Positions 1-64,000 of a stretch of 64,000 nt of DNA are shown here, in pieces (position 1 is the first letter of the stretch; each line of letters opens with the position of its first letter). The stretch spans positions 2,294,001 to 2,358,000 of the forward strand of contig NZ_AP025465.1 of the NCBI RefSeq assembly GCF_024347355.1, given 5' to 3'. The position numbers were made by a program, and so were the translations under genes. The notes under the pieces are model-generated. The model was given only the letters and a program-made list of their open reading frames with translations, did not search any database and was not told the DNA's origin. This DNA comes from Vibrio chagasii (lineage in GTDB: Bacteria > Pseudomonadota > Gammaproteobacteria > Enterobacterales > Vibrionaceae).

Positions 1-739
1 GACCGAAGCCATTGCCCGCTGCACGCGATGCGTCATCAGCAACTAGGTAACAAGTAAGAACACCGTTTTGAGTTTCGCCAGCAGCGTTTACACAAGTACC
101 AGCTTCGAAGAAGAATGGTACGTTCCATACGTGGTGAAGACCAAATGGAATTAGAGAACGCTCAATGATACCGTAGATACCAAACGCCACTTGTGGGTTT
201 TGGTGAGCAGCCCAATCAGAGAACGCAGAGATAGCGCCGCCAACTGGTGGCCATACTACAGATAGTAGGATTGCTAGACCGATCGCAGAGAAACCTGTGA
301 TGATTGGCACAGCACGCTTACCAGCGAAGAAGCCAAGGTACTCAGGAAGTTGAATACGGAAGAAACGGTTGAATGCCCAAGCAGCAACACCACCGACTAG
401 GATACCACCTAGTACACCAGTATCGATTTTATCAACGCCCATTACACCAGCCATTACGCCTAGTGTAGCAGTCATGATGCCGTAACCAACGATTGCAGCT
501 AGACCAGCTACACCATCGTTGTTAGTAAAGCCAAGTGCAACACCTACTGCAAACAGTAGTGCCATTTGACCGAATACTGAACCACCAGCTTGCTCCATAA
601 GGTTTGAAACAATTTCTGGAATGAAAGGAAGATCTGCTGCACCGACACCTAGCAAAATACCCGCAACTGGTAAAACTGATACTGGAAGCATCAGAGACTT
701 ACCAACTTTTTGCAGGCTAGCAAAAAGGTTCTTAAACAT
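1..739 (-). CDS. ptsG: PTS glucose-specific EIICB component (partial, N-terminal part)
   Basis: This is the N-terminal 246 codons of the membrane permease of the glucose phosphotransferase system, which imports and phosphorylates glucose using phosphate relayed from HPr through EIIA and the EIIB domain. The translation starts [20 protein letters not shown] and continues with the hydrophobic EIIC segments, including a [13 protein letters not shown] stretch, [14 protein letters not shown] and [15 protein letters not shown]. The gene runs off the left edge, so the rest of EIIC and the EIIB domain are not visible. The ATG at 737-739 is preceded by an AGGAGC ribosome binding site. It is the last gene of the minus-strand run but has its own 400-base upstream region and a terminator in front of it, so it is probably transcribed separately. 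Confidence 0.93.
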
Positions 740-1141
740 GTTTATGCTCCTGATAAAGATAAAATAATTATATGGGTTCTAACGGCACACCCCCGTAGCC
801 TATATGTTAGCACCCAGTGAAAATGTAACCATGTATTGCATTATATTTTCTGCCGCTAAATATATATTGATGCAGAACTAACTTTCTAGTGACTTACGAA
901 ATTTAGTTTCAAAACACGTCTTGGATCACATGTCAAATCTAGAAATGCAATGGTTTACAACAAAATAAAGCATTGAAATTTATGAGCATTTTTACAAGTC
1001 ATTATTATTTTACTGGGTAAATAAAATAATAGAGAATGTTATTTTTAGTAACAAAATTACAAATGTTATAATTCACGCTCTCAAGTTCAACATAATTCGT
1101 AAACATTAAAAAAAAACGTATTTTTGGTGATCAAAAACACA
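740..1141. other. Intergenic region upstream of ptsG
   Basis: About 400 AT-rich bases between ptsG and the tatD terminator. No ORF of convincing quality is present. On the minus strand there is a TTGACA hexamer followed by TGTGATC near 920-935, which could be a -35 box and half a CRP site. The second half of the CRP palindrome is poor, so I do not annotate a site. Confidence 0.5.
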
Positions 1142-1165
1142 AAAAGGGAGCTTTCGCTCCCTTTT
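1142..1165 (-). terminator. Intrinsic terminator after tatD
   Basis: Perfect inverted repeat AAAAGGGAGC / GCTCCCTTTT with a TTTC loop. Read on the minus strand the hairpin follows the tatD stop and ends in a T-rich tract, so it closes the tmk-holB-tatD run. Confidence 0.85.
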
Positions 1166-1183
1166 ATTTGTTTAGTTAGTTTT

Positions 1184-1951
1184 TTATCGCAAAAAAAGTT
1201 TTTGGTAATTTTTGGTCGTTTGTTCAGCAACCTCTTTCATCGATACACCTTTTAATTGCGCGATGTAGGCCGCCACTTCCACAACATATGCAGGTTGATT
1301 CTGCTTTCCACGATATGGAATCGGTGCTAAGTATGGAGAATCCGTTTCAATCAGTAGCCTATCTAACGGCAGATTCTTAACGACCTCTTTAAGTTCTGTT
1401 GCTTGCTTAAAGGTCACAATGCCTGAAATTGAAATATAGAACCCTAATTCCATAGCCGCTTCAGCAAACGCCTGATCTTCAGTAAAACAGTGGATAACAC
1501 CACCGCACTTCTCAGCGCCACCGTCACGAAGAATCGCAAGTGTATCTTCACGCGCATTACGAGTGTGAATGATCAAAGGCTTGTTCAGTTCAACCGCAAG
1601 CTCAACATGCTGTTTGAATCGCAGCTGCTGCAATTCCGCAGTTTCAGGTTGATAGTGGTAATCTAAGCCGGTTTCACCTATCGCAACCACTTTAGGGTTA
1701 CTCGCGTATTCACGCATTCTTTCAAGGCTGAAATCACTTTCAACATCAAGAGGATGAACGCCACAAGACGCTTTAACGTTATCAAACGGCGCTATCATTT
1801 CGAGCATATTTTCAAACGAATCTAGTGTCACACCCACAGAAAGTAGTTGTTCAACATTCGCTGCTTTCGCTTTGTTAACGACATCTTCTACACTGGTGTG
1901 TAAATCTTGGTAATCCAGCTTGTCTAAATGACAGTGGGAATCTACGAACAT
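1184..1951 (-). CDS. ycfH: TatD family metal-dependent hydrolase (YcfH-like)
   Basis: A 255-residue TIM-barrel metal-dependent deoxyribonuclease-like hydrolase of the TatD superfamily. The metal-ligand motifs are visible in order: DSHCHLD at residues 4-10, GETGLDYH near 91-98, a histidine in IIHTRN, one in GVIHCF, and ETDSPYL near 203. I start it at MFVDSHCH rather than at the MADSHLRGN codon nine residues upstream, because family members begin just before the DSHCHLD motif. This start still overlaps the end of holB by 10 bases, which suggests translational coupling. Family members have 3'-5' exonuclease activity and may act in DNA repair or RNA turnover. The physiological role in Vibrio is not settled. 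Confidence 0.9.
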   Translation of the reverse strand: MFVDSHCHLDKLDYQDLHTSVEDVVNKAKAANVEQLLSVGVTLDSFENMLEMIAPFDNVKASCGVHPLDVESDFSLERMREYASNPKVVAIGETGLDYHYQPETAELQQLRFKQHVELAVELNKPLIIHTRNAREDTLAILRDGGAEKCGGVIHCFTEDQAFAEAAMELGFYISISGIVTFKQATELKEVVKNLPLDRLLIETDSPYLAPIPYRGKQNQPAYVVEVAAYIAQLKGVSMKEVAEQTTKNYQKLFLR

Positions 1952-2907
1952 GTTTCCTCGCAAGTGGCTATCAGCCAATTCATTATGAGTAGCTCCGTAT
2001 TGAGCCCAGGGTGTTGCTTCAACTGCTCAGTCAATATCAACAGTTTATGTGCTGCAGTATAGGCGCTTTGATAAGACATCACCTCACGCAGCGCATTAGC
2101 GCTGGGAGTGATAGCCGTATTCGCTAAGCCAAAATGCAGCTTCTGTACGTCAGACAATAAGTGCCATAACCAACCCAATTGAATCAAAGGGTCTTTGCTA
2201 AGCTCTGTCGAGAACTTTAGCATGTCAGGTTGAGTGCCTTTGATGATATTAACGAAACCGTCGAACACTTTCTCGGAAGCCTCTACACCGCCCTCTTCAA
2301 ACATCGCTTTCGCTTTCAACGGGGCATTGTCGTTAAGTGCCAAAATATACGCAGGAACGACCTTACCCACTTCCCCGTCAAGCCATGCTGAGCCCGCTTC
2401 CAATTGTGGGCTCACCACATTGAACTGCTGACAGCGGCTGATGATGGTTGGCATTAGGCGATTACTGTTACGAGTCGATAAAATGAAAATACACTGGCTT
2501 GATGGCTCTTCGAGAGTTTTCAAAAGAGCATTAGAAGCCGACTCGTTCATCGCTTCAGCAGGCTCAAGCAAGATAACGCGTAAACCGCCCAACTGGGATG
2601 ACTCTTGAGCCCAGCGATTACTAGCACGAACTTGATCAACCGTGATCGATTTGCCTTCTTTCTCTGGCGAGATGACATGAAAATCAGGATGACTGCCCGA
2701 CTTCATTAACTCACAGCTATGGCAAAAACCACACGCCTCACTTTCATAGTTTGTGCACATTAATGCATCGGTAAGTTGGCTAATGAGAGCTTCAACGCCC
2801 AACCCTTCCGGCGCATTAACAATCACCGAATTAGGAAAACGCTCAGAATCGAGGCTTTTTTTCCACTCACTCCAAACTGGTGTGAGCCAAGAATACACTT
2901 CCGCCAT
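1942..2907 (-). CDS. holB: DNA polymerase III subunit delta prime
   Basis: A 321-residue clamp-loader subunit that works with delta and tau/gamma to load the beta clamp onto DNA. The N-terminal AAA+ module has the degenerate P-loop NAPEGLGVEALI expected of delta prime, followed by a zinc-binding cysteine cluster (CGFCHSCELM, with an earlier Cys) and the sensor region ETLEEPSSQCIFILST-x-NRLMPTIISRCQ. The C-terminal helical collar domain is less conserved. Length fits the family (E. coli 334). It lies 6 bases downstream of tmk and overlaps tatD, the usual tmk-holB-tatD order in gammaproteobacteria. Confidence 0.95.
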   Translation of the reverse strand: MAEVYSWLTPVWSEWKKSLDSERFPNSVIVNAPEGLGVEALISQLTDALMCTNYESEACGFCHSCELMKSGSHPDFHVISPEKEGKSITVDQVRASNRWAQESSQLGGLRVILLEPAEAMNESASNALLKTLEEPSSQCIFILSTRNSNRLMPTIISRCQQFNVVSPQLEAGSAWLDGEVGKVVPAYILALNDNAPLKAKAMFEEGGVEASEKVFDGFVNIIKGTQPDMLKFSTELSKDPLIQLGWLWHLLSDVQKLHFGLANTAITPSANALREVMSYQSAYTAAHKLLILTEQLKQHPGLNTELLIMNWLIATCEETCS

Positions 2908-2913
2908 GACTGC

Positions 2914-3546
2914 CTACTGTTGGTCTAGCCACGTACTAAGCGCTTGCTTAATATCTGCGGCTACTTGTTCTATCTCTTGCTCTGCATTGATCACAAGAAC
3001 CGAATCATCTTGCGCAGCAATCTCAAGGTAACGTTCACGCGTGCGATCGAAGAAAGAGATATCCATCTTTTCAATTCTATCTAGCTCACCACGGCCACGT
3101 GCACGCTCAAGCCCTACTCTAGGGTCTAAGTCCAAGTATAGAGTTAGATCCGGCTTAAAATCGCCTAGCGTGGTTGCTTTCAATGATTCCATTGTCGTAC
3201 GCGCGATCTGGCGACCACCACCTTGATACGCTTGAGAAGACATATCATGACGATCACCCAATACCCATTTACCGCTATCTAAAGCAGGCTTAATCACGTT
3301 TTCGACTAATTGAACACGTGCAGCGTACATCAGCAGTAACTCAGTCATGTCTTGAAGCTTTTCGCCTTCGTGCTCTTCTTTGACCAGTGAACGCATCTTT
3401 TCTGCCAGCACAGTACCGCCTGGTTCACGAGTGTTTACGAGCTCTTCAACACCAGAAGCTTTCAATGTCTCAACAATGGCATTGATAGCTGTACTTTTAC
3501 CCGCACCTTCAAGGCCTTCAACCACGATAAATTTCGACTGATTCAT
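2914..3546 (-). CDS. tmk: Thymidylate kinase
   Basis: A 210-residue kinase that phosphorylates dTMP to dTDP with ATP for DNA synthesis. It has the P-loop [10 protein letters not shown] at residues 10-19, the dTMP-binding TREPGGT segment, [16 protein letters not shown] (DR motif and lid side) and the [22 protein letters not shown] lid region, which I locate near residues 137-158. Length equals that of typical gammaproteobacterial Tmk. It is 10 bases downstream of mltG and 6 bases upstream of holB, so it is probably co-transcribed with both. Confidence 0.97.
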
Positions 3547-3556
3547 AATTCGTTCT

Positions 3557-4573
3557 TTATTTGTTTCTTCTTAATTGTTTTAAGTAAGCTCGTACTGCAC
3601 GGTTGTGCTCAGCCAAACTCTTTGAAAATACATGCCCACCTTTGCCACTCGCGACAAAATAGAGGTAGTTACTCTTTTCTGGATTCAGAGCCGCATTAAT
3701 TGACGCTCGACCTGCCATGGCAATCGGCGTTGGCGGCAGGCCACTCATAGTGTATGTGTTGTATGGCGTTGGGGTTCTTAAATCTTTCTTACGGATGTTA
3801 CCATCGTAGCTATCGCCCATTCCATAAATCACCGTTGGGTCCGTTTGTAGACGCATACGCTTGTTTAAGCGATTAACGAATACAGACGACACACGTTCAC
3901 GCTCTGAAGCAACGGCCGTCTCTTTCTCAATAATAGAAGCTAGAATCAGAGCTTCATAAGGTGACTTAAGAGGCAGTTTATCCGCTCTGTTTTCCCATTC
4001 ATCGTTCACCACGTTCATTAGGTCTCGATGGGCGCGCTTCAACAAATCTAAATCGGTTGTGCCGTAGGTGTAGTGGTAGGTTTCGGCCAAGAACAAACCT
4101 TCTAGCTTCTCATTTTCAATGCCAAGCTTTTCAGCGATCTCTTTTTCAGACACACCATCTAACGTCTGTTGAATGAATTCATTGTCTTTTAGCTGCACGA
4201 GCCATTCGTCGAAACGACTGCCTTCAACAAAGGTAATTGTAAACTGGTGCTCTTTACCCTCTACAAGTACTTGCAGCGCTTGCTCAAGCGTTAACCCCGG
4301 CTCTAGCAAGAAAGTACCCGCTTTTACGTCAACAAGGTCAGGGTGAAGCTTACGGATTAATTTCTCATAAGGAGATGCCTCAAATAGGCCCTCATTGATT
4401 AACTGAGCCAGCACGCGGTTAAAGCTGCTGCCTGAAGCAACGGTAACTACCTGCGGCTTTTCTAATTGAATGACTTGTTTCAGGTTATCTTGTGCTTGGT
4501 TATACACATAGAACCCGGCAGCACCCGCTGCAATGAGGCACAAGATAATAAAAATAAATAACTTTTTGATCAC
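3557..4573 (-). CDS. mltG: Endolytic murein transglycosylase MltG (YceG)
   Basis: A 338-residue inner-membrane lytic transglycosylase that cleaves nascent glycan strands and is thought to set glycan chain length. A single N-terminal membrane anchor (about residues 4-25, [18 protein letters not shown]) precedes a periplasmic YceG domain. The catalytic glutamate lies in [17 protein letters not shown] near residue 215, followed by the conserved [18 protein letters not shown] and the late [15 protein letters not shown] motif. The start overlaps the pabC stop by 4 bases, so the two are translationally coupled, as in many gammaproteobacteria. Confidence 0.95.
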
Positions 4574-5412
4574 GAGTTTAGTTGTCCTTGAAGGCTACGA
4601 GTAACGGTTCCAATGTCGAATTGGGTTTCACTAATACGGGTAACAGGGGCAACCCCTAAAATGGAGTTGGTGATGAAAACCTCATCAGCTTGCATGAGTT
4701 GAGGTAAGCAATAGTCACCAATAGTAACGGAAAGTTCAGTTTGGTTCAGCGCAGTTAACACTTGCTTACGCATAACTCCCGCTACACCACTTTGGGTTAG
4801 CTGAGGCGTACAAATCACCTCACCTTGGCGCCAAAACAGATTGGCCATGGTGGTTTCAATCACATTGCCAGAGATATCAAGAACCAAACCGTCAACTTCA
4901 CCAGCTTGATCCATCTCGTCTTTCATCAGTACCTGCTCAAGACGATTGTTATGCTTGTGACCAGCAAGCAATGGGCTCAGCCCTAAAGCTTGGCGACAAA
5001 TCCCGAGTTCGACTCCGGTATCTTGCCATGCCTCATAATGGCTTGGGTAATCAAACGTACTAATGGTAATGGTTGGCTTAGCAATGTTCTTAGTGCTGTA
5101 GCCTCTGCCGCCAGCACCGCGGCTAACATGCAGCTTTATTCCGGCTTTTCTACTATTAAACTTATTTGCACTTTCGAGGTGGCAGTTTTGGATGTGTTGA
5201 ATTGCGCTATTGAGCCAAACGTTAACCACATTCCAATCTAATGCAGAAATACGTAACGCTTTTAGACATTCATCGACACGCTGTTGATGGTCCTGAAAAT
5301 GCTGGATCTGACCATTTTGGACAAGCATTGTCGTAAAACAGCCGTCTCCGTATTGAAACGAACGATCTAAGATGTCGATAGTTTGCTGGCTTTGTCCGTC
5401 AATCCAAAACAT
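4570..5412 (-). CDS. pabC: Aminodeoxychorismate lyase
   Basis: A PLP-dependent fold-type IV enzyme of about 280 residues that releases pyruvate from 4-amino-4-deoxychorismate to give p-aminobenzoate for folate synthesis. The PLP lysine is in AGHKHNNRLEQVL, matching the family pattern, and DGLVLDISGNVIETTMANLFW and the late DEVFITNSILGVAPV segment are typical. I start at MFWIDGQSQQ (ATG at 5410-5412, preceded by GGGG). The longer 299-residue reading would run through the fabF terminator hairpin, which makes it unlikely. It overlaps mltG by 4 bases. Confidence 0.93.
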   Translation of the reverse strand: MFWIDGQSQQTIDILDRSFQYGDGCFTTMLVQNGQIQHFQDHQQRVDECLKALRISALDWNVVNVWLNSAIQHIQNCHLESANKFNSRKAGIKLHVSRGAGGRGYSTKNIAKPTITISTFDYPSHYEAWQDTGVELGICRQALGLSPLLAGHKHNNRLEQVLMKDEMDQAGEVDGLVLDISGNVIETTMANLFWRQGEVICTPQLTQSGVAGVMRKQVLTALNQTELSVTIGDYCLPQLMQADEVFITNSILGVAPVTRISETQFDIGTVTRSLQGQLNS

Positions 5413-5423
5413 GTTTTTCCCCA

Positions 5424-5461
5424 TAAAAAGAAACGGCTCAATGCTAAGCATCAAGCCGTTT
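5424..5461 (-). terminator. Intrinsic terminator between fabF and pabC
   Basis: A long, nearly perfect hairpin with arms AAACGGCTTGATGCT and AGCATTGAGCCGTTT (small central mismatch), followed on the minus strand by TCTTTTTAT. It separates the fab cluster from pabC-mltG-tmk, although the pabC start is only about 12 bases away, so partial read-through is plausible. Confidence 0.75.
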
Positions 5462-5514
5462 AAAAACAAGTCTAATTATGACTATCTACGACGTTTAGGT
5501 CTTTTATAAGATGA

Positions 5515-6759
5515 TTAAATCTTTTTGAAGATCAAACAGCCGTTTGTACCACCGAAACCGAAAGAGTTACATGCAGCATATTCCATGTTGCTAACTTTAC
5601 GAGCAGTATGAGGTACTAAGTCAATGTCTAAGCCTTCTTCAGGATCATCTAGATTGATTGTTGGTGGAACAATTTGGTCAACCAGAGACATAGCCGTAAT
5701 GATAGCTTCAGCAGAACCAGCGGCACCTAGAAGGTGACCTGTCATTGATTTCGTTGAAGAAACCAATACTTGCTTGCTGCCAGCTTCGCCAAGAGCACGT
5801 TTGATGCCCTTCACTTCTGCTACGTCGCCTGCAGGAGTCGATGTACCGTGTGCGTTAACATAACCGATTTGTTCACCAGTAATGCCAGCATCACGCATAG
5901 CCGCTTCCATTGCTAGTGCGCCACCAGAACCATCTTCACTTGGAGATGTCATGTGGTAAGCGTCACCCGACATACCGAAGCCAACTAGCTCACAGTAAAT
6001 CTTAGCGCCACGAGCTTTAGCGTGTTCGTACTCTTCTAGAACCATCATGCCAGCACCGTCACCAAGAACGAAGCCGTCACGGCCTTTGTCCCATGGACGA
6101 GAAGCTTTTTGAGGCTCGTCGTTGCGAGTAGATAGTGCTTTAGCTGCACCAAAACCACCCATACCTAGTGGTGTAGATGCTTTTTCAGCACCGCCCGCTA
6201 GCATTGCGTCAGCATCGCCGTATGCAATCATACGTGCCGCGTGACCAATGTTATGTAGGCCAGTTGTACATGCAGTAGAAATAGCGATGTTAGGACCGCG
6301 TAGACCACGCATGATAGACATGTGACCAGCAATCATGTTCACGATCGTTGACGGAACAAAGAATGGGCTAATTTTACGAGGGCCTTTTTCAGTAAGCGCT
6401 TGGTGACCGGCTTCGATCAAACCAAGACCACCGATACCAGAACCGATAGCCACACCAATACGTGGTGCGTTCTCATCAGTAACAGTTAGACCAGAATCAT
6501 CAAGTGCCTGAACACCTGCTGCGACGCCGTATTGGATGAATAGATCCATTTTACGAGCATCTTTTTTAGACATGTACTCTTCGCAGTTAAAGTCTTTAAC
6601 TAGACCTGCAAAACGAGTTGAGAAATTGGTTGCATCAAAGTGCTCGATATTCACGATACCACTTTGACCAGCTAGCAGGGCTTTCCAAGAAGATTCTACA
6701 GTGTTGCCTACCGGTGACAACATACCCATGCCAGTGACAACTACACGACGCTTGGACAC
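5515..6759 (-). CDS. fabF: 3-oxoacyl-ACP synthase II (KAS II)
   Basis: A 414-residue condensing enzyme that elongates acyl-ACP with malonyl-ACP in type II fatty acid synthesis and makes cis-vaccenate in response to temperature in related bacteria. The Cys-His-His triad is visible: [13 protein letters not shown] (Cys about 164), [11 protein letters not shown] (His about 304) and [12 protein letters not shown] (His about 341). The C-terminal [10 protein letters not shown] is the usual glycine-rich motif. It follows acpP by about 90 bases with a hairpin between, and is the last gene of the fab block before a terminator. Confidence 0.97.
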
Positions 6760-6820
6760 GATTTTACACTCCGGAGATTGAGGTGATTTAAGATGAGGAT
6801 AGATGAGTTAGAGAAAACAC

Positions 6821-6841
6821 AGGCGGTCGAGGTGACCGCCT
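6821..6841 (-). terminator. Hairpin between acpP and fabF (possible attenuator)
   Basis: Inverted repeat AGGCGGTC / GACCGCCT with a 5-base loop just after the acpP stop. On the minus strand it is followed by TGTGTTTTCTC, a weak U-rich tail. It may attenuate transcription so that acpP is made in excess of fabF, or protect the acpP mRNA 3' end. This is inferred from position only. Confidence 0.55.
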
Positions 6842-6852
6842 GGGAGAGATTA

Positions 6853-7086
6853 TTACTGAGCGCTAGTTACGTAATCGATAGCTGCTTGAACAGTAGTAAT
6901 TTTCTCAGCTTCTTCATCTGGGATTTCAGTGTCGAATTCTTCTTCTAGAGCCATTACTAGCTCAACTGTGTCTAGAGAATCTGCACCTAGGTCATCAACG
7001 AAAGAAGCTTCGTTTTTAACTTCAGCTTCGTCTACACCTAGCTGTTCAACAATGATTTTCTTTACGCGTTCTTCGAGGTTGCTCAT
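6853..7086 (-). CDS. acpP: Acyl carrier protein
   Basis: A 77-residue acidic carrier whose 4'-phosphopantetheine arm holds growing acyl chains for all Fab enzymes. The attachment serine is S37 in [19 protein letters not shown]. Helix II after the DSL motif is the acidic face recognised by partners. The start ATG has a strong GGAAAAG-type ribosome binding site. It sits between fabG and fabF with about 165 bases upstream, enough for a promoter of its own, as known for acpP in E. coli. Confidence 0.98.
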
Positions 7087-7252
7087 TTTTTCTTTTCCTT
7101 TACAGAGTTCGCTTTATGCGATGTTTTCCGTAGTTTATTCAATCTATTGAAAGTTGCAAGGTCAACTTTTCTGGTCAAACCACAATTTTCACGATTTTAA
7201 CCGAAATTACGTATGATCTTGACTTAAATCATGCACAAATGTTGCACATAAT

Positions 7253-7987
7253 TTAAACCATGTACATACCGCCATTGACGTGAAGTGTTTCACCTGTGAT
7301 ATAAGCTGCCGCAGGCGACGCCAAAAATACCACAGCTTCAGCGATTTCGCGAGGGTCACCTAGTCGACCTGCTGGTACATTCGCCAAAGTTGCTGCACGT
7401 TGGTCATCATTTAGCGCTTTAGTCATGTCAGTTTCGATGAAACCAGGAGCAACAGTGTTCACTGTAACGCCACGAGACGCAACTTCACGAGCCATTGATT
7501 TAGTAAAGCCAATTACGCCAGCTTTAGCTGCTGCGTAGTTTGCTTGACCAGCGTTACCCATAGTACCCACTACAGAACCAACGTTAACGATACGGCCTTC
7601 ACGCTTCTTCATCATGCCACGCAATACAGCTTTAGACATGCGGAAGATAGGTGTTAGGTTAGTGTCGATGATGTCATTCCATTCGTCGTCTTTCATACGC
7701 ATTAGTAGGTTGTCACGAGTGATACCTGCGTTGTTAACTAGAATGTCAATCGCACCGAATTCATCGTTGATGGTTTTCAGTGTAGCAGCAATTGAGTCAA
7801 CATCAGTTACGTTAAGAGCAAGACCTTTACCGTTCTCGCCAAGGTACTCACTGATTGCAGCAGCGCCGCCTTCAGATGTAGCAGTACCGATAACTTTAGC
7901 ACCACGCTCAACTAAAAGTTCAGCGATTGCACGACCGATACCACGGCTTGCGCCTGTAACTAGTGCAACTTTGCCTTCTAAATTCAT
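7253..7987 (-). CDS. fabG: 3-oxoacyl-ACP reductase
   Basis: A 244-residue short-chain dehydrogenase that reduces 3-oxoacyl-ACP with NADPH. It has TGASRGIG at the N-terminal cofactor site, NNAGITRDNLLMRM, the catalytic serine in NVGSVVGTMGNAG, YAAAKAG with the Tyr and Lys, and GFIETDMT, ending in GGMYMV as in other FabG proteins. Two adjacent ATG codons exist. I take the second (7985-7987) because it gives the standard length and better spacing from the GAGAAG ribosome binding site. It follows fabD by about 24 bases. Confidence 0.97.
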   Translation of the reverse strand: MNLEGKVALVTGASRGIGRAIAELLVERGAKVIGTATSEGGAAAISEYLGENGKGLALNVTDVDSIAATLKTINDEFGAIDILVNNAGITRDNLLMRMKDDEWNDIIDTNLTPIFRMSKAVLRGMMKKREGRIVNVGSVVGTMGNAGQANYAAAKAGVIGFTKSMAREVASRGVTVNTVAPGFIETDMTKALNDDQRAATLANVPAGRLGDPREIAEAVVFLASPAAAYITGETLHVNGGMYMV

Positions 7988-8011
7988 CATAACTTCTCTA
8001 TTAAGTGGTTA

Positions 8012-8935
8012 TTACTTAGCAGCTTCTAGTGATGCAGTGTCATTAACTGCAGCAGCTGTCATAGTTTTTACGATTCGTTTTGTTAGGCCAGTAAGAACTT
8101 TACCAGGACCTAATTCAAGTAGCTTCTCAACGCCTTGCTCGTTCATCGCTTGTACACCTTCAGTCCAACGAACTGGGCTGTAAAGTTGACGAACAAGCGC
8201 ATCTTTAATTTTTGCAGGGTCTGTTTCAGCAACAACATCAACGTTGTTGATAACAGGCAATGCTGGCGTGTTGAATTCTAGAGCTTCTAGAGCTACCGCT
8301 AGCTTGTCTGCTGCAGGTTTCATTAGCGCACAGTGAGACGGTACAGATACTGGTAGAGGAAGTGCACGCTTAGCGCCCGCTTCTTTACATAGTGCACCAG
8401 CACGCTCTACTGCCGCTTTGTTACCCGCGATAACAACTTGGCCAGGAGAGTTGAAGTTCACTGGAGAAACAACTTCACCCTGTGCCGCTTCTTCACACGC
8501 TTTAGCAATCGCTTCATCATCTAGACCGATGATTGCGTACATTGCACCAACGCCTGCAGGAACCGCTTCTTGCATTAGCTGGCCACGTAGTTCAACTAGC
8601 TTGATCGCTTCTTTAAAGTCGATAACGCCAGCACATACTAGTGCAGAATATTCACCTAAGCTGTGACCCGCTAAGTTTGCAGGTTGCTCTAGGCCAAGCT
8701 CTTGCCATACACGCCAAATTGCAACAGACGCTGTTAGTAGAGCCGGTTGAGTGCGGAAAGTTTCATTTAGATTTTCTACTGGGCCATCTTGAACTAATGC
8801 CCATAGATCGTAACCAAGTGCTTCTGAAGCTTCAGCAAATGTTTGTTTAACAACATCATACTGTTCGCCTAGGTCTGCAAGCATACCGATAGCTTGAGAG
8901 CCTTGGCCTGGGAATACGATAGCAAACTTGCTCAT
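8012..8935 (-). CDS. fabD: Malonyl-CoA:ACP transacylase
   Basis: A 307-residue enzyme that moves malonyl groups from CoA to ACP. The nucleophile is the serine in AGHSLGEYSALV (about S92), preceded by FPGQGSQ at residues 8-14. A PVSVPSHCALM segment carries the catalytic histidine near 201, and the C-terminal LELGPGKVLTGL is standard. It lies 22 bases upstream of fabG and probably forms one transcript with fabH and fabG. Confidence 0.97.
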   Translation of the reverse strand: MSKFAIVFPGQGSQAIGMLADLGEQYDVVKQTFAEASEALGYDLWALVQDGPVENLNETFRTQPALLTASVAIWRVWQELGLEQPANLAGHSLGEYSALVCAGVIDFKEAIKLVELRGQLMQEAVPAGVGAMYAIIGLDDEAIAKACEEAAQGEVVSPVNFNSPGQVVIAGNKAAVERAGALCKEAGAKRALPLPVSVPSHCALMKPAADKLAVALEALEFNTPALPVINNVDVVAETDPAKIKDALVRQLYSPVRWTEGVQAMNEQGVEKLLELGPGKVLTGLTKRIVKTMTAAAVNDTASLEAAK

Positions 8936-8970
8936 TGTAATTTTCCTTTAAGCAAAGCAAAAAATTGAAT

Positions 8971-8993
8971 AAGGCACATAAGTTATGTGCCTT
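8971..8993 (-). terminator. Hairpin between fabH and fabD
   Basis: Arms AAGGCACAT / ATGTGCCTT with a 5-base loop in the 80-base gap. On the minus strand it is followed by ATTCAATTTTTTGC, so it is terminator-like but with a displaced U tract. It may act as a partial terminator or processing site within the operon. Confidence 0.5.
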
Positions 8994-9015
8994 GTTTGTA
9001 GGTTTTCGCTTAGGG

Positions 9016-9966
9016 TTAGAATTTAACTAACGCAGAACCCCAAGTGAAGCCACCGCCAAATGCTTCCAATAGAAGCGTTTGACCGCGTTTAATTCGTCCG
9101 TCACGAACAGCCTCATCCAAGGCTGTTGGTACGGTAGCCGCTGACGTGTTGCCGTGCTTATCAAGGGTGATCACCACTTGATCAAGTGACATTGTCAGCT
9201 TTTTCGCCGTTGCTGAAATAATACGGTAGTTCGCTTGGTGTGGAACTAACCAATCAAGCTCTGACTTATCCATGTTATTTGCAGCTAATGTGTCTTTAAC
9301 CAGCTTAGATAGCTGAGTTACCGCCACTTTGAATACTTCGTTGCCCGCCATGTGCAGCCATTTATCCGCATCACCGCCACGCTCTGGTACTTCAAGGCTT
9401 AGTAGCTCACCGTATTTACCATCAGAGTAAATATGTGTCGACAAAATACCTGGCTCTTCGCTTGCGCCTACAACAACCGCGCCTGCTGCATCACCAAATA
9501 GGATGATCGTAGAGCGGTCAGTCGGATCACAGGTTTTTGACAGTGCATCGGCACCAATCACCAAAACGTTCTTACACATGCCTGATTTGATGTGCTGATC
9601 AGCAACAGACAAAGCATAGACAAAACCAGAACACGCTGCAGCCAAATCAAACGCAGGGCAGCCTTTAATACCAAGCTTACCTTGTACCTGACACGCCGAA
9701 GACGGGAATGTGTGGCTACTACTGGTGGTCGCAACGATGATTAAATCAATATCTTCTTTGTCGATACCCGCCATTTCAATGGCATTTTCAGCAGCGTAAA
9801 ACGCCATATCTGCAACGGTTTCGTTCTCCGCTGAAATACGACGCTCTTTAATACCTGTTCTAGCAACGATCCACTCATCGCTGGTCTCTACCATTTTCTC
9901 TAAGTCTGCGTTAGTACGCACCTGAGATGGCAAGTAGCTGCCAGTACCTAAAATTTTGCTATACAT
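9016..9966 (-). CDS. fabH: 3-oxoacyl-ACP synthase III
   Basis: A 316-residue KAS III that starts fatty acid synthesis by condensing acetyl-CoA with malonyl-ACP. The Cys-His-Asn triad is visible: [13 protein letters not shown] (Cys about 112), [10 protein letters not shown] (His about 244) and [11 protein letters not shown] (Asn about 274). The C-terminal [16 protein letters not shown] is typical. The gene lies 5 bases after plsX, the conserved plsX-fabH order. Confidence 0.97.
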
Positions 9967-9971
9967 GAAGA

Positions 9972-10997
9972 CTAATAATGCCTCTCGAGTAAAACCGCTT
10001 CCAAACGATCGCTAATGCGGCTGGGGACTTGTCGTTTGACCTCGTGTACTGCCTCGCCAATCGCGTTGACAACTGCAGATACATCAGCACTTCCATGACT
10101 TTTAATGACAATGCCGCGCAATCCTAACAAACTTGCGCCGTTATACTGGTCGGGGTTCAAGGTTTTTAATTCAGTAAATAGCTCAGAAAGCAACATTCTG
10201 GCTATCCAACCCTTTATTGTTGAAGCCATCATGCGCGTTTTTAGCTTATCAATAAAGAGCTGAGCCGTACCTTCGCACGTTTTTAAGCAGACATTGCCCA
10301 CAAAACCATCACATACGACGACATCAGCAGCATCTTGCAGGAGTTGATTACCTTCAATATAGCCTATGAAGTTCACAGACTGAGTATTCGACAACATTTC
10401 AGCGCATCGTTTTACAAGGTCATTACCTTTAATTTCTTCGGCACCGATATTTAAAATAGCGACACGTGGAGCGCGACCTAAATGTTGTTCCGCTAATGCA
10501 CTGCCCATTACAGCAAATTGGAAAAGCGAATCTGCATCACTAGACACATTTGCCCCTAAATCAAGCATCCATGTGCGATTTCCTGAGGCGGTAGGCAAAG
10601 CTGAAACCAATGCAGGCCTATCAATACCAGGAAGGAGCTTAAGTCGGAAACGGGACAAAGCCATCAATGCGCCAGTGTTGCCACCACTCACACAAGCATC
10701 CGCTTGAGAGTCGGCGACCAGATCAATCGCAGCACGCATGGAGCTACCCTGACTGTTACGCAAGGCTAGTGAAGGTTTTTCAGAATTGGAAATAACTCGA
10801 TCACAATGCTGAATACTCAAACGAGAGTCAGGCATTCGACCTAATGAAGATAATTGAGATGTGATCGCGTTTCGATCACCTATGAGAATGACTTTTAGCT
10901 CTGGGAAATACGACAGTGCCTGCACGGCGGCAGGCACTGTTACACGAGGACCGAAGTCCCCGCCCATTGCATCAAGCGCAACGGTTAGATTTTGCAA
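9972..10997 (-). CDS. plsX: Phosphate acyltransferase PlsX
   Basis: A 341-residue peripheral membrane enzyme that makes acyl-phosphate from acyl-ACP for phospholipid synthesis through PlsY. It opens with [20 protein letters not shown], and contains [19 protein letters not shown] [37 protein letters not shown] and [20 protein letters not shown], all family hallmarks. It starts about 9 bases after the rpmF stop, so ribosomal protein, phospholipid and fatty acid genes are linked in one unit as in E. coli. Confidence 0.97.
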
Positions 10998-11006
10998 AGG
11001 TCAACC

Positions 11007-11177
11007 TTACTTGTTGATAACCTTTTTGCCGCGGTAGAAACCTTCCGCAGTCACGTTGTGACGTAGGTGAGTTTCACCTGAAGTTGCGTCTACAGAAAGT
11101 GCAGCTGTAGTTAGCGCATCGTGTGAACGACGCATGCCACGCATTGAACGTGATTTCTTGCTCTTTTGTACGGCCAT
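11007..11177 (-). CDS. rpmF: 50S ribosomal protein L32
   Basis: A 56-residue ribosomal protein. The translation opens [20 protein letters not shown] and ends [11 protein letters not shown], as expected for the bacterial L32 family without the zinc cysteines. ATG at 11175-11177 has an AGGAGT ribosome binding site. It lies between yceD and plsX, the standard gene order. Confidence 0.97.
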
Positions 11178-11212
11178 TGACCCTACTCCTATGTAAATTC
11201 TTAAAGAAGCAG

Positions 11213-11740
11213 TTACTTCTTCAAGCTTTTTAAAACATCAAATGGATTCGGCTTCTTGTCTTCCTCAATTTCTTCAGGAAGTTCACCAAACACCAAGTTA
11301 TTTGAGTTAACGCTACATTTCGCATTATCGTGCATTGCTATTTGCGGCAATCCAAGGATGAACTCGTCTTCAACTAGTTGAATCAGGTCTAACTCACCGT
11401 ACTCGTTCAGATCTACCAAATCGTACTCTTCCGGTGCTTCCTCTTCACTTTTCTCATTATAATAAGGAGTATAAGTGAATTGGACATCGCACTCATGTGC
11501 GAAAACCTCATTACAACGCTGACACTCTAAATCGACTTCGACGTTAGCTTTACCAGAGATAACGACTAATCGTTGTTCATCAAGCCCAAATGACAATGAG
11601 ACTTGCGCGTCACGTTTTACGCCTTCAGTTGCCTCAGCTAAACGCTTAAAAAGACTGGTTTGGATGATGCCATCTAAATCTAGTCGTTTCTGAGCCGTTC
11701 TTGCCGGATCAACTGTACGCGGTATTTTTACCTTTTGCAT
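11213..11740 (-). CDS. yceD: YceD family 23S rRNA accumulation protein (DUF177)
   Basis: A 175-residue protein of the DUF177 family; E. coli YceD is needed for normal 23S rRNA levels. It has the conserved cysteine pair in [11 protein letters not shown] and a later Cys in [11 protein letters not shown], an acidic middle section ([21 protein letters not shown] in outline) and the [13 protein letters not shown] segment characteristic of the family. It lies 35 bases upstream of rpmF and is divergent from maf, so the operon promoter should lie in 11741-11889. Confidence 0.92.
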
Positions 11741-11889
11741 AGGGCGCGAATCTTATCTTCCAAATCGAGTTTAGTCAAAGGAAATGGCAAAAAAAGTACA
11801 CTTTTTTACCTTTCCCATACAGAGCATTATGAATAGCGGGATAACTTCCTATATCCTACTGTAAATGCTTCTATGAATTGTAAATTAAA

Positions 11890-12471
11890 ATGAAAAATTA
11901 CCAACTAGTTTTAGCCTCTACCTCACCATTTAGGCAAGAGATCCTCAAAAAACTACAAATTAGCTTCATTACGGCAAAGCCTGATTGTGATGAAACACCG
12001 ATTACGGGGGAGACTCCACAACAGTTGGTAATGCGCCTTGCTGAAACCAAAGCTAAGTCTTGTGTCATTGATCAACCAAGCTTAGTGATTGGATCTGACC
12101 AAGTCTGCGTGATCGATGGCGAGATAATAGGTAAACCTCACACTCGTGAAAAAGCGATTGAGCAGCTATCTCGTCAAAGTGGCAAGAGCATCACTTTCTA
12201 TACAGGAGTAACCGTATGGAACAGCGAAACCCAACAAGCTGACACGCGTCTCGATACCTTTATTGTTCACTTCCGTGATTTAACCGAGCAACAAATCATC
12301 TCTTATGTTGAAAAAGAAGAGCCGTATTGGTGCGCTGGCAGCTTCAAGTGTGAAGGGTTAGGTATCGCTTTGTTTAAAGAGATGGAAGGAAAAGATCCAA
12401 ACACGCTTATCGGCCTGCCGCTTATCGACTTAGTCGATATGTTAGATGCACAAGGAATGAGTGTGCTTTAA
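11890..12471 (+). CDS. yceF: Maf family nucleotide pyrophosphatase (YceF-like, 7-methyl-GTP pyrophosphatase)
   Basis: A 193-residue house-cleaning enzyme of the Maf/HAM1-like fold that hydrolyses modified nucleoside triphosphates; the YceF subgroup prefers m7GTP. The N-terminal LASTSPFRQEILKKL is the Maf signature, followed by SDQVCVIDGEIIGKP with the catalytic aspartate and YWCAGSFKCEGLGIALF. The terminal segment DPNTLIGLPLIDLVDML is also conserved. It is divergent from yceD. In many gammaproteobacteria it faces rluC directly; here an insertion sequence separates them. Confidence 0.95.
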   Translation: MKNYQLVLASTSPFRQEILKKLQISFITAKPDCDETPITGETPQQLVMRLAETKAKSCVIDQPSLVIGSDQVCVIDGEIIGKPHTREKAIEQLSRQSGKSITFYTGVTVWNSETQQADTRLDTFIVHFRDLTEQQIISYVEKEEPYWCAGSFKCEGLGIALFKEMEGKDPNTLIGLPLIDLVDMLDAQGMSVL

Positions 12472-12510
12472 CTCGCGCTTATCACTCTTACAGAGATTCC
12501 CTACTCCTTC

Positions 12511-12537
12511 CTTCGTCATTCTAGGGAATGACGGAAG
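12511..12537. repeat. REP-like palindrome
   Basis: Imperfect inverted repeat with arms CTTCGTCATTC and GAATGACGGAAG, 40 bases after maf. It resembles the interrupted palindrome at 12715/14105 and the one near 22029, suggesting a family of short extragenic palindromes in this genome. Confidence 0.55.
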
Positions 12538-12714
12538 TTGTCTCTTGAACTTTAAAGAAAACACGATATGAAGACCATAGTAGTACCACTCAACTTTTAA
12601 AAAGGTCACTGCTGTCTCATTAATAATGCGGAAGACAGTAACCCAAAAGTTGTTCGACCGAGGTAACACGTAAACACAAGGTACTATTTTACTCGAATAG
12701 CAAAAAGTATCGTC

Positions 12715-12734
12715 ATCCCCAAGAGTGAGGGACG
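12715..12734. repeat. Left half of REP-like palindrome interrupted by the IS
   Basis: ATCCCCAA at 12715-12722 followed by GAGTGAGGGACG. Its partner arm TTGGGGAT is at 14098-14105. Removing the insertion sequence restores a hairpin with perfect 8-base arms and a loop of about 18 bases, so the element inserted inside the loop. Confidence 0.75.
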
Positions 12735-12739
12735 TATAT

Positions 12740-12987
12740 GGACTCCCCTAGTATTGCAAGGAAACGAGTAAAGGTATGCAAGTGCACGTATATTCGGTTT
12801 CTTTATGGGGAGCTACCCCGAACCTCTATGGCTTAATCCACTCAGCAAAAGTTCTTATCGAGCGTGTGGTGTATTATCACCTTCGTCCCTCTCAGAGTTT
12901 CTTTTGCTTGCTATGCTTACTCTTTACCATAATTTACTTGCTTACATGGGGGGATTGATGTCTCCCTTAAACTTATAAAATCAACTG
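12740..12987 (-). ncRNA. Probable bridge RNA / seekRNA region of the IS
   Basis: The 250-base right end downstream of the transposase has no credible protein. Read on the minus strand it contains GAGGGACGA (complement of 12883-12891), identical to the reconstructed target strand spanning the left insertion border. About 18 bases later comes CGCTCG, the reverse complement of the CGAGCG that crosses the same junction. Two short guides pairing with opposite target strands are what a target-binding loop of an IS110-family bridge RNA should show. There is also a GGGG/CCCC hairpin. The exact RNA ends are not determined. Confidence 0.65.
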
Positions 12988-14013
12988 TTAAGCGATTAAC
13001 GTCTCATTATAAGATTGATTGCTTTTCAGCATGGCACAAGCCATTCTGATCGTTTTGTTCGCAAGGGCGACAACCACTTGGTTAAACGACTTTCTTTCTA
13101 ATAAGTTTCGTATCCAGCAACTTAAGCGATCTTCTTTATCTCGGATATTCGCTACCACCGCTCTTGCTCCATGAACGACAAGAGAGCGTAAGGTTTTATC
13201 ACCTGATTTACTTATTCCGTGGTTTTTGTTCTTACCACCACTGCCAGTATGAGCCGGAACTAAACCTAAGCTCGCACTAGCTCCTCGACCATTTCTATAG
13301 GCCGAAGCGTCACCCAGACGGGAAAAAATGGCACTTGCAATCACCCAACGTACACCTCGTAAAGTGATTAATAACTGGCAAGCGGGTATTTGCTTTGCAA
13401 AGTCTATAAGTTGCGATTCAACTCTCTCGATAGGCTCATCAAGATTTAGTAGCTGAGCATGTAATTCTCGGAGAACGAATCGAGTTGTCGGTGTTAATTC
13501 ATTCTCCATATCTTCGATAACGAAAGGGAGTAGTTCTCGCAGTTTATTGGCTCCTTGTGGGAAGGTAATGCCACATTCCGCTGCATAGCCACGGATACGT
13601 AGACTTACTGCCGTGCGTTGTTTTATATAGCTTTGTCTTAAACTCAGCAGCATTGCGATATCTTGCTGCTCCGGTGTTTTTACAGGTACAGCATGAATAT
13701 CGGAGCGTAAGGAAGCTTCGTAAATCGCGATAGCATCATTAGCATCGTTCTTATTACCACTGCGATACGGCTTCACTTTTTGGGGAGGTATCATTTTGAC
13801 GGTATGACCACGGCTTTGAAACGTTCGTCCCCAATAATGAGATGCTGCACAGGCCTCTATGCAAATGGTTGCGTCAGGGTGTTGGCTGATGACCGTTAGC
13901 ATTTTCTTTTTAGACATAGCTTGGTTCAACTTACGCTTGCCATGGCGGTTAAATACCGCGACTTGAAAGACGGATTTGGCTAAATCAATCGAGATTGTGT
14001 TAAATTTATTCAT
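12988..14013 (-). CDS. IS110 family transposase
   Basis: A 341-residue DEDD recombinase, full length for the family. The N-terminal RuvC-like DEDD domain begins FNTISIDLAKSVFQVAVF with the first Asp, and continues with TICIEACAASHYWG (Glu) and KNDANDAIAIYEA with the Asp pair. The C-terminal Transposase_20 domain contains LITLRGVRWVIASAIFSRLGD, RNGRGASASLGLVPAHTGSGG with the nucleophile-type serine, and the GDKTLRSLVVHGARAV segment. No frameshift or internal stop is seen, so the element may be active. The enzyme excises and inserts the element under direction of an element-encoded RNA. Confidence 0.93.
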   Translation of the reverse strand: MNKFNTISIDLAKSVFQVAVFNRHGKRKLNQAMSKKKMLTVISQHPDATICIEACAASHYWGRTFQSRGHTVKMIPPQKVKPYRSGNKNDANDAIAIYEASLRSDIHAVPVKTPEQQDIAMLLSLRQSYIKQRTAVSLRIRGYAAECGITFPQGANKLRELLPFVIEDMENELTPTTRFVLRELHAQLLNLDEPIERVESQLIDFAKQIPACQLLITLRGVRWVIASAIFSRLGDASAYRNGRGASASLGLVPAHTGSGGKNKNHGISKSGDKTLRSLVVHGARAVVANIRDKEDRLSCWIRNLLERKSFNQVVVALANKTIRMACAMLKSNQSYNETLIA

Positions 14014-14090
14014 GGTATGGGCTCCTGTTTTTGGTTCGCACCTGTAACTTTAGCTGACGCTGTCAGTTGAGGTGGGGAGTCCATACCATT

Positions 14091-14105
14091 GAGCGAGTTG
14101 GGGAT
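14091..14105. repeat. Right half of the interrupted REP-like palindrome
   Basis: GAGCGAG followed by TTGGGGAT at 14098-14105, the exact complement of ATCCCCAA at 12715-12722 on the other side of the insertion sequence. Confidence 0.72.
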
Positions 14106-14128
14106 CTCTTGTAACAAGCACAAACAAA

Positions 14129-14155
14129 AAAGGTTGACGAAATTCGTCAACCTTT
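14129..14155. terminator. Bidirectional intrinsic terminator downstream of rluC
   Basis: Arms AAAGGTTGACGA / TCGTCAACCTTT with a 3-base loop, flanked by an A run on the left and T on the right. It probably ended both the maf and rluC transcripts before the insertion separated it from maf. Confidence 0.8.
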
Positions 14156-14202
14156 CTCAATTATAGATACTGAAGAACAAATTTAGAGACACTCTATACC
14201 TT

Positions 14203-14237
<35 letters not shown>

Positions 14238-14239
14238 TC

Positions 14240-15184
14240 TTAAAGCTTACGTAAACCAGTCAGCGCTTTTTCTAATCGCGCTTCCATCGGAGCTGAGATA
14301 TCCATCTTCTCTTCGCTACCCGGATGCGTAAACTTGATGTTTGCTGCATGTAGGAACAAACGATCCAAACCAACCTTTCCCGTGTAAGCATCAAAACGAC
14401 GATCACCATATCGGTCATCCCATGCTATTGGGTGGCCCGTATATTGAGTGTGTACACGAATTTGGTGCGTTCGACCGGTAATCGGGCTCGCTTGAATCAG
14501 TGTCGCATCTTTGAACTTCTCTAAAACCTTAAAACGGGTTTCCGAGGCTTTACCATTCGGGTTAACACGAACGATACTGTTTACTTCATTTTTCAGCAGA
14601 GGCGCGTTCACCACCTTACAGCTGTTCTTCCACTCGCCCATCACTAAAGCGAAATAGTATTTTTGAACCGTTTTTTCACGGAATTGCGCTTGAAGATGTC
14701 TTAGCGCCGAGCGCTTCTTAGCAACAAGCAAGATGCCAGACGTATCTCTATCGATACGGTGCACTAACTCGAGAAAGCGAGCTTCAGGACGAAGTGCACG
14801 CAATGCTTCAATTGCGCCAAACTTAAGTCCACTACCGCCATGAACGGCAGTGCCCGATGGTTTATTTAGAATCAGCATGTGATCATCTTCATAAATGATG
14901 CACTGTTCCAATTCTGAAACCTTGTTGAGTTTCGTGCTTGGCACGTTCTCTTCGACTTTCTCTTCAATGGTAACTGGCGGGATACGAACTAAATCACCAG
15001 CTTTTAGTTTGTACTCAGCCTTGATGCGTTTTTTGTTTACGCGGACTTCGCCTTTACGCACGATTCGGTAAATCATGCTTTTCGGGATGTTTTTTAATTG
15101 GTTGCGTAAGAAGTTATCAATACGCTGACCAGCCATATCTTCGTCAATATCGACAAATTGGACTTGGGTTCTAATTTCGCTCAT
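14240..15184 (-). CDS. rluC: 23S rRNA pseudouridine(955/2504/2580) synthase
   Basis: A 314-residue enzyme that makes three pseudouridines in 23S rRNA. An N-terminal S4 domain (about residues 15-75: RIDNFLRNQLKNIPKSMIYR and onward) is followed by a RluA-type catalytic domain with the HRIDRDTSGILLVAKK motif carrying the catalytic aspartate, and RTHQIRVHTQYTGHPIAWDDRYGD. Length fits E. coli RluC (319). It is divergent from rne, the same arrangement as in E. coli. Confidence 0.95.
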   Translation of the reverse strand: MSEIRTQVQFVDIDEDMAGQRIDNFLRNQLKNIPKSMIYRIVRKGEVRVNKKRIKAEYKLKAGDLVRIPPVTIEEKVEENVPSTKLNKVSELEQCIIYEDDHMLILNKPSGTAVHGGSGLKFGAIEALRALRPEARFLELVHRIDRDTSGILLVAKKRSALRHLQAQFREKTVQKYYFALVMGEWKNSCKVVNAPLLKNEVNSIVRVNPNGKASETRFKVLEKFKDATLIQASPITGRTHQIRVHTQYTGHPIAWDDRYGDRRFDAYTGKVGLDRLFLHAANIKFTHPGSEEKMDISAPMEARLEKALTGLRKL

Positions 15185-15439
15185 TGCGCTATTGTATCAC
15201 TGTCACTTTTGATAATTGAGATTTTCTTAGGTCTATTCTGAACTAATTTACTCTTAATTCTTGATCATCTACCACCAAATGGTCGCTAAAGTTCTATATT
15301 TCTTTGATTCTTCGAACAAAAAAGCACCAAGATTCCTGCAAATTAAAATATCAATTGATAAATTATTTATAGACAGTGAGTTAGAGCTATCAAAACACAA
15401 ACAAAAACTGTTTTTTTTACAGCATTCCGACAAAGCAGA

Positions 15440-15468
15440 TTGCTGTGTTTACCGACCACTGCTATAGT
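15440..15468 (+). promoter_or_regulatory. Candidate sigma-70 promoter for rne
   Basis: TTGCTG (15440-15445), a 17-base spacer and TATAGT (15463-15468), with TGC directly before the -10 giving an extended -10. A start near 15475 would give a leader of about 330 bases, close to the 361-base leader known for E. coli rne. Confidence 0.6.
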
Positions 15469-15474
15469 TCACAG

Positions 15475-15803
15475 CTGCTATCAACGGTTTGACTAAAATT
15501 TAAACAGACAGTCGTTCATAAGCAAGTAAATGAGTAGATAACTCAGATTAGACAGTGCTGCAATTGGCGTAAGACACAGTCAACTGAGTCCCCTTATCGC
15601 TCTACTCACGTACGCTCATGTTGAGTATTCACCGCCACATCGCGGATCATAGGCTAACTCCCTATGATGACTGACGTGCCCCAGAGCATCCCTCTCCAGC
15701 CGGGAGGCTGCACCGATAAAGCCATGGGATCTGGCACCATGAGAAACGAAATAAAGCGATAAGTACAATGATGAAAATAAGAAAAGACAACGAGTATTTC
15801 TAA
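15475..15803 (+). promoter_or_regulatory. Structured rne leader (probable autoregulatory 5' UTR)
   Basis: The 330 bases before rne hold no ORF and several hairpins: ATCATAGG / CCTATGAT (15646-15668), CTCC-AGCC-GGGAG near 15690-15705, and a C-rich stretch between. In E. coli the rne leader binds and is cleaved by RNase E, so that enzyme level is autoregulated. I infer the same role from position, length and structure. Confidence 0.6.
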
Positions 15804-18800
15804 ATGAAAAGAATGTTAATTAACGCAACTCAAAAAGAAGAGTTGCGTGTCGCTTTGGTTGACGGCCAGCGACTATTCGATCTAGATATCGAAAGTCCAG
15901 GTCATGAGTCAAAGAAAGCGAATATCTACAAAGGACGTATTACCCGTATTGAACCAAGCCTAGAAGCGGCATTCGTTGATTACGGCGCAGAACGTCACGG
16001 TTTCCTCCCTCTTAAAGAAATTGCCCGCGAATACTTCCCTGAAGGTTATACATACCAAGGCCGTCCTAGCATTAAAGAAGTGCTAAAAGAAGGCCAAGAA
16101 GTAATCGTACAAGTAGAGAAAGAAGAACGTGGTAGCAAAGGTGCTGCACTGACAACTTTCATCTCTTTGGCAGGTAGTTACTTAGTTCTTATGCCAAACA
16201 ACCCTCGTGCAGGCGGTATTTCTCGTCGTATCGAAGGTGACGAACGCACCCAACTGAAAGCAGCATTGAGCACTCTTGAGCTTCCTCAAGGTATGGGCTT
16301 AATCGTGCGTACAGCGGGCGTTGGCAAAAGCGCAGAAGAGCTAGAGTGGGACCTAAATGTTCTATTGAATCACTGGGGCGCTATCAAGCAAGCTTCTGAT
16401 TCAAATGCAGCTCCTTTCCTAATTCACCAAGAAAGTAACGTTATTGTTCGCGCAATTCGTGACTACCTACGTCGTGACATCGGCGAGATTCTAATCGACA
16501 GCAACACTATTTTTGAACGTGCTCAAGCGCACATTCAACTAATACGCCCAGATTTCATGAATCGCGTTAAGAAGTACGATGGTGAAGTACCACTATTCAG
16601 TCACTACCAGATTGAAAGCCAGATCGAATCGGCTTTCCAACGTGAAGTTCGCCTTCCTTCTGGTGGTTCTATCGTAATCGATCCAACAGAAGCGCTAACT
16701 TCTATCGATATCAACTCAGCTCGTGCAACAAAGGGCGGTGATATCGAAGAGACAGCACTTAACACTAACCTAGAAGCAGCCGATGAAATTGCACGTCAAT
16801 TACGTCTACGTGACCTAGGTGGTCTTGTTGTTATCGACTTTATCGATATGACTCCGGTTCGCCACCAACGCGAAGTTGAAAGCCGCCTACGTGATGCCGT
16901 TCGTCTAGACCGTGCTCGTGTACAAATTGGCCGTATTTCTCGCTTTGGTCTTCTAGAGATGTCTCGTCAACGTTTGAGCCCATCACTAGCAGAAGCAAGC
17001 CACCACATTTGTCCTCGTTGTACAGGTACTGGTGTTGTTCGTGATAACGAATCTCTAGCACTGTCTGTTCTACGTTTGATTGAAGAAGAAGCTCTGAAAG
17101 ACAACACAGCACAAGTACTTGCTGTTGTGCCTGTTCCTATCGCGTCTTACCTTCTGAACGAAAAACGTCGCTCAGTAAACCACATCGAGAAGAACCAAGA
17201 AGTTAAGATCACTGTTGTTCCTAACTCTGACATGGAAACACCGCACTTTGAGGTTATCCGTGTTCGTGAAGGCGAAGAGTTCGATCTACTTTCTTACCTA
17301 CTTCCTAAGAAGCTAGATGCTCTGAAAGAAGCAGAAAGCAAAGAACCTGCAGAACAAGCAATTCGCCCTAAGAAGATCGAAGAGCCAGCTCTGAAAGGCT
17401 TCGCTGCTCCAGCTCAATCAGCACCGACTCCAGCGCCAGCACCAAAAGCGGCACAAGAGAAGAAAGCTGAACCAGTAGCACAAGAATCAGGCCTAATTGG
17501 TCGCTTCTTTAAGGCTATCGGTAGTTTCCTATTTGGCTCTTCAACTCAAGAAGAGAAGCAAGAAGAGAAACAAACTGAAGAGAAGCCTAAAAACAACCGC
17601 AATGGCAACCGTCAACGCCGTGACCGTAACGATAACCGCCGCCGTAACCAACGTGGTGAGCGTGGTGACAACCGTAACGATAACCGTGACAACAAACGCC
17701 GTCGCAAGCCTGCACGTGATGAGAAGTCTGAAGAGCAGAAAGATGCAGCTCCACAGCAAAATCGTCACCCTCGTAAGCCTAAGCAAGATCGCCGCAACAA
17801 GCAGCGTGACGAGCAGAAGCAACGCGAAGAGCAAGCACCATCTAAATTAGCAGAAGAAGGCCTACAGCTAGCGGCAGACGCACAAGCTGGTAAGTCAGAT
17901 GCGCCAAAGGCTAAGCCTGAAGCGAAAGCTGCTAAGATCAAAGAGCGTCGCCAACGTCGTAAGCTGAACAAGCAAGTTCGTGTTAAAGACCAGCAAGCTC
18001 AAGCAGACGCTGCTGAAAACTCAACTAAGGAACAAAAAGCACCATCTGTTTCTAAAGAGCAAGCAGCAGCGAAAAACAAATCAGTAGCGCAAGAGCAGCA
18101 AGTTGAAGCAACTCAAGCAAATGGCGAGCAGTCTGAACAGGAAGAACCGAAACAACGTCGTAACCGTCGTTCTCCACGTCACCTACGTGCAAGTGGTCAA
18201 CGTCGTCGTCGCGGTCGTGATCGTCGCCCTAACCCATTCCGCCTGCGTAAAGGTGGTGTAGCTTCTCCAGAGATGGCTATGGGTAAAGTGATGCCTCGCT
18301 TCATTCCGAAACCTCACCACAAACAGGCAAAACCTGAAGTGGCAGAAGTAGCAGTTGAAACGCAAACAGTGGTTAATACTCAAGAGCAAAATGTCGCTCA
18401 AGAGGCAGCTCCACAAAGCAGCGTTGTAATGGCTGGCGGTTTTGCATGTCCTGAACTGGCAATGGGTAAAGTGATTATCCGCCGTGAAGAGACTGCAGTA
18501 ACTCAAGCACCAGTTGTTGAAGCTAAAGTAACTGAAGCTCCTGCTGTTGTTGAAGAAGCTCCAGTGGTTGTCGAAGCGAAAGTTGAGGCACCTGTCGTTG
18601 AAACTCCAGTCGTTGAAGCACCAGTGGAGACTGTGAAAGCTGAGGAAGCAGTTGCTGAAGCACCAGCAGTTGAAGCTGAAGCGGCTGTCGTTGAACCAGC
18701 AAAAGTAGTTGAAGCACCGAAAGCTGAAGTGAAAGTTGAAGAAGCGCCTGTTGCAAAAGCAGAAACGCCAAAAGCAACGGTTGCGAAAAAGCAAGCGGGC

Positions 18801-18953
18801 TCACCAATGACTAAAGCTCCTGGTCCTCAAGAGATCAAAGAGATTGAAGTGGTTGCAGCACCGTTCCGCACTGAACGTTTTGTACCAAAAGGTGCAGGCA
18901 GTCAGGTCGCGTCAAACAAAGCTGGTGCAGGCATGACTAAGCCAAACTACTAG
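15804..18953 (+). CDS. rne: Ribonuclease E
   Basis: A 1049-residue endoribonuclease and degradosome scaffold. The N-terminal half is canonical: the S1 region near 35-125, the metal-ligand aspartates in [16 protein letters not shown] (about D303) and LVVIDFIDM (about D346), and the zinc-link [10 protein letters not shown] near 404. The C-terminal half is disordered: an arginine-rich RNA-binding stretch (about 595-720), a second Arg-rich block (about 785-815), then Ala/Val/Glu/Pro-rich repeats of the type EAPVVEA (about 895-990). The last 50 residues, beginning SPMTKAPGP, resemble the PNPase-binding tail of E. coli RNase E. A GG-x-A-x-PE-x-AMGKV motif occurs twice (about 817 and 878). Confidence 0.97.
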
Positions 18954-18988
18954 TATTTACTACTGAGTAATCATTAGAAAATCGAATC

Positions 18989-19016
18989 AAAGGCTGCTTA
19001 TTTAAGCAGCCTTTTT
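18989..19016 (+). terminator. Intrinsic terminator of rne
   Basis: Arms AAAGGCTGCTTA / TAAGCAGCCTTT followed by TTCTT, 35 bases after the rne stop. Confidence 0.9.
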
Positions 19017-19211
19017 CTTATCTGCTAATCGAATAAAAATTAATAGATATATTACTCAAAATTGGGTTCTACCTTGAACTTAGTCACAATTTTGGGTAGC
19101 ATTCGCGCACTTATCTTTTCGACACTTAGCTATTGCCGCTCTTTTTCATCACTGTTTAGCTACGCAATACACTCGTGTCGGTAAATCCATTTTAAGCATA
19201 GCTGAGCACAC

Positions 19212-20759
19212 ATGTTCGAATTCCCACAATTTTCTAAGCACTCTGTAAAGAATGACGTACTGTCAGGCCTTACCGTAGCACTTGCTCTGGTACCTGAAGC
19301 TGTAGCATTCGCCTTTGTTGCTGGCGTTGACCCAATGGTTGGTCTGTACGCAGCATTCATCGTAGGTCTTATCACTTCAATCTTCGGTGGCCGCCCAGGC
19401 ATGATTTCTGGTGCGACTGGCGCGATGGCTGTTGTAATGGTAAGCCTAGTTGCAACTCATGGTGTTCAATACCTATTCGCGGCAATTATGCTAGCTGGCC
19501 TACTGCAAATTGCAGCAGGTGTCTTCAAGCTAGGTAAATTTATCCGCATCGTTCCACACCCAGTAATGATTGGTTTCGTGAACGGCTTAGCTATCGTTAT
19601 TTTCCTAGCTCAACTTGGTCAATTCAAAGCACCGGATCTAACAGGTGCATTAACTTGGCTACCAAGCGACCAGATGACTCTGATGTTAGGCCTAGTGGCA
19701 CTAACTATGGCGATCATCCACTTCCTACCAAAACTGACGACAGCAGTACCATCTTCATTGGTTGCTATCGTAACTGTGACGGCATTGGTTGTAGGTCTTG
19801 ATCTTGAAACTCGTACAGTTGTTGATTTCCTACGTACTATGTCTGGTGACGAAGCAGCAACGCTGGCGGGTTCTCTACCGACCTTCTCTATTCCAGCAGT
19901 ACCGTTTAACCTAGAAACGCTATACATCATCCTACCTTACGCAATGATCCTTGCAGCGATTGGTCTAATCGAATCGCTACTAACGCTAACAGTACTAGAC
20001 GAGATGACAAACACTCGTGGTCAATCTAACCGTGAATGTGTTGGTCAAGGTATGGCTAACGTGACGTGTTCAGTATTTGGCGCGATGGGTGGTTGTGCAA
20101 TGATTGGTCAGTCAATGATCAACGTAAACTCTGGTGGCCGTGGTCGTCTATCGGGCATCGTTGCTGCTGTGGCATTGCTAATGTTCATCCTATTCGGTTC
20201 AGCACTTATCGAAATGATCCCGCTAGCGGCGCTAGTTGGTGTGATGTTCATGGTTGTTATTGGTACATTCGAATGGGCAACCTTCAAGCTTGCACGTCGC
20301 GTACCTAAGCAAGACTTCTTCGTTATCGTTCTTGTTACGGTTGTGACAGTAATGACTGACCTAGCGGTTGCTGTATTTGTGGGTGTTATTGCATCTGCAC
20401 TGATGTTTGCATGGCAGCATGCTAAGCACATCTACGCGGATACTTGCATCAACGAAGCGGGTTCAAAAGAGTACAAAGTAAACGGTCCAATCTTCTTCGG
20501 TTCAACAGCGAACTTCCTTGAGTTATTTGACGCACATGAAGATCCACAAGACGTTATCGTTGATTTCGCGAACTCTCGCGTAACCGACCACTCTGCTATT
20601 GAAGCAATTGATACCATTGCTGAGCGTTACGCAGCACAAGGTAAAACGCTGCACCTTCGTCACCTAAGCCAAGACTGTGTTGCTATGCTGCACAAAGCAG
20701 GTAGCTTAGTAGAAGCAAACGTAGCAGAAGATCCAATCTACAAAGTAATGTCTAAGTAA
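19212..20759 (+). CDS. SulP family inorganic anion transporter
   Basis: A 515-residue SLC26/SulP protein with 10-14 predicted membrane segments and a cytoplasmic C-terminal STAS domain. Family features: an N-terminal [31 protein letters not shown] segment (start about residue 20), [18 protein letters not shown], a central [13 protein letters not shown] stretch and [22 protein letters not shown]. The STAS part (about 410-510) includes [19 protein letters not shown]. Relatives carry sulfate, bicarbonate or other anions, often coupled to sodium. The substrate cannot be read from sequence. It stands alone between two terminators. Confidence 0.9.
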
Positions 20760-20788
20760 TCTTAAACATCACTTTACGTTAGATATAG

Positions 20789-20818
20789 AAAGGCCGACAT
20801 TCAATGTCGGCCTTTTTT
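20789..20818 (+). terminator. Intrinsic terminator of the sulP gene
   Basis: Arms AAAGGCCGACATT / AATGTCGGCCTTT around a single-base loop centre, followed by TTTT on the plus strand. Confidence 0.9.
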
Positions 20819-20860
20819 ATACTTCGCGTGCAAGCGTTCTACTGCTTTATACCCTCGATA

Positions 20861-21310
20861 TCAAATCGACCTTAATATCGCTTCACTAGATTCTTCGATT
20901 AAGTCCAAAACCAGTTCGAACCCATCACCCTCTCCATAATACGGATCAGGAACTTCTTGATACTGCGAGTCACCGAAACTCAAAAACAACGCCAGTTTGT
21001 ATTGCAAGTGTGCCGGACATTGGCTCATTAAGTCAGTCAAGTTAGCTCTATCTGCTGCGAGTATTAGGTCAAACTCTTCAAAATCATTTGCGACGACTTT
21101 TCGTGAAGTAATGCCTTTAAAGCTATAGCCCCGCTTCTCTCCTGCCGCTTTGGAGCGTGAATCCGGCGGACTGCCTTGATGGAAGCCAATCGTCCCCGCA
21201 GAGTCGACTAGAACATCAATATTGAACTGCTTCGCCTTCTTTCGTAATACCGCTTCACCCGTTGGCGAGCGACAAATATTCCCCATGCAAACCACGAGTA
21301 TCTTTTTCAT
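20861..21310 (-). CDS. Low molecular weight protein-tyrosine-phosphatase
   Basis: A 149-residue LMW-PTP. The P-loop is VCMGNICRSP at residues 7-16, with the nucleophilic Cys8 and Arg14. The general-acid aspartate is in VPDPYYGEGDGFELV near residue 117. Bacterial members dephosphorylate tyrosine kinases of exopolysaccharide systems or other proteins. No capsule or kinase genes lie nearby, so this is a stand-alone housekeeping type. It is divergent from the adenosyltransferase gene. Confidence 0.92.
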   Translation of the reverse strand: MKKILVVCMGNICRSPTGEAVLRKKAKQFNIDVLVDSAGTIGFHQGSPPDSRSKAAGEKRGYSFKGITSRKVVANDFEEFDLILAADRANLTDLMSQCPAHLQYKLALFLSFGDSQYQEVPDPYYGEGDGFELVLDLIEESSEAILRSI

Positions 21311-21394
21311 CCGTAATCACCTGTTCTTCCGATGGTTTTTGCTATCGTTAAGTTAGGCTATGATAGGCGCAATCACAACTTAAAAGGATTTGTT

Positions 21395-22000
21395 ATGTCG
21401 ACTGAAGACAACAAAGAACAACGTCATAAAGCAAGACAACAGAAAGTAAAAGAACAAGTCGATGCTCGTGTCGCTGCAGCTCAAGAAGTAAAAGGCCTGT
21501 TACTGGTCATCACTGGTAATGGTAAAGGCAAATCGACCTCAGGCTTTGGTACCATAACTCGCGCAGTAGGCCACGGTAAGAAATGTGCGGTTGCTCAGTT
21601 TGTTAAAGGCACTTGGGATAACGGCGAAAAGAATGTCCTGCAAAAGCTAGATGTTGAATTTCAGGTGATGGGCACTGGTTTTACCTGGGAAACGCAAAAC
21701 AAAGCGCAAGATATCGAAGCGGCACAACGCGTATGGACAGAGTGTAAACGCATGCTGGCTGACGAGTCGATTGATGTGATTCTATTTGATGAGCTGACTT
21801 ACATGGTGAGCTACGGTTACATTGAGCTAGATGAAGTAGTTGATGCGCTTAACAACCGTCCGAAGATGCAATCAGTGATCATTACAGGCCGTGGTGCACA
21901 CCGCACACTAACTGAAATGGCAGACACCGTATCAGAGGTACGTAACGTAAAACACGCATTTGAATCTGGTGTTAAAGCGCTACAAGGCGTTGACTGGTAA
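21395..22000 (+). CDS. cobO: Cob(I)yrinic acid a,c-diamide adenosyltransferase
   Basis: A 201-residue CobA/BtuR-type corrinoid adenosyltransferase that attaches the 5'-deoxyadenosyl group to cobalt, completing coenzyme B12 salvage. It has the P-loop TGNGKGKSTSGFGT near residue 40, KGTWDNGEKNVL, and the DVILFDELTYMVSYGY and ITGRGAHRTLTEMADTVSEVR motifs. I start it at MSTEDNKEQR (ATG 21395) because of the AAAAGGA ribosome binding site. The longer frame from 21332 lacks one and would begin inside the divergent promoter region. Confidence 0.94.
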   Translation: MSTEDNKEQRHKARQQKVKEQVDARVAAAQEVKGLLLVITGNGKGKSTSGFGTITRAVGHGKKCAVAQFVKGTWDNGEKNVLQKLDVEFQVMGTGFTWETQNKAQDIEAAQRVWTECKRMLADESIDVILFDELTYMVSYGYIELDEVVDALNNRPKMQSVIITGRGAHRTLTEMADTVSEVRNVKHAFESGVKALQGVDW

Positions 22001-22028
22001 TCACCTTCAACCAGAGCTCCCGGACTCA

Positions 22029-22053
22029 GTCATTCTTCCCTCTCGAGGATGAC
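22029..22053. repeat. REP-like palindrome
   Basis: Arms GTCATTCT / AGGATGAC with a C/T-rich loop containing CTCGAGG, in the gap between cobO and asmA. It is similar in arm sequence to the palindromes at 12511 and 12715. Confidence 0.45.
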
Positions 22054-22095
22054 GACTACTAGGCCGTTATGCTCTTGAGTATTACCGATGCCAAA

Positions 22096-22131
22096 ATAAA
22101 AAGCGCCATTCCTACAATAGGAATGGCGCTT
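22096..22131 (-). terminator. Intrinsic terminator of asmA
   Basis: Arms AAGCGCCATTCCT / AGGAATGGCGCTT with a 5-base loop, followed on the minus strand by TTTATTTTGG. It also ends in TTG-TTTA on the plus strand, so it may serve cobO too. Confidence 0.85.
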
Positions 22132-22153
22132 GTTTATATTTAGCGAGTAATCG

Positions 22154-24280
22154 TTAATTAAAGAAACCTTTCAATAAACCATCTACGGCTTCTTTGGTCT
22201 TCTCATCTTTAATCTTGTCCGTTAGCTTGTTAACACCACGGTCAATCTCTTTCTGTGCTTTTTGTTTCAATACATCATCAAAAACAAGTGCAAATTTCGG
22301 GTCAGCCCATTGGCCAGTCACCTTAATCGGAATCGTCACATCTTTCAGGTCATCAATACTCTTACCGCCCTGACCTTCCAATGAGCCAACAATCGATGTT
22401 CTTACTAAGAAATCTACCGTTTCATTAATGAAGTTAGCTTTGCCTTGGCCTGTAACGCGTAGTAATGGTGATTGTGCCGACAAGTCATTCGTTGAAACCC
22501 AACCTTTATCAACCTTAAGCGTCGCTTTCATCGCACTAAAATCAGTATTTTTAGCTTCATTTGTGCTTTCAACTTTTTCGCCTTTGATCTTCGCGTAATT
22601 CTCACGAATCAGTTGTGCAACGTTGATGCCGTTAACCGCACCATCTTCAAAGTTAATCGCGATAGTACCAACTAAGTTCTTTTTGATTCCTGTTGGTGTA
22701 AGGCTCTTACCTTTCACATTAACATCGATATTACCCGTACCTTCAAGCATATCGTTACCGGCAACATCAACCAATAATGGCTGAACTTTCACACCTTTAA
22801 TTCTCTTCTTAGCAGTGTAAGTCGCTGGTATTTTACGAGCGTCTAGTTTCGCTGTCGCAGAGATAGAACCTTGGTAAAGGTTTGATGTGAATGAAGTCAA
22901 TTCAGCAACACCACGGTTAACAGAGAATGCCGTTTTAACATTCTGCATTTTCGCATTGTTCGCTTTGAACTTATCGATCGTTATATCACCTTTCACATCA
23001 AGCGTTTTCAATGCTGATAGGTCAGGTTCAACTTCTTTCACTGGCCCTGAGCTGCCTGACTTTGACGTTGAGCCACCAGCAGAACCAGAAGGCGCCGTGC
23101 TCGCGGTTTCTGTTGAATTACCTAAACCTAGGAACTCGTCTAAATCAATGTTCGGACTATGCAGCGAGAAACGAACTTTTGGTATTTCTGATAGAGTAAC
23201 GTCGGCCTTACCGTCTAATGCAATAGAGTTAGCTTGTAGCTTCTCTAGCACAAAGCTCAAATGGCTCTTCGTTAGATCAAAGCTAAGATCAGACAACATG
23301 TCGACTTTCATTGGTGACTGAGGAAGCGTGTCACCCTTGAACATAGAGTCTAACGTTAACTTGTTCAGTGTCACTTTTGAAATTGCTTTATCAACCGTCA
23401 GCTCACCGACACCTTTCAGGTCTAAATCTAGACCAGCAGCTTTACCAACCACAGCGTAAGTCAGTTGGTTAACCTTATCGAACTCAAACGTATCTAAACC
23501 AAGCTTTACGGAGTCAATTGACGTCGTTGGGTCATTAAAATTAGCGTTTAGGTCGATATTACGTAGCGCATAGCTTGCAAAGCCTTCAGCCAGTTTGAAC
23601 TCAGCGCTACCGTTGGCTGAGAATTTTTGCTGGTTGTTCTCACCAGACGCATCAAAATTTGCCGTAGTCCACGTGTCTACTGCGAACTCAGATAGGTTCA
23701 AAGACACATCGTAGAGCTTAGTGAAAGAACCGGCTTGCTTGTCGTCCATTTCAAATAGTGCGTTTGAAATGGTTACGCCTGCTAGATTAATCGTCCAGCC
23801 AGATGCCTCAGATGCGCTTTGCTCTTGTGGAGCCTGCGCAGGCTCAGACGTTGTCTCAGCAGCTGGAGCCGACGCATCAGATGCCGATGCTTGCGTCAGC
23901 GCATCAATATTTTTACGGCCATCTTTAAGCGTCTCTAAGTAGAATTCAGCGCCATCTAGAGTGATGTTACCGATCTCTAGTTGGTTACTAAATAGCGGAG
24001 TAACCGAAACGTCAACGCCAACGGTATCAACCTTAAATAGATTAGGTTGGGTAAACCCTTCTGGGTTGCGTAATTCAGTTTGACCAAGTTCGAAGCCAAT
24101 AGATGGGAAGAATTGCCAGCTGATATCACCCTCGATAACTAGCTCAAGGCCGGTGTGCTTCTGGGCTTGTTCGACAATTAATGGCTTAAATTGGTTGGGA
24201 TTCACTAACAGTACTAGTGCCAAAATTGCTGCAACAACAATAAACACTGGCACAGCTATGAAAATGAGTAGTTTCTTCAT
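22154..24280 (-). CDS. asmA: AsmA family protein
   Basis: A roughly 708-residue AsmA-like protein, a relative of TamB/YhdP-type bridges implicated in lipid transfer and outer membrane assembly. An N-terminal membrane anchor (KKLLIFIAVPVFIVVAAILA) is followed by LVLLVNPNQFKPLIVEQAQKHTG, a hallmark of the family, and EGDISWQFFPSIGFELGQTELRN. A Ser/Ala/Pro/Glu-rich linker (about 140-160) and a Gly/Ser linker near 400 separate repeats. The C-terminal AsmA_2-type domain has VKGKSLTPTGIKKNLVGTIAINFEDGAVNGIN. Of two start codons six bases apart, the downstream one (24280) has better spacing from AAGGA. Confidence 0.9.
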   Translation of the reverse strand: MKKLLIFIAVPVFIVVAAILALVLLVNPNQFKPLIVEQAQKHTGLELVIEGDISWQFFPSIGFELGQTELRNPEGFTQPNLFKVDTVGVDVSVTPLFSNQLEIGNITLDGAEFYLETLKDGRKNIDALTQASASDASAPAAETTSEPAQAPQEQSASEASGWTINLAGVTISNALFEMDDKQAGSFTKLYDVSLNLSEFAVDTWTTANFDASGENNQQKFSANGSAEFKLAEGFASYALRNIDLNANFNDPTTSIDSVKLGLDTFEFDKVNQLTYAVVGKAAGLDLDLKGVGELTVDKAISKVTLNKLTLDSMFKGDTLPQSPMKVDMLSDLSFDLTKSHLSFVLEKLQANSIALDGKADVTLSEIPKVRFSLHSPNIDLDEFLGLGNSTETASTAPSGSAGGSTSKSGSSGPVKEVEPDLSALKTLDVKGDITIDKFKANNAKMQNVKTAFSVNRGVAELTSFTSNLYQGSISATAKLDARKIPATYTAKKRIKGVKVQPLLVDVAGNDMLEGTGNIDVNVKGKSLTPTGIKKNLVGTIAINFEDGAVNGINVAQLIRENYAKIKGEKVESTNEAKNTDFSAMKATLKVDKGWVSTNDLSAQSPLLRVTGQGKANFINETVDFLVRTSIVGSLEGQGGKSIDDLKDVTIPIKVTGQWADPKFALVFDDVLKQKAQKEIDRGVNKLTDKIKDEKTKEAVDGLLKGFFN

Positions 24281-24310
24281 CCGCATATTCCTTACTTAGA
24301 TTCCAAAAGA

Positions 24311-24370
24311 AAGTGGCACTATAAAAGTGCCACTGATTCGGTAAAAAATAAAGCTAAGTGAGTCACTTAG
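24311..24370 (-). terminator. Two hairpins downstream of udk
   Basis: CTAAGTGA / TCACTTAG at 24354-24370 followed on the minus strand by CTTTATTTTTT is the better terminator. A second hairpin, AGTGGCACT / AGTGCCACT (24312-24334), followed by TTCTTTTGG, backs it up. They separate udk from asmA. Confidence 0.75.
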
Positions 24371-24387
24371 ACAAAACTTTTATTCGA

Positions 24388-25029
24388 TTAAGACTTCAAC
24401 AACTTCGCAATGTGCGCTTTCAGTACATCAATCGCGATACGGTTTTTACCACCACGAGGAACGATGATGTCTGCATGTTGTTTTGAAGGCTCGATAAACT
24501 GCATGAACATTGGACGTACTGTTTCTTGGTATTGCTTTAGTACTGTATCCATTGTGCGACCACGCTCTTCAACGTCGCGCTTAACACGGCGTAGTAGACA
24601 GATGTCTAGTGGTGTATCCATGAACACACTTGCGTGCATTAGGTTACGAAGACGTGGGTCTGTTAATAGCAGAATACCTTCTAAAATGATCACTTTCTTA
24701 GGAGTAAGTGTAGTCGTTTCAGAAGTACGTGTATGTTCTGTGTAGCTGTACTCTGGTACTTCTACAGCATTGCCGCTCATCAGCTGCTGTAAATGCTCAC
24801 ATAACAGATCATGGTCCAGTGCATTTGGATGATCGTAGTTAGTTTTAACACGCTCTTCCATACTCAAGTGGCTTTGGTCGCTGTAATAGCAATCTTCCGT
24901 GATAACACCAATTTGATGGTCGCCTACTTTTTCGCGCAGCTCATTATAAATCGTACTAGCAATCAGACTTTTTCCTGAAGCTGAAGCGCCAGCGATACCT
25001 ACGATGACACATTGATTATTATCAGACAT
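24388..25029 (-). CDS. udk: Uridine kinase
   Basis: A 213-residue kinase of pyrimidine salvage that phosphorylates uridine and cytidine. The P-loop is [14 protein letters not shown] near residue 13, followed by [31 protein letters not shown], the lid-side [18 protein letters not shown], and [21 protein letters not shown]. The frame extends 31 codons upstream, but [14 protein letters not shown] is the normal start for the family, so I use ATG 25027-25029. Confidence 0.95.
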
Positions 25030-25305
25030 TATTTTGCACCCGATATGGTTTGGTGGTGGGAATAGATAAACCGCCTGATTATAGGGGCTAAAGCACCGAG
25101 ATTCTAGTCGCCATTTTAGCAAATTGCAGTCAAATTGATGATCTCAATACATTTACTTAAGACAATCGTTTGCTTTCAAATAACTTGCCTACAACTATTT
25201 GCACAGGCTTGCCAACTACCAAACCAACAAACGATAGTTGTGCAAAAACCACGGGCTGTTTATCTAAACCACTGATTATCTATACCGCGTTGAGGTTCGC
25301 GCTTA

Positions 25306-26382
25306 CTATTCAACCATAGAAAAGTTGATCGCTTCTGGGCGCGCTTTACCCGTCCAAAACATTTTAGCCGCGACATTTTCAGCAAGCTCAAGGTAGTGAC
25401 GTGTATGTTCGCTATCAGGGCGACGCACTACCGTCGGGCAACCGGCATCGATGTCTTCGCGAACATCAATATGCAGTGGGATTTGCGCTAAGATATCGAG
25501 GTAAAACTCTTCAGACATAGCCTCTGCGCCACCAGCGCCAAAGATATGCTCTTTCTCACCACAGTGACTACATATATGGTAGCTCATGTTTTCAACTAAG
25601 CCTGCTACAGGCACACTCACTTTATCGAACATCGCGACACCTTTACGTGCGTCTGCTAAAGCCAGATCTTGAGGAGTAGTCACAACCACCGCACCGGTTA
25701 CCGGAATTTGTTGAGATAGAGTTAACTGGATATCACCCGTGCCCGGTGGCATATCAATCACAAGGTAATCCAGCTCTGGCCATATGGTTTCATTCACAAG
25801 CTGACCTAGCGCTTTTGCCGCCATCGGACCACGCCAAATAGCAGCGTCATCTTTCGATACAAGGTAGCCAATTGAATGCGTGAAAATACCGTGCGCTTCG
25901 ATTGGCATCATCCACTTATTGTTTTGCACTTCTGGCTTCGCATCTAGTTGTCCTAGCATCATGGGGACCGATGGGCCGTAGATGTCCGCATCCAATAAAC
26001 CGACTTTTGAGCCTGACTTAGATAAAGCCAGCGCAAGGTTAACTGAAGTCGTTGATTTGCCCACCCCGCCCTTGGCAGATGTGACAGCAATAATATTCTT
26101 CACACCTTTAAGTGGCGTTGATACCGTCGTTTCAAGTGCCGATGGCTTGACCTTCACTTCAAATTGAAAAGCACTCACAAGCTTTTGTTCAATCTGAGCG
26201 TTAATCCAATTTTCCAGGTCAACAGCAAGCTGATTCGCAGCGAAAGGCAAAGTAATAACAAACGATCCACGAGGATCAACAGAGACAATGTTTTGGTGTA
26301 GCGCCCACTCCGGGATGAGGATTGGTGACTCAAACTCATTCAACCATGAACAGAAATCTTGCTTCGAAGTAAAGTTACGCAT
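25306..26382 (-). CDS. apbC: Iron-sulfur cluster carrier protein ApbC/Mrp
   Basis: A 358-residue Mrp/NBP35-type P-loop ATPase that carries and delivers [4Fe-4S] clusters. The deviant Walker A is VTSAKGGVGKSTTSVNLALA near residues 99-118. GLLDADIYGPSVPMMLG, VIDMPPGTGDIQLTLSQ and the cluster-binding CxxC in YHICSHCGEKEHIFG are all present. The N-terminal 90 residues replace the usual DUF59 domain with a divergent version. It is divergent from metG, a conserved neighbourhood in gammaproteobacteria. Confidence 0.95.
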   Translation of the reverse strand: MRNFTSKQDFCSWLNEFESPILIPEWALHQNIVSVDPRGSFVITLPFAANQLAVDLENWINAQIEQKLVSAFQFEVKVKPSALETTVSTPLKGVKNIIAVTSAKGGVGKSTTSVNLALALSKSGSKVGLLDADIYGPSVPMMLGQLDAKPEVQNNKWMMPIEAHGIFTHSIGYLVSKDDAAIWRGPMAAKALGQLVNETIWPELDYLVIDMPPGTGDIQLTLSQQIPVTGAVVVTTPQDLALADARKGVAMFDKVSVPVAGLVENMSYHICSHCGEKEHIFGAGGAEAMSEEFYLDILAQIPLHIDVREDIDAGCPTVVRRPDSEHTRHYLELAENVAAKMFWTGKARPEAINFSMVE

Positions 26383-26539
26383 TGGGGCTCCTTTTTTTAT
26401 TTATGCTATCACCCACGAGATGAAGACTGAACCCCTAAAAAACTAGGGGAATCCTTTGTCTGATACCTTGGCGTATCACACGTTATAAAGTAGTATTACC
26501 AATCAAATTTATACCTATCAAAAAAGCGAATTATTAAGT

Positions 26540-28600
26540 ATGGCAACTGATCCAAGACAACTTTTGGTAACTTGTGCGCTTCCGTACGCTAACGGCTCTA
26601 TTCACCTTGGCCATATGCTTGAGCATATCCAAGCTGATATCTGGGTTCGATACCAGCGTCTGCGTGGCAACACTGTAAACTTCATCTGTGCTGACGATGC
26701 TCACGGCACGCCAATTATGCTTAAAGCTCAACAGATGGGTATCACGCCAGAAGAGATGATCGCTGCTGTTAGTGAAGAGCACCAAAAAGACTTCGCTGGC
26801 TTTGATATCAGCTTTGATAACTACCACAGCACACACAGCGACGAGAACCGTGAACTGGCTTCTCACATCTACCTAGAACTTAAAAAGAACGGTTTCATTT
26901 CTAGCCGTACTATTTCTCAGCTTTTCGACCCTGAGAAAGAGATGTTCTTACCAGACCGTTTCGTAAAAGGTACTTGCCCTAAGTGTAAGTCAGAAGACCA
27001 GTACGGTGATAACTGTGATAACTGTGGTGAGACATACAGCCCAACTGAGCTAATCGATCCTAAGTCAGCAGTTTCTGGCGCAACTCCAGTAATGAAAGAC
27101 TCTGAGCACTTCTTCTTCGATCTACCTCAGTTTGAAAGCATGCTAAAAGAGTGGACACGTTCTGGCTCACTGCAAGCTGAAACAGCAAACAAAATGCAAG
27201 AGTGGTTCGAGTCTGGTCTACAACAGTGGGACATCTCTCGTGATGCACCATACTTTGGCTTCGAGATCCCAGGCGAAAAAGACAAGTTCTTCTACGTATG
27301 GCTAGATGCACCAATCGGCTACATGGGCTCATTCAAGAACCTATGTGACAAGCGCGACGATCTAGACTTTAACGAGTACTGGAAGAAAGATAGCACCGCT
27401 GAGCTTTACCACTTCATCGGTAAAGACATCGTTTACTTCCACAGCCTATTCTGGCCTGCAATGCTAGAAGGTTCTGGTTTCCGTAAGCCAAACAACGTAT
27501 TCGTACACGGCTACGTGACTGTAAACGGCGCGAAGATGTCTAAGTCTAAAGGTACTTTCATTAAAGCAAGTACGTACCTAAATCACCTAGACCCTGAATG
27601 TCTACGTTACTACTACGCTGCGAAACTAAACAGCCGTATCGATGACCTTGACCTTAACCTTGCAGACTTCACTCAACGCGTAAACGCTGACGTAGTAAAC
27701 AAGATTGTTAACTTAGCTTCTCGTAACGCTGGCTTCATCACTAAGCGCTTCGAAGGCAAGCTAGCCGCTGAATTTGCAGAACCAGAGCTATACAACGAAT
27801 TCGTTGCTGCTGCAGAGCGTATCGGTGAGCTATACGAAACGCGTGAATTCAGCCGTGCTATCCGTGAGATCACTGCACTAGCAGATAAAGCGAACCAGTA
27901 CATCGACGAAAAAGCACCTTGGGTTCTTGCAAAAGAAGAAGGTAAAGAGAAAGAGCTTCAAGAAGTTTCTTCTGTTGGTATCAACCTATTCCGCGTCCTA
28001 ATGGCTTACCTGAAACCAGTGATGCCTGAACTTGCGGCTCGCACTGAAGCTTTCCTAAACGAAGAGCTAACGTGGGAAGGTGTTGCTACTCCACTAACTG
28101 ATCACGAAATCACTAAGTTCAAAGCGCTATTTAGCCGCATTGATCCTAAGAAAGTGGAAGCGATGATTGAGTCTTCTAAAGAAGACGCAGCAGCAGAAAT
28201 GGCAGCTAAAGAGAAAGCGGAAGCTGAGAAAGAAAAAGCAAGCCAAACTGAGCTAGACAAAGAGCCAATCGCTGAAGAGATTGAATTTGACGCTTTCGCA
28301 GCGGTTGATATGCGTATTGCTCGTATCATCTCATGTGAAGAAGTGCCAAAAGCGAACAAACTACTGAAGTTCCAACTGGACATCGGTGGTGAGACTCGAC
28401 AAGTATTCTCTGGCATCAAGTCAGCATACAAACCTGAAGAGCTAGAAGGCAAACTAACTGTTATGGTTGCAAACCTAAAACCTCGTAAGATGAAGTTTGG
28501 TATGTCTGAAGGCATGATCCTAGCAGCGGGCCCTGGCGGCAGCGACCTATGGATCCTTGAGCCACACGAAGGTGCTCAACCGGGTATGCGTGTAATGTAA
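26540..28600 (+). CDS. metG: Methionine--tRNA ligase
   Basis: A 686-residue class I aminoacyl-tRNA synthetase. The HIGH motif is the HLGH in [15 protein letters not shown] near residue 22; the zinc knuckle is [19 protein letters not shown] near 145-162; the KMSKS loop is [11 protein letters not shown] near 332. The C-terminal 100 residues (from about 585) form an EMAP-II-like tRNA-binding domain that dimerises the enzyme, with [14 protein letters not shown] and [20 protein letters not shown] charged Ala/Glu/Lys linker joins it to the core. Length matches E. coli MetG (677). Confidence 0.98.
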
Positions 28601-28634
28601 TTCTGGCGTCTGTCAGATAAAGCATTCATTGCCA

Positions 28635-28686
28635 AATCCCTGATGTAACTTAACTTGAAAGAGTTAATAGCATCGGGGATTTTTTA
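28635..28686 (+). terminator. Intrinsic terminator of metG
   Basis: A long stem, AATCCCTGATG with CATCGGGGATT, enclosing an inner TTAACTT / AGTTAA pairing, followed by TTTTTT. Confidence 0.85.
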
Positions 28687-28815
28687 TATCTATCGAAAAT
28701 CGGCGTTCTCTGTTAGAGTCGCCGTCAACTATGCTAAGTAAAGTATGACAAGGTTATCTGCAGCAATACGCCGTTTGAAGCCACTTTACTCTCTAAACCT
28801 TTTTAGGACACCTCT

Positions 28816-29295
28816 GTGACTAACAACGAAATCTTGCGTCGTATTCAACACGCACTAAACCTTAAGAACGCACAAATCATCAAAGCTATTGAGCAAGCGG
28901 ATGTCACTGTTGCCCACGACCAAGTGATTAACTGGCTAAAAGCGGATAACGATAAGTCATGCTCTAAGATGAAAGACAAAGAGTTAGCGGTATTCCTAAA
29001 TGGTTTCATCAACCTTAAGCGTGGTAAAAAAGAAGGGGCTCAGCCAAAACCTGAAGTTGCACTTACCAACAACATGATTTTCATGAAGCTACGTATTGCG
29101 TTGAACATGAAAGCAGAAGACGTGCTCGATGTATTAGAAGTGGTGGGTATCAGCCTAAGCAAATACGAAATTGGTGCCTACTTCCGCAAGCCTGAAAACA
29201 AAAACTACAAAGTATGTGAAGACCAATTGCTTTGTGATTTCCTAAATGGTGTTCAGTTTACTAACCGCCCAGACTCAGAAGAGTTCGCAGGTTAA
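28816..29295 (+). CDS. DUF1456 family protein (YehS-like)
   Basis: A 159-residue protein with two copies of the DUF1456 helical domain: residues 1-70 (TNNEILRRIQHALNLKNAQI) and 80-150 (LTNNMIFMKLRIALNMKAED), each ending in a segment with DKELAVFLNGF or EDQLLCDFLNGV. Function is unknown in the family; nucleic-acid binding has been suggested but not shown. It starts with GTG (28816) after an AGGACA ribosome binding site. A MITE-like repeat begins 5 bases after its stop codon. Confidence 0.9.
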   Translation: MTNNEILRRIQHALNLKNAQIIKAIEQADVTVAHDQVINWLKADNDKSCSKMKDKELAVFLNGFINLKRGKKEGAQPKPEVALTNNMIFMKLRIALNMKAEDVLDVLEVVGISLSKYEIGAYFRKPENKNYKVCEDQLLCDFLNGVQFTNRPDSEEFAG

Positions 29296-29299
29296 CTAC

Positions 29300-29567
29300 T
29301 AGGGCGTGTTGACCTTTCGAGCTGGTTTTTGCAGCGAGTTGCTGGGTATTTATACAAGGCAGAGGCTTTGACGTGTAGCTAGCCTACATGAGAAGCCGAT
29401 AACGCAGTAGAAATGACCAGCAAACGCTGCCCGAAGGGTTCGGCTAAAAGCGTTTTACTCTTTGTTGAGGGGGATTTGCTTAGAATGACTAGGCTACTTT
29501 CCCCTCGCCGCGATTAAAACGCTTTTATCTCGAACAAAATTTAACCACGAAAGATCAACACGCCCTA
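29300..29567 (+). mobile_element. MITE-like repeat, copy 1
   Basis: A 268-base element with terminal inverted repeats GGGCGTGTTGACCTTTCG and CGAAAGATCAACACGCCC flanked by TA on both sides, consistent with TA target duplication. No ORF. Internal sequences AAAGCGTTTTA and AAAACGCTTTT form a second inverted pair. A closely related inverted copy lies at 33407-33687. Such elements would be moved in trans by a transposase of a full element, which is not in this window. Confidence 0.85.
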
Positions 29568-29601
29568 ATCTACTAGCAAATTAGCCACACTCTTGATAAA
29601 T

Positions 29602-29639
29602 AAAAAGCGGCGAGATAATTAAATTATCTCGCCGTTTTT
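29602..29639. terminator. Bidirectional intrinsic terminator downstream of fadR
   Basis: Near perfect palindrome AACGGCGAGATAATT / AATTATCTCGCCG-TTTTT flanked by A and T runs. It terminates fadR on the minus strand. Confidence 0.88.
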
Positions 29640-29680
29640 CTTTGTTCTTACTTTAGAGACTGACTAAGTCAACCAAAATA

Positions 29681-30520
29681 TTAGCTGTCGTCTTCCGTAA
29701 AGTTCGTTGGTAACGTCGTTTTCATTTCGTTCCAGATCTGTGCACTTGCGATACCGTAATTACGAATAACCAAAGGCAAGTTTTCACGTTGGCCGCTTTC
29801 ACAGATAACAAACAGCTCTTTATAGAACTCCATCGCTAGGCGACGCGCTTCAGGATTAGAGAAGTAGTAGCTACCGATACGATCGTAAAGCTTACGTACG
29901 CCATTAAAGATCAGACCGTAAATTTGGTTACCTGAATGGAACGCTAAGCGTTGGAACAACATGTAGTCGTAAAAGTTAAACGCCTTCGCAATTAAGATCG
30001 TCTGACGTTTTGCTTCGTCTTTCTCTGTGTCTTCTTTAACTGCTTGCTTGATCTTGTCTGCATACGGAGACGAATCTAGGAAGTCATCCCATGTAGGTGC
30101 CGCAAGTAGCGCTTCACACGATTCAATCACATTACTGATTGTACGCTCTGAAGCCTCTTTATTTGCTTTGAATGCATAACGCATGAAAATCGGGCTGATA
30201 TTAGTACGAGCAGCAAGCAGGTCTTCTACCATCTTGCTTGCGTTATCAACATCCAGCGTCATTAGCGTATCAAGGATATGAAGGCCTGATGTCTCCATAA
30301 ACTGGTTAACTTTAGTTGGTTTGCCATGTTGGATTGTTAACCAACCATCACGAGCAAGACGTTGTAGTACTTCACGAAGCGTAGTACGTGTAACACCAAT
30401 TAGCTCAGAAAGCTCACGCTCTGCTGGCAAGATAGAACCTGGAGGGAAACGGCCATTCCAAATACTTTCAATGATATACTTTTCTGCAAATCCTGCCGGG
30501 CTCTTCGCCTTAATGACCAT
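29681..30520 (-). CDS. fadR: Fatty acid metabolism regulator FadR
   Basis: A 279-residue GntR-family regulator that represses fad genes and activates fabA/fabB; long-chain acyl-CoA releases it from DNA. The N-terminal winged helix includes [37 protein letters not shown] (start about residue 25). The acyl-CoA-binding domain follows. The protein is about 40 residues longer than E. coli FadR (239), and the extra block lies between residues about 135 and 180, the insertion described for Vibrio FadR that adds a second ligand site. It is divergent from nhaB, as in E. coli. Confidence 0.96.
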
Positions 30521-31160
30521 CTACACTTCAATCCAATTAAATTATTTTCTTCTAATTTACTCATCATACCACTAGTAAAGGCGAGCGGAAACACCCTCAA
30601 AAATTTTACTCCCCCAAAACACCAATAGAGCTAAAGCTCTAAAGTTAAGCTCATGTTTCCGTCCAAGGTTTGCAAAGCAAGTCTATATAAACCAGCATTT
30701 CAACAAATAATTAACACAATAAATCTTCTTTAAAATCAACGATATTGGTCATATTTTCAAAGCCACCAAATTGCAACATTAAGTTGTAATAATCATATAT
30801 AAACCGTCTTTATTCTGTAAATTTCAATCATTTCGCTGAAATATTGATTCTAGTCGGTTTTTATCACATTTTAAGTGGTATGCTTCCGCTACTTTGATCG
30901 CGTTTCTCACACAAAAAAGAGGTATTTTAGGTGCTACAGGGCTTTTCCTGTTGACTAAATGTTATCTAAGAGTAGAGTTGCGCTCAAAAATAAGCAGTGC
31001 TTGAGTTTCTAAGGGAGTGACTTGGCAAGACCACAGAACGTTACATGGAATGTAGTTTTTCTAAGTCACTGTTAGTTATAGTTTTTAACACTTTCTATAG
31101 CTCGATTCTCAAAATGTTGTATTGCTTGTCTATTCATAATCAACATAAAAGAGTATTAAC
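30521..31160. other. Long intergenic region between fadR and nhaB
   Basis: About 640 AT-rich bases between divergent genes. A short frame at 31045-31248 overlaps the nhaB start and looks non-coding. The region must hold both promoters. I see no clear FadR operator, riboswitch or repeat in it. Confidence 0.5.
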
Positions 31161-32753
31161 ATGCCGATGTCTCTCGGAAACGCTTTTATCAAGAATTTCC
31201 TTGGTAAAGCTCCTGATTGGTATAAACTTGCCATCATTTCCTTTTTAATCATCAACCCGTTTGTTTTCTTCCTAGTTGACCCATTTGTTGCGGGCTGGCT
31301 ATTGGTGGTTGAGTTTATTTTCACCCTAGCTATGGCTCTCAAATGCTACCCTCTTCAACCGGGTGGCTTATTGGCAATTCAAGCCGTTGCGATTGGCATG
31401 ACCAAACCTGAAATGGTTTATCATGAGCTGCAAGCAAACCTTCCAGTATTACTCTTATTAGTATTCATGGTTGCCGGCATTTACTTCATGAAAGAACTTC
31501 TTCTGTTCATTTTCACGAAGATACTGCTCGGCATTCGTTCTAAGATCATGCTTTCTGTCGCCTTCTGTGTTGCAGCAGCATTCCTATCAGCTTTCCTAGA
31601 TGCACTAACTGTAATCGCCGTTGTGATCAGCGTGGCTGTGGGCTTCTACTCGATTTACCACAAAGTGGCATCGGGCAAAGGCTCTAACTCTGCACACGAC
31701 CATACTCACGATGAAGAAATCTCTGAACTAACTCGTGAAGACTTAGAAGACTACCGTGCTTTCTTACGTTCGCTACTGATGCACGCAGGTGTAGGTACTG
31801 CGCTAGGTGGTGTAATGACCATGGTTGGTGAACCACAAAACTTAGTTATCGCTAAACAAGCAGGCTGGGAATTCGGTGAGTTTATTATCCGTATGCTTCC
31901 TGTAACATTGCCTGTTTTCTTCTGCGGTATTCTAACTTGTGCGCTTGTCGAGAAATTCAAAGTATTCGGTTATGGCGCAAAGCTTCCAAACAACGTTCGC
32001 CAAATCCTAGTTGAGTTTGACAACAAAGAACGTGAAAACCGAACTAAACAAGATGTTGCAAAGCTTTGGGTTCAAAGTGCAATCGCAGTTTGGCTTATCG
32101 TTGGCTTGGCACTTCACGTTGCTGAAGTTGGTTTAATTGGTCTTTCAGTTATCATTTTAGCGACTGCGTTTACAGGTGTAATCGAAGAGCACTCTATGGG
32201 TAAAGCTTTTGAGGAAGCGCTACCATTTACTGCGCTTCTTGCTGTGTTCTTCGCTGTCGTTGCAGTAATTATCGACCAAGCACTATTTAAGCCAGTAATA
32301 GATGCGGTACTTCACGTTGAAGATAAAGGCACACAACTTGCCCTCTTCTATGTAGCCAACGGTATTCTATCGATGGTTTCAGATAACGTATTCGTAGGTA
32401 CGGTTTACATCAACGAAGTGAAAACTGCATTGATTGAAGGCATTATCACTCGTGACCAGTTCGACCTACTAGCTGTTGCTATCAACACAGGTACTAACCT
32501 ACCTTCAGTTGCAACACCAAACGGCCAAGCTGCGTTCCTATTCCTATTAACATCTGCACTTGCTCCGTTAATTCGACTGTCTTATGGCCGTATGGTAATC
32601 ATGGCGCTGCCATACACTATCGTGCTGGCACTGGTTGGTCTTGCAGGCATGATATACTTCGTGGAACCGATGACAGCGTGGTTCTATGACGCAGGCTGGA
32701 TCATTCAGCGTACAGGTGAAGCGGTTACTCCAGTGATATCTGGTGGTCACTAA
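31161..32753 (+). CDS. nhaB: Na+/H+ antiporter NhaB
   Basis: A 530-residue inner-membrane antiporter with about 12 membrane segments that expels sodium, important in marine bacteria. The start [22 protein letters not shown] is the family signature. Other conserved parts are [22 protein letters not shown], a [18 protein letters not shown] segment, [18 protein letters not shown], and [19 protein letters not shown] His/Asp-rich cytoplasmic loop (near 175-185) is present. Length is close to that of V. alginolyticus NhaB (528). Confidence 0.97.
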
Positions 32754-32884
32754 GCTACACACTGTGTCGCAAAGCACAAAATGTGTAACTCACTAATCAA
32801 AAATATTAGTTGATTAGGAAACTTATCCAAGATAAAAAGCTCTGAGTATTCAGGGCTTTTTTATTTTTAGACGGGATTTAATTC

Positions 32885-33409
32885 GTGAACTTTTTTGTAA
32901 TGCTCAAAGACTTCTCTAAGGGACGTTTATCTTGGCTTTTACTGCTGGCTTTTGTTGTATTTTTTGAGGCATGTGCCCTTTTCTTCCAGCATGTCACGAT
33001 GCTTGGCCCTTGTGTCATGTGTATCTATGAGCGTGTGGCAATGCTTTCTATTGGTGTCGCAGCAATCATAGGCGCCATTGCCCCTAATAACCCTGTATCG
33101 CGCTGGCTTGGCCTTGCTGGCTGGGGATTTGGCGCATACAAAGGTTTAACGTTGGCTTTGGAGCACGTTGATTACCAGTTCAATCCGTCTCCATTTGCGA
33201 CCTGTGACTTATTCGTAACCTTCCCTAGCTGGGCACCTCTAAACCAATGGGCTCCGTGGATGTTTGAAGCCTACGGCGACTGCAGTAAGGTCGTATGGCA
33301 GTTCTTGTCGCTTTCTATGCCGCAATGGCTTGTCATAATCTTTGCGGGCAACTTGGTAGCGTTCGGTTTCGTGGTAATTTCTCAATTCGTTAAATCTAAA
33401 AACAATTAG
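32885..33409 (+). CDS. dsbB: Disulfide bond formation protein B
   Basis: A 174-residue quinone-linked membrane oxidase that reoxidises DsbA. Four membrane helices, the first redox pair in GPCVMCIYERVAM (about residues 40-45) and the second loop pair in FATCDLFVTF and YGDCSKVVWQ (about 105 and 132). Family length is about 170-176. The TAG stop at 33407-33409 is made of the TA target site plus the first G of a MITE-like repeat, so the native C-terminus may have been slightly altered. Confidence 0.96.
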   Translation: MNFFVMLKDFSKGRLSWLLLLAFVVFFEACALFFQHVTMLGPCVMCIYERVAMLSIGVAAIIGAIAPNNPVSRWLGLAGWGFGAYKGLTLALEHVDYQFNPSPFATCDLFVTFPSWAPLNQWAPWMFEAYGDCSKVVWQFLSLSMPQWLVIIFAGNLVAFGFVVISQFVKSKNN

Positions 33410-33687
33410 GGCGTGTTGACCTTTCGTAGTTAAACTTTGTTCGGATGGGGACGCCTAGTCAAAAGCGTTTTAATCGCGGCGAGGGAGAAGTAGCCTAGTC
33501 ATTCTAAGCAAATCTCCCTCAACAAAGAGTAAAACGCTTTTAGCCAAACCTTCCGGGCAGCGTTTGCTGGTCATTTCTACTACGTTATCGGCTTCTCATG
33601 TAGACTAGCTACACATCAAAGCCTCTGCCTTGTATAAATCCCCAGCAATTCGCTGCAAAAATCAGCTCGAAAGATCAACACGCCCTA
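33407..33687 (-). mobile_element. MITE-like repeat, copy 2 (inverted relative to copy 1)
   Basis: A 281-base element with the same termini as copy 1 (GGGCGTGTTGACCTTTCG / CGAAAGATCAACACGCCC) and TA on each side. Its reverse complement aligns closely with 29300-29567 over nearly its whole length, with an extra segment near the left end. It begins exactly at the dsbB stop codon. Confidence 0.85.
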
Positions 33688-33710
33688 GTCACTCACGCTT
33701 TACAAAAACT

Positions 33711-33737
33711 AAAAAGTCGACCTTAGGGTCGACTTTT
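33711..33737. terminator. Bidirectional intrinsic terminator
   Basis: AAAAAGTCGACC / GGTCGACTTTTT with a short loop, between dsbB (plus) and the SEC-C protein gene (minus). Confidence 0.88.
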
Positions 33738-33778
33738 TAGTATCGGGTCTGTCTTACGCTTTAGAGCGCAGTAAACGA

Positions 33779-34399
33779 TTAACTGTTCTTACCACAGCAT
33801 TGCTTGAACTTTTTACCGCTTTCACACGGACAAGCATCGTTACGACCGATATCTTTAAATGGATTCACGCTCTGCGACTTATTACCGAGCATCGCTTCAT
33901 CAGCAGCCAATGCAACCTCAGAAATCATTAAGTCAACTTGGCCAACAAGATCAGCAAGTGCTGGCGGGTTCTCTAGTCCAGCCGTCACCATTTGCTGCTG
34001 AGTCTGCTCTTCATCAATCGCAAGCATCAATGTCGTCAGTAAAGCTTGTAGCATACGTAGTGTGCCATCAGCGACACTCACAGTTTGCCATTGCTCTTCA
34101 ACGGTTGGCCACACCATCATGAAGCCTTCTGCGAAATCAGCGAACAGCTCGGTAAAATCGCCTTCAGAAAGTACATCTGTAAGTAAGTATTCACTACGCT
34201 GAATAAGATTGTGTTGGCGATTGATCTGTTCTGTCACGATTGCCACAAGCGCTTCACCTGCTTCTGGAGCAATGATCGCAAGCCACGCTTCAGGCTCTAG
34301 CGGCTTAGTGGCTAGGTTAGAAGCAAGAATGGCCCCTTCAAAAAACTGCGGGGTAATGTCTGTAATTGATTCTGGTAGGCTTAATAATTGATATGTCAT
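33779..34399 (-). CDS. YecA/UPF0149-like protein with C-terminal SEC-C motif
   Basis: A 206-residue protein with an N-terminal helical UPF0149-type domain (about 10-150, [30 protein letters not shown]) and a C-terminal zinc-binding SEC-C motif: [23 protein letters not shown] motifs occur at the end of SecA and in E. coli YecA, which binds SecA and ribosomes. A role at the Sec machinery is therefore possible but is inference. It is a single-gene unit between dsbB and dusC. Confidence 0.85.
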
Positions 34400-34579
34400 G
34401 AAAGCTCTGGATATTGGGGCATTTTCAATATTATAACGCTATCACGTGCGATATGTCGCCTTTAACCCATAGAGCCGCTCTCCATATAGGCAAAGCCACA
34501 CTCATAGTGACAAACATGTAGGCAAGCCGTACAATCACGCCTCTTTATTTTCAGGACAGAGATGTTTCGGTAGATCAGC

Positions 34580-35536
34580 ATGCGAGTAATACTTGGCCCT
34601 ATGGAGGGCGTTCTAGACCACCTAATGCGTGAAATTCTCACTGAGCTCAATGATTACGATCTCTGCGTAACCGAATTCGTGCGTGTTACTGATCAACTAT
34701 TGCCGCCGCATGTATTCCATCGCTTGTGCCCTGAGCTTCATCAAGGCTCTCAAACGATGGCGGGCGTTCCTGTCCATGTACAGTTACTCGGTCAACACCC
34801 GAAATGGATGGCAGAAAATGCGATTCAAGCTGCGAACCTTGGTGCCAAAGGTATCGATCTAAACTTCGGTTGCCCAGCAAAAGCGGTAAATAAGAGTAAC
34901 GGTGGCGCATCTTTACTGAAAGAACCTGAGCTTATCTACCAAGTTGTTAAAGCGACCCGAGAAGCCGTTCCTGAGCACATCCCTGTTTCCGCTAAAATTC
35001 GTTTAGGCTGGGAACACCCAGATGAGTGCTTTGAGATTGTCGATGCGATTGAACAAGCCAAAGCGGACGAACTGACGGTTCATGCAAGAACCAAAACCGG
35101 TGGCTACAAGGCAAGTGAAATCAAGTGGGATTACATTAATCAGATCCGCCAGAAGACATCGCTACCTTTGATCGCGAATGGCGAAATATGGAATTATCAA
35201 GACGGTCAAGATTGCATTAAAACGACAGGTGTCGATTCACTCATGGTATGCCGAGGCGCATTCAACGTTCCAAACCTTGGTAACGTGGTCAAGCACAACC
35301 ACCAGCCAATGCCATGGATAGAGGTTATTGCTCTGCTGTTGCGCTATTCAGAGTTCGAAATTGAGGGCGATAAAGGTCTTTACTATCCAAACCGTGTAAA
35401 ACAGTGGTTTGTGTACCTGCGTAAAGAGTACCCAGAAGCGGAAGAACTGTTCCGAGAAATCAGAACCTACAAAAAAGCCGCGCCTATTGTCGAGCAGATC
35501 AAACGCCACCAAGAGCTGTACAATCAGCCTGCATAG
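34580..35536 (+). CDS. dusC: tRNA-dihydrouridine(16) synthase
   Basis: A 318-residue FMN enzyme that reduces uridine 16 of tRNA. It opens MRVILGPMEGVLDHLMREIL, the DusC-specific start. The catalytic cysteine is in LNFGCPAKAVNKSNGGASLL near residue 98, and the flavin-site HARTKTGGYKA and ANGEIWN motifs follow. The C-terminal helical domain (from about 245) fits the RNA-binding domain of DusC. It has about 180 bases of upstream sequence and stands alone. Confidence 0.94.
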   Translation: MRVILGPMEGVLDHLMREILTELNDYDLCVTEFVRVTDQLLPPHVFHRLCPELHQGSQTMAGVPVHVQLLGQHPKWMAENAIQAANLGAKGIDLNFGCPAKAVNKSNGGASLLKEPELIYQVVKATREAVPEHIPVSAKIRLGWEHPDECFEIVDAIEQAKADELTVHARTKTGGYKASEIKWDYINQIRQKTSLPLIANGEIWNYQDGQDCIKTTGVDSLMVCRGAFNVPNLGNVVKHNHQPMPWIEVIALLLRYSEFEIEGDKGLYYPNRVKQWFVYLRKEYPEAEELFREIRTYKKAAPIVEQIKRHQELYNQPA

Positions 35537-35634
35537 CTCTCCCCTCTCGAACTGTCTATTTAAGCATTTCGACTGAACAACGTGGCTAGAATTCAATACG
35601 ATCTTTACCGGTCGTTATAGCCACGTAAAGCTTC

Positions 35635-36603
35635 TCATTGCTGATGTAGCTTCGCTCGTTCCACCACAGATTCAGGTATCGTCACACCCAATTTTTGAGC
35701 AGCCTCTAAGTTCACCACCAATTGCGAACTCTGGGCAGTCTTTACACTCAACTTGCCAGGCTTTTGCCCGTTCAAAATCGCGGCAACATAATCGGCGGTT
35801 TGTACACCAACGTCGTAATAATCAAGGCCCAAACCTGCTATAGCTCCCTTGCTAACATAAGACATCGCACCCGCCACTACCGGAATGCCCTCTTGGCTTG
35901 CCGCTTTAATAAGGCCTTCCACACCACTAGCCACCGTATTGTCGGTCAGCGCATAGATGACATCAGATCGCTTTGCCAATAATTCTGCTTTTGATTCCAC
36001 ATCTTCGATGGTCAACGCTTTTTCAGTATGAAGCTCATAGCCAAAGTCTCGGCTTGCTTTCTTCAGTAACGCAATTAAGGCGACAGCGTTCGATTCAGCC
36101 GGGTTATAAACCACACCGATGGAGTTAGCCTCTGGCAACAACTCTTTGATCAATGAGACATGCTGAACAATCGGGGATAGATCAGAAAGACCGGTTACAT
36201 TTCGCCCTGGTTTTTCGAGTTGTTTGACAAGCCTTGCACCGATAGGATCTGTGACAGCCGTGAACACGATAGGAATAGACCGAGTTGCCGAAACCAGCGC
36301 CTGTGAGCTTGGCGTCGCGATACCGACCAACACATGAGGATTTTCGCTGACGAGCTCTCTGGCTATTTTCGCTGCCTGCGCTGGATTGCCTTCCGCCATT
36401 TCGTAAGAAAACTCGAGATTTTTCCCAGGCTCATAACCTTTTGCTCTTAGCCCTTCAAGAAGCCCTAAACGTGTCGCGTTTAAATCTGGGTGATCGACCA
36501 CTTGTGACACCGACACTTTCGCAATGTTTGCCATCACACTGCTAGTCCATAGCAGCAGAGAACAGCTCAAAACTGCCGTTAATACTTTTTTTACTAAACC
36601 CAT
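35635..36603 (-). CDS. ABC transporter substrate-binding protein (ABC_sub_bind family)
   Basis: A 322-residue periplasmic binding protein with a signal peptide (VKKVLTAVLSCSLLLWTSS-VMA, cut near residue 25). The body matches the BMP/LivK-like ABC_sub_bind family: HPDLNATRLGLLEGLRAKGY, EYEMAEGN-type SYEMAEGNPAQAAKIAREL, VGIATPSSQALVSAT, PIVFTAVTDPIGARLV, and the late GLDYYDVGVQTADYVAAIL. Relatives (TrpX-like) bind amino acids or similar ligands together with a permease and an ATPase. No transporter partner genes adjoin it, so it is an orphan. The ligand is unknown. Confidence 0.85.
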   Translation of the reverse strand: MGLVKKVLTAVLSCSLLLWTSSVMANIAKVSVSQVVDHPDLNATRLGLLEGLRAKGYEPGKNLEFSYEMAEGNPAQAAKIARELVSENPHVLVGIATPSSQALVSATRSIPIVFTAVTDPIGARLVKQLEKPGRNVTGLSDLSPIVQHVSLIKELLPEANSIGVVYNPAESNAVALIALLKKASRDFGYELHTEKALTIEDVESKAELLAKRSDVIYALTDNTVASGVEGLIKAASQEGIPVVAGAMSYVSKGAIAGLGLDYYDVGVQTADYVAAILNGQKPGKLSVKTAQSSQLVVNLEAAQKLGVTIPESVVERAKLHQQ

Positions 36604-36873
36604 TCACACTCCCTGAATCAAGCTTCCATTGTTATTGCTCGATCAAAGAGAACAACATCAAATCACTATTGATATTATTACCAGTAACAATTGATAACTT
36701 GAAGTGATATTTAACAAAAACACAACAAGGCTCGAATTATGCGAGGAAAGCTAGGTTTGCTTTGGGATACGATAAGAAATGGGGTGAATAAGATATGCAA
36801 GTGTTAGCTCTGAGAGCAAGCAAGTATGTAGAATATCGATGCTCTCAGGCCTATAGGGAGATGTGAGGTGTTT

Positions 36874-37326
36874 TTAGAACCAGCGCTCCATTGACGACTT
36901 GTCTAACTGACGAAAAGCGCGGTTAAGGATAATGGCTAATTCTTTATAACGAGGGCGCGGCTTCATCGGCTCTAACGCGAACCCAGTGTCAGTGATCTTT
37001 TCGTGTAACTCTCGATACCAAGAGACCAAAGCCGGCGGAAGTTGAGTGTTTGAACGGTTACCTAACCACCACATGCCTTGAAGTGGCAAGCTAATAGCGA
37101 ACAAAGCCATGACCACAGCTTGTGGCATTGCTTGGTAATTATTAAAAACCATTTGCGTAAGAACACTGATAGCAGCGATCGCAGGCATTACCTTAACACC
37201 AAAGCGCGTCGCTTTAATGATGCGTTGCTCTGGGAAAATAGCGTTTAACTCTTTTCGAACAGGCCAGAGATCCATGTACTTTTGGCCATCTTTTAAACTG
37301 CCAGCTAAACCAACTCTATTGCTCAT
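36874..37326 (-). CDS. yfbV: UPF0208 membrane protein YfbV
   Basis: A 150-residue inner-membrane protein of the YfbV family with two membrane segments (about 48-67 and 70-90). It opens with a soluble segment containing [33 protein letters not shown], which spans roughly residues 10-43. E. coli YfbV has been linked to the insulation of the terminus macrodomain. It is divergent from ackA, the same arrangement as in E. coli. Confidence 0.93.
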
Positions 37327-37670
37327 ATGAGTCTCCCATTAAAAAAAAGTTGAAATCATCAACTAAAAACACAAAAATTTGACGAAAAATAATATTCTTT
37401 CAAATTTTTTTGTTATATTTGCACAATATCGCTATTATTTGCAGACCTCAATCTCATTGTTGCCCTTATTTACAATTTAAGCAACTTTGAGAAGACTTCT
37501 GCAAGGAATGCACAAGCCGCTTTTGCTTAAAAAGTGCGCTTTCACTTTAATACGGAAATTAACGTTTTTTTGACCAAGGTTAGTACGCAAGCTAGCGAGC
37601 TTCGTCTATTCTTGAGATTAATTTTCATCCTTAACTGATTTCGATCAGAAAAATTAACAGGTAGTCATTA
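37327..37670. other. Intergenic region between yfbV and ackA
   Basis: About 340 AT-rich bases between divergent genes, with the ackA ribosome binding site ACAGGTAG before its ATG. ackA promoters of enterics respond to FNR and ArcA. A TTGATTTCGATCAGAA-like sequence is visible near 37635, which resembles an FNR box (TTGAT-N4-ATCAA) with one arm imperfect. I do not call it firmly. Confidence 0.4.
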
Positions 37671-38867
37671 ATGTCTAAGCTAGTTTTAGTTTTAAACTGT
37701 GGTAGTTCTTCTCTTAAATTCGCTGTTGTTGATGCAGAAACAGGTGCAGAGCACCTAACTGGTCTTGCTGAGTGTCTAGGTCTTCCAGAAGCTCGTATGA
37801 AGTGGAAACTTGACGGCAAGCACGAAGCACAACTAGGCGCGGGCGCAGCTCACGTAGAAGCACTATCTTTCATGGTAGAAACTATTCTTGCTTCTAAGCC
37901 TGAGCTTAAAGCTAACCTTGGCGCTATCGGTCACCGTATCGTACACGGCGGCGAGCAGTTCACTCAATCTGCACTAATCACAGATGACGTTCTTAAGGGT
38001 ATTCAAGACGCTGCGACTTTCGCACCTCTTCACAACCCAGCTCACCTAATCGGTATCGAAGCTGCTCAACAGAACTTCCCAGGCCTTAAAAACGTTGCTG
38101 TATTTGACACTGCGTTCCACCAAACAATGCCTTCTGAGTCTTACCTATACGCTCTACCGTACAACCTGTACAAAGAGCACGGCATCCGTCGTTACGGCAT
38201 GCACGGTACTTCTCACCTATTCATCACTCGTGAAGTTGCAGGCCTACTAAACAAGCCAGTTGAAGAAGTTAACATCATCAACTGTCACCTAGGTAACGGC
38301 GCTTCTGTATGTGCAATCAAGAACGGTAAATCTGTAGATACTTCTATGGGCCTTACTCCTCTTGAAGGTCTAGTAATGGGTACTCGTTGTGGTGACCTAG
38401 ATCCTGCAATCATCTTCCACCTACACGACGCTCTTGGCTACTCTGTTGAAGAAATCAACAACATGCTAACTAAAGAGTCTGGTCTTGCTGGTCTAACTGA
38501 AGTGACTTCTGACTGTCGTTTCGTTGAAGACAACTACGGTGAGAAAGAAGAAGCAACTCGTGCAATGGACGTGTTCTGTCACCGTCTAGCTAAATACGTT
38601 GCTGGTTACACTGCAACTCTAGAAGGTCGTCTAGACGCAATCACTTTCACTGGCGGCATCGGCGAGAACTCTGGCCCAATCCGTGAAATGGTTCTAAACC
38701 GCCTAGGCATCTTCGGCATCGAAGTTGACGGTGAAGCTAACCTTAAAGCTCGTTTCGGCGGCGAAGGTACTATCACTACAGCTAACAGCCGTATCCCTGC
38801 AATGGTTATCTCTACTAACGAAGAGCTAGTAATTGCTGAAGACACTGCGAAACTAGCAGGTCTTTAA
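37671..38867 (+). CDS. ackA: Acetate kinase
   Basis: A 398-residue kinase that converts acetyl phosphate and ADP to acetate and ATP. Conserved motifs: [13 protein letters not shown] near residue 6, [14 protein letters not shown] near 88, [52 protein letters not shown], and [14 protein letters not shown] near 325. Strong codon bias indicates high expression. It precedes pta, from which it is separated by hairpins. Confidence 0.98.
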
Positions 38868-38877
38868 TCAAATTTAG

Positions 38878-38981
38878 GACCGCAGGCTTTAACGAGTCGG
38901 CGGTCTTTTGATAAAAATGGGGCTCAGCTTCTATTCCTATTCCTACCCTTAAATAGGAATATGAAGTTGAGCTTTTTTAAT
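38878..38981 (+). terminator. Hairpins between ackA and pta
   Basis: GACCGC / GCGGTC followed by TTTTG (38878-38909), then a larger hairpin pairing GGGCTCAGCTTC and ATTCCTATTC with ATAGGAATATGAAGTTGAGC, followed by TTTTTT (38920-38981). Both could reduce transcription into pta, so pta would depend on read-through or its own promoter. Confidence 0.65.
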
Positions 38982-39006
38982 CCAATAGCTAAAGGTACTC
39001 ATACGA

Positions 39007-41172
39007 ATGTCTCGTACTATTATGCTTATCCCTACTAGTGCTGGTGTTGGTCTAACTAGCGCAAGCATGGGTGTTCTTCGCGCAATGGAGCGCAAGGGCG
39101 TTAAGGTTTCTTTCTACAAACCAATCTCTCAACCACGTTCTGGTGGCGACCAACCTGATCTAACTTCAACTATCGTTGGCGTAAACAGCGATGTTAAGAT
39201 CGGTCAACCTCTTGCTATGTCTGTTGCTGAAAGCCTAATCGGTAACGACAACATGGACGAGCTACTAGAAACAGTTGTTGAGCGTTACAACCAGATCAAC
39301 AAAGATGCTGACGTAACTCTTATCGAAGGTCTAGTACCAACTCGTAAGCACCCATTCGCTAACCAAGTGAACGCAGAAATTGCTGCAACATTAGGTGCAG
39401 AGATTGTACTTGTTGCAACTCCGGGTACTGACAACCCTGCTCAACTTAAAGAGCGTATCGAAGTAGCATGTTCTAACTTCGGCGGCACTAAGAACAAAAA
39501 CATCTCTGGCGTTATCATCAACAAGCTTAACGCTCCAGTAGATGAAGCAGGCCGTACTCGCCCTGACCTATCTGAAATCTTTGACGATGCAGACAGCGCT
39601 CAGCAAAGCGAACTAAAAGTAATGGAGATCTTCAACACTTCTCCAATCCGTGTTCTTGGTTGTGTGCCTTGGAGCATCGAGCTAATCGCTACTCGTGCTG
39701 CAGATATGGCTTCTCACCTAAACGCTGAGATCATCAACGAAGGTGAACTGAATACTCGTCGTATTAAGAGCATCACTTTCTGTGCGCGTTCTCTACCGCA
39801 CATGATTGAACACTTCAAGCCAGGTTCACTACTTGTGACTTCGGCTGACCGTCCTGACGTTATCGTTGCAGCAGCACTTGCAGCAATGAACGGCGTTGAG
39901 ATTGGTGCTGTTCTTCTAACTGGTGGTTACGATATCCCTGCGGAAATCCAAGACCTAATCAAGCCTGCTCTAGAGACTGGTCTTCCAATCTTTAAAGCAC
40001 AAGGTAACACTTGGCAGACATCTCTGAACCTACAGAGCTTCAGCCTGGAAGTACCAGCAGACGATAAAGAGCGTATCGAGTTCATCAACGAACACGTTGC
40101 GGGTCACATCGATGGCAACTGGATCGAGTCAATGACGGAAGGTACTGAGAAGTCTCGTCGTCTAAGCCCACCAGCATTCCGTTACCAACTAACTGAGTTC
40201 GCTCGTAAAGCTGGCAAACGTATCGTTCTTCCTGAAGGTGATGAGCCACGTACAGTTAAAGCTGCGGCTATATGTGCAGAGCGCGGCATTGCAGAATGTG
40301 TGCTTCTAGGTAACCCTGAAGAAATCCGTCGTGTTGCAGCACAACAAGGTGTTGAGCTAGGTGCTGGCGTAACGATCATCAACTCTGATGAAGTGCGTGA
40401 AAACTACGTAGCTCGTCTAGTTGAGCTACGTGGCGCGAAAGGCATGACTGAAGTTGTTGCTCGTGAGAAGCTACAAGACTCAGTATTCCTAGGCACAATG
40501 ATGCTTGAAAACGGTGAAGTAGACGGCCTGGTTTCTGGTGCTGTTCACACTACTGCGAACACTATCGTTCCTCCGTTCCAAATCATCAAGACTGCACCAG
40601 ATGCGTCTATCGTATCTTCTGTATTCTTCATGCTACTGCCTGACCAAGTACTGGTTTACGGTGACTGTGCGATCAACCCAGATCCAACAGCTGAACAGCT
40701 TGCTGAAATCGCTATCCAATCTGCAGATTCTGCTGCGGCATTCGGTATCGACCCACGCGTTGCTATGATCTCTTACTCTACTGGTGAATCTGGTAAGGGT
40801 GCAGACGTAGATAAAGTACGTGAAGCGACGAAGCTTGCTCAAGAGAAACGTCCAGATCTAGTGATCGACGGTCCTCTACAATACGATGCTGCTATCATGG
40901 AAAACGTTGCTGCTTCTAAAGCACCGAACTCTCCAGTAGCTGGTAAAGCGACTGTATTCGTATTCCCAGACCTAAACACTGGTAACACGACTTACAAAGC
41001 GGTACAACGTTCAGCAGATCTAGTATCTATCGGTCCAATGCTTCAAGGTATGCGCAAGCCAGTAAATGACTTGTCTCGTGGCGCTCTAGTAGACGATATC
41101 GTGTACACAGTAGCTCTAACGGCTATCCAAGCAGACCAAGCTGCGCAAGCTGAAGAAAAAGTAGTTAACTAA
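39007..41172 (+). CDS. pta: Phosphate acetyltransferase
   Basis: A 721-residue long-form Pta that makes acetyl phosphate from acetyl-CoA. It has the N-terminal BioD-like P-loop domain ([20 protein letters not shown]), a central DRTGG domain (about 235-345), and the C-terminal PTA_PTB catalytic domain from about 395, with [52 protein letters not shown] and the late [18 protein letters not shown]. It forms the overflow pathway with ackA, and its acetyl phosphate can feed response regulators. Confidence 0.98.
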
Positions 41173-41190
41173 TTTTCTTTTTCAGAAAGC

Positions 41191-41222
41191 AAAAACCCTA
41201 GATGTTTATCTAGGGTTTTTTA
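41191..41222. terminator. Intrinsic terminator of pta
   Basis: AAAAACCCTAGAT / ATCTAGGGTTTTT with a GTTT-type loop. It also works for the converging minus-strand gene. Confidence 0.9.
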
Positions 41223-41253
41223 CGCCTGAAGAAAAGCGAATTAATTAATGATT

Positions 41254-42192
41254 CTAACCACGTCCGTGAGGCGAATCTAAATCCAGATCAGGTCCTTTAG
41301 GCACCACTTGAGTCGGGTTGATACCAGTGTGGCTGTAATAGTAATGACGCTTAATGTGGTAGAAATCCGTCGTCTCTTTAATACCCTCTATTTGATAGAG
41401 CTCTTTTAGATAACCTTGGATATGTTTGTAATCCGCAATTCGTTGCTTGTTACACTTGAAGTGACCCACATACACAGCATCGAATCGAACCAAGGTCGTG
41501 AACAACCGCCAATCCGCTTCAGTAATCTGCTCTCCCGCTAAATAACGGTTCTCACTAAGATGCGCATCCACTTTATCTAACGCTTCAAATAACGCGTCAT
41601 ACGCCTCTTCATAAGCTTCTTGTGTAGTTGCAAATCCAGTACGATAAACGCCATTGTTGATGTTCGGATAGATGTAGTCGTTCCATTCGTCAATCTTGCT
41701 CGCCAACTCCCATGGGTAGTAATCATCGGTGTTGCCCGTTAGCTCATTAAATTCTGAGTTAAACATGCGGATGATTTCAGACGACTCATTGCTCACAATG
41801 GTATTGGTTTTCTTATCCCATAAAACAGGAACCGTGACTCGACCTGAATAGTCCGGTTTGGCTTGGGTGTAGATTTGGTGCATGCGAGTATGACCAAACA
41901 ACGGCTCAGGTAAGCCCATTTGCCAACCTTCACTCATCATATCCGGGCAAACCACCGTCACATCAATATGATCTGTTAGGTCTTTAAGTTCTCGGAAGAT
42001 AAGTGTGCGGTGTGCCCAAGGGCAAGCTAACGATACGTATAGGTGGTAACGACCACTTTCTGGCTCAAATGGCGCACCGGCCTTATTCTCAACCCAGTTA
42101 CGAAAGCCCGCATCTTCACGAACGAACTTACCACCACTTTCTTTAGTGTCGTACCACACATCGTGCCAAACACCTTCAACTAACTTACCCAT
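41254..42192 (-). CDS. yqjG: Glutathionyl-hydroquinone reductase
   Basis: A 312-residue Xi-class glutathione transferase that reduces glutathionyl-hydroquinones. The thioredoxin-like N-terminal half has the catalytic cysteine in VSLACPWAHRTLIF near residue 57, then VPVLWDKKTNTIVSNESSEIIRMF. The helical C-terminal half includes NNGVYRTGFATTQEAYEEA, YLAGEQITEADWRLFTTLVRFD and YFHCNK-type HFKCNKQRI. I start at ATG 42190-42192 with an AGAGG ribosome binding site rather than at a TTG two codons upstream. Confidence 0.92.
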   Translation of the reverse strand: MGKLVEGVWHDVWYDTKESGGKFVREDAGFRNWVENKAGAPFEPESGRYHLYVSLACPWAHRTLIFRELKDLTDHIDVTVVCPDMMSEGWQMGLPEPLFGHTRMHQIYTQAKPDYSGRVTVPVLWDKKTNTIVSNESSEIIRMFNSEFNELTGNTDDYYPWELASKIDEWNDYIYPNINNGVYRTGFATTQEAYEEAYDALFEALDKVDAHLSENRYLAGEQITEADWRLFTTLVRFDAVYVGHFKCNKQRIADYKHIQGYLKELYQIEGIKETTDFYHIKRHYYYSHTGINPTQVVPKGPDLDLDSPHGRG

Positions 42193-42230
42193 ATCCAAAC
42201 CTCTGTGATGCTAACTTTTCTCTAGTATAA

Positions 42231-42268
42231 AAAAAGCCAACTTTTTCAAAACTAGAAGAAGTTGGCTT
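42231..42268 (-). terminator. Intrinsic terminator between opp genes and yqjG
   Basis: AAGCCAACTTCTTC pairs with GAAAAAGTTGGCTT, followed on the minus strand by TTTTTTTATAC. It lies just upstream of yqjG and is a second stop for the opp transcript. Confidence 0.75.
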
Positions 42269-42329
42269 AGTTGTTCGAATTATTTGATGAGGCTGTTGAG
42301 CTAAATATAGGAACTAGGCCTGCAGTACA

Positions 42330-42363
42330 AAAAAAGCGCGACTCTAAAAACTAGTCGCGCTTA
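42330..42363 (-). terminator. Intrinsic terminator of the opp operon
   Basis: AAGCGCGACT / AGTCGCGCTT with a 9-base loop, followed on the minus strand by TTTTTTTGTAC, 35 bases after the oppF stop. Confidence 0.88.
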
Positions 42364-42397
42364 AGCCTGTCACAGGCTGAACCGTTTTAAATTGGCT

Positions 42398-43393
42398 CTA
42401 GACTTGTACGTGCAAGCAAGATACTGCGTGAACGTCATCGCCTTGAATTGTCGGCTTAGTTTGTGCACAAGCTTCTGTAGCTTGTGGGCAACGAGTACGG
42501 AAAACACAACCTGATGGTGGGTTAATTGGCGATGGTAGATCGCCCTCCAGCATCTGGATTGTTTTACTACGCTCTAAGCGAGGATCTGGAATAGGAACCG
42601 CAGACATCAACGCTTTGGTGTACGGGTGCTTTGGATCAGAAAACAGTGCATCTGATTCACCCAACTCAACCGCATTACCCAAGTACATTACCAATACACG
42701 GTCTGAGATGTGCTTAACCACTGACAAGTCGTGCGCGATGAATACTAACGAAAGACCTAGCTCTTTTTGTAGCTCTTTCAGCAGGTTAACAACTTGAGCT
42801 TGGATAGATACGTCAAGTGCCGAAACAGGTTCGTCACAGATGATCATCTTAGGCTTCAAGATAAGTGCACGTGCGATACCAATACGCTGACACTGACCAC
42901 CAGAGAACTCGTGCGGGTAACGGTTGATTACGTTTGGCAGTAGACCTACCTTCGCCATCATCTCTTTAACGCGGTCCTTCACTTCCTGCTTAGAAAGTTC
43001 TGGGTAGAACGTCTCTAGCGGCTCAGCAATAATGTCACCAACTGACATACGTGGGTTAAGCGATGCTAGTGGGTCTTGGAAGATCATCTGAATCTCTTTA
43101 CGAGTTTCGCGACGTTGTACTTCTTGCATCTTAGTTAAGTCTTGACCCAACCACATGACTTCACCGTCAGTTGCTTCAACCAAACCAATGATTGCACGAG
43201 CAAACGTCGATTTACCACAACCAGACTCGCCTACTACACCCAGCGTCTCACCTTCGTAAAGGTGGATATCAACGCCATCAACTGCTTTTAGGTTTGAAGG
43301 TTTTGCCCAAGGCCACGCTGATTTAGCCGCAATGCTAAAGTGAACTTTCAAGTCTTTAATATCTAATAATAACTGCTTATCTACTACGCTCAT
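42398..43393 (-). CDS. oppF: Oligopeptide ABC transporter ATP-binding protein OppF
   Basis: A 331-residue ATPase of the oligopeptide importer. Walker A is GVVGESGCGKSTFAR, the signature is FSGGQCQRIGIARAL, Walker B is MIICDEPVSALDVSIQAQV, and the switch His is in VFIAHDLSVVKHI. The C-terminal oligo_HPY-type region has four conserved cysteines near SGCVFRTRCPQATEAC. The ATG at 43391-43393 overlaps the oppD stop in an ATGA, so I prefer it to the six-codon longer frame. Confidence 0.95.
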   Translation of the reverse strand: MSVVDKQLLLDIKDLKVHFSIAAKSAWPWAKPSNLKAVDGVDIHLYEGETLGVVGESGCGKSTFARAIIGLVEATDGEVMWLGQDLTKMQEVQRRETRKEIQMIFQDPLASLNPRMSVGDIIAEPLETFYPELSKQEVKDRVKEMMAKVGLLPNVINRYPHEFSGGQCQRIGIARALILKPKMIICDEPVSALDVSIQAQVVNLLKELQKELGLSLVFIAHDLSVVKHISDRVLVMYLGNAVELGESDALFSDPKHPYTKALMSAVPIPDPRLERSKTIQMLEGDLPSPINPPSGCVFRTRCPQATEACAQTKPTIQGDDVHAVSCLHVQV

Positions 43394-44367
43394 TTTGTCC
43401 AAGCCTCCCAATCAGAAAAACAAGCACGCTGACGGTCGCCTTGACCAAATGGAGTCAGAATCGGTGCTTCTTGCTTACAACGGTCCATTACACGGTGACA
43501 ACGGTCTTGGTAAGGACAGCCTGTTGGCAGGCGAAGTAAGTTTGGTGGGTTACCTGGAATAGTCGGTAGGATCTCACCTTCTGTATCCAAACGAGGGATC
43601 GCTTTCAGTAGACCTTCCGCATATGGGTGACTTGGGTTGTAGAAGATTTCATCAACCGTACCGTACTCCATTGTACGACCTGCGTACATAACAAGTACTT
43701 TGTCACAAGAACCCGCAACAACACCCAAATCGTGGGTAATCATGATGATTGCCGTATTGAACTCATCTTTCAGTTCGTTCAGCAGTTCCATAATTTGTGC
43801 TTGAATGGTTACGTCCAATGCTGTTGTCGGCTCATCGGCGATAAGCAACTTAGGACGACAAAGTAGCGCCATTGCAATCATTACACGCTGACGCATACCG
43901 CCAGAGAATTCGTGGGGGTACATGGTGATACGCTTACGTGCTTCAGGGATTTTAACCGCCTCAAGCATGCGTACTGATTCTTCGAATGCTTCCGCTTTAC
44001 TCATGCCTTTGTGCAGCATAAGTACTTCCATCAGCTGATCACTTACTTTCATGTAAGGGTTCAGTGATGTCATCGGATCTTGGAAGATCATCGCGATCTG
44101 TTCAGCACGAACTTTGTTCAGTTCTTTTTCTGGAAGGTTAAGGATCTCTTTACCTTCGAATTTTGCACTACCAGAGATGATGCCGTTTTTTGCCAACAAC
44201 CCCATGATAGAGAATACAGTCTGTGATTTACCTGAACCTGACTCACCAACAATACCCAGCGTTTCGCCTTGGTTAAGTGAGAAGTTCAAGTCGTTTACTG
44301 CGGTTACGATACCATCTTGCGTGGTAAATTCGACGCGCAGGTCTTTGACATCTAATAAGCTCATCAT
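43390..44367 (-). CDS. oppD: Oligopeptide ABC transporter ATP-binding protein OppD
   Basis: A 325-residue ATPase that pairs with OppF. Walker A GIVGESGSGKSQTVF, signature FSGGMRQRVMIAMAL, Walker B LLIADEPTTALDVTIQAQ and switch IMITHDLGVVAG are complete. The C-terminal GCPYQDRCHRVMDRCKQEAP carries the cysteine motif of peptide-transporter ATPases, which can hold an iron-sulfur cluster. It lies 49 bases downstream of oppC and overlaps oppF by 4 bases. Confidence 0.95.
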   Translation of the reverse strand: MMSLLDVKDLRVEFTTQDGIVTAVNDLNFSLNQGETLGIVGESGSGKSQTVFSIMGLLAKNGIISGSAKFEGKEILNLPEKELNKVRAEQIAMIFQDPMTSLNPYMKVSDQLMEVLMLHKGMSKAEAFEESVRMLEAVKIPEARKRITMYPHEFSGGMRQRVMIAMALLCRPKLLIADEPTTALDVTIQAQIMELLNELKDEFNTAIIMITHDLGVVAGSCDKVLVMYAGRTMEYGTVDEIFYNPSHPYAEGLLKAIPRLDTEGEILPTIPGNPPNLLRLPTGCPYQDRCHRVMDRCKQEAPILTPFGQGDRQRACFSDWEAWTK

Positions 44368-44416
44368 TGCTTCCTTAATCTTTTATAGCTTTTGTAGTTT
44401 TATTTGCTATTAATTT

Positions 44417-45319
44417 TTATCTGTCTTTTGGATCAAGCGCGTCGCGCAGACCATCGCCTACGTAGTTAAAGCAGAACAGCGTGACTACCATGAATGCCGC
44501 AGGGAATGCCAGTTGCCAAATTGCAACTTCCATTGTTTGCGAACCTTCTTGAAGCAATGCGCCCCAGCTTGTCATAGGCTCTTGAACACCAAGACCAAGG
44601 AAAGATAAGAATGATTCTGTAAGGATCATGCTCGGAATAAGCAGCGTAGAGTAAACCGCTACGATACCTAGAACGTTTGGAACGATGTGACGTGTAATGA
44701 TCTTCCATTTGCTTACACCACATACGTGTGCAGCTTCAATGAACTCTTTACTACGTAAACTCAGCGTTTGGCCACGTACGATACGCGCCATATCTAGCCA
44801 AGCAATCGCACCAATCGCAACGAAGATGAGAATGATGTTACGACCAAAGAATGTCACTAGAACGATTACTAGGAACATGAATGGTACTGCGTACAATATT
44901 TCTAAGATACGCATCATCACTCGGTCAGTACGGCCGCCGATGAAGCCTGAAGCTGCACCGTAAAGCGTTCCAATCAATACTGCTACAAAGGCACCCATCA
45001 CACCAACCATCAATGAGATGCGGCCACCAATTAGAGTACGTACATACAAATCACGACCTAAGCTATCGGTACCAAACCAGTGGTCAGCATTAGGACCTAC
45101 GTGCATTGCATACCAGTCGGTATCATCGTAAGTATACTGAGCCAGCATCGGCAAAAAGATAACCGCCAGTACCATAATAGTAAGGATGAACAGGCTGACC
45201 ATCGCCGCTTTGTTACGCATGAAACGAATACGAGCATCCTGCCATAAACTACGACCTTCAATCTCCAAACTCTCAGAGAACTTTTCGATCGCTTCTAAAT
45301 TTTCTTTTTTCTTCAACAT
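44417..45319 (-). CDS. oppC: Oligopeptide ABC transporter permease OppC
   Basis: A 300-residue permease with an N-terminal soluble segment, a first membrane helix near residues 38-58 and a further five helices. DDTDWYAMHVGPNADHWFGTDSLGRDLYVRTL is typical of OppC (about residues 66-97). The EAA loop that contacts the ATPases is EFIEAAHVCGVSKWKIITRHIVPN. It is 12 bases downstream of oppB. Confidence 0.95.
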   Translation of the reverse strand: MLKKKENLEAIEKFSESLEIEGRSLWQDARIRFMRNKAAMVSLFILTIMVLAVIFLPMLAQYTYDDTDWYAMHVGPNADHWFGTDSLGRDLYVRTLIGGRISLMVGVMGAFVAVLIGTLYGAASGFIGGRTDRVMMRILEILYAVPFMFLVIVLVTFFGRNIILIFVAIGAIAWLDMARIVRGQTLSLRSKEFIEAAHVCGVSKWKIITRHIVPNVLGIVAVYSTLLIPSMILTESFLSFLGLGVQEPMTSWGALLQEGSQTMEVAIWQLAFPAAFMVVTLFCFNYVGDGLRDALDPKDR

Positions 45320-45331
45320 AACCAGTCCCTG

Positions 45332-46252
45332 TTAGTAGCGAATTTTCGGGTCAATAACCGCTAACAAAATATCAACAATCGCGTTAAACAAGATGAATAG
45401 GAAACCAATCAAGATAGTTACACCCATTACAAGCGAGTAGTCACGGTTGAACGCGGCGTTAACAAAAAGCTTGCCGATACCTGGTAGGCCGAAGATGGTT
45501 TCAACAACGACTGAACCTGTGATGATACCTACGAAGGCTGGCCCCATGTAGGAAACAACAGGCAGCAGTGCTGGCTTAAGAGCATGTTTAATAACAATAT
45601 AACGATAGCTTAACCCCTTCGCGCGAGCAGTTCGGATAAAGTTACTGTTCAGTGTTTCAATCATTGAACCACGAGTGATTCGGGCAAAAGTTGCAACGTA
45701 GAGGAACGACATTGCAAGGACAGGCAACACAAGATATTTCGCCGAACCGTCTAACCAACCACCAGCAGGGAAAAGATTAAAATGTAACGAAAATACGTAG
45801 ATCAAAGCGGGGGCAAGTACAAACGAAGGCATAACAACCCCGAGCATGGCTGTCGACATGATGGTGTAATCAATCCAAGTATTGTGTTTTAACGCAGCGA
45901 TGGTACCAACGGAGACCCCCATGATGACCGTAAAGATAAAGGCGATGAAACCGACTTTGGCCGATACTGGTAGCGCAGCAGAAATCAGTTCATTAACCGA
46001 GTAATCCAAATACTTAAACGAAGGGCCAAAATCACCTTGTAGGATATTGGTCAGGTACGTGGTGTACTGCTCAAAAACTGGTTTATCTAGGCCATATTTA
46101 GCTTCAATATTTGCCATAACTTCTGGCGGTAGAGCACGTTCGCTTGAAAACGGGTTACCTGGGGCGAAACGCATGAGACAAAAAGAGATAGTGATCAGCA
46201 CCAACATGGTTGGAATTGCTTCAAATATTCTTTTCATAATGAATTTAAGCAT
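45332..46252 (-). CDS. oppB: Oligopeptide ABC transporter permease OppB
   Basis: A 306-residue permease. It starts MLKFIMKRIFEAIPTMLVLI with the first membrane helix, has FAPGNPFSSERALPPEV (the large periplasmic segment), and carries the EAA loop FIRTARAKGLSYRYIVIKHALKPA. Six membrane segments are visible. It lies about 115 bases downstream of oppA, a gap that often permits lower expression of the membrane parts than of the binding protein. Confidence 0.95.
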   Translation of the reverse strand: MLKFIMKRIFEAIPTMLVLITISFCLMRFAPGNPFSSERALPPEVMANIEAKYGLDKPVFEQYTTYLTNILQGDFGPSFKYLDYSVNELISAALPVSAKVGFIAFIFTVIMGVSVGTIAALKHNTWIDYTIMSTAMLGVVMPSFVLAPALIYVFSLHFNLFPAGGWLDGSAKYLVLPVLAMSFLYVATFARITRGSMIETLNSNFIRTARAKGLSYRYIVIKHALKPALLPVVSYMGPAFVGIITGSVVVETIFGLPGIGKLFVNAAFNRDYSLVMGVTILIGFLFILFNAIVDILLAVIDPKIRY

Positions 46253-46368
46253 AAACTCACTCTTTTAGACTGTGACAATGAAAATGAAGGAAGCGCTACA
46301 TGCGCAACCTGCGCATGTAGTGCCAATATCGTTATAGTTATGTTAACTTTTGAGGGTAGAAATGGTGA

Positions 46369-48000
46369 TTATTGCGCCTTGATATACAGGTCTTTTGAAT
46401 AAATCATTTCTTGTGCGTTATTCGCAGGGAAGCCACCGACATGAGGATTCAGTAGACGAGTCTTCACATATTGATAGATAGGGACAATCGGCATTTCTTG
46501 AGCCATAAGCTTTTCAGCCTCTAAGTACAAAGCTTTACGCTCTTGCTCTGATGTAGAGTGAATGGCATTGTCGATTATAGTGTCGTATTGCTTACTGCCC
46601 CAATGCTGGCCGCCGCTGGTGTTTTCACTTGTCATGAGCGTGAGGAACGTCGATGCTTCATTGTAGTCACCACACCAGCCTGCTCGTGCAACTTCGAAAT
46701 TGCCCGTATCCTTAGAAGACAGATAAGTTTTCCACTCTTGGTTCTCAAGCGTAACTTTTAAACCCAGTGTTTTTTTCCACATAGAGCCAAGTGCTACCGC
46801 CACTTTCTTGTGGTTCTCATCCGTATTGTAGAGAAGAGTAAATTCCAAAGGGTTGTCTTTGGTATATCCGGCTTCTGCTAACAGGCGAGCAGCTTCCGCA
46901 TTACGTTCTTTTTGCGACATTTCAGCATATTGCGGTAACTCGGGATCAAAACCAGCTGTAATTTCAGGCGTTAAGAAGTATGCAGGTTTCTGGCCTTGCC
47001 CCATAATAGCATTTGAGACGATATCGCGATCAACCGCATAAGAGATAGCTTTACGAACACGAACATCGTCAAAAGGTTTTTTGTTAGTATTGAACGAGTA
47101 GTAATAGCTACAAAGGTTACCGACAACAGAAAGATCCTCAGGATGTTCTTTCTGCATGCGTTTGAAATGCTCAATTGGTAAATCATAGGAGATATCGATT
47201 TCACCCGAGAGAAAACGGTTCATCTCTGCATTAGAGTTTTCGATAGGGAGGATAGTTACCTTGTTAATAACTGTTTTGTCATTATCCCAATATTGTTCAT
47301 TGCGCTTAAAAACCATACGCTCGTTAACGACCCACTTGTCAAGCACATAAGCGCCATTACCAACAAAATGCCCGGGTTTAGTCCACTGATCGCCGTACTT
47401 CTCTACCGTTGCCTGATGAACTGGCTTGGTCGAGGTGTGCCCCATCATCATCACAAAATAAGGAACTGGAGTTTCAAGTTCAACAACTAATGTATGTGCG
47501 TCTACTGCTTTCACACCTAGTGTACTTTTATCTTTTTTACCCTCAATAATTTCTTTGGCATTCGCCATCTTAGTAAATTCCATATACCAAGAATAAGGAG
47601 AAGCCGTTGCAGGATCAACAAAACGCTGCCAGCTGTAAACGAAATCTTGAGCGGTTACAGGGTCGCCATTGGACCATTTTGCGTCTTTACGTAAGTGGAA
47701 AGTAAAGGTTTGGTTGTCTGTCGTTTCCCAGCTTTCTGCTACACCAGGAATAGTATTACCATCACTGTCTTGGTTGACTAGGCCTTCTAGAAGATCGCGA
47801 ATAACGTGAGACTCGGGTACACCTGATGACTTATGAGGGTCAATAGTCGCAACCTCAGTTCCATTACCACGAACGATTTCTTGTTTTTCTGCTAGCTTAG
47901 TACCCGCTGGTACTTCAGCAGCAATAGAAAGAGTAGAAGAGGCAGCCACTGCCAAACCAGCACCTAGAAGAAGGGCCTGAGTGATTTTATTCTTGTACAT
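46369..48000 (-). CDS. oppA: Oligopeptide-binding periplasmic protein OppA
   Basis: A 543-residue SBP_bac_5 solute-binding protein that delivers peptides to OppBCDF. A signal peptide (KITQALLLGAGLAVAASSTLSIAA, cut near residue 28) is followed by EIVRGNGTEVATIDPHKSSGVPESHVIRDLLEGL (family signature region), NGDPVTAQDFVYSWQRFVDP, and the late NTSGGQHWGSKQYDTII. Length matches E. coli OppA (543). It heads the operon, with a 560-base upstream region. Confidence 0.96.
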   Translation of the reverse strand: MYKNKITQALLLGAGLAVAASSTLSIAAEVPAGTKLAEKQEIVRGNGTEVATIDPHKSSGVPESHVIRDLLEGLVNQDSDGNTIPGVAESWETTDNQTFTFHLRKDAKWSNGDPVTAQDFVYSWQRFVDPATASPYSWYMEFTKMANAKEIIEGKKDKSTLGVKAVDAHTLVVELETPVPYFVMMMGHTSTKPVHQATVEKYGDQWTKPGHFVGNGAYVLDKWVVNERMVFKRNEQYWDNDKTVINKVTILPIENSNAEMNRFLSGEIDISYDLPIEHFKRMQKEHPEDLSVVGNLCSYYYSFNTNKKPFDDVRVRKAISYAVDRDIVSNAIMGQGQKPAYFLTPEITAGFDPELPQYAEMSQKERNAEAARLLAEAGYTKDNPLEFTLLYNTDENHKKVAVALGSMWKKTLGLKVTLENQEWKTYLSSKDTGNFEVARAGWCGDYNEASTFLTLMTSENTSGGQHWGSKQYDTIIDNAIHSTSEQERKALYLEAEKLMAQEMPIVPIYQYVKTRLLNPHVGGFPANNAQEMIYSKDLYIKAQ

Positions 48001-48561
48001 TTAGTAAACTCCAAGTTTTATGTATTGCATCCATGACATCTTTGCAAAGCTCACTGAACGGCAGTGATTTAGATTGAATTAGCTTATATTTTAAGCACAA
48101 AAACCTAAAACCTTACAAAGACAGAAGCACACACTACCAATCATTGGATCTATTTTCCACATACAAGTCGTAAAATATGGATAATTCTCCAACAAAATCA
48201 AGATTTCAGGATAAATATCTAATAAAAACCAAAATGCATAGCGAGATGTGTGTGTGCACTTCGACATTAACCATATTTAATCTTATAAAATGATTTTATA
48301 AGTACTGCATTCGTTATCATATGTTTAAAATCGCAGGGAATTTAACACCCAATAAACAACAAGAACAAATAATGATTACATTCACCCGCAGTTGGATACA
48401 GTTTTTGTGATAATCATCACTTGAAGATAATCAACAGTATCCCCTTATAAGACATCCCCCTTACCGTACAATGAACTCCTAAAAAATAGTTTTGAATTTA
48501 AACTTATAAATAGCGACTAAAACCGCGAAACATTTTATTTATATATCTATTTTTAGAGTAC
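48001..48561. other. Long intergenic region upstream of oppA
   Basis: About 560 very AT-rich bases, presumably holding the oppA promoter and a long leader. There are several near-palindromic AT tracts (for example TCTTATAAAATGATTTTATAAG around 48281-48302, a hairpin with ATAAAAT arms) but nothing that I can assign to a known regulator. No gene is visible. Confidence 0.5.
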
Positions 48562-48590
48562 AAAAAAAAGCCAACCTCAAGGTTGACCTT
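48562..48590 (-). terminator. Intrinsic terminator of the moa operon
   Basis: GGTCAACC / GGTTGGC with a TTGA-containing loop, followed on the minus strand by TTTTTTTT. It is about 40 bases after the moaE stop. Confidence 0.85.
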
Positions 48591-48630
48591 CATTTCACAA
48601 ACATCATGACAAAACCTGCCACTTGATTGC

Positions 48631-49086
48631 TTACTTCATCCAGCGTTCTGCCGCTTTTGCATCCGAATCGCGAGAATCAACCCAACGAGTCGTTTCTGTC
48701 GTTCTTTCCTTTTTCCAAAACGGCGCTTTCGTTTTTAAGAAATCCATCACAAACTCACACGCTTCAAAGGCGGCACCACGGTGTGCACTTGATACACCAA
48801 CGTAAACAATCTGGTCACCGATATCGAGATCACCCACGCGGTGGATAACTCGCATCTTCTGGATAGGCCAGCGCGCTTCGGCTTGATCACAAATCTCGCT
48901 CAACGACTTCTCTGTCATTCCAGGGTAATGCTCCAGAGACAAACCAATCACGTTGTCGCCCAAGTTCATGTCGCGAACTTTACCAACGAACGTCACAATC
49001 GCTCCGGCAGCTGTACCTTGAGCCAAGTAGTCGTATTCTTCGCCTACCGAGAAGTCCTCGGCTGTCACTAATACTCTTGGGTCCAT
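48631..49086 (-). CDS. moaE: Molybdopterin synthase catalytic subunit MoaE
   Basis: A 151-residue large subunit of MPT synthase, which inserts two sulfurs into cPMP using thiocarboxylated MoaD. Conserved parts: GAIVTFVGKVRDMNLGD, LEHYPGMTEKSL, HRVGDLDIGDQIVYVGVSSAHR and DFLKTKAPFWKKE with the catalytic lysines. It is the last gene of moaABCDE and lies 2 bases after moaD. Confidence 0.96.
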   Translation of the reverse strand: MDPRVLVTAEDFSVGEEYDYLAQGTAAGAIVTFVGKVRDMNLGDNVIGLSLEHYPGMTEKSLSEICDQAEARWPIQKMRVIHRVGDLDIGDQIVYVGVSSAHRGAAFEACEFVMDFLKTKAPFWKKERTTETTRWVDSRDSDAKAAERWMK

Positions 49087-49088
49087 GC

Positions 49089-49334
49089 TTAGCCTCCAGT
49101 CACTGGTGGGAAGAATGCTACTTCGTCGCCGTCTTTCACTTCAGTTGTCAGAGGTACGATAGATTGGTTAAGAGCTGCCAGAAGTTTGCCCTCTTCCAAA
49201 GCAATATCCCATTTACCTTCTTGTGTCACAAGATGACTGCGAATCGCTTCAATCGTCTTAAACTGTGCATCCACTTCGACGCTGTCCACACCAACAAGTT
49301 CACGAGTTTGAGCAAAGAAAAGTACTGTAATCAT
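49089..49334 (-). CDS. moaD: Molybdopterin synthase sulfur carrier subunit MoaD
   Basis: An 81-residue ubiquitin-like protein ending in [12 protein letters not shown]. The C-terminal Gly-Gly is adenylated and turned into a thiocarboxylate that donates sulfur to cPMP. The start overlaps the moaC stop by 4 bases. Confidence 0.96.
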
Positions 49335-49816
49335 GATTCCACCTTGAAGTGACCAGATTTACCACCTGTCTTCTCTAGCAGACGTACATTCTCGATAACG
49401 ATATCCTTCTGAACAGCTTTACACATATCGTAAATGGTTAGCGCAGCAACTGAAGCTGCCGTTAGCGCTTCCATTTCTACGCCCGTCTTACCAGCAAGCT
49501 TACAAACAGATTCGATACGAACCTTGTTTTCAGACTCGATAGCCTCAAGCTGCACTTCTACTTTCGTTAATAGTAGAGGGTGACAAAGCGGAATCAGATC
49601 CCACGTCTTCTTAGCCGCTTGAATACCCGCAATACGTGCCGTGGCAAAAACATCACCCTTGTGGTGTCTACCAGAGACAATCAGTTGCAGCGTTTCAGCA
49701 GACATTTGCACGAACGCTTCTGCTCTCGCTTCACGTACCGTTTCAGCCTTAGCCGATACATCGACCATGTTCGCTTCGCCAGACGCGTTAATGTGTGTAA
49801 ATTGGCTCATACTCAA
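49331..49816 (-). CDS. moaC: Cyclic pyranopterin monophosphate synthase MoaC
   Basis: A 161-residue enzyme that turns the MoaA product into cPMP in the first stage of molybdenum cofactor synthesis. Motifs: [39 protein letters not shown] with the catalytic His, and [24 protein letters not shown], all characteristic. It lies 6 bases after moaB. Confidence 0.97.
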
Positions 49817-49822
49817 ACCGCC

Positions 49823-50335
49823 TTATACAGAAAGGTGTGGCATGAAGTTACAAGGGCGGTGGCTAGCATCCATCTGTTGCTTGATGATCTTAGTCCAACC
49901 CGTGCGACAAGCACCGGTAGAGCCTGGCATTGCAAAAATAACCGTGTGGTTAGCAAAGCCCGCAATTGCGCGAGATTGAATTGTCGATGTACCGATCTCT
50001 TCGTAAGATACTTGACGGAATAGCTCACCAAAGCCTTCAACTTCTTTGTCGAATAGTGGCTTAAGCGCTTCAGGCGTGCTGTCACGAGATGTGAAGCCTG
50101 TACCGCCAGTGATCATGATCGCTTGTACGCTTTCGTCAGCAATCCATTTAGATACGATCGCACGGATCTTGTACATGTCGTCAATAACGATTTGCTTATC
50201 AACTACGTTGTGGCCTGCTTCTTTAGCATTTTCAGCTAAGTAACCACCTGACGTATCGTTTTCTTCTGTACGTGTATCTGAAACTGTTAGTACTGCGATG
50301 TTTGCTGCTTGAAATTTGCTTTCTGCGTGACCCAT
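49823..50335 (-). CDS. moaB: Molybdenum cofactor biosynthesis protein MoaB
   Basis: A 170-residue MoaB/Mog-fold protein. It has AVLTVSDTRTEENDTSGGYLA near the N-terminus, AIMITGGTGFTSRDSTPEAL with the MPT-binding GGTG motif, and FAMPGSTGACRTGWTKII. E. coli MoaB has unclear activity because MogA does the adenylation, but it is part of the moa operon there as here. Confidence 0.95.
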   Translation of the reverse strand: MGHAESKFQAANIAVLTVSDTRTEENDTSGGYLAENAKEAGHNVVDKQIVIDDMYKIRAIVSKWIADESVQAIMITGGTGFTSRDSTPEALKPLFDKEVEGFGELFRQVSYEEIGTSTIQSRAIAGFANHTVIFAMPGSTGACRTGWTKIIKQQMDASHRPCNFMPHLSV

Positions 50336-50414
50336 TTGTTCACCTATATAAAATTAGACTGATTCGCCCAGCTTAAATAAGCTGAGCGATAAAATACGCT
50401 TGAGTGTGTGCGGG

Positions 50415-51404
50415 TTAACCGCCGATTGACGCCAAGTTTGGAGTCATGCCGCTGTTGCCATCATGTAAGAAGTGGCTAACGGACTTGGTTTGTAGCTGAG
50501 CCTGTATTCGATCGATGAGCTCTTGCTCTTGTTGATCTTCTTGAATCAAATCTCTCAGTTCAACACCGTGATCGCCAAACAGACATAAGTGAAGTTTACC
50601 GGTCGCAGAAACGCGCAGTCGGTTACAGCTCTCACAAAAGTCTTTCTCGTAAGGCATGATCAAACCAATTTCACCCTTGTAATCTGGGTGAACGAACACT
50701 TGCGCAGGGCCATCATTAACGGCTCTCACTTTAAGCAACCAACCATTAGCAATAAGTTGGTTACGAATCGCGACACCTGACACATGATGTTTATCAAACA
50801 ACTCGTCCATCTCGCCAGTTTTCATCAGCTCAATAAAACGCAGTTGGATCGGTTTGTCTTTGATCCAGTTAAGGAAGGCAGGCAACTCTTGGCTATTGAG
50901 GTCTTTCATCAATACTACGTTTACTTTGACTTGTTCAAAGCCAACCTCAAACGCTTTATCAATGCCTCGCATTACCTCAGTAAACTTATTCTCACCAGTA
51001 ATCTGATGGAACATGCGCGGATCTAAGCTATCTACGCTTACGTTAATGTGAGTTAAACCAGCATCACGCCACTGCCCTACTTGTTTCTCCATGCGGTAGC
51101 CGTTAGTTGTTGTAGCAACTTTTTTGATACCTGGAGTGTTGGCAACGGTTTGAATAATTTCGGGGAAGTCTTTACGCAGGCTCGGCTCTCCGCCTGTAAT
51201 GCGGATCTTTGAGGTGCCACAATCTGCAAACGCTTTAACGACACGTTTGATCTCAGGGACACTTAAAAAAGACGAGTTTTTTTGCCCTGACGGTTTGTAG
51301 CCATCTGGCAAGCAGTAAGTACATTTAAAGTTACAGACGTCTGTAACCGACAAGCGCAAGTAATAAAACTTGCGATGGAATCTATCTTCGAATTGTTGCG
51401 CCAC
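50415..51404 (-). CDS. moaA: GTP 3',8-cyclase MoaA
   Basis: A 329-residue radical SAM enzyme that starts molybdenum cofactor synthesis from GTP. The N-terminal cluster motif is CNFKCTYC (CxxxCxxC), with [10 protein letters not shown] downstream. The C-terminal cluster has [20 protein letters not shown], and the protein ends in the conserved GG. I start at GTG 51402-51404, giving [19 protein letters not shown] and the standard length, with GGAAAGG eight bases upstream. An upstream TTG five codons earlier would bury that site. Confidence 0.95.
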
Positions 51405-51540
51405 GGAACACCTTTCCAAACACGGGAGGCATAATCATTTCCAATTAAGCCCTTGTGACAACATGTCACTGGCTCTTGATGCGTATCGGTACAGCAAATA
51501 CCACTGTGCGACTTAGCATACGAGAGCTCGGAGTTATGGC
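51405..51540 (-). promoter_or_regulatory. Probable Moco riboswitch (moco-II/moco RNA motif) upstream of moaA
   Basis: On the minus strand the 135 bases before moaA hold several helices, including GTGACATGTTGTCAC (near 51453-51467), and finish with ATGCCTCCCGTG-TTTGGAAAGGTG. CCT-CCC can pair with GG-AAAGG, which is the ribosome binding site, so folding could hide it. The Moco RNA motif is known upstream of moaA in Vibrio and E. coli. I recognise the terminal block from memory of the family and have not run a covariance model. Confidence 0.55.
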
Positions 51541-51739
51541 AACCGCACGTTATATTCACACGCGCAGTAGCTGGGTAATAAAATACTTAATATTTGTACG
51601 TGAATCTAGCTTTGATGACAAAAAACGGGTCACATTGGCAAAAAAAACGTATCAAACGCTCAAAATAACTCTTGTTGAGTATCTGACAAGAAGCATTTAA
51701 CCTAAATTATAGTTGGTAATAATCTAACAAGAATAAAAA

Positions 51740-52627
51740 ATGAATATTTACACTTCAAAGAAGGTGGTCGCAATCGGTGGCGGCCATGGCTTAGGTCGCA
51801 TGTTGGCGGCATTAAAAGATTTCGGTAGTAACGCCACGGGCATTGTTGCTACAACAGATAACGGTGGTTCAACCGGACGAATTCGAGATTGCCAAGGTGG
51901 TATCGCATGGGGTGATACTCGTAACTGCATCAATCAATTAATCACTGAGCCGTCAATCAGCTCGATGATGTTTGAATACCGTTTTCGCGGTCAAGGTGAA
52001 CTCGACGGTCATAACTTGGGTAATCTGATGCTGACCGCACTAGACAACCTCTCGGTTCGTCCATTAGAAGCGATTAACCTGATCCGAAATATGCTCAAGG
52101 TCGATGTCAATATCGTCCCTATGACCGAACACCCGTCAGACCTTACCGCCCTATCTATGGATGGGCGCTGGGTAACAGGTGAAACCAATGTGGATGACAT
52201 GACAGAAAAGCTACGCATGATGGACTTGTCGCCGGAAGTGCCAGCAACTAAAGAAGCCGTTGCTGCAGTTGAGCAAGCGGACTGCATCGTTCTTGGACCA
52301 GGGAGCTTTTTGACCAGTGTGATGCCACCACTTCTGCTCCCAGAGATTGGTAAAGCTATTTCCGAAAATACCCGTGCTAAGCTTATCTTCGTCGAAAACT
52401 TATCGCCAGAGCATGGTCCTGCCGGGAAAATGACACTTCAAGAACAGCTTGAGTGGTGTGAACGTACCTGCAAGGCACGCAAGATAGACATTATTCTTGG
52501 TAATGAGCCTCACCCTGAACTTGAAGGACAATGGAATTGTGTCACCACTGATCTTGCGTCGGCCAACCGAGACTGGCGCCATGACCGAGTGAAGTTACAA
52601 CAAGCGATCGAAGCTCAGTTGGCTTAA
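51740..52627 (+). CDS. ybhK: YvcK/CofD-like protein (gluconeogenesis factor family)
   Basis: A 295-residue member of the CofD/YvcK superfamily. It has AIGGGHGLGRMLAALKDFG and TTDNGGSTGRIRDCQGGIAWGD at the N-terminus (nucleotide-type loop), HNLGNLMLTALD, CIVLGPGSFLTSVMPPLLLPEI, and LIFVENLSPEHGPAGKMTLQEQLEW. In Bacillus YvcK binds UDP-GlcNAc and is needed on gluconeogenic carbon sources. The E. coli homologue ybhK lies beside moaA, in the same arrangement as here. Confidence 0.9.
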   Translation: MNIYTSKKVVAIGGGHGLGRMLAALKDFGSNATGIVATTDNGGSTGRIRDCQGGIAWGDTRNCINQLITEPSISSMMFEYRFRGQGELDGHNLGNLMLTALDNLSVRPLEAINLIRNMLKVDVNIVPMTEHPSDLTALSMDGRWVTGETNVDDMTEKLRMMDLSPEVPATKEAVAAVEQADCIVLGPGSFLTSVMPPLLLPEIGKAISENTRAKLIFVENLSPEHGPAGKMTLQEQLEWCERTCKARKIDIILGNEPHPELEGQWNCVTTDLASANRDWRHDRVKLQQAIEAQLA

Positions 52628-52653
52628 ACCACAAGCCAGCTCAAACAACAGAA

Positions 52654-52686
52654 ACTAAAAAAGGAGCATTACGCTCCTTTTTTAGT
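52654..52686. terminator. Bidirectional intrinsic terminator
   Basis: Perfect palindrome ACTAAAAAAGGAGC / GCTCCTTTTTTAGT around ATTAC, between the converging ybhK and luxU genes. Confidence 0.92.
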
Positions 52687-52706
52687 TTATATAGTAATTC
52701 TCTGCT

Positions 52707-53051
52707 TTAGAGATCCGTCATCAACTGCTGATATTCTGTGTATGTCGAAAGCAGTAGTGACTGCATATCTTCAAAATCACCATCGGTAATAGGCAGAGAC
52801 TGTTTCACTTTACTGTCTAAATCAATCGCGAAACTGCACAAGGAGTCAGCACCAAAGCTGGCAGCGCTGCTCTTTAGAGCATGGCTAATATCCGCCAGAT
52901 ACTTGGAGGTATCCGACTCTTTATTTATCTCTAGGTGCTCATAGTAGCCTTTTAATTCTCCTAAAAAGATCTCCAGTAACACCGGAACATTCTCTTGCCC
53001 TATTTCACCGGCAAGCTCATCAACTTTTTGTTGATTCAATACTTTGGTCAT
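52707..53051 (-). CDS. luxU: Quorum-sensing phosphorelay protein LuxU
   Basis: A 114-residue monomeric histidine phosphotransferase that carries phosphate from the hybrid sensors (LuxN, LuxPQ, CqsS type) to LuxO. The phosphorylated residue is H57 in ADISHALKSSAASFGAD, aligned with H58 of V. harveyi LuxU. I start at MTKVLNQQKV, which gives exactly the 114-residue length of the family and lies 23 bases after luxO, rather than a start 14 codons upstream inside luxO. Confidence 0.96.
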   Translation of the reverse strand: MTKVLNQQKVDELAGEIGQENVPVLLEIFLGELKGYYEHLEINKESDTSKYLADISHALKSSAASFGADSLCSFAIDLDSKVKQSLPITDGDFEDMQSLLLSTYTEYQQLMTDL

Positions 53052-53074
53052 TGTTATTTCTTTTCGTTTGGTGA

Positions 53075-54463
53075 TTACTGCTTTGCATTCCACGCTTGCA
53101 ATTTACGGTAGATGGTCGATGGACTTACATCCAAGAAACCAGCTGCTCTTGGAATGTTGCCATCACACGCTTTGATGGCCTGCTCGATGGCTGTTTTTTC
53201 AGTGATCCACAGCGGGAAAATATCCTTAACTGTGATGTCTTCACTCTGCTTCTCTTTCAAACGTAGACTGTTTTCAATTGGCTGGTTTAGTGGTGGCGGC
53301 AACATGTTGAGCGTAATCTCTTTACCATTGTTCAATACCACAACATTTCGCAATACGTTTTGCAGCTGACGAACGTTACCCGGCCACTCATATTGATTAA
53401 AACGATCCAGCACTTCCTGAGCAAAACGCACAAACGCTTTACCCTCTTCCACTGACATGTAACCTAGCAGTGAGTATGCAATCTCGATTACATCTTCACC
53501 ACGCTCACGCAATGGCGGCAAGTGCAGAGGAATTACATACAAACGATAGTATAAATCTTCTCTAAAGCGCCCTTCTTGAACTTCTTTCCAAGGATCGCGG
53601 TTGGTCGCACAAACAAAACGAACGTCGACACTCTTCATCTTCGACGAACCTACTTTTTGGAAGGTGCCTGTCTGAATAAAACGCAGAAGCTTGGTTTGCA
53701 GTTCAAGGTCCATCTCACAAAGCTCGTCAAGGAACAAGGTGCCTCCATCAGCTAGCTCAGCCGCGCCTTGACGGTCTGTTGCCGCCCCTGTAAATGCCCC
53801 TTTCACGTGACCAAACAGTTCACTTTCAATCAAGTCCTTGGGAATCGCCGCACAGTTAATGGCGATAAACGGTTTATCGCCACGCTTACTCGCAGCATGA
53901 ATCGCTTCTGCACACACCTCTTTACCGGTACCACTTTCACCGGTTATGAAAATACTCGCTTTACTTGATGCGGCAGAGTCAATAGTTCGATACACCTGCT
54001 GCATAGTTTGGCTACTACCGATGAAACCTTGATAGTTCTGATTTCCAGGGTGCTCTGAACTATTCTTTAATTTCGTCGCTTTGCGTATTGCGTTGTTGAC
54101 CGTAATACGTAGACGGTCGGCTTCACACGGTTTGATAAGGAAGTCTTGAGAACCATGACGCATAGCTTCAACTGCAGTATCAATCGAACCGTGAGCTGTC
54201 ATGAAGATAACAGGCACCTCAGGGTACTTTTGTTTAACCGCAAATAGCACGTCCATACCCGTCATATCAGGTAGACGTAAATCTAATAAAATTAGGTCAG
54301 GGATTCGATGATTCAAACTCTCAATTGCATCGCGGCCGGTGCCGACAATGTTGATATCAATTTCCAGCGGTGTAAGATACGAGCGGTACAAAGCTGCTAC
54401 CGAGGCGGTATCCTCTACCATCAACAAATACTTTGATTTGTTATCTAGCGTTTTTGATTGCAT
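53075..54463 (-). CDS. luxO: Quorum-sensing response regulator LuxO
   Basis: A 462-residue sigma-54-dependent activator. The receiver domain (10-130) has the phospho-acceptor D61 in [13 protein letters not shown]. The AAA+ domain (about 140-370) has Walker [11 protein letters not shown], the sigma-54 contact loop GAFTGA and Walker B-type [13 protein letters not shown] Fis-type helix-turn-helix ends the protein ([21 protein letters not shown]). At low cell density phospho-LuxO turns on the Qrr small RNAs, one of which is divergent from it here. luxU follows in the same operon. Confidence 0.97.
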
Positions 54464-54587
54464 ATCCTAGCCATTTATAATTTGCATTTCTTATTATAGT
54501 CGCATTCCGCTTTGCATTATGCAAATTAGCCACAATATTTGTATTGTATTTCTATACCGACTTCAAACAATCAATGTTTTATCTATG

Positions 54588-54603
54588 TGGCATGAACGAT
54601 GCA
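54588..54603 (+). promoter_or_regulatory. Sigma-54 promoter of qrr1
   Basis: TGGCATGAACGATGCA fits the -24/-12 consensus (TGGCAC-N5-TTGC), with the GG and GC at the required 10-base spacing. The start of the small RNA lies about 11-12 bases downstream. LuxO binding sites should lie in 54480-54580, in the gap toward luxO. Confidence 0.88.
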
Positions 54604-54612
54604 GTTGTGTAA

Positions 54613-54706
54613 TTGACCTTCGGGTCACCTAGCCAACTGACGTTGTTAGTGGACTTAGTGTTCACAAACGTAAGCCAGTAGAACATTTCCTACTGGCTAT
54701 TTTTTG
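54613..54706 (+). ncRNA. qrr1: Quorum regulatory small RNA Qrr1
   Basis: A 93-base Hfq-type small RNA. The first hairpin is TGACC-TTCG-GGTCA. The target-pairing region CTAGCCAACTGACGTTGTTAG is the near invariant Qrr core (54629-54649), and the RNA ends with GCCAGTAG / CTACTGGC and a T run, a Rho-independent terminator. It is divergent from luxO, the position of qrr1 in other vibrios, and would repress the LuxR/HapR-type master regulator and modulate luxO and others. Confidence 0.95.
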
Positions 54707-54752
54707 TCTAGAACACGAGCAAGAGGGAGGTTGAGCCAATAATAAGTAACAT

Positions 54753-56783
54753 TTAGCTATTGGTTATAAACTGCTTTCTCAGCTGTTCAATTTCATCGCG
54801 TTTCTGCGCTGCCAATTCAAACTCCAAGTTTTGAGCATGTTGGTACATCGCCGCTTCCAGCTTACTGATCTCTTTATCGAGTTGTTGTGGCGTCAGCACA
54901 GCATAGCTCTGTGAAGGCTCTGCCACCTTAGACAATGGCACCTGTTTAGATTGGCGCTGTTGCTTCGACTTGGTAATGTCACCCAGTTCCATAATGTCTT
55001 TGATATTACGCTTAAGCGCTTGCGGCGTTATGCCCTGCTCTTCGTTGTAAGCCTGCTGTTTCTCTCTACGACGGTCGGTTTCATCAATCGCTTTTTTCAT
55101 CGACTTAGTAATCGAGTCACCGTATAAGATCGCTTTACCTTCAAGGTTACGCGCCGCACGACCAATGGTTTGGATAAGAGATCGTTCAGAACGTAGGAAG
55201 CCCTCTTTGTCTGCATCAAGAATCGCCACCAGCGATACTTCAGGCATATCCAAACCTTCTCGAAGTAAGTTAATGCCCACTAACACGTCGAACTCACCCA
55301 GACGTAGATCTCGGATGATCTCGACACGCTCAACCGTATCAATATCCGAGTGTAAATAACGCACTTTAACACCATGTTCTGTTAGATATTCTGTTAAGTC
55401 TTCCGCCATTCGCTTAGTCAACGTAGTCACCAAAACACGCTCTTCTTTCGCTGAACGGATTCTGATTTCAGACAATAAGTCATCAACCTGAGTTGCAACA
55501 GGTCTTACTTCAATAATTGGGTCTAACAAACCAGTAGGACGAACCACTTGATCGGCAATCTCGCCATCTGATTTCTCAAGCTCGTAGTTTCCAGGCGTTG
55601 CTGAGACGAAAATCGTTTGTGGAGCAATCGATTCAAACTCATCGAACTTCATTGGTCGGTTGTCTAACGCAGACGGTAGACGGAAGCCAAATTCAACCAA
55701 GGTCTCCTTACGAGAGCGGTCACCTTTATACATCGCACCGATTTGCGGCACGGTAACGTGTGACTCATCAATGATCAGCAGACCATCATCAGGCAAATAG
55801 TCGAATAATGTTGGAGGCGCTTCACCTTCAGCACGACCACTCAAGTAACGTGAGTAGTTTTCAATGCCCGAGCAGAAACCAAGCTCTGTCATCATCTCGA
55901 TATCAAATTGAGTTCTTTGTGAGATGCGCTGCTCTTCGAGAAGTTTGTTATTGTCCTTAAGGTATTGGGCACGATCTCGCAGTTCATCTTTGATGTTCTC
56001 GATCGCTTCAAGGATTTTTTCTCTCGGTGTCACATAGTGAGTCTTTGGATAAACCGTAAAGCGTGGCAAATCTCTTTGTTTAATTGCGCCAGTTAGCGGG
56101 TCGAAGATACTGATACAGTCGACTTCATCATCAAACATTTCGATTCGTACTGCGTCTTGGTCGGATTCAGCCGGAAAGATATCAATCACTTCACCACGAA
56201 CACGAAACTGACCACGCTCAAAAGCAACGTCGTTTCTGGAATATTGAAGTTCGGCCAAACGACGCAAGATATCGCGCTGATCCATGATCTCGCCACGGCT
56301 CAAGTGAAGCATCATTTTCAAATAAGATTTAGGATCACCCAAACCATAGATAGCGGACACAGACGCAACGATAATGGCGTCCTTTCTTTCTAATAGGGCC
56401 TTAGTTGCCGAGAGCCTCATTTGCTCAATATGAGCGTTTACAGACGCATCTTTCTCAATAAATGTATCCGTGGTTGGAACATAGGCTTCTGGTTGGTAGT
56501 AGTCATAGTAAGAAACGAAATACTCGACGGCGTTATTTGGGAAGAAAGACTTCATCTCACCATATAGTTGAGCAGCCAACGTCTTATTCGGCGCCAATAG
56601 GATTGCTGGTCTTTGAGATTGGGAAATGACGTTAGCAAGCGTAAAGGTTTTACCCGACCCCGTGACCCCTAATAGAGTTTGATGTGCGAGACCGGAATCC
56701 AGTCCATCTAGTAATTGGGTAATCGCAGTCGGCTGGTCACCGGACGGACTGTAGTCCGATACCAAATCAAAAAGTTTACTCAT
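54753..56783 (-). CDS. uvrB: Excinuclease ABC subunit B
   Basis: A 676-residue helicase-like damage recognition protein of nucleotide excision repair. Walker A is [16 protein letters not shown] near residue 38. The beta-hairpin is in [24 protein letters not shown] near 92-115. [17 protein letters not shown] (helicase motif II) and the C-terminal [19 protein letters not shown] follow. The C-terminal UVR domain (about 635-670) contacts UvrC. A LexA box lies just upstream. Confidence 0.98.
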
Positions 56784-56798
56784 AGGTCGCCATTTCCA

Positions 56799-56818
56799 TA
56801 CTGTTTTTTTAATCAGGT
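56799..56818 (-). promoter_or_regulatory. LexA (SOS) box upstream of uvrB
   Basis: TACTGTTTTTTTAATCAGGT contains CTG-N10-CAG, the minimal LexA pattern, 16 bases before the uvrB start. SOS control of uvrB is known in E. coli. Confidence 0.65.
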
Positions 56819-57145
56819 CATTGTCACTCTATGAGGAGTGTCGATGCAACTATTATCTGGAGAAATGCATCTTAAGATTAGAGATCAGTTATAGCTTTTA
56901 ATTTTAGAACTTGGTATTATCCGTGCCCCTGCAAAGTTTCCTCAGCTAAATTACTCGAATTTTAATCCACTACTTTTCCCCAAAAAATCTAAAAATACCG
57001 CTTGTTTTACTGCTCCCTTTGTAATCAAGAAAAGTTATACAATCGTAATAAATTGCAAACTATCCTTTAAATACATCAAGTTAGATCAGATTTTTACATT
57101 TTCAGATTTATCCCAGCTATTGTTGTTAAAGTTTCACACACACAC

Positions 57146-57168
57146 TTATCCACAATTTTGGTGGATAA
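57146..57168. promoter_or_regulatory. Paired DnaA boxes in inverted orientation
   Basis: TTATCCACA at 57146-57154 is a perfect DnaA box. Its mirror GTGGATAA (57161-57168) lies 7 bases away, forming a palindrome. It sits 75 bases before the promoter of the tRNA gene and 360 bases before uvrB. E. coli uvrB also has an upstream DnaA box, so a regulatory role is plausible. Confidence 0.6.
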
Positions 57169-57243
57169 CTAAAGCAAAGCCAAACCCAATAAGGCGTTCA
57201 AGAAAGTAAAGTTTTTTATCTGATTTTTTTCTGTGATTTTTTA

Positions 57244-57272
57244 TTGACAGAAAAAAGGAGTCTTATTAAAAT
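57244..57272 (+). promoter_or_regulatory. Promoter of tRNA-Asn
   Basis: TTGACA (57244-57249), a 17-base spacer and TAAAAT (57267-57272), followed by a GC-rich TCGCGTCGC discriminator typical of stringently controlled stable RNA genes. The start would lie about 15 bases before the mature tRNA. Confidence 0.85.
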
Positions 57273-57292
57273 TCGCGTCGCTAACAAGCAAT

Positions 57293-57368
57293 TCCCCCTT
57301 AGTTCAGTTGGTAGAACGGCGGACTGTTAATCCGTATGTCGCAGGTTCGAGTCCCGCAGGGGGAGCCA
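57293..57368 (+). tRNA. tRNA-Asn (GTT anticodon)
   Basis: A 76-base tRNA with encoded CCA. The acceptor stem is TCCCCCT / AGGGGGA, the D arm GTTC-GAAC, and the anticodon stem GCGGA-CTGTTAA-TCCGT with anticodon GTT. The T arm GCAGG-TTCGAGT-CCCGC has one A-C mismatch (positions 51 and 63), discussed in the findings. The gene is followed by a terminator and two degenerate partial copies. Confidence 0.95.
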
Positions 57369-57377
57369 AATTTCAAG

Positions 57378-57404
57378 AAGCCGCATCACTAGATGCGGCT
57401 TTTT
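57378..57404 (+). terminator. Intrinsic terminator of tRNA-Asn
   Basis: AAGCCGCATC / GATGCGGCTT with a 4-base loop, followed by TTTT, ten bases after the CCA end. Confidence 0.9.
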
Positions 57405-57414
57405 ACGTTTTAAA

Positions 57415-57483
57415 GCGACTGGTTTGTACCAAACCAATGTCTCAGAGCTGGCCGCCCGCGTTCTAGTCCCGCAGGGGGAGCCA
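57415..57483 (+). repeat. Degenerate tRNA-Asn-derived repeat, unit 1
   Basis: A 69-base unit with the tRNA 3' end (AGTCCCGCAGGGGGAGCCA at 57465-57483 matches the gene exactly). An ATGTCTCAG block resembles ATGTCGCAG of the variable/T arm. Where the anticodon arm should be there is a perfect hairpin, TGGTTTG-TAC-CAAACCA. It lacks a 5' acceptor strand and D arm, so it is not a functional tRNA. A terminator follows. Confidence 0.75.
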
Positions 57484-57491
57484 AATTCTAG

Positions 57492-57522
57492 AAAAAGCTC
57501 AATCGAAAGATTGAGCTTTTTT
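57492..57522 (+). terminator. Intrinsic terminator after repeat unit 1
   Basis: AAAAAGCTCAATC / GATTGAGCTTTTT with a GAAA loop. Its sequence differs from the terminator after the tRNA gene, but its position relative to the CCA end is the same. Confidence 0.9.
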
Positions 57523-57532
57523 CGTTTTAACT

Positions 57533-57601
57533 GCGACTAACTTGTTCCAAGTTAATGTCTCAGACCTAGTCGGCCACGTACGAGTCCCGCAGGGGGAGCC
57601 A
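57533..57601 (+). repeat. Degenerate tRNA-Asn-derived repeat, unit 2
   Basis: A second 69-base unit of the same architecture: GCGAC, a perfect hairpin TAACTTG-TTC-CAAGTTA, ATGTCTCAG, then AGTCCCGCAGGGGGAGCCA. Compared with unit 1 the hairpin arms differ at several positions but remain fully complementary. Confidence 0.75.
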
Positions 57602-57638
57602 AATTTCTGGAAAAGGTAGGATGTGTCTAGCGCGGATC

Positions 57639-57666
57639 AAAAAAGCCACAAACGAATCCGTGGCTT
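57639..57666 (-). terminator. Intrinsic terminator of the 146-residue secreted protein gene
   Basis: AAGCCAC / GTGGCTT, followed on the minus strand by TTTTTTGATC. It lies about 70 bases after the stop codon of the minus-strand gene ending at 57735. Confidence 0.8.
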
Positions 57667-57734
57667 AGTTAACCTTTGAGACTACAGACTACCCGAAAAG
57701 CAATAGGTAAACAGTAGAGCCCATTTGTGTTGCA

Positions 57735-58175
57735 TTACAGGTGACGAGCGATCGTATCCATTAGCACAGCTGCAATCTTATCATCGCCAGCTTTATCGCC
57801 CTTGCTGTAGGTATTGATCTGACGCTTCGATGAGTCGTGGATATTGGTAATAGCTACCACCTCTCTCTCGATACCAAACCCAACCAACTGAATCATCAAG
57901 TCTTTATTTTTGAATGAGTCGCCAACGATCACGATAGAGTTAAAATCTTTCAGTAGCTCTTTAGTCAGATCTTCAACTTGAACATCATTACTATTAATAA
58001 AAAAGATATCCGCAGACTTCGTAGAGCTTCGCTCTCCAGCAGACTTCAGTTGTAGTTGCTGCATCTCATTGAACACGCCATTATCTTGCGTTCCAATGGT
58101 AGATAGGCTCGCAGCATTAGAAGCCAAAGACAATAGCAGTGTACTAGCAAAAACAGTACTTTTAACAAAATTCAT
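57735..58175 (-). CDS. Small secreted or periplasmic protein of unknown function
   Basis: A 146-residue protein with a clear signal peptide (NFVKSTVFASTLLLSLASNA-A, cut near residue 22). The mature part alternates polar stretches with two hydrophobic beta-like segments (SADIFFINSN, FNSIVIVGDSF, and ERE-VVAITNI), which suggests an alpha/beta fold. I do not recognise the family and see no catalytic motif or cysteine. It starts 19 bases after the 444-residue secreted protein gene and probably shares its transcript. A helper role for that protein is a guess. Confidence 0.8.
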   Translation of the reverse strand: MNFVKSTVFASTLLLSLASNAASLSTIGTQDNGVFNEMQQLQLKSAGERSSTKSADIFFINSNDVQVEDLTKELLKDFNSIVIVGDSFKNKDLMIQLVGFGIEREVVAITNIHDSSKRQINTYSKGDKAGDDKIAAVLMDTIARHL

Positions 58176-58194
58176 TCTCTTTACCCTCTAATAA

Positions 58195-59529
58195 CTAAAG
58201 AATTGTTTCTTTCATAATGCGGAAAGTTTGACCTTTATCGTCAATAGTGCAATCGGTATCGATCGTAATGCCGTAGTTAGAATCTCTTTGGTATAAAGTT
58301 GATTCATTCTCATTAATTGACCAATTGCTGCCATACATGTTCAGATAAGCGCGCGAAACCGTCACCGCATTGCCAAATACCAGCTTTTGATCACGACAAG
58401 TATTCCAATCAGCAGTGTAGTTTTCCTGCCACGTCTCATAGCTCTTCAGATCATAAACTCGGTACAGGTCTTCACCCCAAATTTCAGCAGCATTCTTTAC
58501 ATGCCAAAATTCTTCAGATGGAGCATCTCTGTAATACCCAGCTTCTCCCACAGCTTTTGTATTAATAGTCTGGATAACCGAGTGACCGATATCATTACCT
58601 TCATCAACCGAGGTGTAATTCAACATACTGTGTGTCTGGCTCGATTCTTTGGTTTGGCTAAAACCAAAGCCCACTCCGAGACCAGCAGACGGACCATCTG
58701 ATTTACTCGCTTCAAAAGAGCCTGTAATATCAAAGCTATAAGACGTACTCTCAGCTAACGAAATCTCTTTGTTCACATTACTCGAACTTGGAAAGCTCTG
58801 CTGATTCACAAACAGATTTCCATGTCGGCTTTGAGGGAGACAGTAATCGTTGTTTTTATCGTTTTCACACTCTTCAGACAAGTACTTCCAAGTCAGCCTT
58901 GATTGCTCTTTCGCATTATTAGGTGCCTCTTCAACGGCTTTCTGGTGAGCCCAATTGTAGGCATTGTCACCTGACATGAAATTAAATTGAGAATTACCAT
59001 GGAAGATCTGACCTAAGTATCCTTCTCTGTAATAAAAATGTGGAGCAACTTTCTCATCTTCCCACTCGAAAAAATAGCTTCCATCGGCAAGGGTTTGGCG
59101 CGTGACATTCATACTGCCGTCAACCGCCATAATATAGTTAGTCTTATTTGACTGAGAAAACATCAACAAATCGATAGTACGTGCGACATCAACCTGTTCA
59201 TGAATTTGATACCTCTCCTTACCATAGCTATAAGCACCATTCTGAGAAGTGATCATAAATTGCTCTTCAATTTGACCATCTTCTATTCTTGCATGCTGAC
59301 AGAGGTTCGCAATTTTTCCAGGTAAACCCTGCTGCTCTAGGTGATTGTTAATGTATTCCACTTTGGCATTAAAGATATCACAGGCTGTTGCCGGGTCATC
59401 GTACGCAACATACTCATCAGCCCCTTTGAAGTAGGCATCATCAATCCCAGGGATAGGAGATGCATTAGCATAGCCAGATAACATAGATACTGTTATCAAG
59501 CTTAAACTGAAGCGTTTTAATTTCATCAC
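58195..59529 (-). CDS. Secreted protein of unknown family, possible pore-forming toxin
   Basis: A 444-residue protein with a signal peptide (KLKRFSLSLITVSMLSGYANA, cut near residue 23). The N-terminal 200 residues have scattered cysteines and many aromatic residues. The middle, about 255-310, alternates small polar and hydrophobic residues (STSYSFDITGSFEASKSDG, then AGLGVGFGFSQTKESSQTH), a pattern seen in beta-hairpin stems of leukocidin- and aerolysin-like toxins. A C-terminal part is rich in Trp, Tyr and Asn. Five or six cysteines could form disulfides. No clear homology is recognised, so the toxin idea rests on the stem-like pattern and on neighbours. Confidence 0.82.
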   Translation of the reverse strand: MMKLKRFSLSLITVSMLSGYANASPIPGIDDAYFKGADEYVAYDDPATACDIFNAKVEYINNHLEQQGLPGKIANLCQHARIEDGQIEEQFMITSQNGAYSYGKERYQIHEQVDVARTIDLLMFSQSNKTNYIMAVDGSMNVTRQTLADGSYFFEWEDEKVAPHFYYREGYLGQIFHGNSQFNFMSGDNAYNWAHQKAVEEAPNNAKEQSRLTWKYLSEECENDKNNDYCLPQSRHGNLFVNQQSFPSSSNVNKEISLAESTSYSFDITGSFEASKSDGPSAGLGVGFGFSQTKESSQTHSMLNYTSVDEGNDIGHSVIQTINTKAVGEAGYYRDAPSEEFWHVKNAAEIWGEDLYRVYDLKSYETWQENYTADWNTCRDQKLVFGNAVTVSRAYLNMYGSNWSINENESTLYQRDSNYGITIDTDCTIDDKGQTFRIMKETIL

Positions 59530-59672
59530 TCGTTCCTTTTAATTGCGTTAACATCAATATCGATGCCTTTTAAAATTAACGAGCGAAAAGAATATAATCG
59601 CAATTAAGTTGTAATAAAAAAATCTATTGTGCTTTTGAAATAACCTGAATAATAGTGAAATCACCATTTCAG

Positions 59673-59885
59673 TCATATATCACAGGAAAAATTAAGATTG
59701 ATAATTTTAGACTCTTCTTCCTTAAACCTTCGATAACAATGTGAAGTAAGTCGCCCCTGCTCTGTACGAAAAGAAAGGCCTGAATGACCTATATTAATTC
59801 TCTTCCGCCATACTAATAGGTCTTCTAACGAATCGACCTTCTCTATTTGAATTTGTATTTTTTCAAAGTATCCGTCAAAGTTCAT
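59673..59885 (-). CDS. Small hypothetical protein (70 residues)
   Basis: A 70-residue reading frame containing DSLEDLLVWRKRINIGHSG and a Arg/Lys/Glu-rich segment CYRRFKEEESK. The composition looks protein-like and the frame fills a gap between the sphingomyelinase and the 444-residue secreted protein gene. The ribosome binding site is weak and no family is recognised, so it may be non-coding. Confidence 0.4.
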   Translation of the reverse strand: MNFDGYFEKIQIQIEKVDSLEDLLVWRKRINIGHSGLSFRTEQGRLTSHCYRRFKEEESKIINLNFSCDI

Positions 59886-59993
59886 AATTCAATATCTTAC
59901 TAAAGCCAAAAACCAAATTTCAACACATCATGAATTTAAAAATTCAGTGAGCCATTTAATAACCGAAAATTGAGTGGATTGTTTTTATAATGT

Positions 59994-60024
59994 AAAAAAG
60001 CCACGTTAAAGTGGCCTTTTTTTC
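59994..60024. terminator. Bidirectional intrinsic terminator after the sphingomyelinase gene
   Basis: GCCAC-GTTAAA-GTGGC between A and T runs (AAAAAAG left, CTTTTTTT right). It lies 160 bases after the stop of the minus-strand gene that ends at 60183, so the downstream 70-residue frame and the 444-residue gene need their own promoter. Confidence 0.85.
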
Positions 60025-60182
60025 TTATACTAGTGAACTCTGGACAGCGGTGATCGCTAACCATGCTCACCTCTTACTATAACTAAACACACTCTAATGA
60101 TTTACTATTTATAATAAACTAAATTCTTCAAATAGTACTGAAAATCAAGTAATTTCAATAAAAATCAACATTCAGAATATGT

Positions 60183-61670
60183 TCATTCATAAGTAAGATT
60201 CGATTCCCAGTCGGAAAATTCAAAGTTGTCCATCTCAATAATGAACAGCCCATTGTCGCCAACGGGTAGCTCGTTAGTCCCTTTGATATACATTTTACTA
60301 GGCTCAAGATATTTGTCTGCGGATGTCCAGAGATGATGAGCATGATCATAAATATACACAACATCACCATTCTGGATGCAGCTATCGGATTCTGTTAGGC
60401 GACTAATCTTCATGAAGTCAGAAGAATCGTGATCTGCCGTGTAATACGAACTGCCACTATAGGTCCAATAGTAATCTTTATAATCATCTGTTCTAGAAAT
60501 CTGTACATAGTCATGGTCATGGATACAAGTACTAATATATGGATGCCAGTTGTCCAACTTAAACTTCGCGTTGGATTGCTCTCCATCATGACCATAGGTA
60601 AGCCAGCCATTAGACACATTTGGATCTGCGTAAACATATTCGCCAGTCGATCGATGCTTTAGCCTGATTGCGTCATATGGCTTATTGGTTGGGCGCACAC
60701 TATGAGTTGGCGTGTTTTTATCCGCATACTCAAATGCAGCGACAGGGAAATGGTCTGAATACTCGTAAAAGTAATATGACTCCTGTGTGCCATCCAGAAA
60801 AACTCTATCCGATACGATATCTAACACTTGGTTGTGCCAGTTCTTGGGTTGCTTATGACTACGTTCAACAAGAACATAGTCTAGTAATTGCCCTTTTAAG
60901 TCTGGGTAGTTTGCGTGAGCTAAACCATTGACAGCAGGGTCCCATGAGTATGGCGCACCAGCATAGTTGGTCGGCGCTGATACATTTAAGGTCTCGAGCA
61001 TTGAGGAAAACTCTTGTGAGTCCTTTGCTACATTTAGGTCACCAGCGATAAAAAACATTTCGTCAGCTGAGCGGTTCGCTCTGAAAACATAACTCTCTAT
61101 CTGTGCGAACTGGTCTTGTCTAACCACTGATGGAGAAATGTTGCAGGTGTCATCGTCAGCTTGAACGTGAGTGCCAATAACATTATACCTCTCCCCACCT
61201 TTATTAATGACGGTGTGTATAAAACCTTTTTGAGAAGCCCAATCCGCACCGCAACCCTCTCTGAAAATCACTTGTGACTTATACTCAATTGGATATTTAC
61301 TGAATACAATCACACCGCCATCATCAAGAGATGTCGAACGCCAACCTTCAGTATGATCCCAGCCACTCTTTGTGCGCCCCAAAACGGGCGTTAGATATCC
61401 AAACTTCTGAGCGAGTGCATCGATAAGTATTTGACTCGCTTGGTTATCGAACACTTCGTTAAATACAACCACGTCAATATCATCAAAAATCGACGAGTTC
61501 GCCAATAACTCTGCTCGCTTGTTTGGATTAGTCCCACCAACGAAAATGCCCAGATGATGATCCAGCATATAGACATTATAATTCATTATCTTGGGAGGTG
61601 AGCTGTTCTCATCAGCTCGTAAAGTAAATGTGAACAGTATTAGAAAAACTGATATTAGATATCGTGTCAT
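60183..61670 (-). CDS. Secreted sphingomyelin phosphodiesterase (neutral sphingomyelinase) with C-terminal extension
   Basis: A 495-residue secreted enzyme of the DNase I-like endonuclease/exonuclease/phosphatase fold. A signal peptide (TRYLISVFLILFTFTLRA) ends near residue 19. Catalytic motifs in order: NYNVYML near 30, FNEVFD with E72 (Mg2+), DDGGVIVFSKYP near 117, GTHVQADDD with H168, AGDLN with D211 and N213, and YSDHFPVAA with D306 and H307. These define bacterial neutral sphingomyelinases that cleave sphingomyelin to ceramide and lyse red cells. About 175 residues follow the catalytic domain and look beta-rich, with SxxYYxAD and RLKHRSTGEYVYA elements reminiscent of a beta-trefoil. I start at MTRYLISV (RBS AGGAGA), not 29 codons upstream. 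Confidence 0.9.
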   Translation of the reverse strand: MTRYLISVFLILFTFTLRADENSSPPKIMNYNVYMLDHHLGIFVGGTNPNKRAELLANSSIFDDIDVVVFNEVFDNQASQILIDALAQKFGYLTPVLGRTKSGWDHTEGWRSTSLDDGGVIVFSKYPIEYKSQVIFREGCGADWASQKGFIHTVINKGGERYNVIGTHVQADDDTCNISPSVVRQDQFAQIESYVFRANRSADEMFFIAGDLNVAKDSQEFSSMLETLNVSAPTNYAGAPYSWDPAVNGLAHANYPDLKGQLLDYVLVERSHKQPKNWHNQVLDIVSDRVFLDGTQESYYFYEYSDHFPVAAFEYADKNTPTHSVRPTNKPYDAIRLKHRSTGEYVYADPNVSNGWLTYGHDGEQSNAKFKLDNWHPYISTCIHDHDYVQISRTDDYKDYYWTYSGSSYYTADHDSSDFMKISRLTESDSCIQNGDVVYIYDHAHHLWTSADKYLEPSKMYIKGTNELPVGDNGLFIIEMDNFEFSDWESNLTYE

Positions 61671-61772
61671 GGTTAGTACATCTCCTATTAAACTGAGATG
61701 CATCCTCCCATAATGATATAATTGATAGTAATTAAATAGACCTAAAAAAAATATCAAACCATGGTTAAAACC

Positions 61773-62294
61773 TTAATAGTCATCATAAAAGTCTGCAATT
61801 GGCAGTGGTTCCATTTTCACAGCGACCATTTTCTTTACAGGGCTATTTGAAATGATAAGCATATATTGGTTCGGTAGCTCTTCAAGTATTTGAACTGACT
61901 TAAAGAAGGATAACTTATTTCGTGCTTTTACATATCTATCATAAACAAGCATGTCATCATCATGCTCAAAATCAATATCGCCATGATCAACGCGTTCTTC
62001 ACGTAAGCTTACATTAAATAGGCCATCACTCTTGCGAATGAATTTTCCTTTTGTGTAAATACCTAAGGTGTTATTGAGTCCAGCTTCTTTTATAACCGTA
62101 ACCGCCTCGAAATTATCCTCACTGATCACGACGTCCATGTGCTCTGTGGCCATATAGTCACCATCTACTGTCATATAAAGGGTGGTAGAGTTGACCAAAA
62201 CATTATTTTTCGAACGTAGGCTGTGTGTAATAGAAGCGAACATTAAACAAAGACAAAAAAGAAGAAAGTAAATGCTTTTATTTTTAGTAAACAT
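61773..62294 (-). CDS. Membrane-anchored partner protein, ToxS/VtrC-like by position
   Basis: A 173-residue protein with one N-terminal membrane segment (SIYFLLFCLCLMFASITHS, about residues 7-25) and a periplasmic beta-rich domain. I start at MFTKNKSIYF, which overlaps the end of the regulator gene by 11 bases. Length (173) and topology are those of ToxS (173) and VtrC (161), which bind the periplasmic part of ToxR or VtrA and, for VtrA/VtrC, form a bile-salt receptor. No sequence similarity to ToxS is obvious, so the role is inferred from gene order and topology. Confidence 0.8.
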   Translation of the reverse strand: MFTKNKSIYFLLFCLCLMFASITHSLRSKNNVLVNSTTLYMTVDGDYMATEHMDVVISEDNFEAVTVIKEAGLNNTLGIYTKGKFIRKSDGLFNVSLREERVDHGDIDFEHDDDMLVYDRYVKARNKLSFFKSVQILEELPNQYMLIISNSPVKKMVAVKMEPLPIADFYDDY

Positions 62295-63096
62295 AACGAC
62301 TAAGCTCCGCCTTAACCATACCAACGAGATCGTCCGTAGACTGAGGAGATTCAAACAAAACCACTAAATTGACAGGTGGTGCCAATGGCTTGAGGATTAC
62401 AATAGATAAGCTTTCTTGAGAGTGAGCAAGGATCAATCGGCTTAACCTACCTTGTTTGACTTCTTCAGAAACCAGAGGAGTAACGCCTTTTGCGACTACT
62501 TTGGCCTCTTCTTCATTATCGCAATAGACCGTTAACGCTTCGCTAGAAAACATTTTGGTTAGTGGAAGCCAACTCGTTAAATTAGGCTCTTTTGTAGCAA
62601 ACACCAATGGAAACAATGCCGCAATCACAATGAATACGAGGCCCAATGCAATATAGAGTTGATTACGCCCAAATGTATGTTGTGTGTTTTTATCGGTACT
62701 TTCTTCAAAGCTCTCAGCCTTACCACTCGGTTCCCCGGTTAATAAGTGGCCTTGGCTATCTAATTTACTATCACTGTCTTCTAGACACGATACCGCCTCA
62801 CTTTCTAGTTTATAACCAACCTTAGCGACCGTTTTCAGGTACTTTTGTTGCTTCCCATCATCCTCGATCAAAGTACGTATCGCGCTAATCGATTGTGTAA
62901 GTGACCCTTCAGACACATGTTTTCCTGGCCAAGCTCTGTTCAACAAATCTTCTTTTGTATTAATTTTCCCAGCGTTTTCACACAACATTAGAATCACAAG
63001 ATGATCGTGATAGCCAATGCGCTTTTCTTCATTTTTGAGTAAATCAGTCACTAACGGGTGATCTAGGTGAATTAACCAATTATTTAATTTGTACAT
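62284..63096 (-). CDS. ToxR/CadC-like membrane-bound transcriptional regulator
   Basis: A 270-residue bitopic regulator. Residues about 1-100 are an OmpR-type winged helix with NRAWPGKHVSEGSLTQSISAIRTLIEDDG (recognition helix region) and TVAKVGYKL as the C-terminal wing. A polar linker (100-145) leads to one membrane segment (LYIALGLVFIVIAALFPLVFA, about 147-167), and a periplasmic domain of about 100 residues with a single Cys. This is the layout of ToxR, TcpP, CadC and VtrA. It overlaps the partner gene by 11 bases. Likely targets are its own operon and the adjacent secreted-protein genes, which is inference. Confidence 0.88.
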   Translation of the reverse strand: MYKLNNWLIHLDHPLVTDLLKNEEKRIGYHDHLVILMLCENAGKINTKEDLLNRAWPGKHVSEGSLTQSISAIRTLIEDDGKQQKYLKTVAKVGYKLESEAVSCLEDSDSKLDSQGHLLTGEPSGKAESFEESTDKNTQHTFGRNQLYIALGLVFIVIAALFPLVFATKEPNLTSWLPLTKMFSSEALTVYCDNEEEAKVVAKGVTPLVSEEVKQGRLSRLILAHSQESLSIVILKPLAPPVNLVVLFESPQSTDDLVGMVKAELSRYVY

Positions 63097-63924
63097 AAAT
63101 TAGCCTTGAAAACTGAATGACCATAATATTTATATAAACATAAATTTCATGGATAAATATTGGATTCATTTAAATAATTTTTCATATGTCACTTGATTCA
63201 TTCAACCATTTATCACTAACCGAACGTTAACAGGATTAACTAAATGGTTATTTAAAAAGGCAAAATAAGTAACTTTTTTGTAAAAGCAACTATATATAAA
63301 AAATGCTTCGCCATGAAACAAAAAAAACTAAAATACATACAATCTAAACTTGATAACTATTTCATAAAAAAAAGAGAGTGGAACCTACCCAATTATTAGT
63401 AAATGTTACAAATTAATTAATAAATCGATTTATAATGACAATAAATGTCTCTTGGCTTTTGCTCTTACTGGGAAAAACCTTTGCCTAGACGTTCGCTCAG
63501 AATCGTATTTACAACAAACTAATCTTCGCAGATTAAGTTTTTGCTTATGCGAGACTCATTTTGGGCAAATGATTTGACTCTTCCCCCCAATCCTCAGTGA
63601 TGAAATTATTTTCTAAAACTGATACGTACATTTGCTCAACAAGAGTACGCCTTTTTGGCCAGCTACCAGAAAATTTGACACTAACCCCGTTAAAATTGTC
63701 AATTTCCCTGCTCACCAAAATGACATACAGAACCCCAACCCCATCCTTGGCATGCGTGTCATTTCTACGCTTCAGAACAACTAATTTGTTGTGATGAGAT
63801 CTGCTATCCTCCTATTGAGCGTATAAATTTCCATCAGACATACAAAACCACACCGTTCACTGGTTGTTATTAGGTGAGCAAAACAGGATAATATCGGGAT
63901 CGGAATCTCAAGAATTAATCCATT
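63097..63924. other. Long intergenic region between the regulator gene and rsxA
   Basis: About 830 bases, AT-rich from 63097 to 63440, then less so. A short frame at 63597-63794 looks spurious. It should hold the regulator promoter on one side and the rsxA promoter on the other. I see no tRNA end or integrase remnant that would mark an island border here. Confidence 0.5.
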
Positions 63925-64000
63925 ATGACCGAATACCTTTTGTTGTTGGTTGGCACTGTGCTGGTCAATAACTTTGTGCTAGTGAAGTTTTTAGGGCTAT
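63925..64000 (+). CDS. rsxA: Electron transport complex subunit RsxA (partial, N-terminus)
   Basis: The first 25 codons read MTEYLLLLVGTVLVNNFVLVKF and match the start of RsxA/RnfA, an inner-membrane subunit of the Rsx/Rnf complex that couples electron transfer to ion movement and resets SoxR in E. coli. The gene continues past the right edge. rsxA is commonly near uvrB in vibrios, so the genes between may be an insertion. Confidence 0.92.
   Translation, partial: MTEYLLLLVGTVLVNNFVLVKFLGL

Follow-up and report, generated by a model that had tools for sequence, protein, structure and literature searches.

An IS1111-group insertion sequence in a REP-like hairpin loop of Vibrio chagasii, with a predicted RNA carrying guides to its target and to its own ends

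Insertion sequences of the IS1111 group are described in published accounts as bearing, outside their inverted repeats, extensions of 7 bases on the left and 3 bases on the right, and these accounts already report S or T at the SG motif of the transposase as well as a junction promoter. As set out in the relevant sections of Siddiquee 2024 (PMC11187229), the guides of IS1111 elements occur in the order top-strand complement first and bottom-strand match second, which is the opposite of the order in IS110. The passages of Durrant 2024 (PMC11208160) on this group predicted, by inspecting examples, that donor pairing occurs in IS1111 elements. A search of the open-access literature, with subscription journals and preprints outside its scope, returned no paper on the Vibrio case presented here.

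The DNA analysed (the window) is a 64,000-nucleotide stretch of V. chagasii contig NZ_AP025465.1, and all positions are those of this stretch. It contains an insertion sequence of the IS1111 group with an open transposase frame, on the minus strand at 12735-14091. Because one G (plus strand) is common to both junctions, its length under the 7+3-base rule published for such ends is 1357 bp, a delimitation based on the ends and on the empty site. An earlier note, made from the letters alone, had placed it at 12735-14090 and was thus off by one base, its other coordinates being correct. Repeat search identified perfect subterminal inverted repeats of 12 bp (TATGGACTCCCC at 12737-12748 and GGGGAGTCCATA at 14074-14085, both on the plus strand). 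On the minus strand, the 7-base left-end extension CAATGGT (14085-14091), whose first base is common with the target, and the 3-base right-end extension ATA (12735-12737) surround an 11-base repeat, giving ends of the IS1111 type. The DEDD transposase/recombinase (12988-14013, minus strand; 341 amino acids) matches the IS110-family models PF01548 and PF02371 of Pfam and NF033542 of NCBIfam, and carries GLVPAHTGSGG, the GL-P----S(t)G motif of the IS1111 group. Among 10 aligned relatives D10, E53 and D90 are invariant and D93 is nearly so. In one aligned transposase (L071, a single copy in genome G166) the final D of the DEDD set is replaced by H (KNDANH), D being found in the other nine. At the SG-motif residue, the position of the IS621 nucleophile, the 39 motif matches comprise 29 S, 8 T, 1 G and 1 N; threonine replaces serine in L022, L048, L073 and L075-L078.

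Downstream of the transposase, as the earlier note had indicated, lies a non-coding end, 253 bases in length (12735-12987, minus strand), which harbors the predicted seekRNA/bridge RNA. Searching 100 relatives at the DNA level gave only short partial matches to the element, in 9 of them, and matches at E <= 1e-80 were found in 9 of 329 genomes of the family. At the strict E <= 1e-90 none of 369 genomes of the class gave a match, a count that carries no weight on absence. The best match in the plasmid search was 56% identical, a single-sequence search of solved structures returned only a chance-level match (E 0.031), and the anti-phage library contained no match. Five Rfam matches up to E 5 were obtained for 12500-14400, all under gathering scores and unrelated, with no matching family.

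The element splits a target of which one half, stem arm ATCCCCAA followed by loop part GAGTGAGGGACG, is at 12715-12734 and the other, loop part AGCGAG followed by stem arm TTGGGGAT, at 14092-14105 (both on the plus strand). When joined with one shared base, the flanks form a REP-like hairpin with stem ATCCCCAA/TTGGGGAT and an 18-base loop. The joined flanks align without gaps with the orthologous empty site of G001, the nearest genome compared (L135; 146/153 bases identical), and L136, L138 and L139 are likewise continuous across the junction. Insertion into the hairpin loop is exact, with one shared base and without target duplication. A second REP-like hairpin lies in the same intergenic region (12493-12535; GATTCCCTA...TAGGGAATG); it is conserved in relatives, and its loop has no match to the guides described below. 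On the other side, a perfect 13-bp hairpin (AAAGGTTGACGAA/TTCGTCAACCTTT, 14129-14155), with a weak sub-threshold match to Rfam STnc390, is probably a bidirectional terminator, and the heptamer TCGTATC forms a tandem array of 5.1 copies at 14202-14237; arrays of this unit recur in G001, G006, G007, G010, G012 and G019.

Two stretches of the non-coding end can be read against this target. The right target guide GAGGGACGA (12883-12891, minus strand; TCGTCCCTC on the plus strand) pairs with the target TCGTCCCTC, in the transposase sense, and the left target guide CGCTCG (12859-12864, minus strand; CGAGCG on the plus strand), separated from it by 18 bases, is the same as the left half of the target and pairs with the other strand. 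Since the first pairs with TCGTCCCTC and the second repeats the left half, the guides overlap at the insertion point. Both guides and their strands had been proposed in the earlier note; their positions hold, and the family-wide match of guide and target supports them. Its comparison to the target loop of IS110 stands as to one guide per strand; the order is instead that of IS1111 (right, top-strand guide first), the reverse of IS110. For the window element alone the match is only moderately improbable, as an unregistered scan of the non-coding end gave 4 of 3000 random window sites an equal or higher score, and it is the family that makes it secure. Those four sites are what would speak for a match arising by chance because the non-coding end is A+T-rich, a reading contradicted by the family-wide permutation and by independent copies, and to which we give practically no credence.

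The genome G313 has eight places with the window's non-coding end, seven of them with both ends; one that repeats the flanks of L070 (L124) and one without the left end (L123) were kept outside the following count, which covers six distinct sites of G313 plus the window. In all seven the right guide is paired over 9/9 positions (five with one G.U); the left guide pairs at between 5 and 7 of its 7 positions, several copies carrying one or two mismatches in the left-guide match. At L123, with one end only, the flank GTGCCTC has one mismatch to the right guide. Several transposase frames are broken among the G313 copies L118-L123, with the non-coding end still 96-98% identical to that of the window, and the broken copies look as if they were served by one intact copy. 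A relative about 60% identical is present in G342 in 16 copies with the non-coding end, all 16 inserted at the foot of a different hairpin, in the sequence TATG|C[A/G]TTCCCACG. Its right guide GTGGGAATG pairs at 9/9 positions with CRTTCCCAC in every copy (two with one wobble), while its left guide matches TGC beside the core and is mismatched further out at two of seven positions, again in 16/16 copies. Two copies in G222 match their guides likewise. The earlier note had named copies of the same IS at non-matching sites as evidence that would count against it; none was seen among the copies found.

The hairpin itself was assessed over 28 joined sites. RNA-parameter folds gave a minimum-energy hairpin across the insertion point in some sites only (L119, L120, L122, L081 and L048, by reading), the window's minimum-energy form being without one, after which straddling stems were counted directly. 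A stem of 8-9 bp, with a loop of 17-19 bases, straddles the insertion point in 7/7 sites (the window and six in G313); letter shuffles reached equal stem length in 15/500 cases for the window and in 11 to 43/500 for the six G313 sites. Together with the G001 empty site, these counts bear out the loop of a REP-like hairpin as the target, as the earlier note had it. The constancy of this stem would also fit a transposase that itself reads the REP-like hairpin, as a fold or as a protein-read motif, with the guide match being incidental. This is very unlikely in our view, given that the G342 relative, with a correspondingly different guide, inserts next to another hairpin instead of within it, that the sites of L071 and L074 show no straddling stem above shuffles, and that guide and target covary over 24 elements.

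To evaluate this covariation, 24 of 49 extracted elements entered a permutation test after same-lineage copies and incomplete elements had been dropped. In each of the 24, all with both flanks, the non-coding end was scored by its best combined right and left guide for the target of every element in the set. The mean score was 12.23 for own targets and 10.44 for reassigned targets (sd 0.17, maximum 11.31), and none of 100,000 permutations reached the own-target mean, odds that overstate independence as the elements are related. In 14 of the 24 elements (two tied) the own target came first, and in 19 it was among the top two. Low ranks were obtained for L031 (rank 7), a far relative that fails on its right half, and for L026 (rank 8 of 24), scored at the inner of two tandem right ends. 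These right ends of L026 are 22 bases apart, about 273-330 bases after the stop codon, and its outer flank CGGACATT pairs with its guide GATGTCCG at 7/8 positions (by eye).

The predicted RNA structure was examined in an alignment of eight near relatives, including one without the left end that was used here only (L049). The named structure comprises 22 pairs and is paired in 99.4% of 176 cells, with 8 of the 22 pairs changed on both sides; its covariation score was 0.354 as compared to 0.156 in shuffles (0/500 reaching it), and slid versions of the structure were paired in at most 55.7%. Further pair types were not above shuffles (277/500 reaching the count). The window RNA alone folds with a z of -2.35, 3/200 shuffles being as stable. 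Within this structure the predicted target-binding loop (12845-12907, minus strand) is closed by the stem GCAAAAG (12901-12907)/CTTTTGC (12845-12851), in which 3/7 pairs changed on both sides, and a hairpin between the two target guides (GGTG/CACC; 12868-12881, minus strand) shows compensatory changes in relatives.

A second loop, similar in plan to the target loop, follows downstream of it and consists of a stretch antisense to the left-end extension, then a helix of the form GGNN/NNCC, and AATATA or GATATA followed by C or T. For the window, on the minus strand, these are the putative right donor guide GCCATAG (12826-12832), antisense to the left-end extension, of which CCAT pairs here and the first base forms a G.T wobble; the helix GGTT (12821-12824)/AACC (12796-12799), which encloses a GGGG/CCCC hairpin (12796-12824 overall); and the putative left donor guide ATATACG (12787-12793), the same as the right end ATATA plus the shared base C. 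Counts for donor guides, helix and core were made on 26 elements, the above 24 plus L035 and L041. The helix is paired in 102/104 cells (0/20,000 shuffles). Donor guide position 1 pairs with left-end position 7 in 23/26 elements (0/20,000 shuffles) and position 2 with left-end position 6 in 26/26 (3/20,000), with A, C, G and T all among the partners used, and the two other positions of the four tested show no covariation (12/26 and 11/26). The left donor core letter is the first flank base (C or T) in 25/26 elements, a match for which ancestry may account in part as only two letters occur. An unregistered donor test was weaker (27/100,000). On these data the second loop is predicted to carry guides to both donor ends, as in the IS110 bridge RNA, a feature absent from the earlier note. 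The long subterminal repeats, the two positions devoid of covariation, the weaker unregistered test and the pairing of only CCAT plus one wobble in the window would all suit an element in which only the target half is RNA-guided, the protein reading the ends via the subterminal inverted repeats and the donor match reflecting shared ancestry; an 82-nt RNA was sufficient for ISEc11 movement in the corresponding section of Siddiquee 2024 (PMC11187229). We regard this alternative as improbable, albeit deserving some weight, since covariation with the left end is seen at the registered positions 1 and 2, the core letter tracks C or T in nearly all elements, and IS1111 donor pairing is predicted in the cited part of Durrant 2024 (PMC11208160).

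With both loops taken as guides, the element very probably moves by an RNA-guided DEDD recombinase using a four-guide predicted RNA, a reading drawn from sequence and from analogy with its described relatives. Observed directly in the genomes compared are the ends, the empty site, the guide-target match, and covariation in both sets of guides (target and donor) and in the helices. Joining of the ends in a circle would create a putative promoter that is complete only in this form, with TTGCAA (12754-12759, minus strand) as a possible -35 box, then 17 bases, then TACAAT. Among the 26 elements, the sequence at the -10 position is TACAAT in 14, TATAAT in 6, TATGAT in 4 and a different one in 2; TTG lies at a spacing of 17 bases in 16, is closer by one base in 7 and is absent in 3. 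The transcript would span the transposase and the downstream bridge/seek RNA, circle and expression being taken from published relatives. One loop of this RNA would read the target through the two guides overlapping at the insertion point (GAGGGACGA on the right, CGCTCG on the left), and the other the ends of the element itself, with CCAT... as the right and ATATACG as the left donor guide. In a protein-RNA complex of the kind published for relatives, the recombinase would then exchange strands at the shared C/G, leading to insertion in one orientation into the loop of the REP-like hairpin.

We also determined how frequently each target occurs in its host. The G342 target was counted 71 times in G342 itself and 40 times in G252, the reversed-pattern control giving 0 in each of them, with at most 5 per genome in the other 146 of 148 genomes and 0 in G313; a matching element was not found in G252 despite its 40 target sites. 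The window target pattern occurs 29 times in G313 (8 being the guide inside IS copies) versus 3 for the control, 21 versus 6 in G001, and 2 versus 9 in G342. With up to 2 mismatches allowed, G222 contains 16 occurrences of its own target against 1 for the control, and the other six genomes contain between 0 and 3 each. In G166 its own target is not clearly enriched (12 versus 5 for the control, up to 3 mismatches). The element's target is hence a multicopy host repeat in three of the four hosts tested, which is the less ordinary part of the finding. Guide adaptation need not be implied, as the same is expected if elements persist only where targets are plentiful. We are close to undecided, leaning slightly against, on the broader proposal that this marine IS1111 clade carries a four-guide code whose target half has been repeatedly rewritten to follow the host's dominant extragenic repeat, element and REP family co-evolving as a matched pair. 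If true, a record of retargeting would be readable from genomes alone, and if guides follow host repeats, intragenomic REP families would constitute a safe-harbour niche driving guide evolution. The targeting rule, for its part, is legible in a single insertion and can afterwards be verified in relatives, and this yields naturally matched guide-target-donor sets, tolerated mismatches included, for IS1111 recombinases.

Overall, the element fits the published seekRNA/bridge-RNA kind, for which REP targeting and natural retargeting are already in print. As far as the sections of Siddiquee 2024 (PMC11187229) describe ISEc11, ISKpn4, ISPst6 and ISPa11, it shares with these IS1111 seekRNA elements the transposase type, subterminal repeats, 7+3 extensions, downstream non-coding region, guide order and absence of target duplication. 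ISPa11 likewise targets REP sequences, the window element differing in REP family and host, and donor-guide covariation, followed here over 26 elements, is not discussed in those sections. With the IS110/IS621 bridge RNA, as presented in the corresponding parts of Durrant 2024 (PMC11208160) and Hiraizumi 2024 (PMC11208158), it has in common the two loops and four guides, a core common to left and right guides, and REP targeting, which IS621 also shows. It differs from them in its RNA, which lies downstream in the right end, in the reversed guide order and in the long subterminal repeats; the upstream RNA and leading left target guide of IS110 proper (IS621-like) are not found in it. The natural retargeting of ISEc11/ISXne4, as reported in the pertinent section of Siddiquee 2024 (PMC11187229), similarly involves related transposases whose guides and targets have both changed and still match, whereas here one clade (transposases 52-98% identical) displays several host-specific targets and was subjected to a permutation test.
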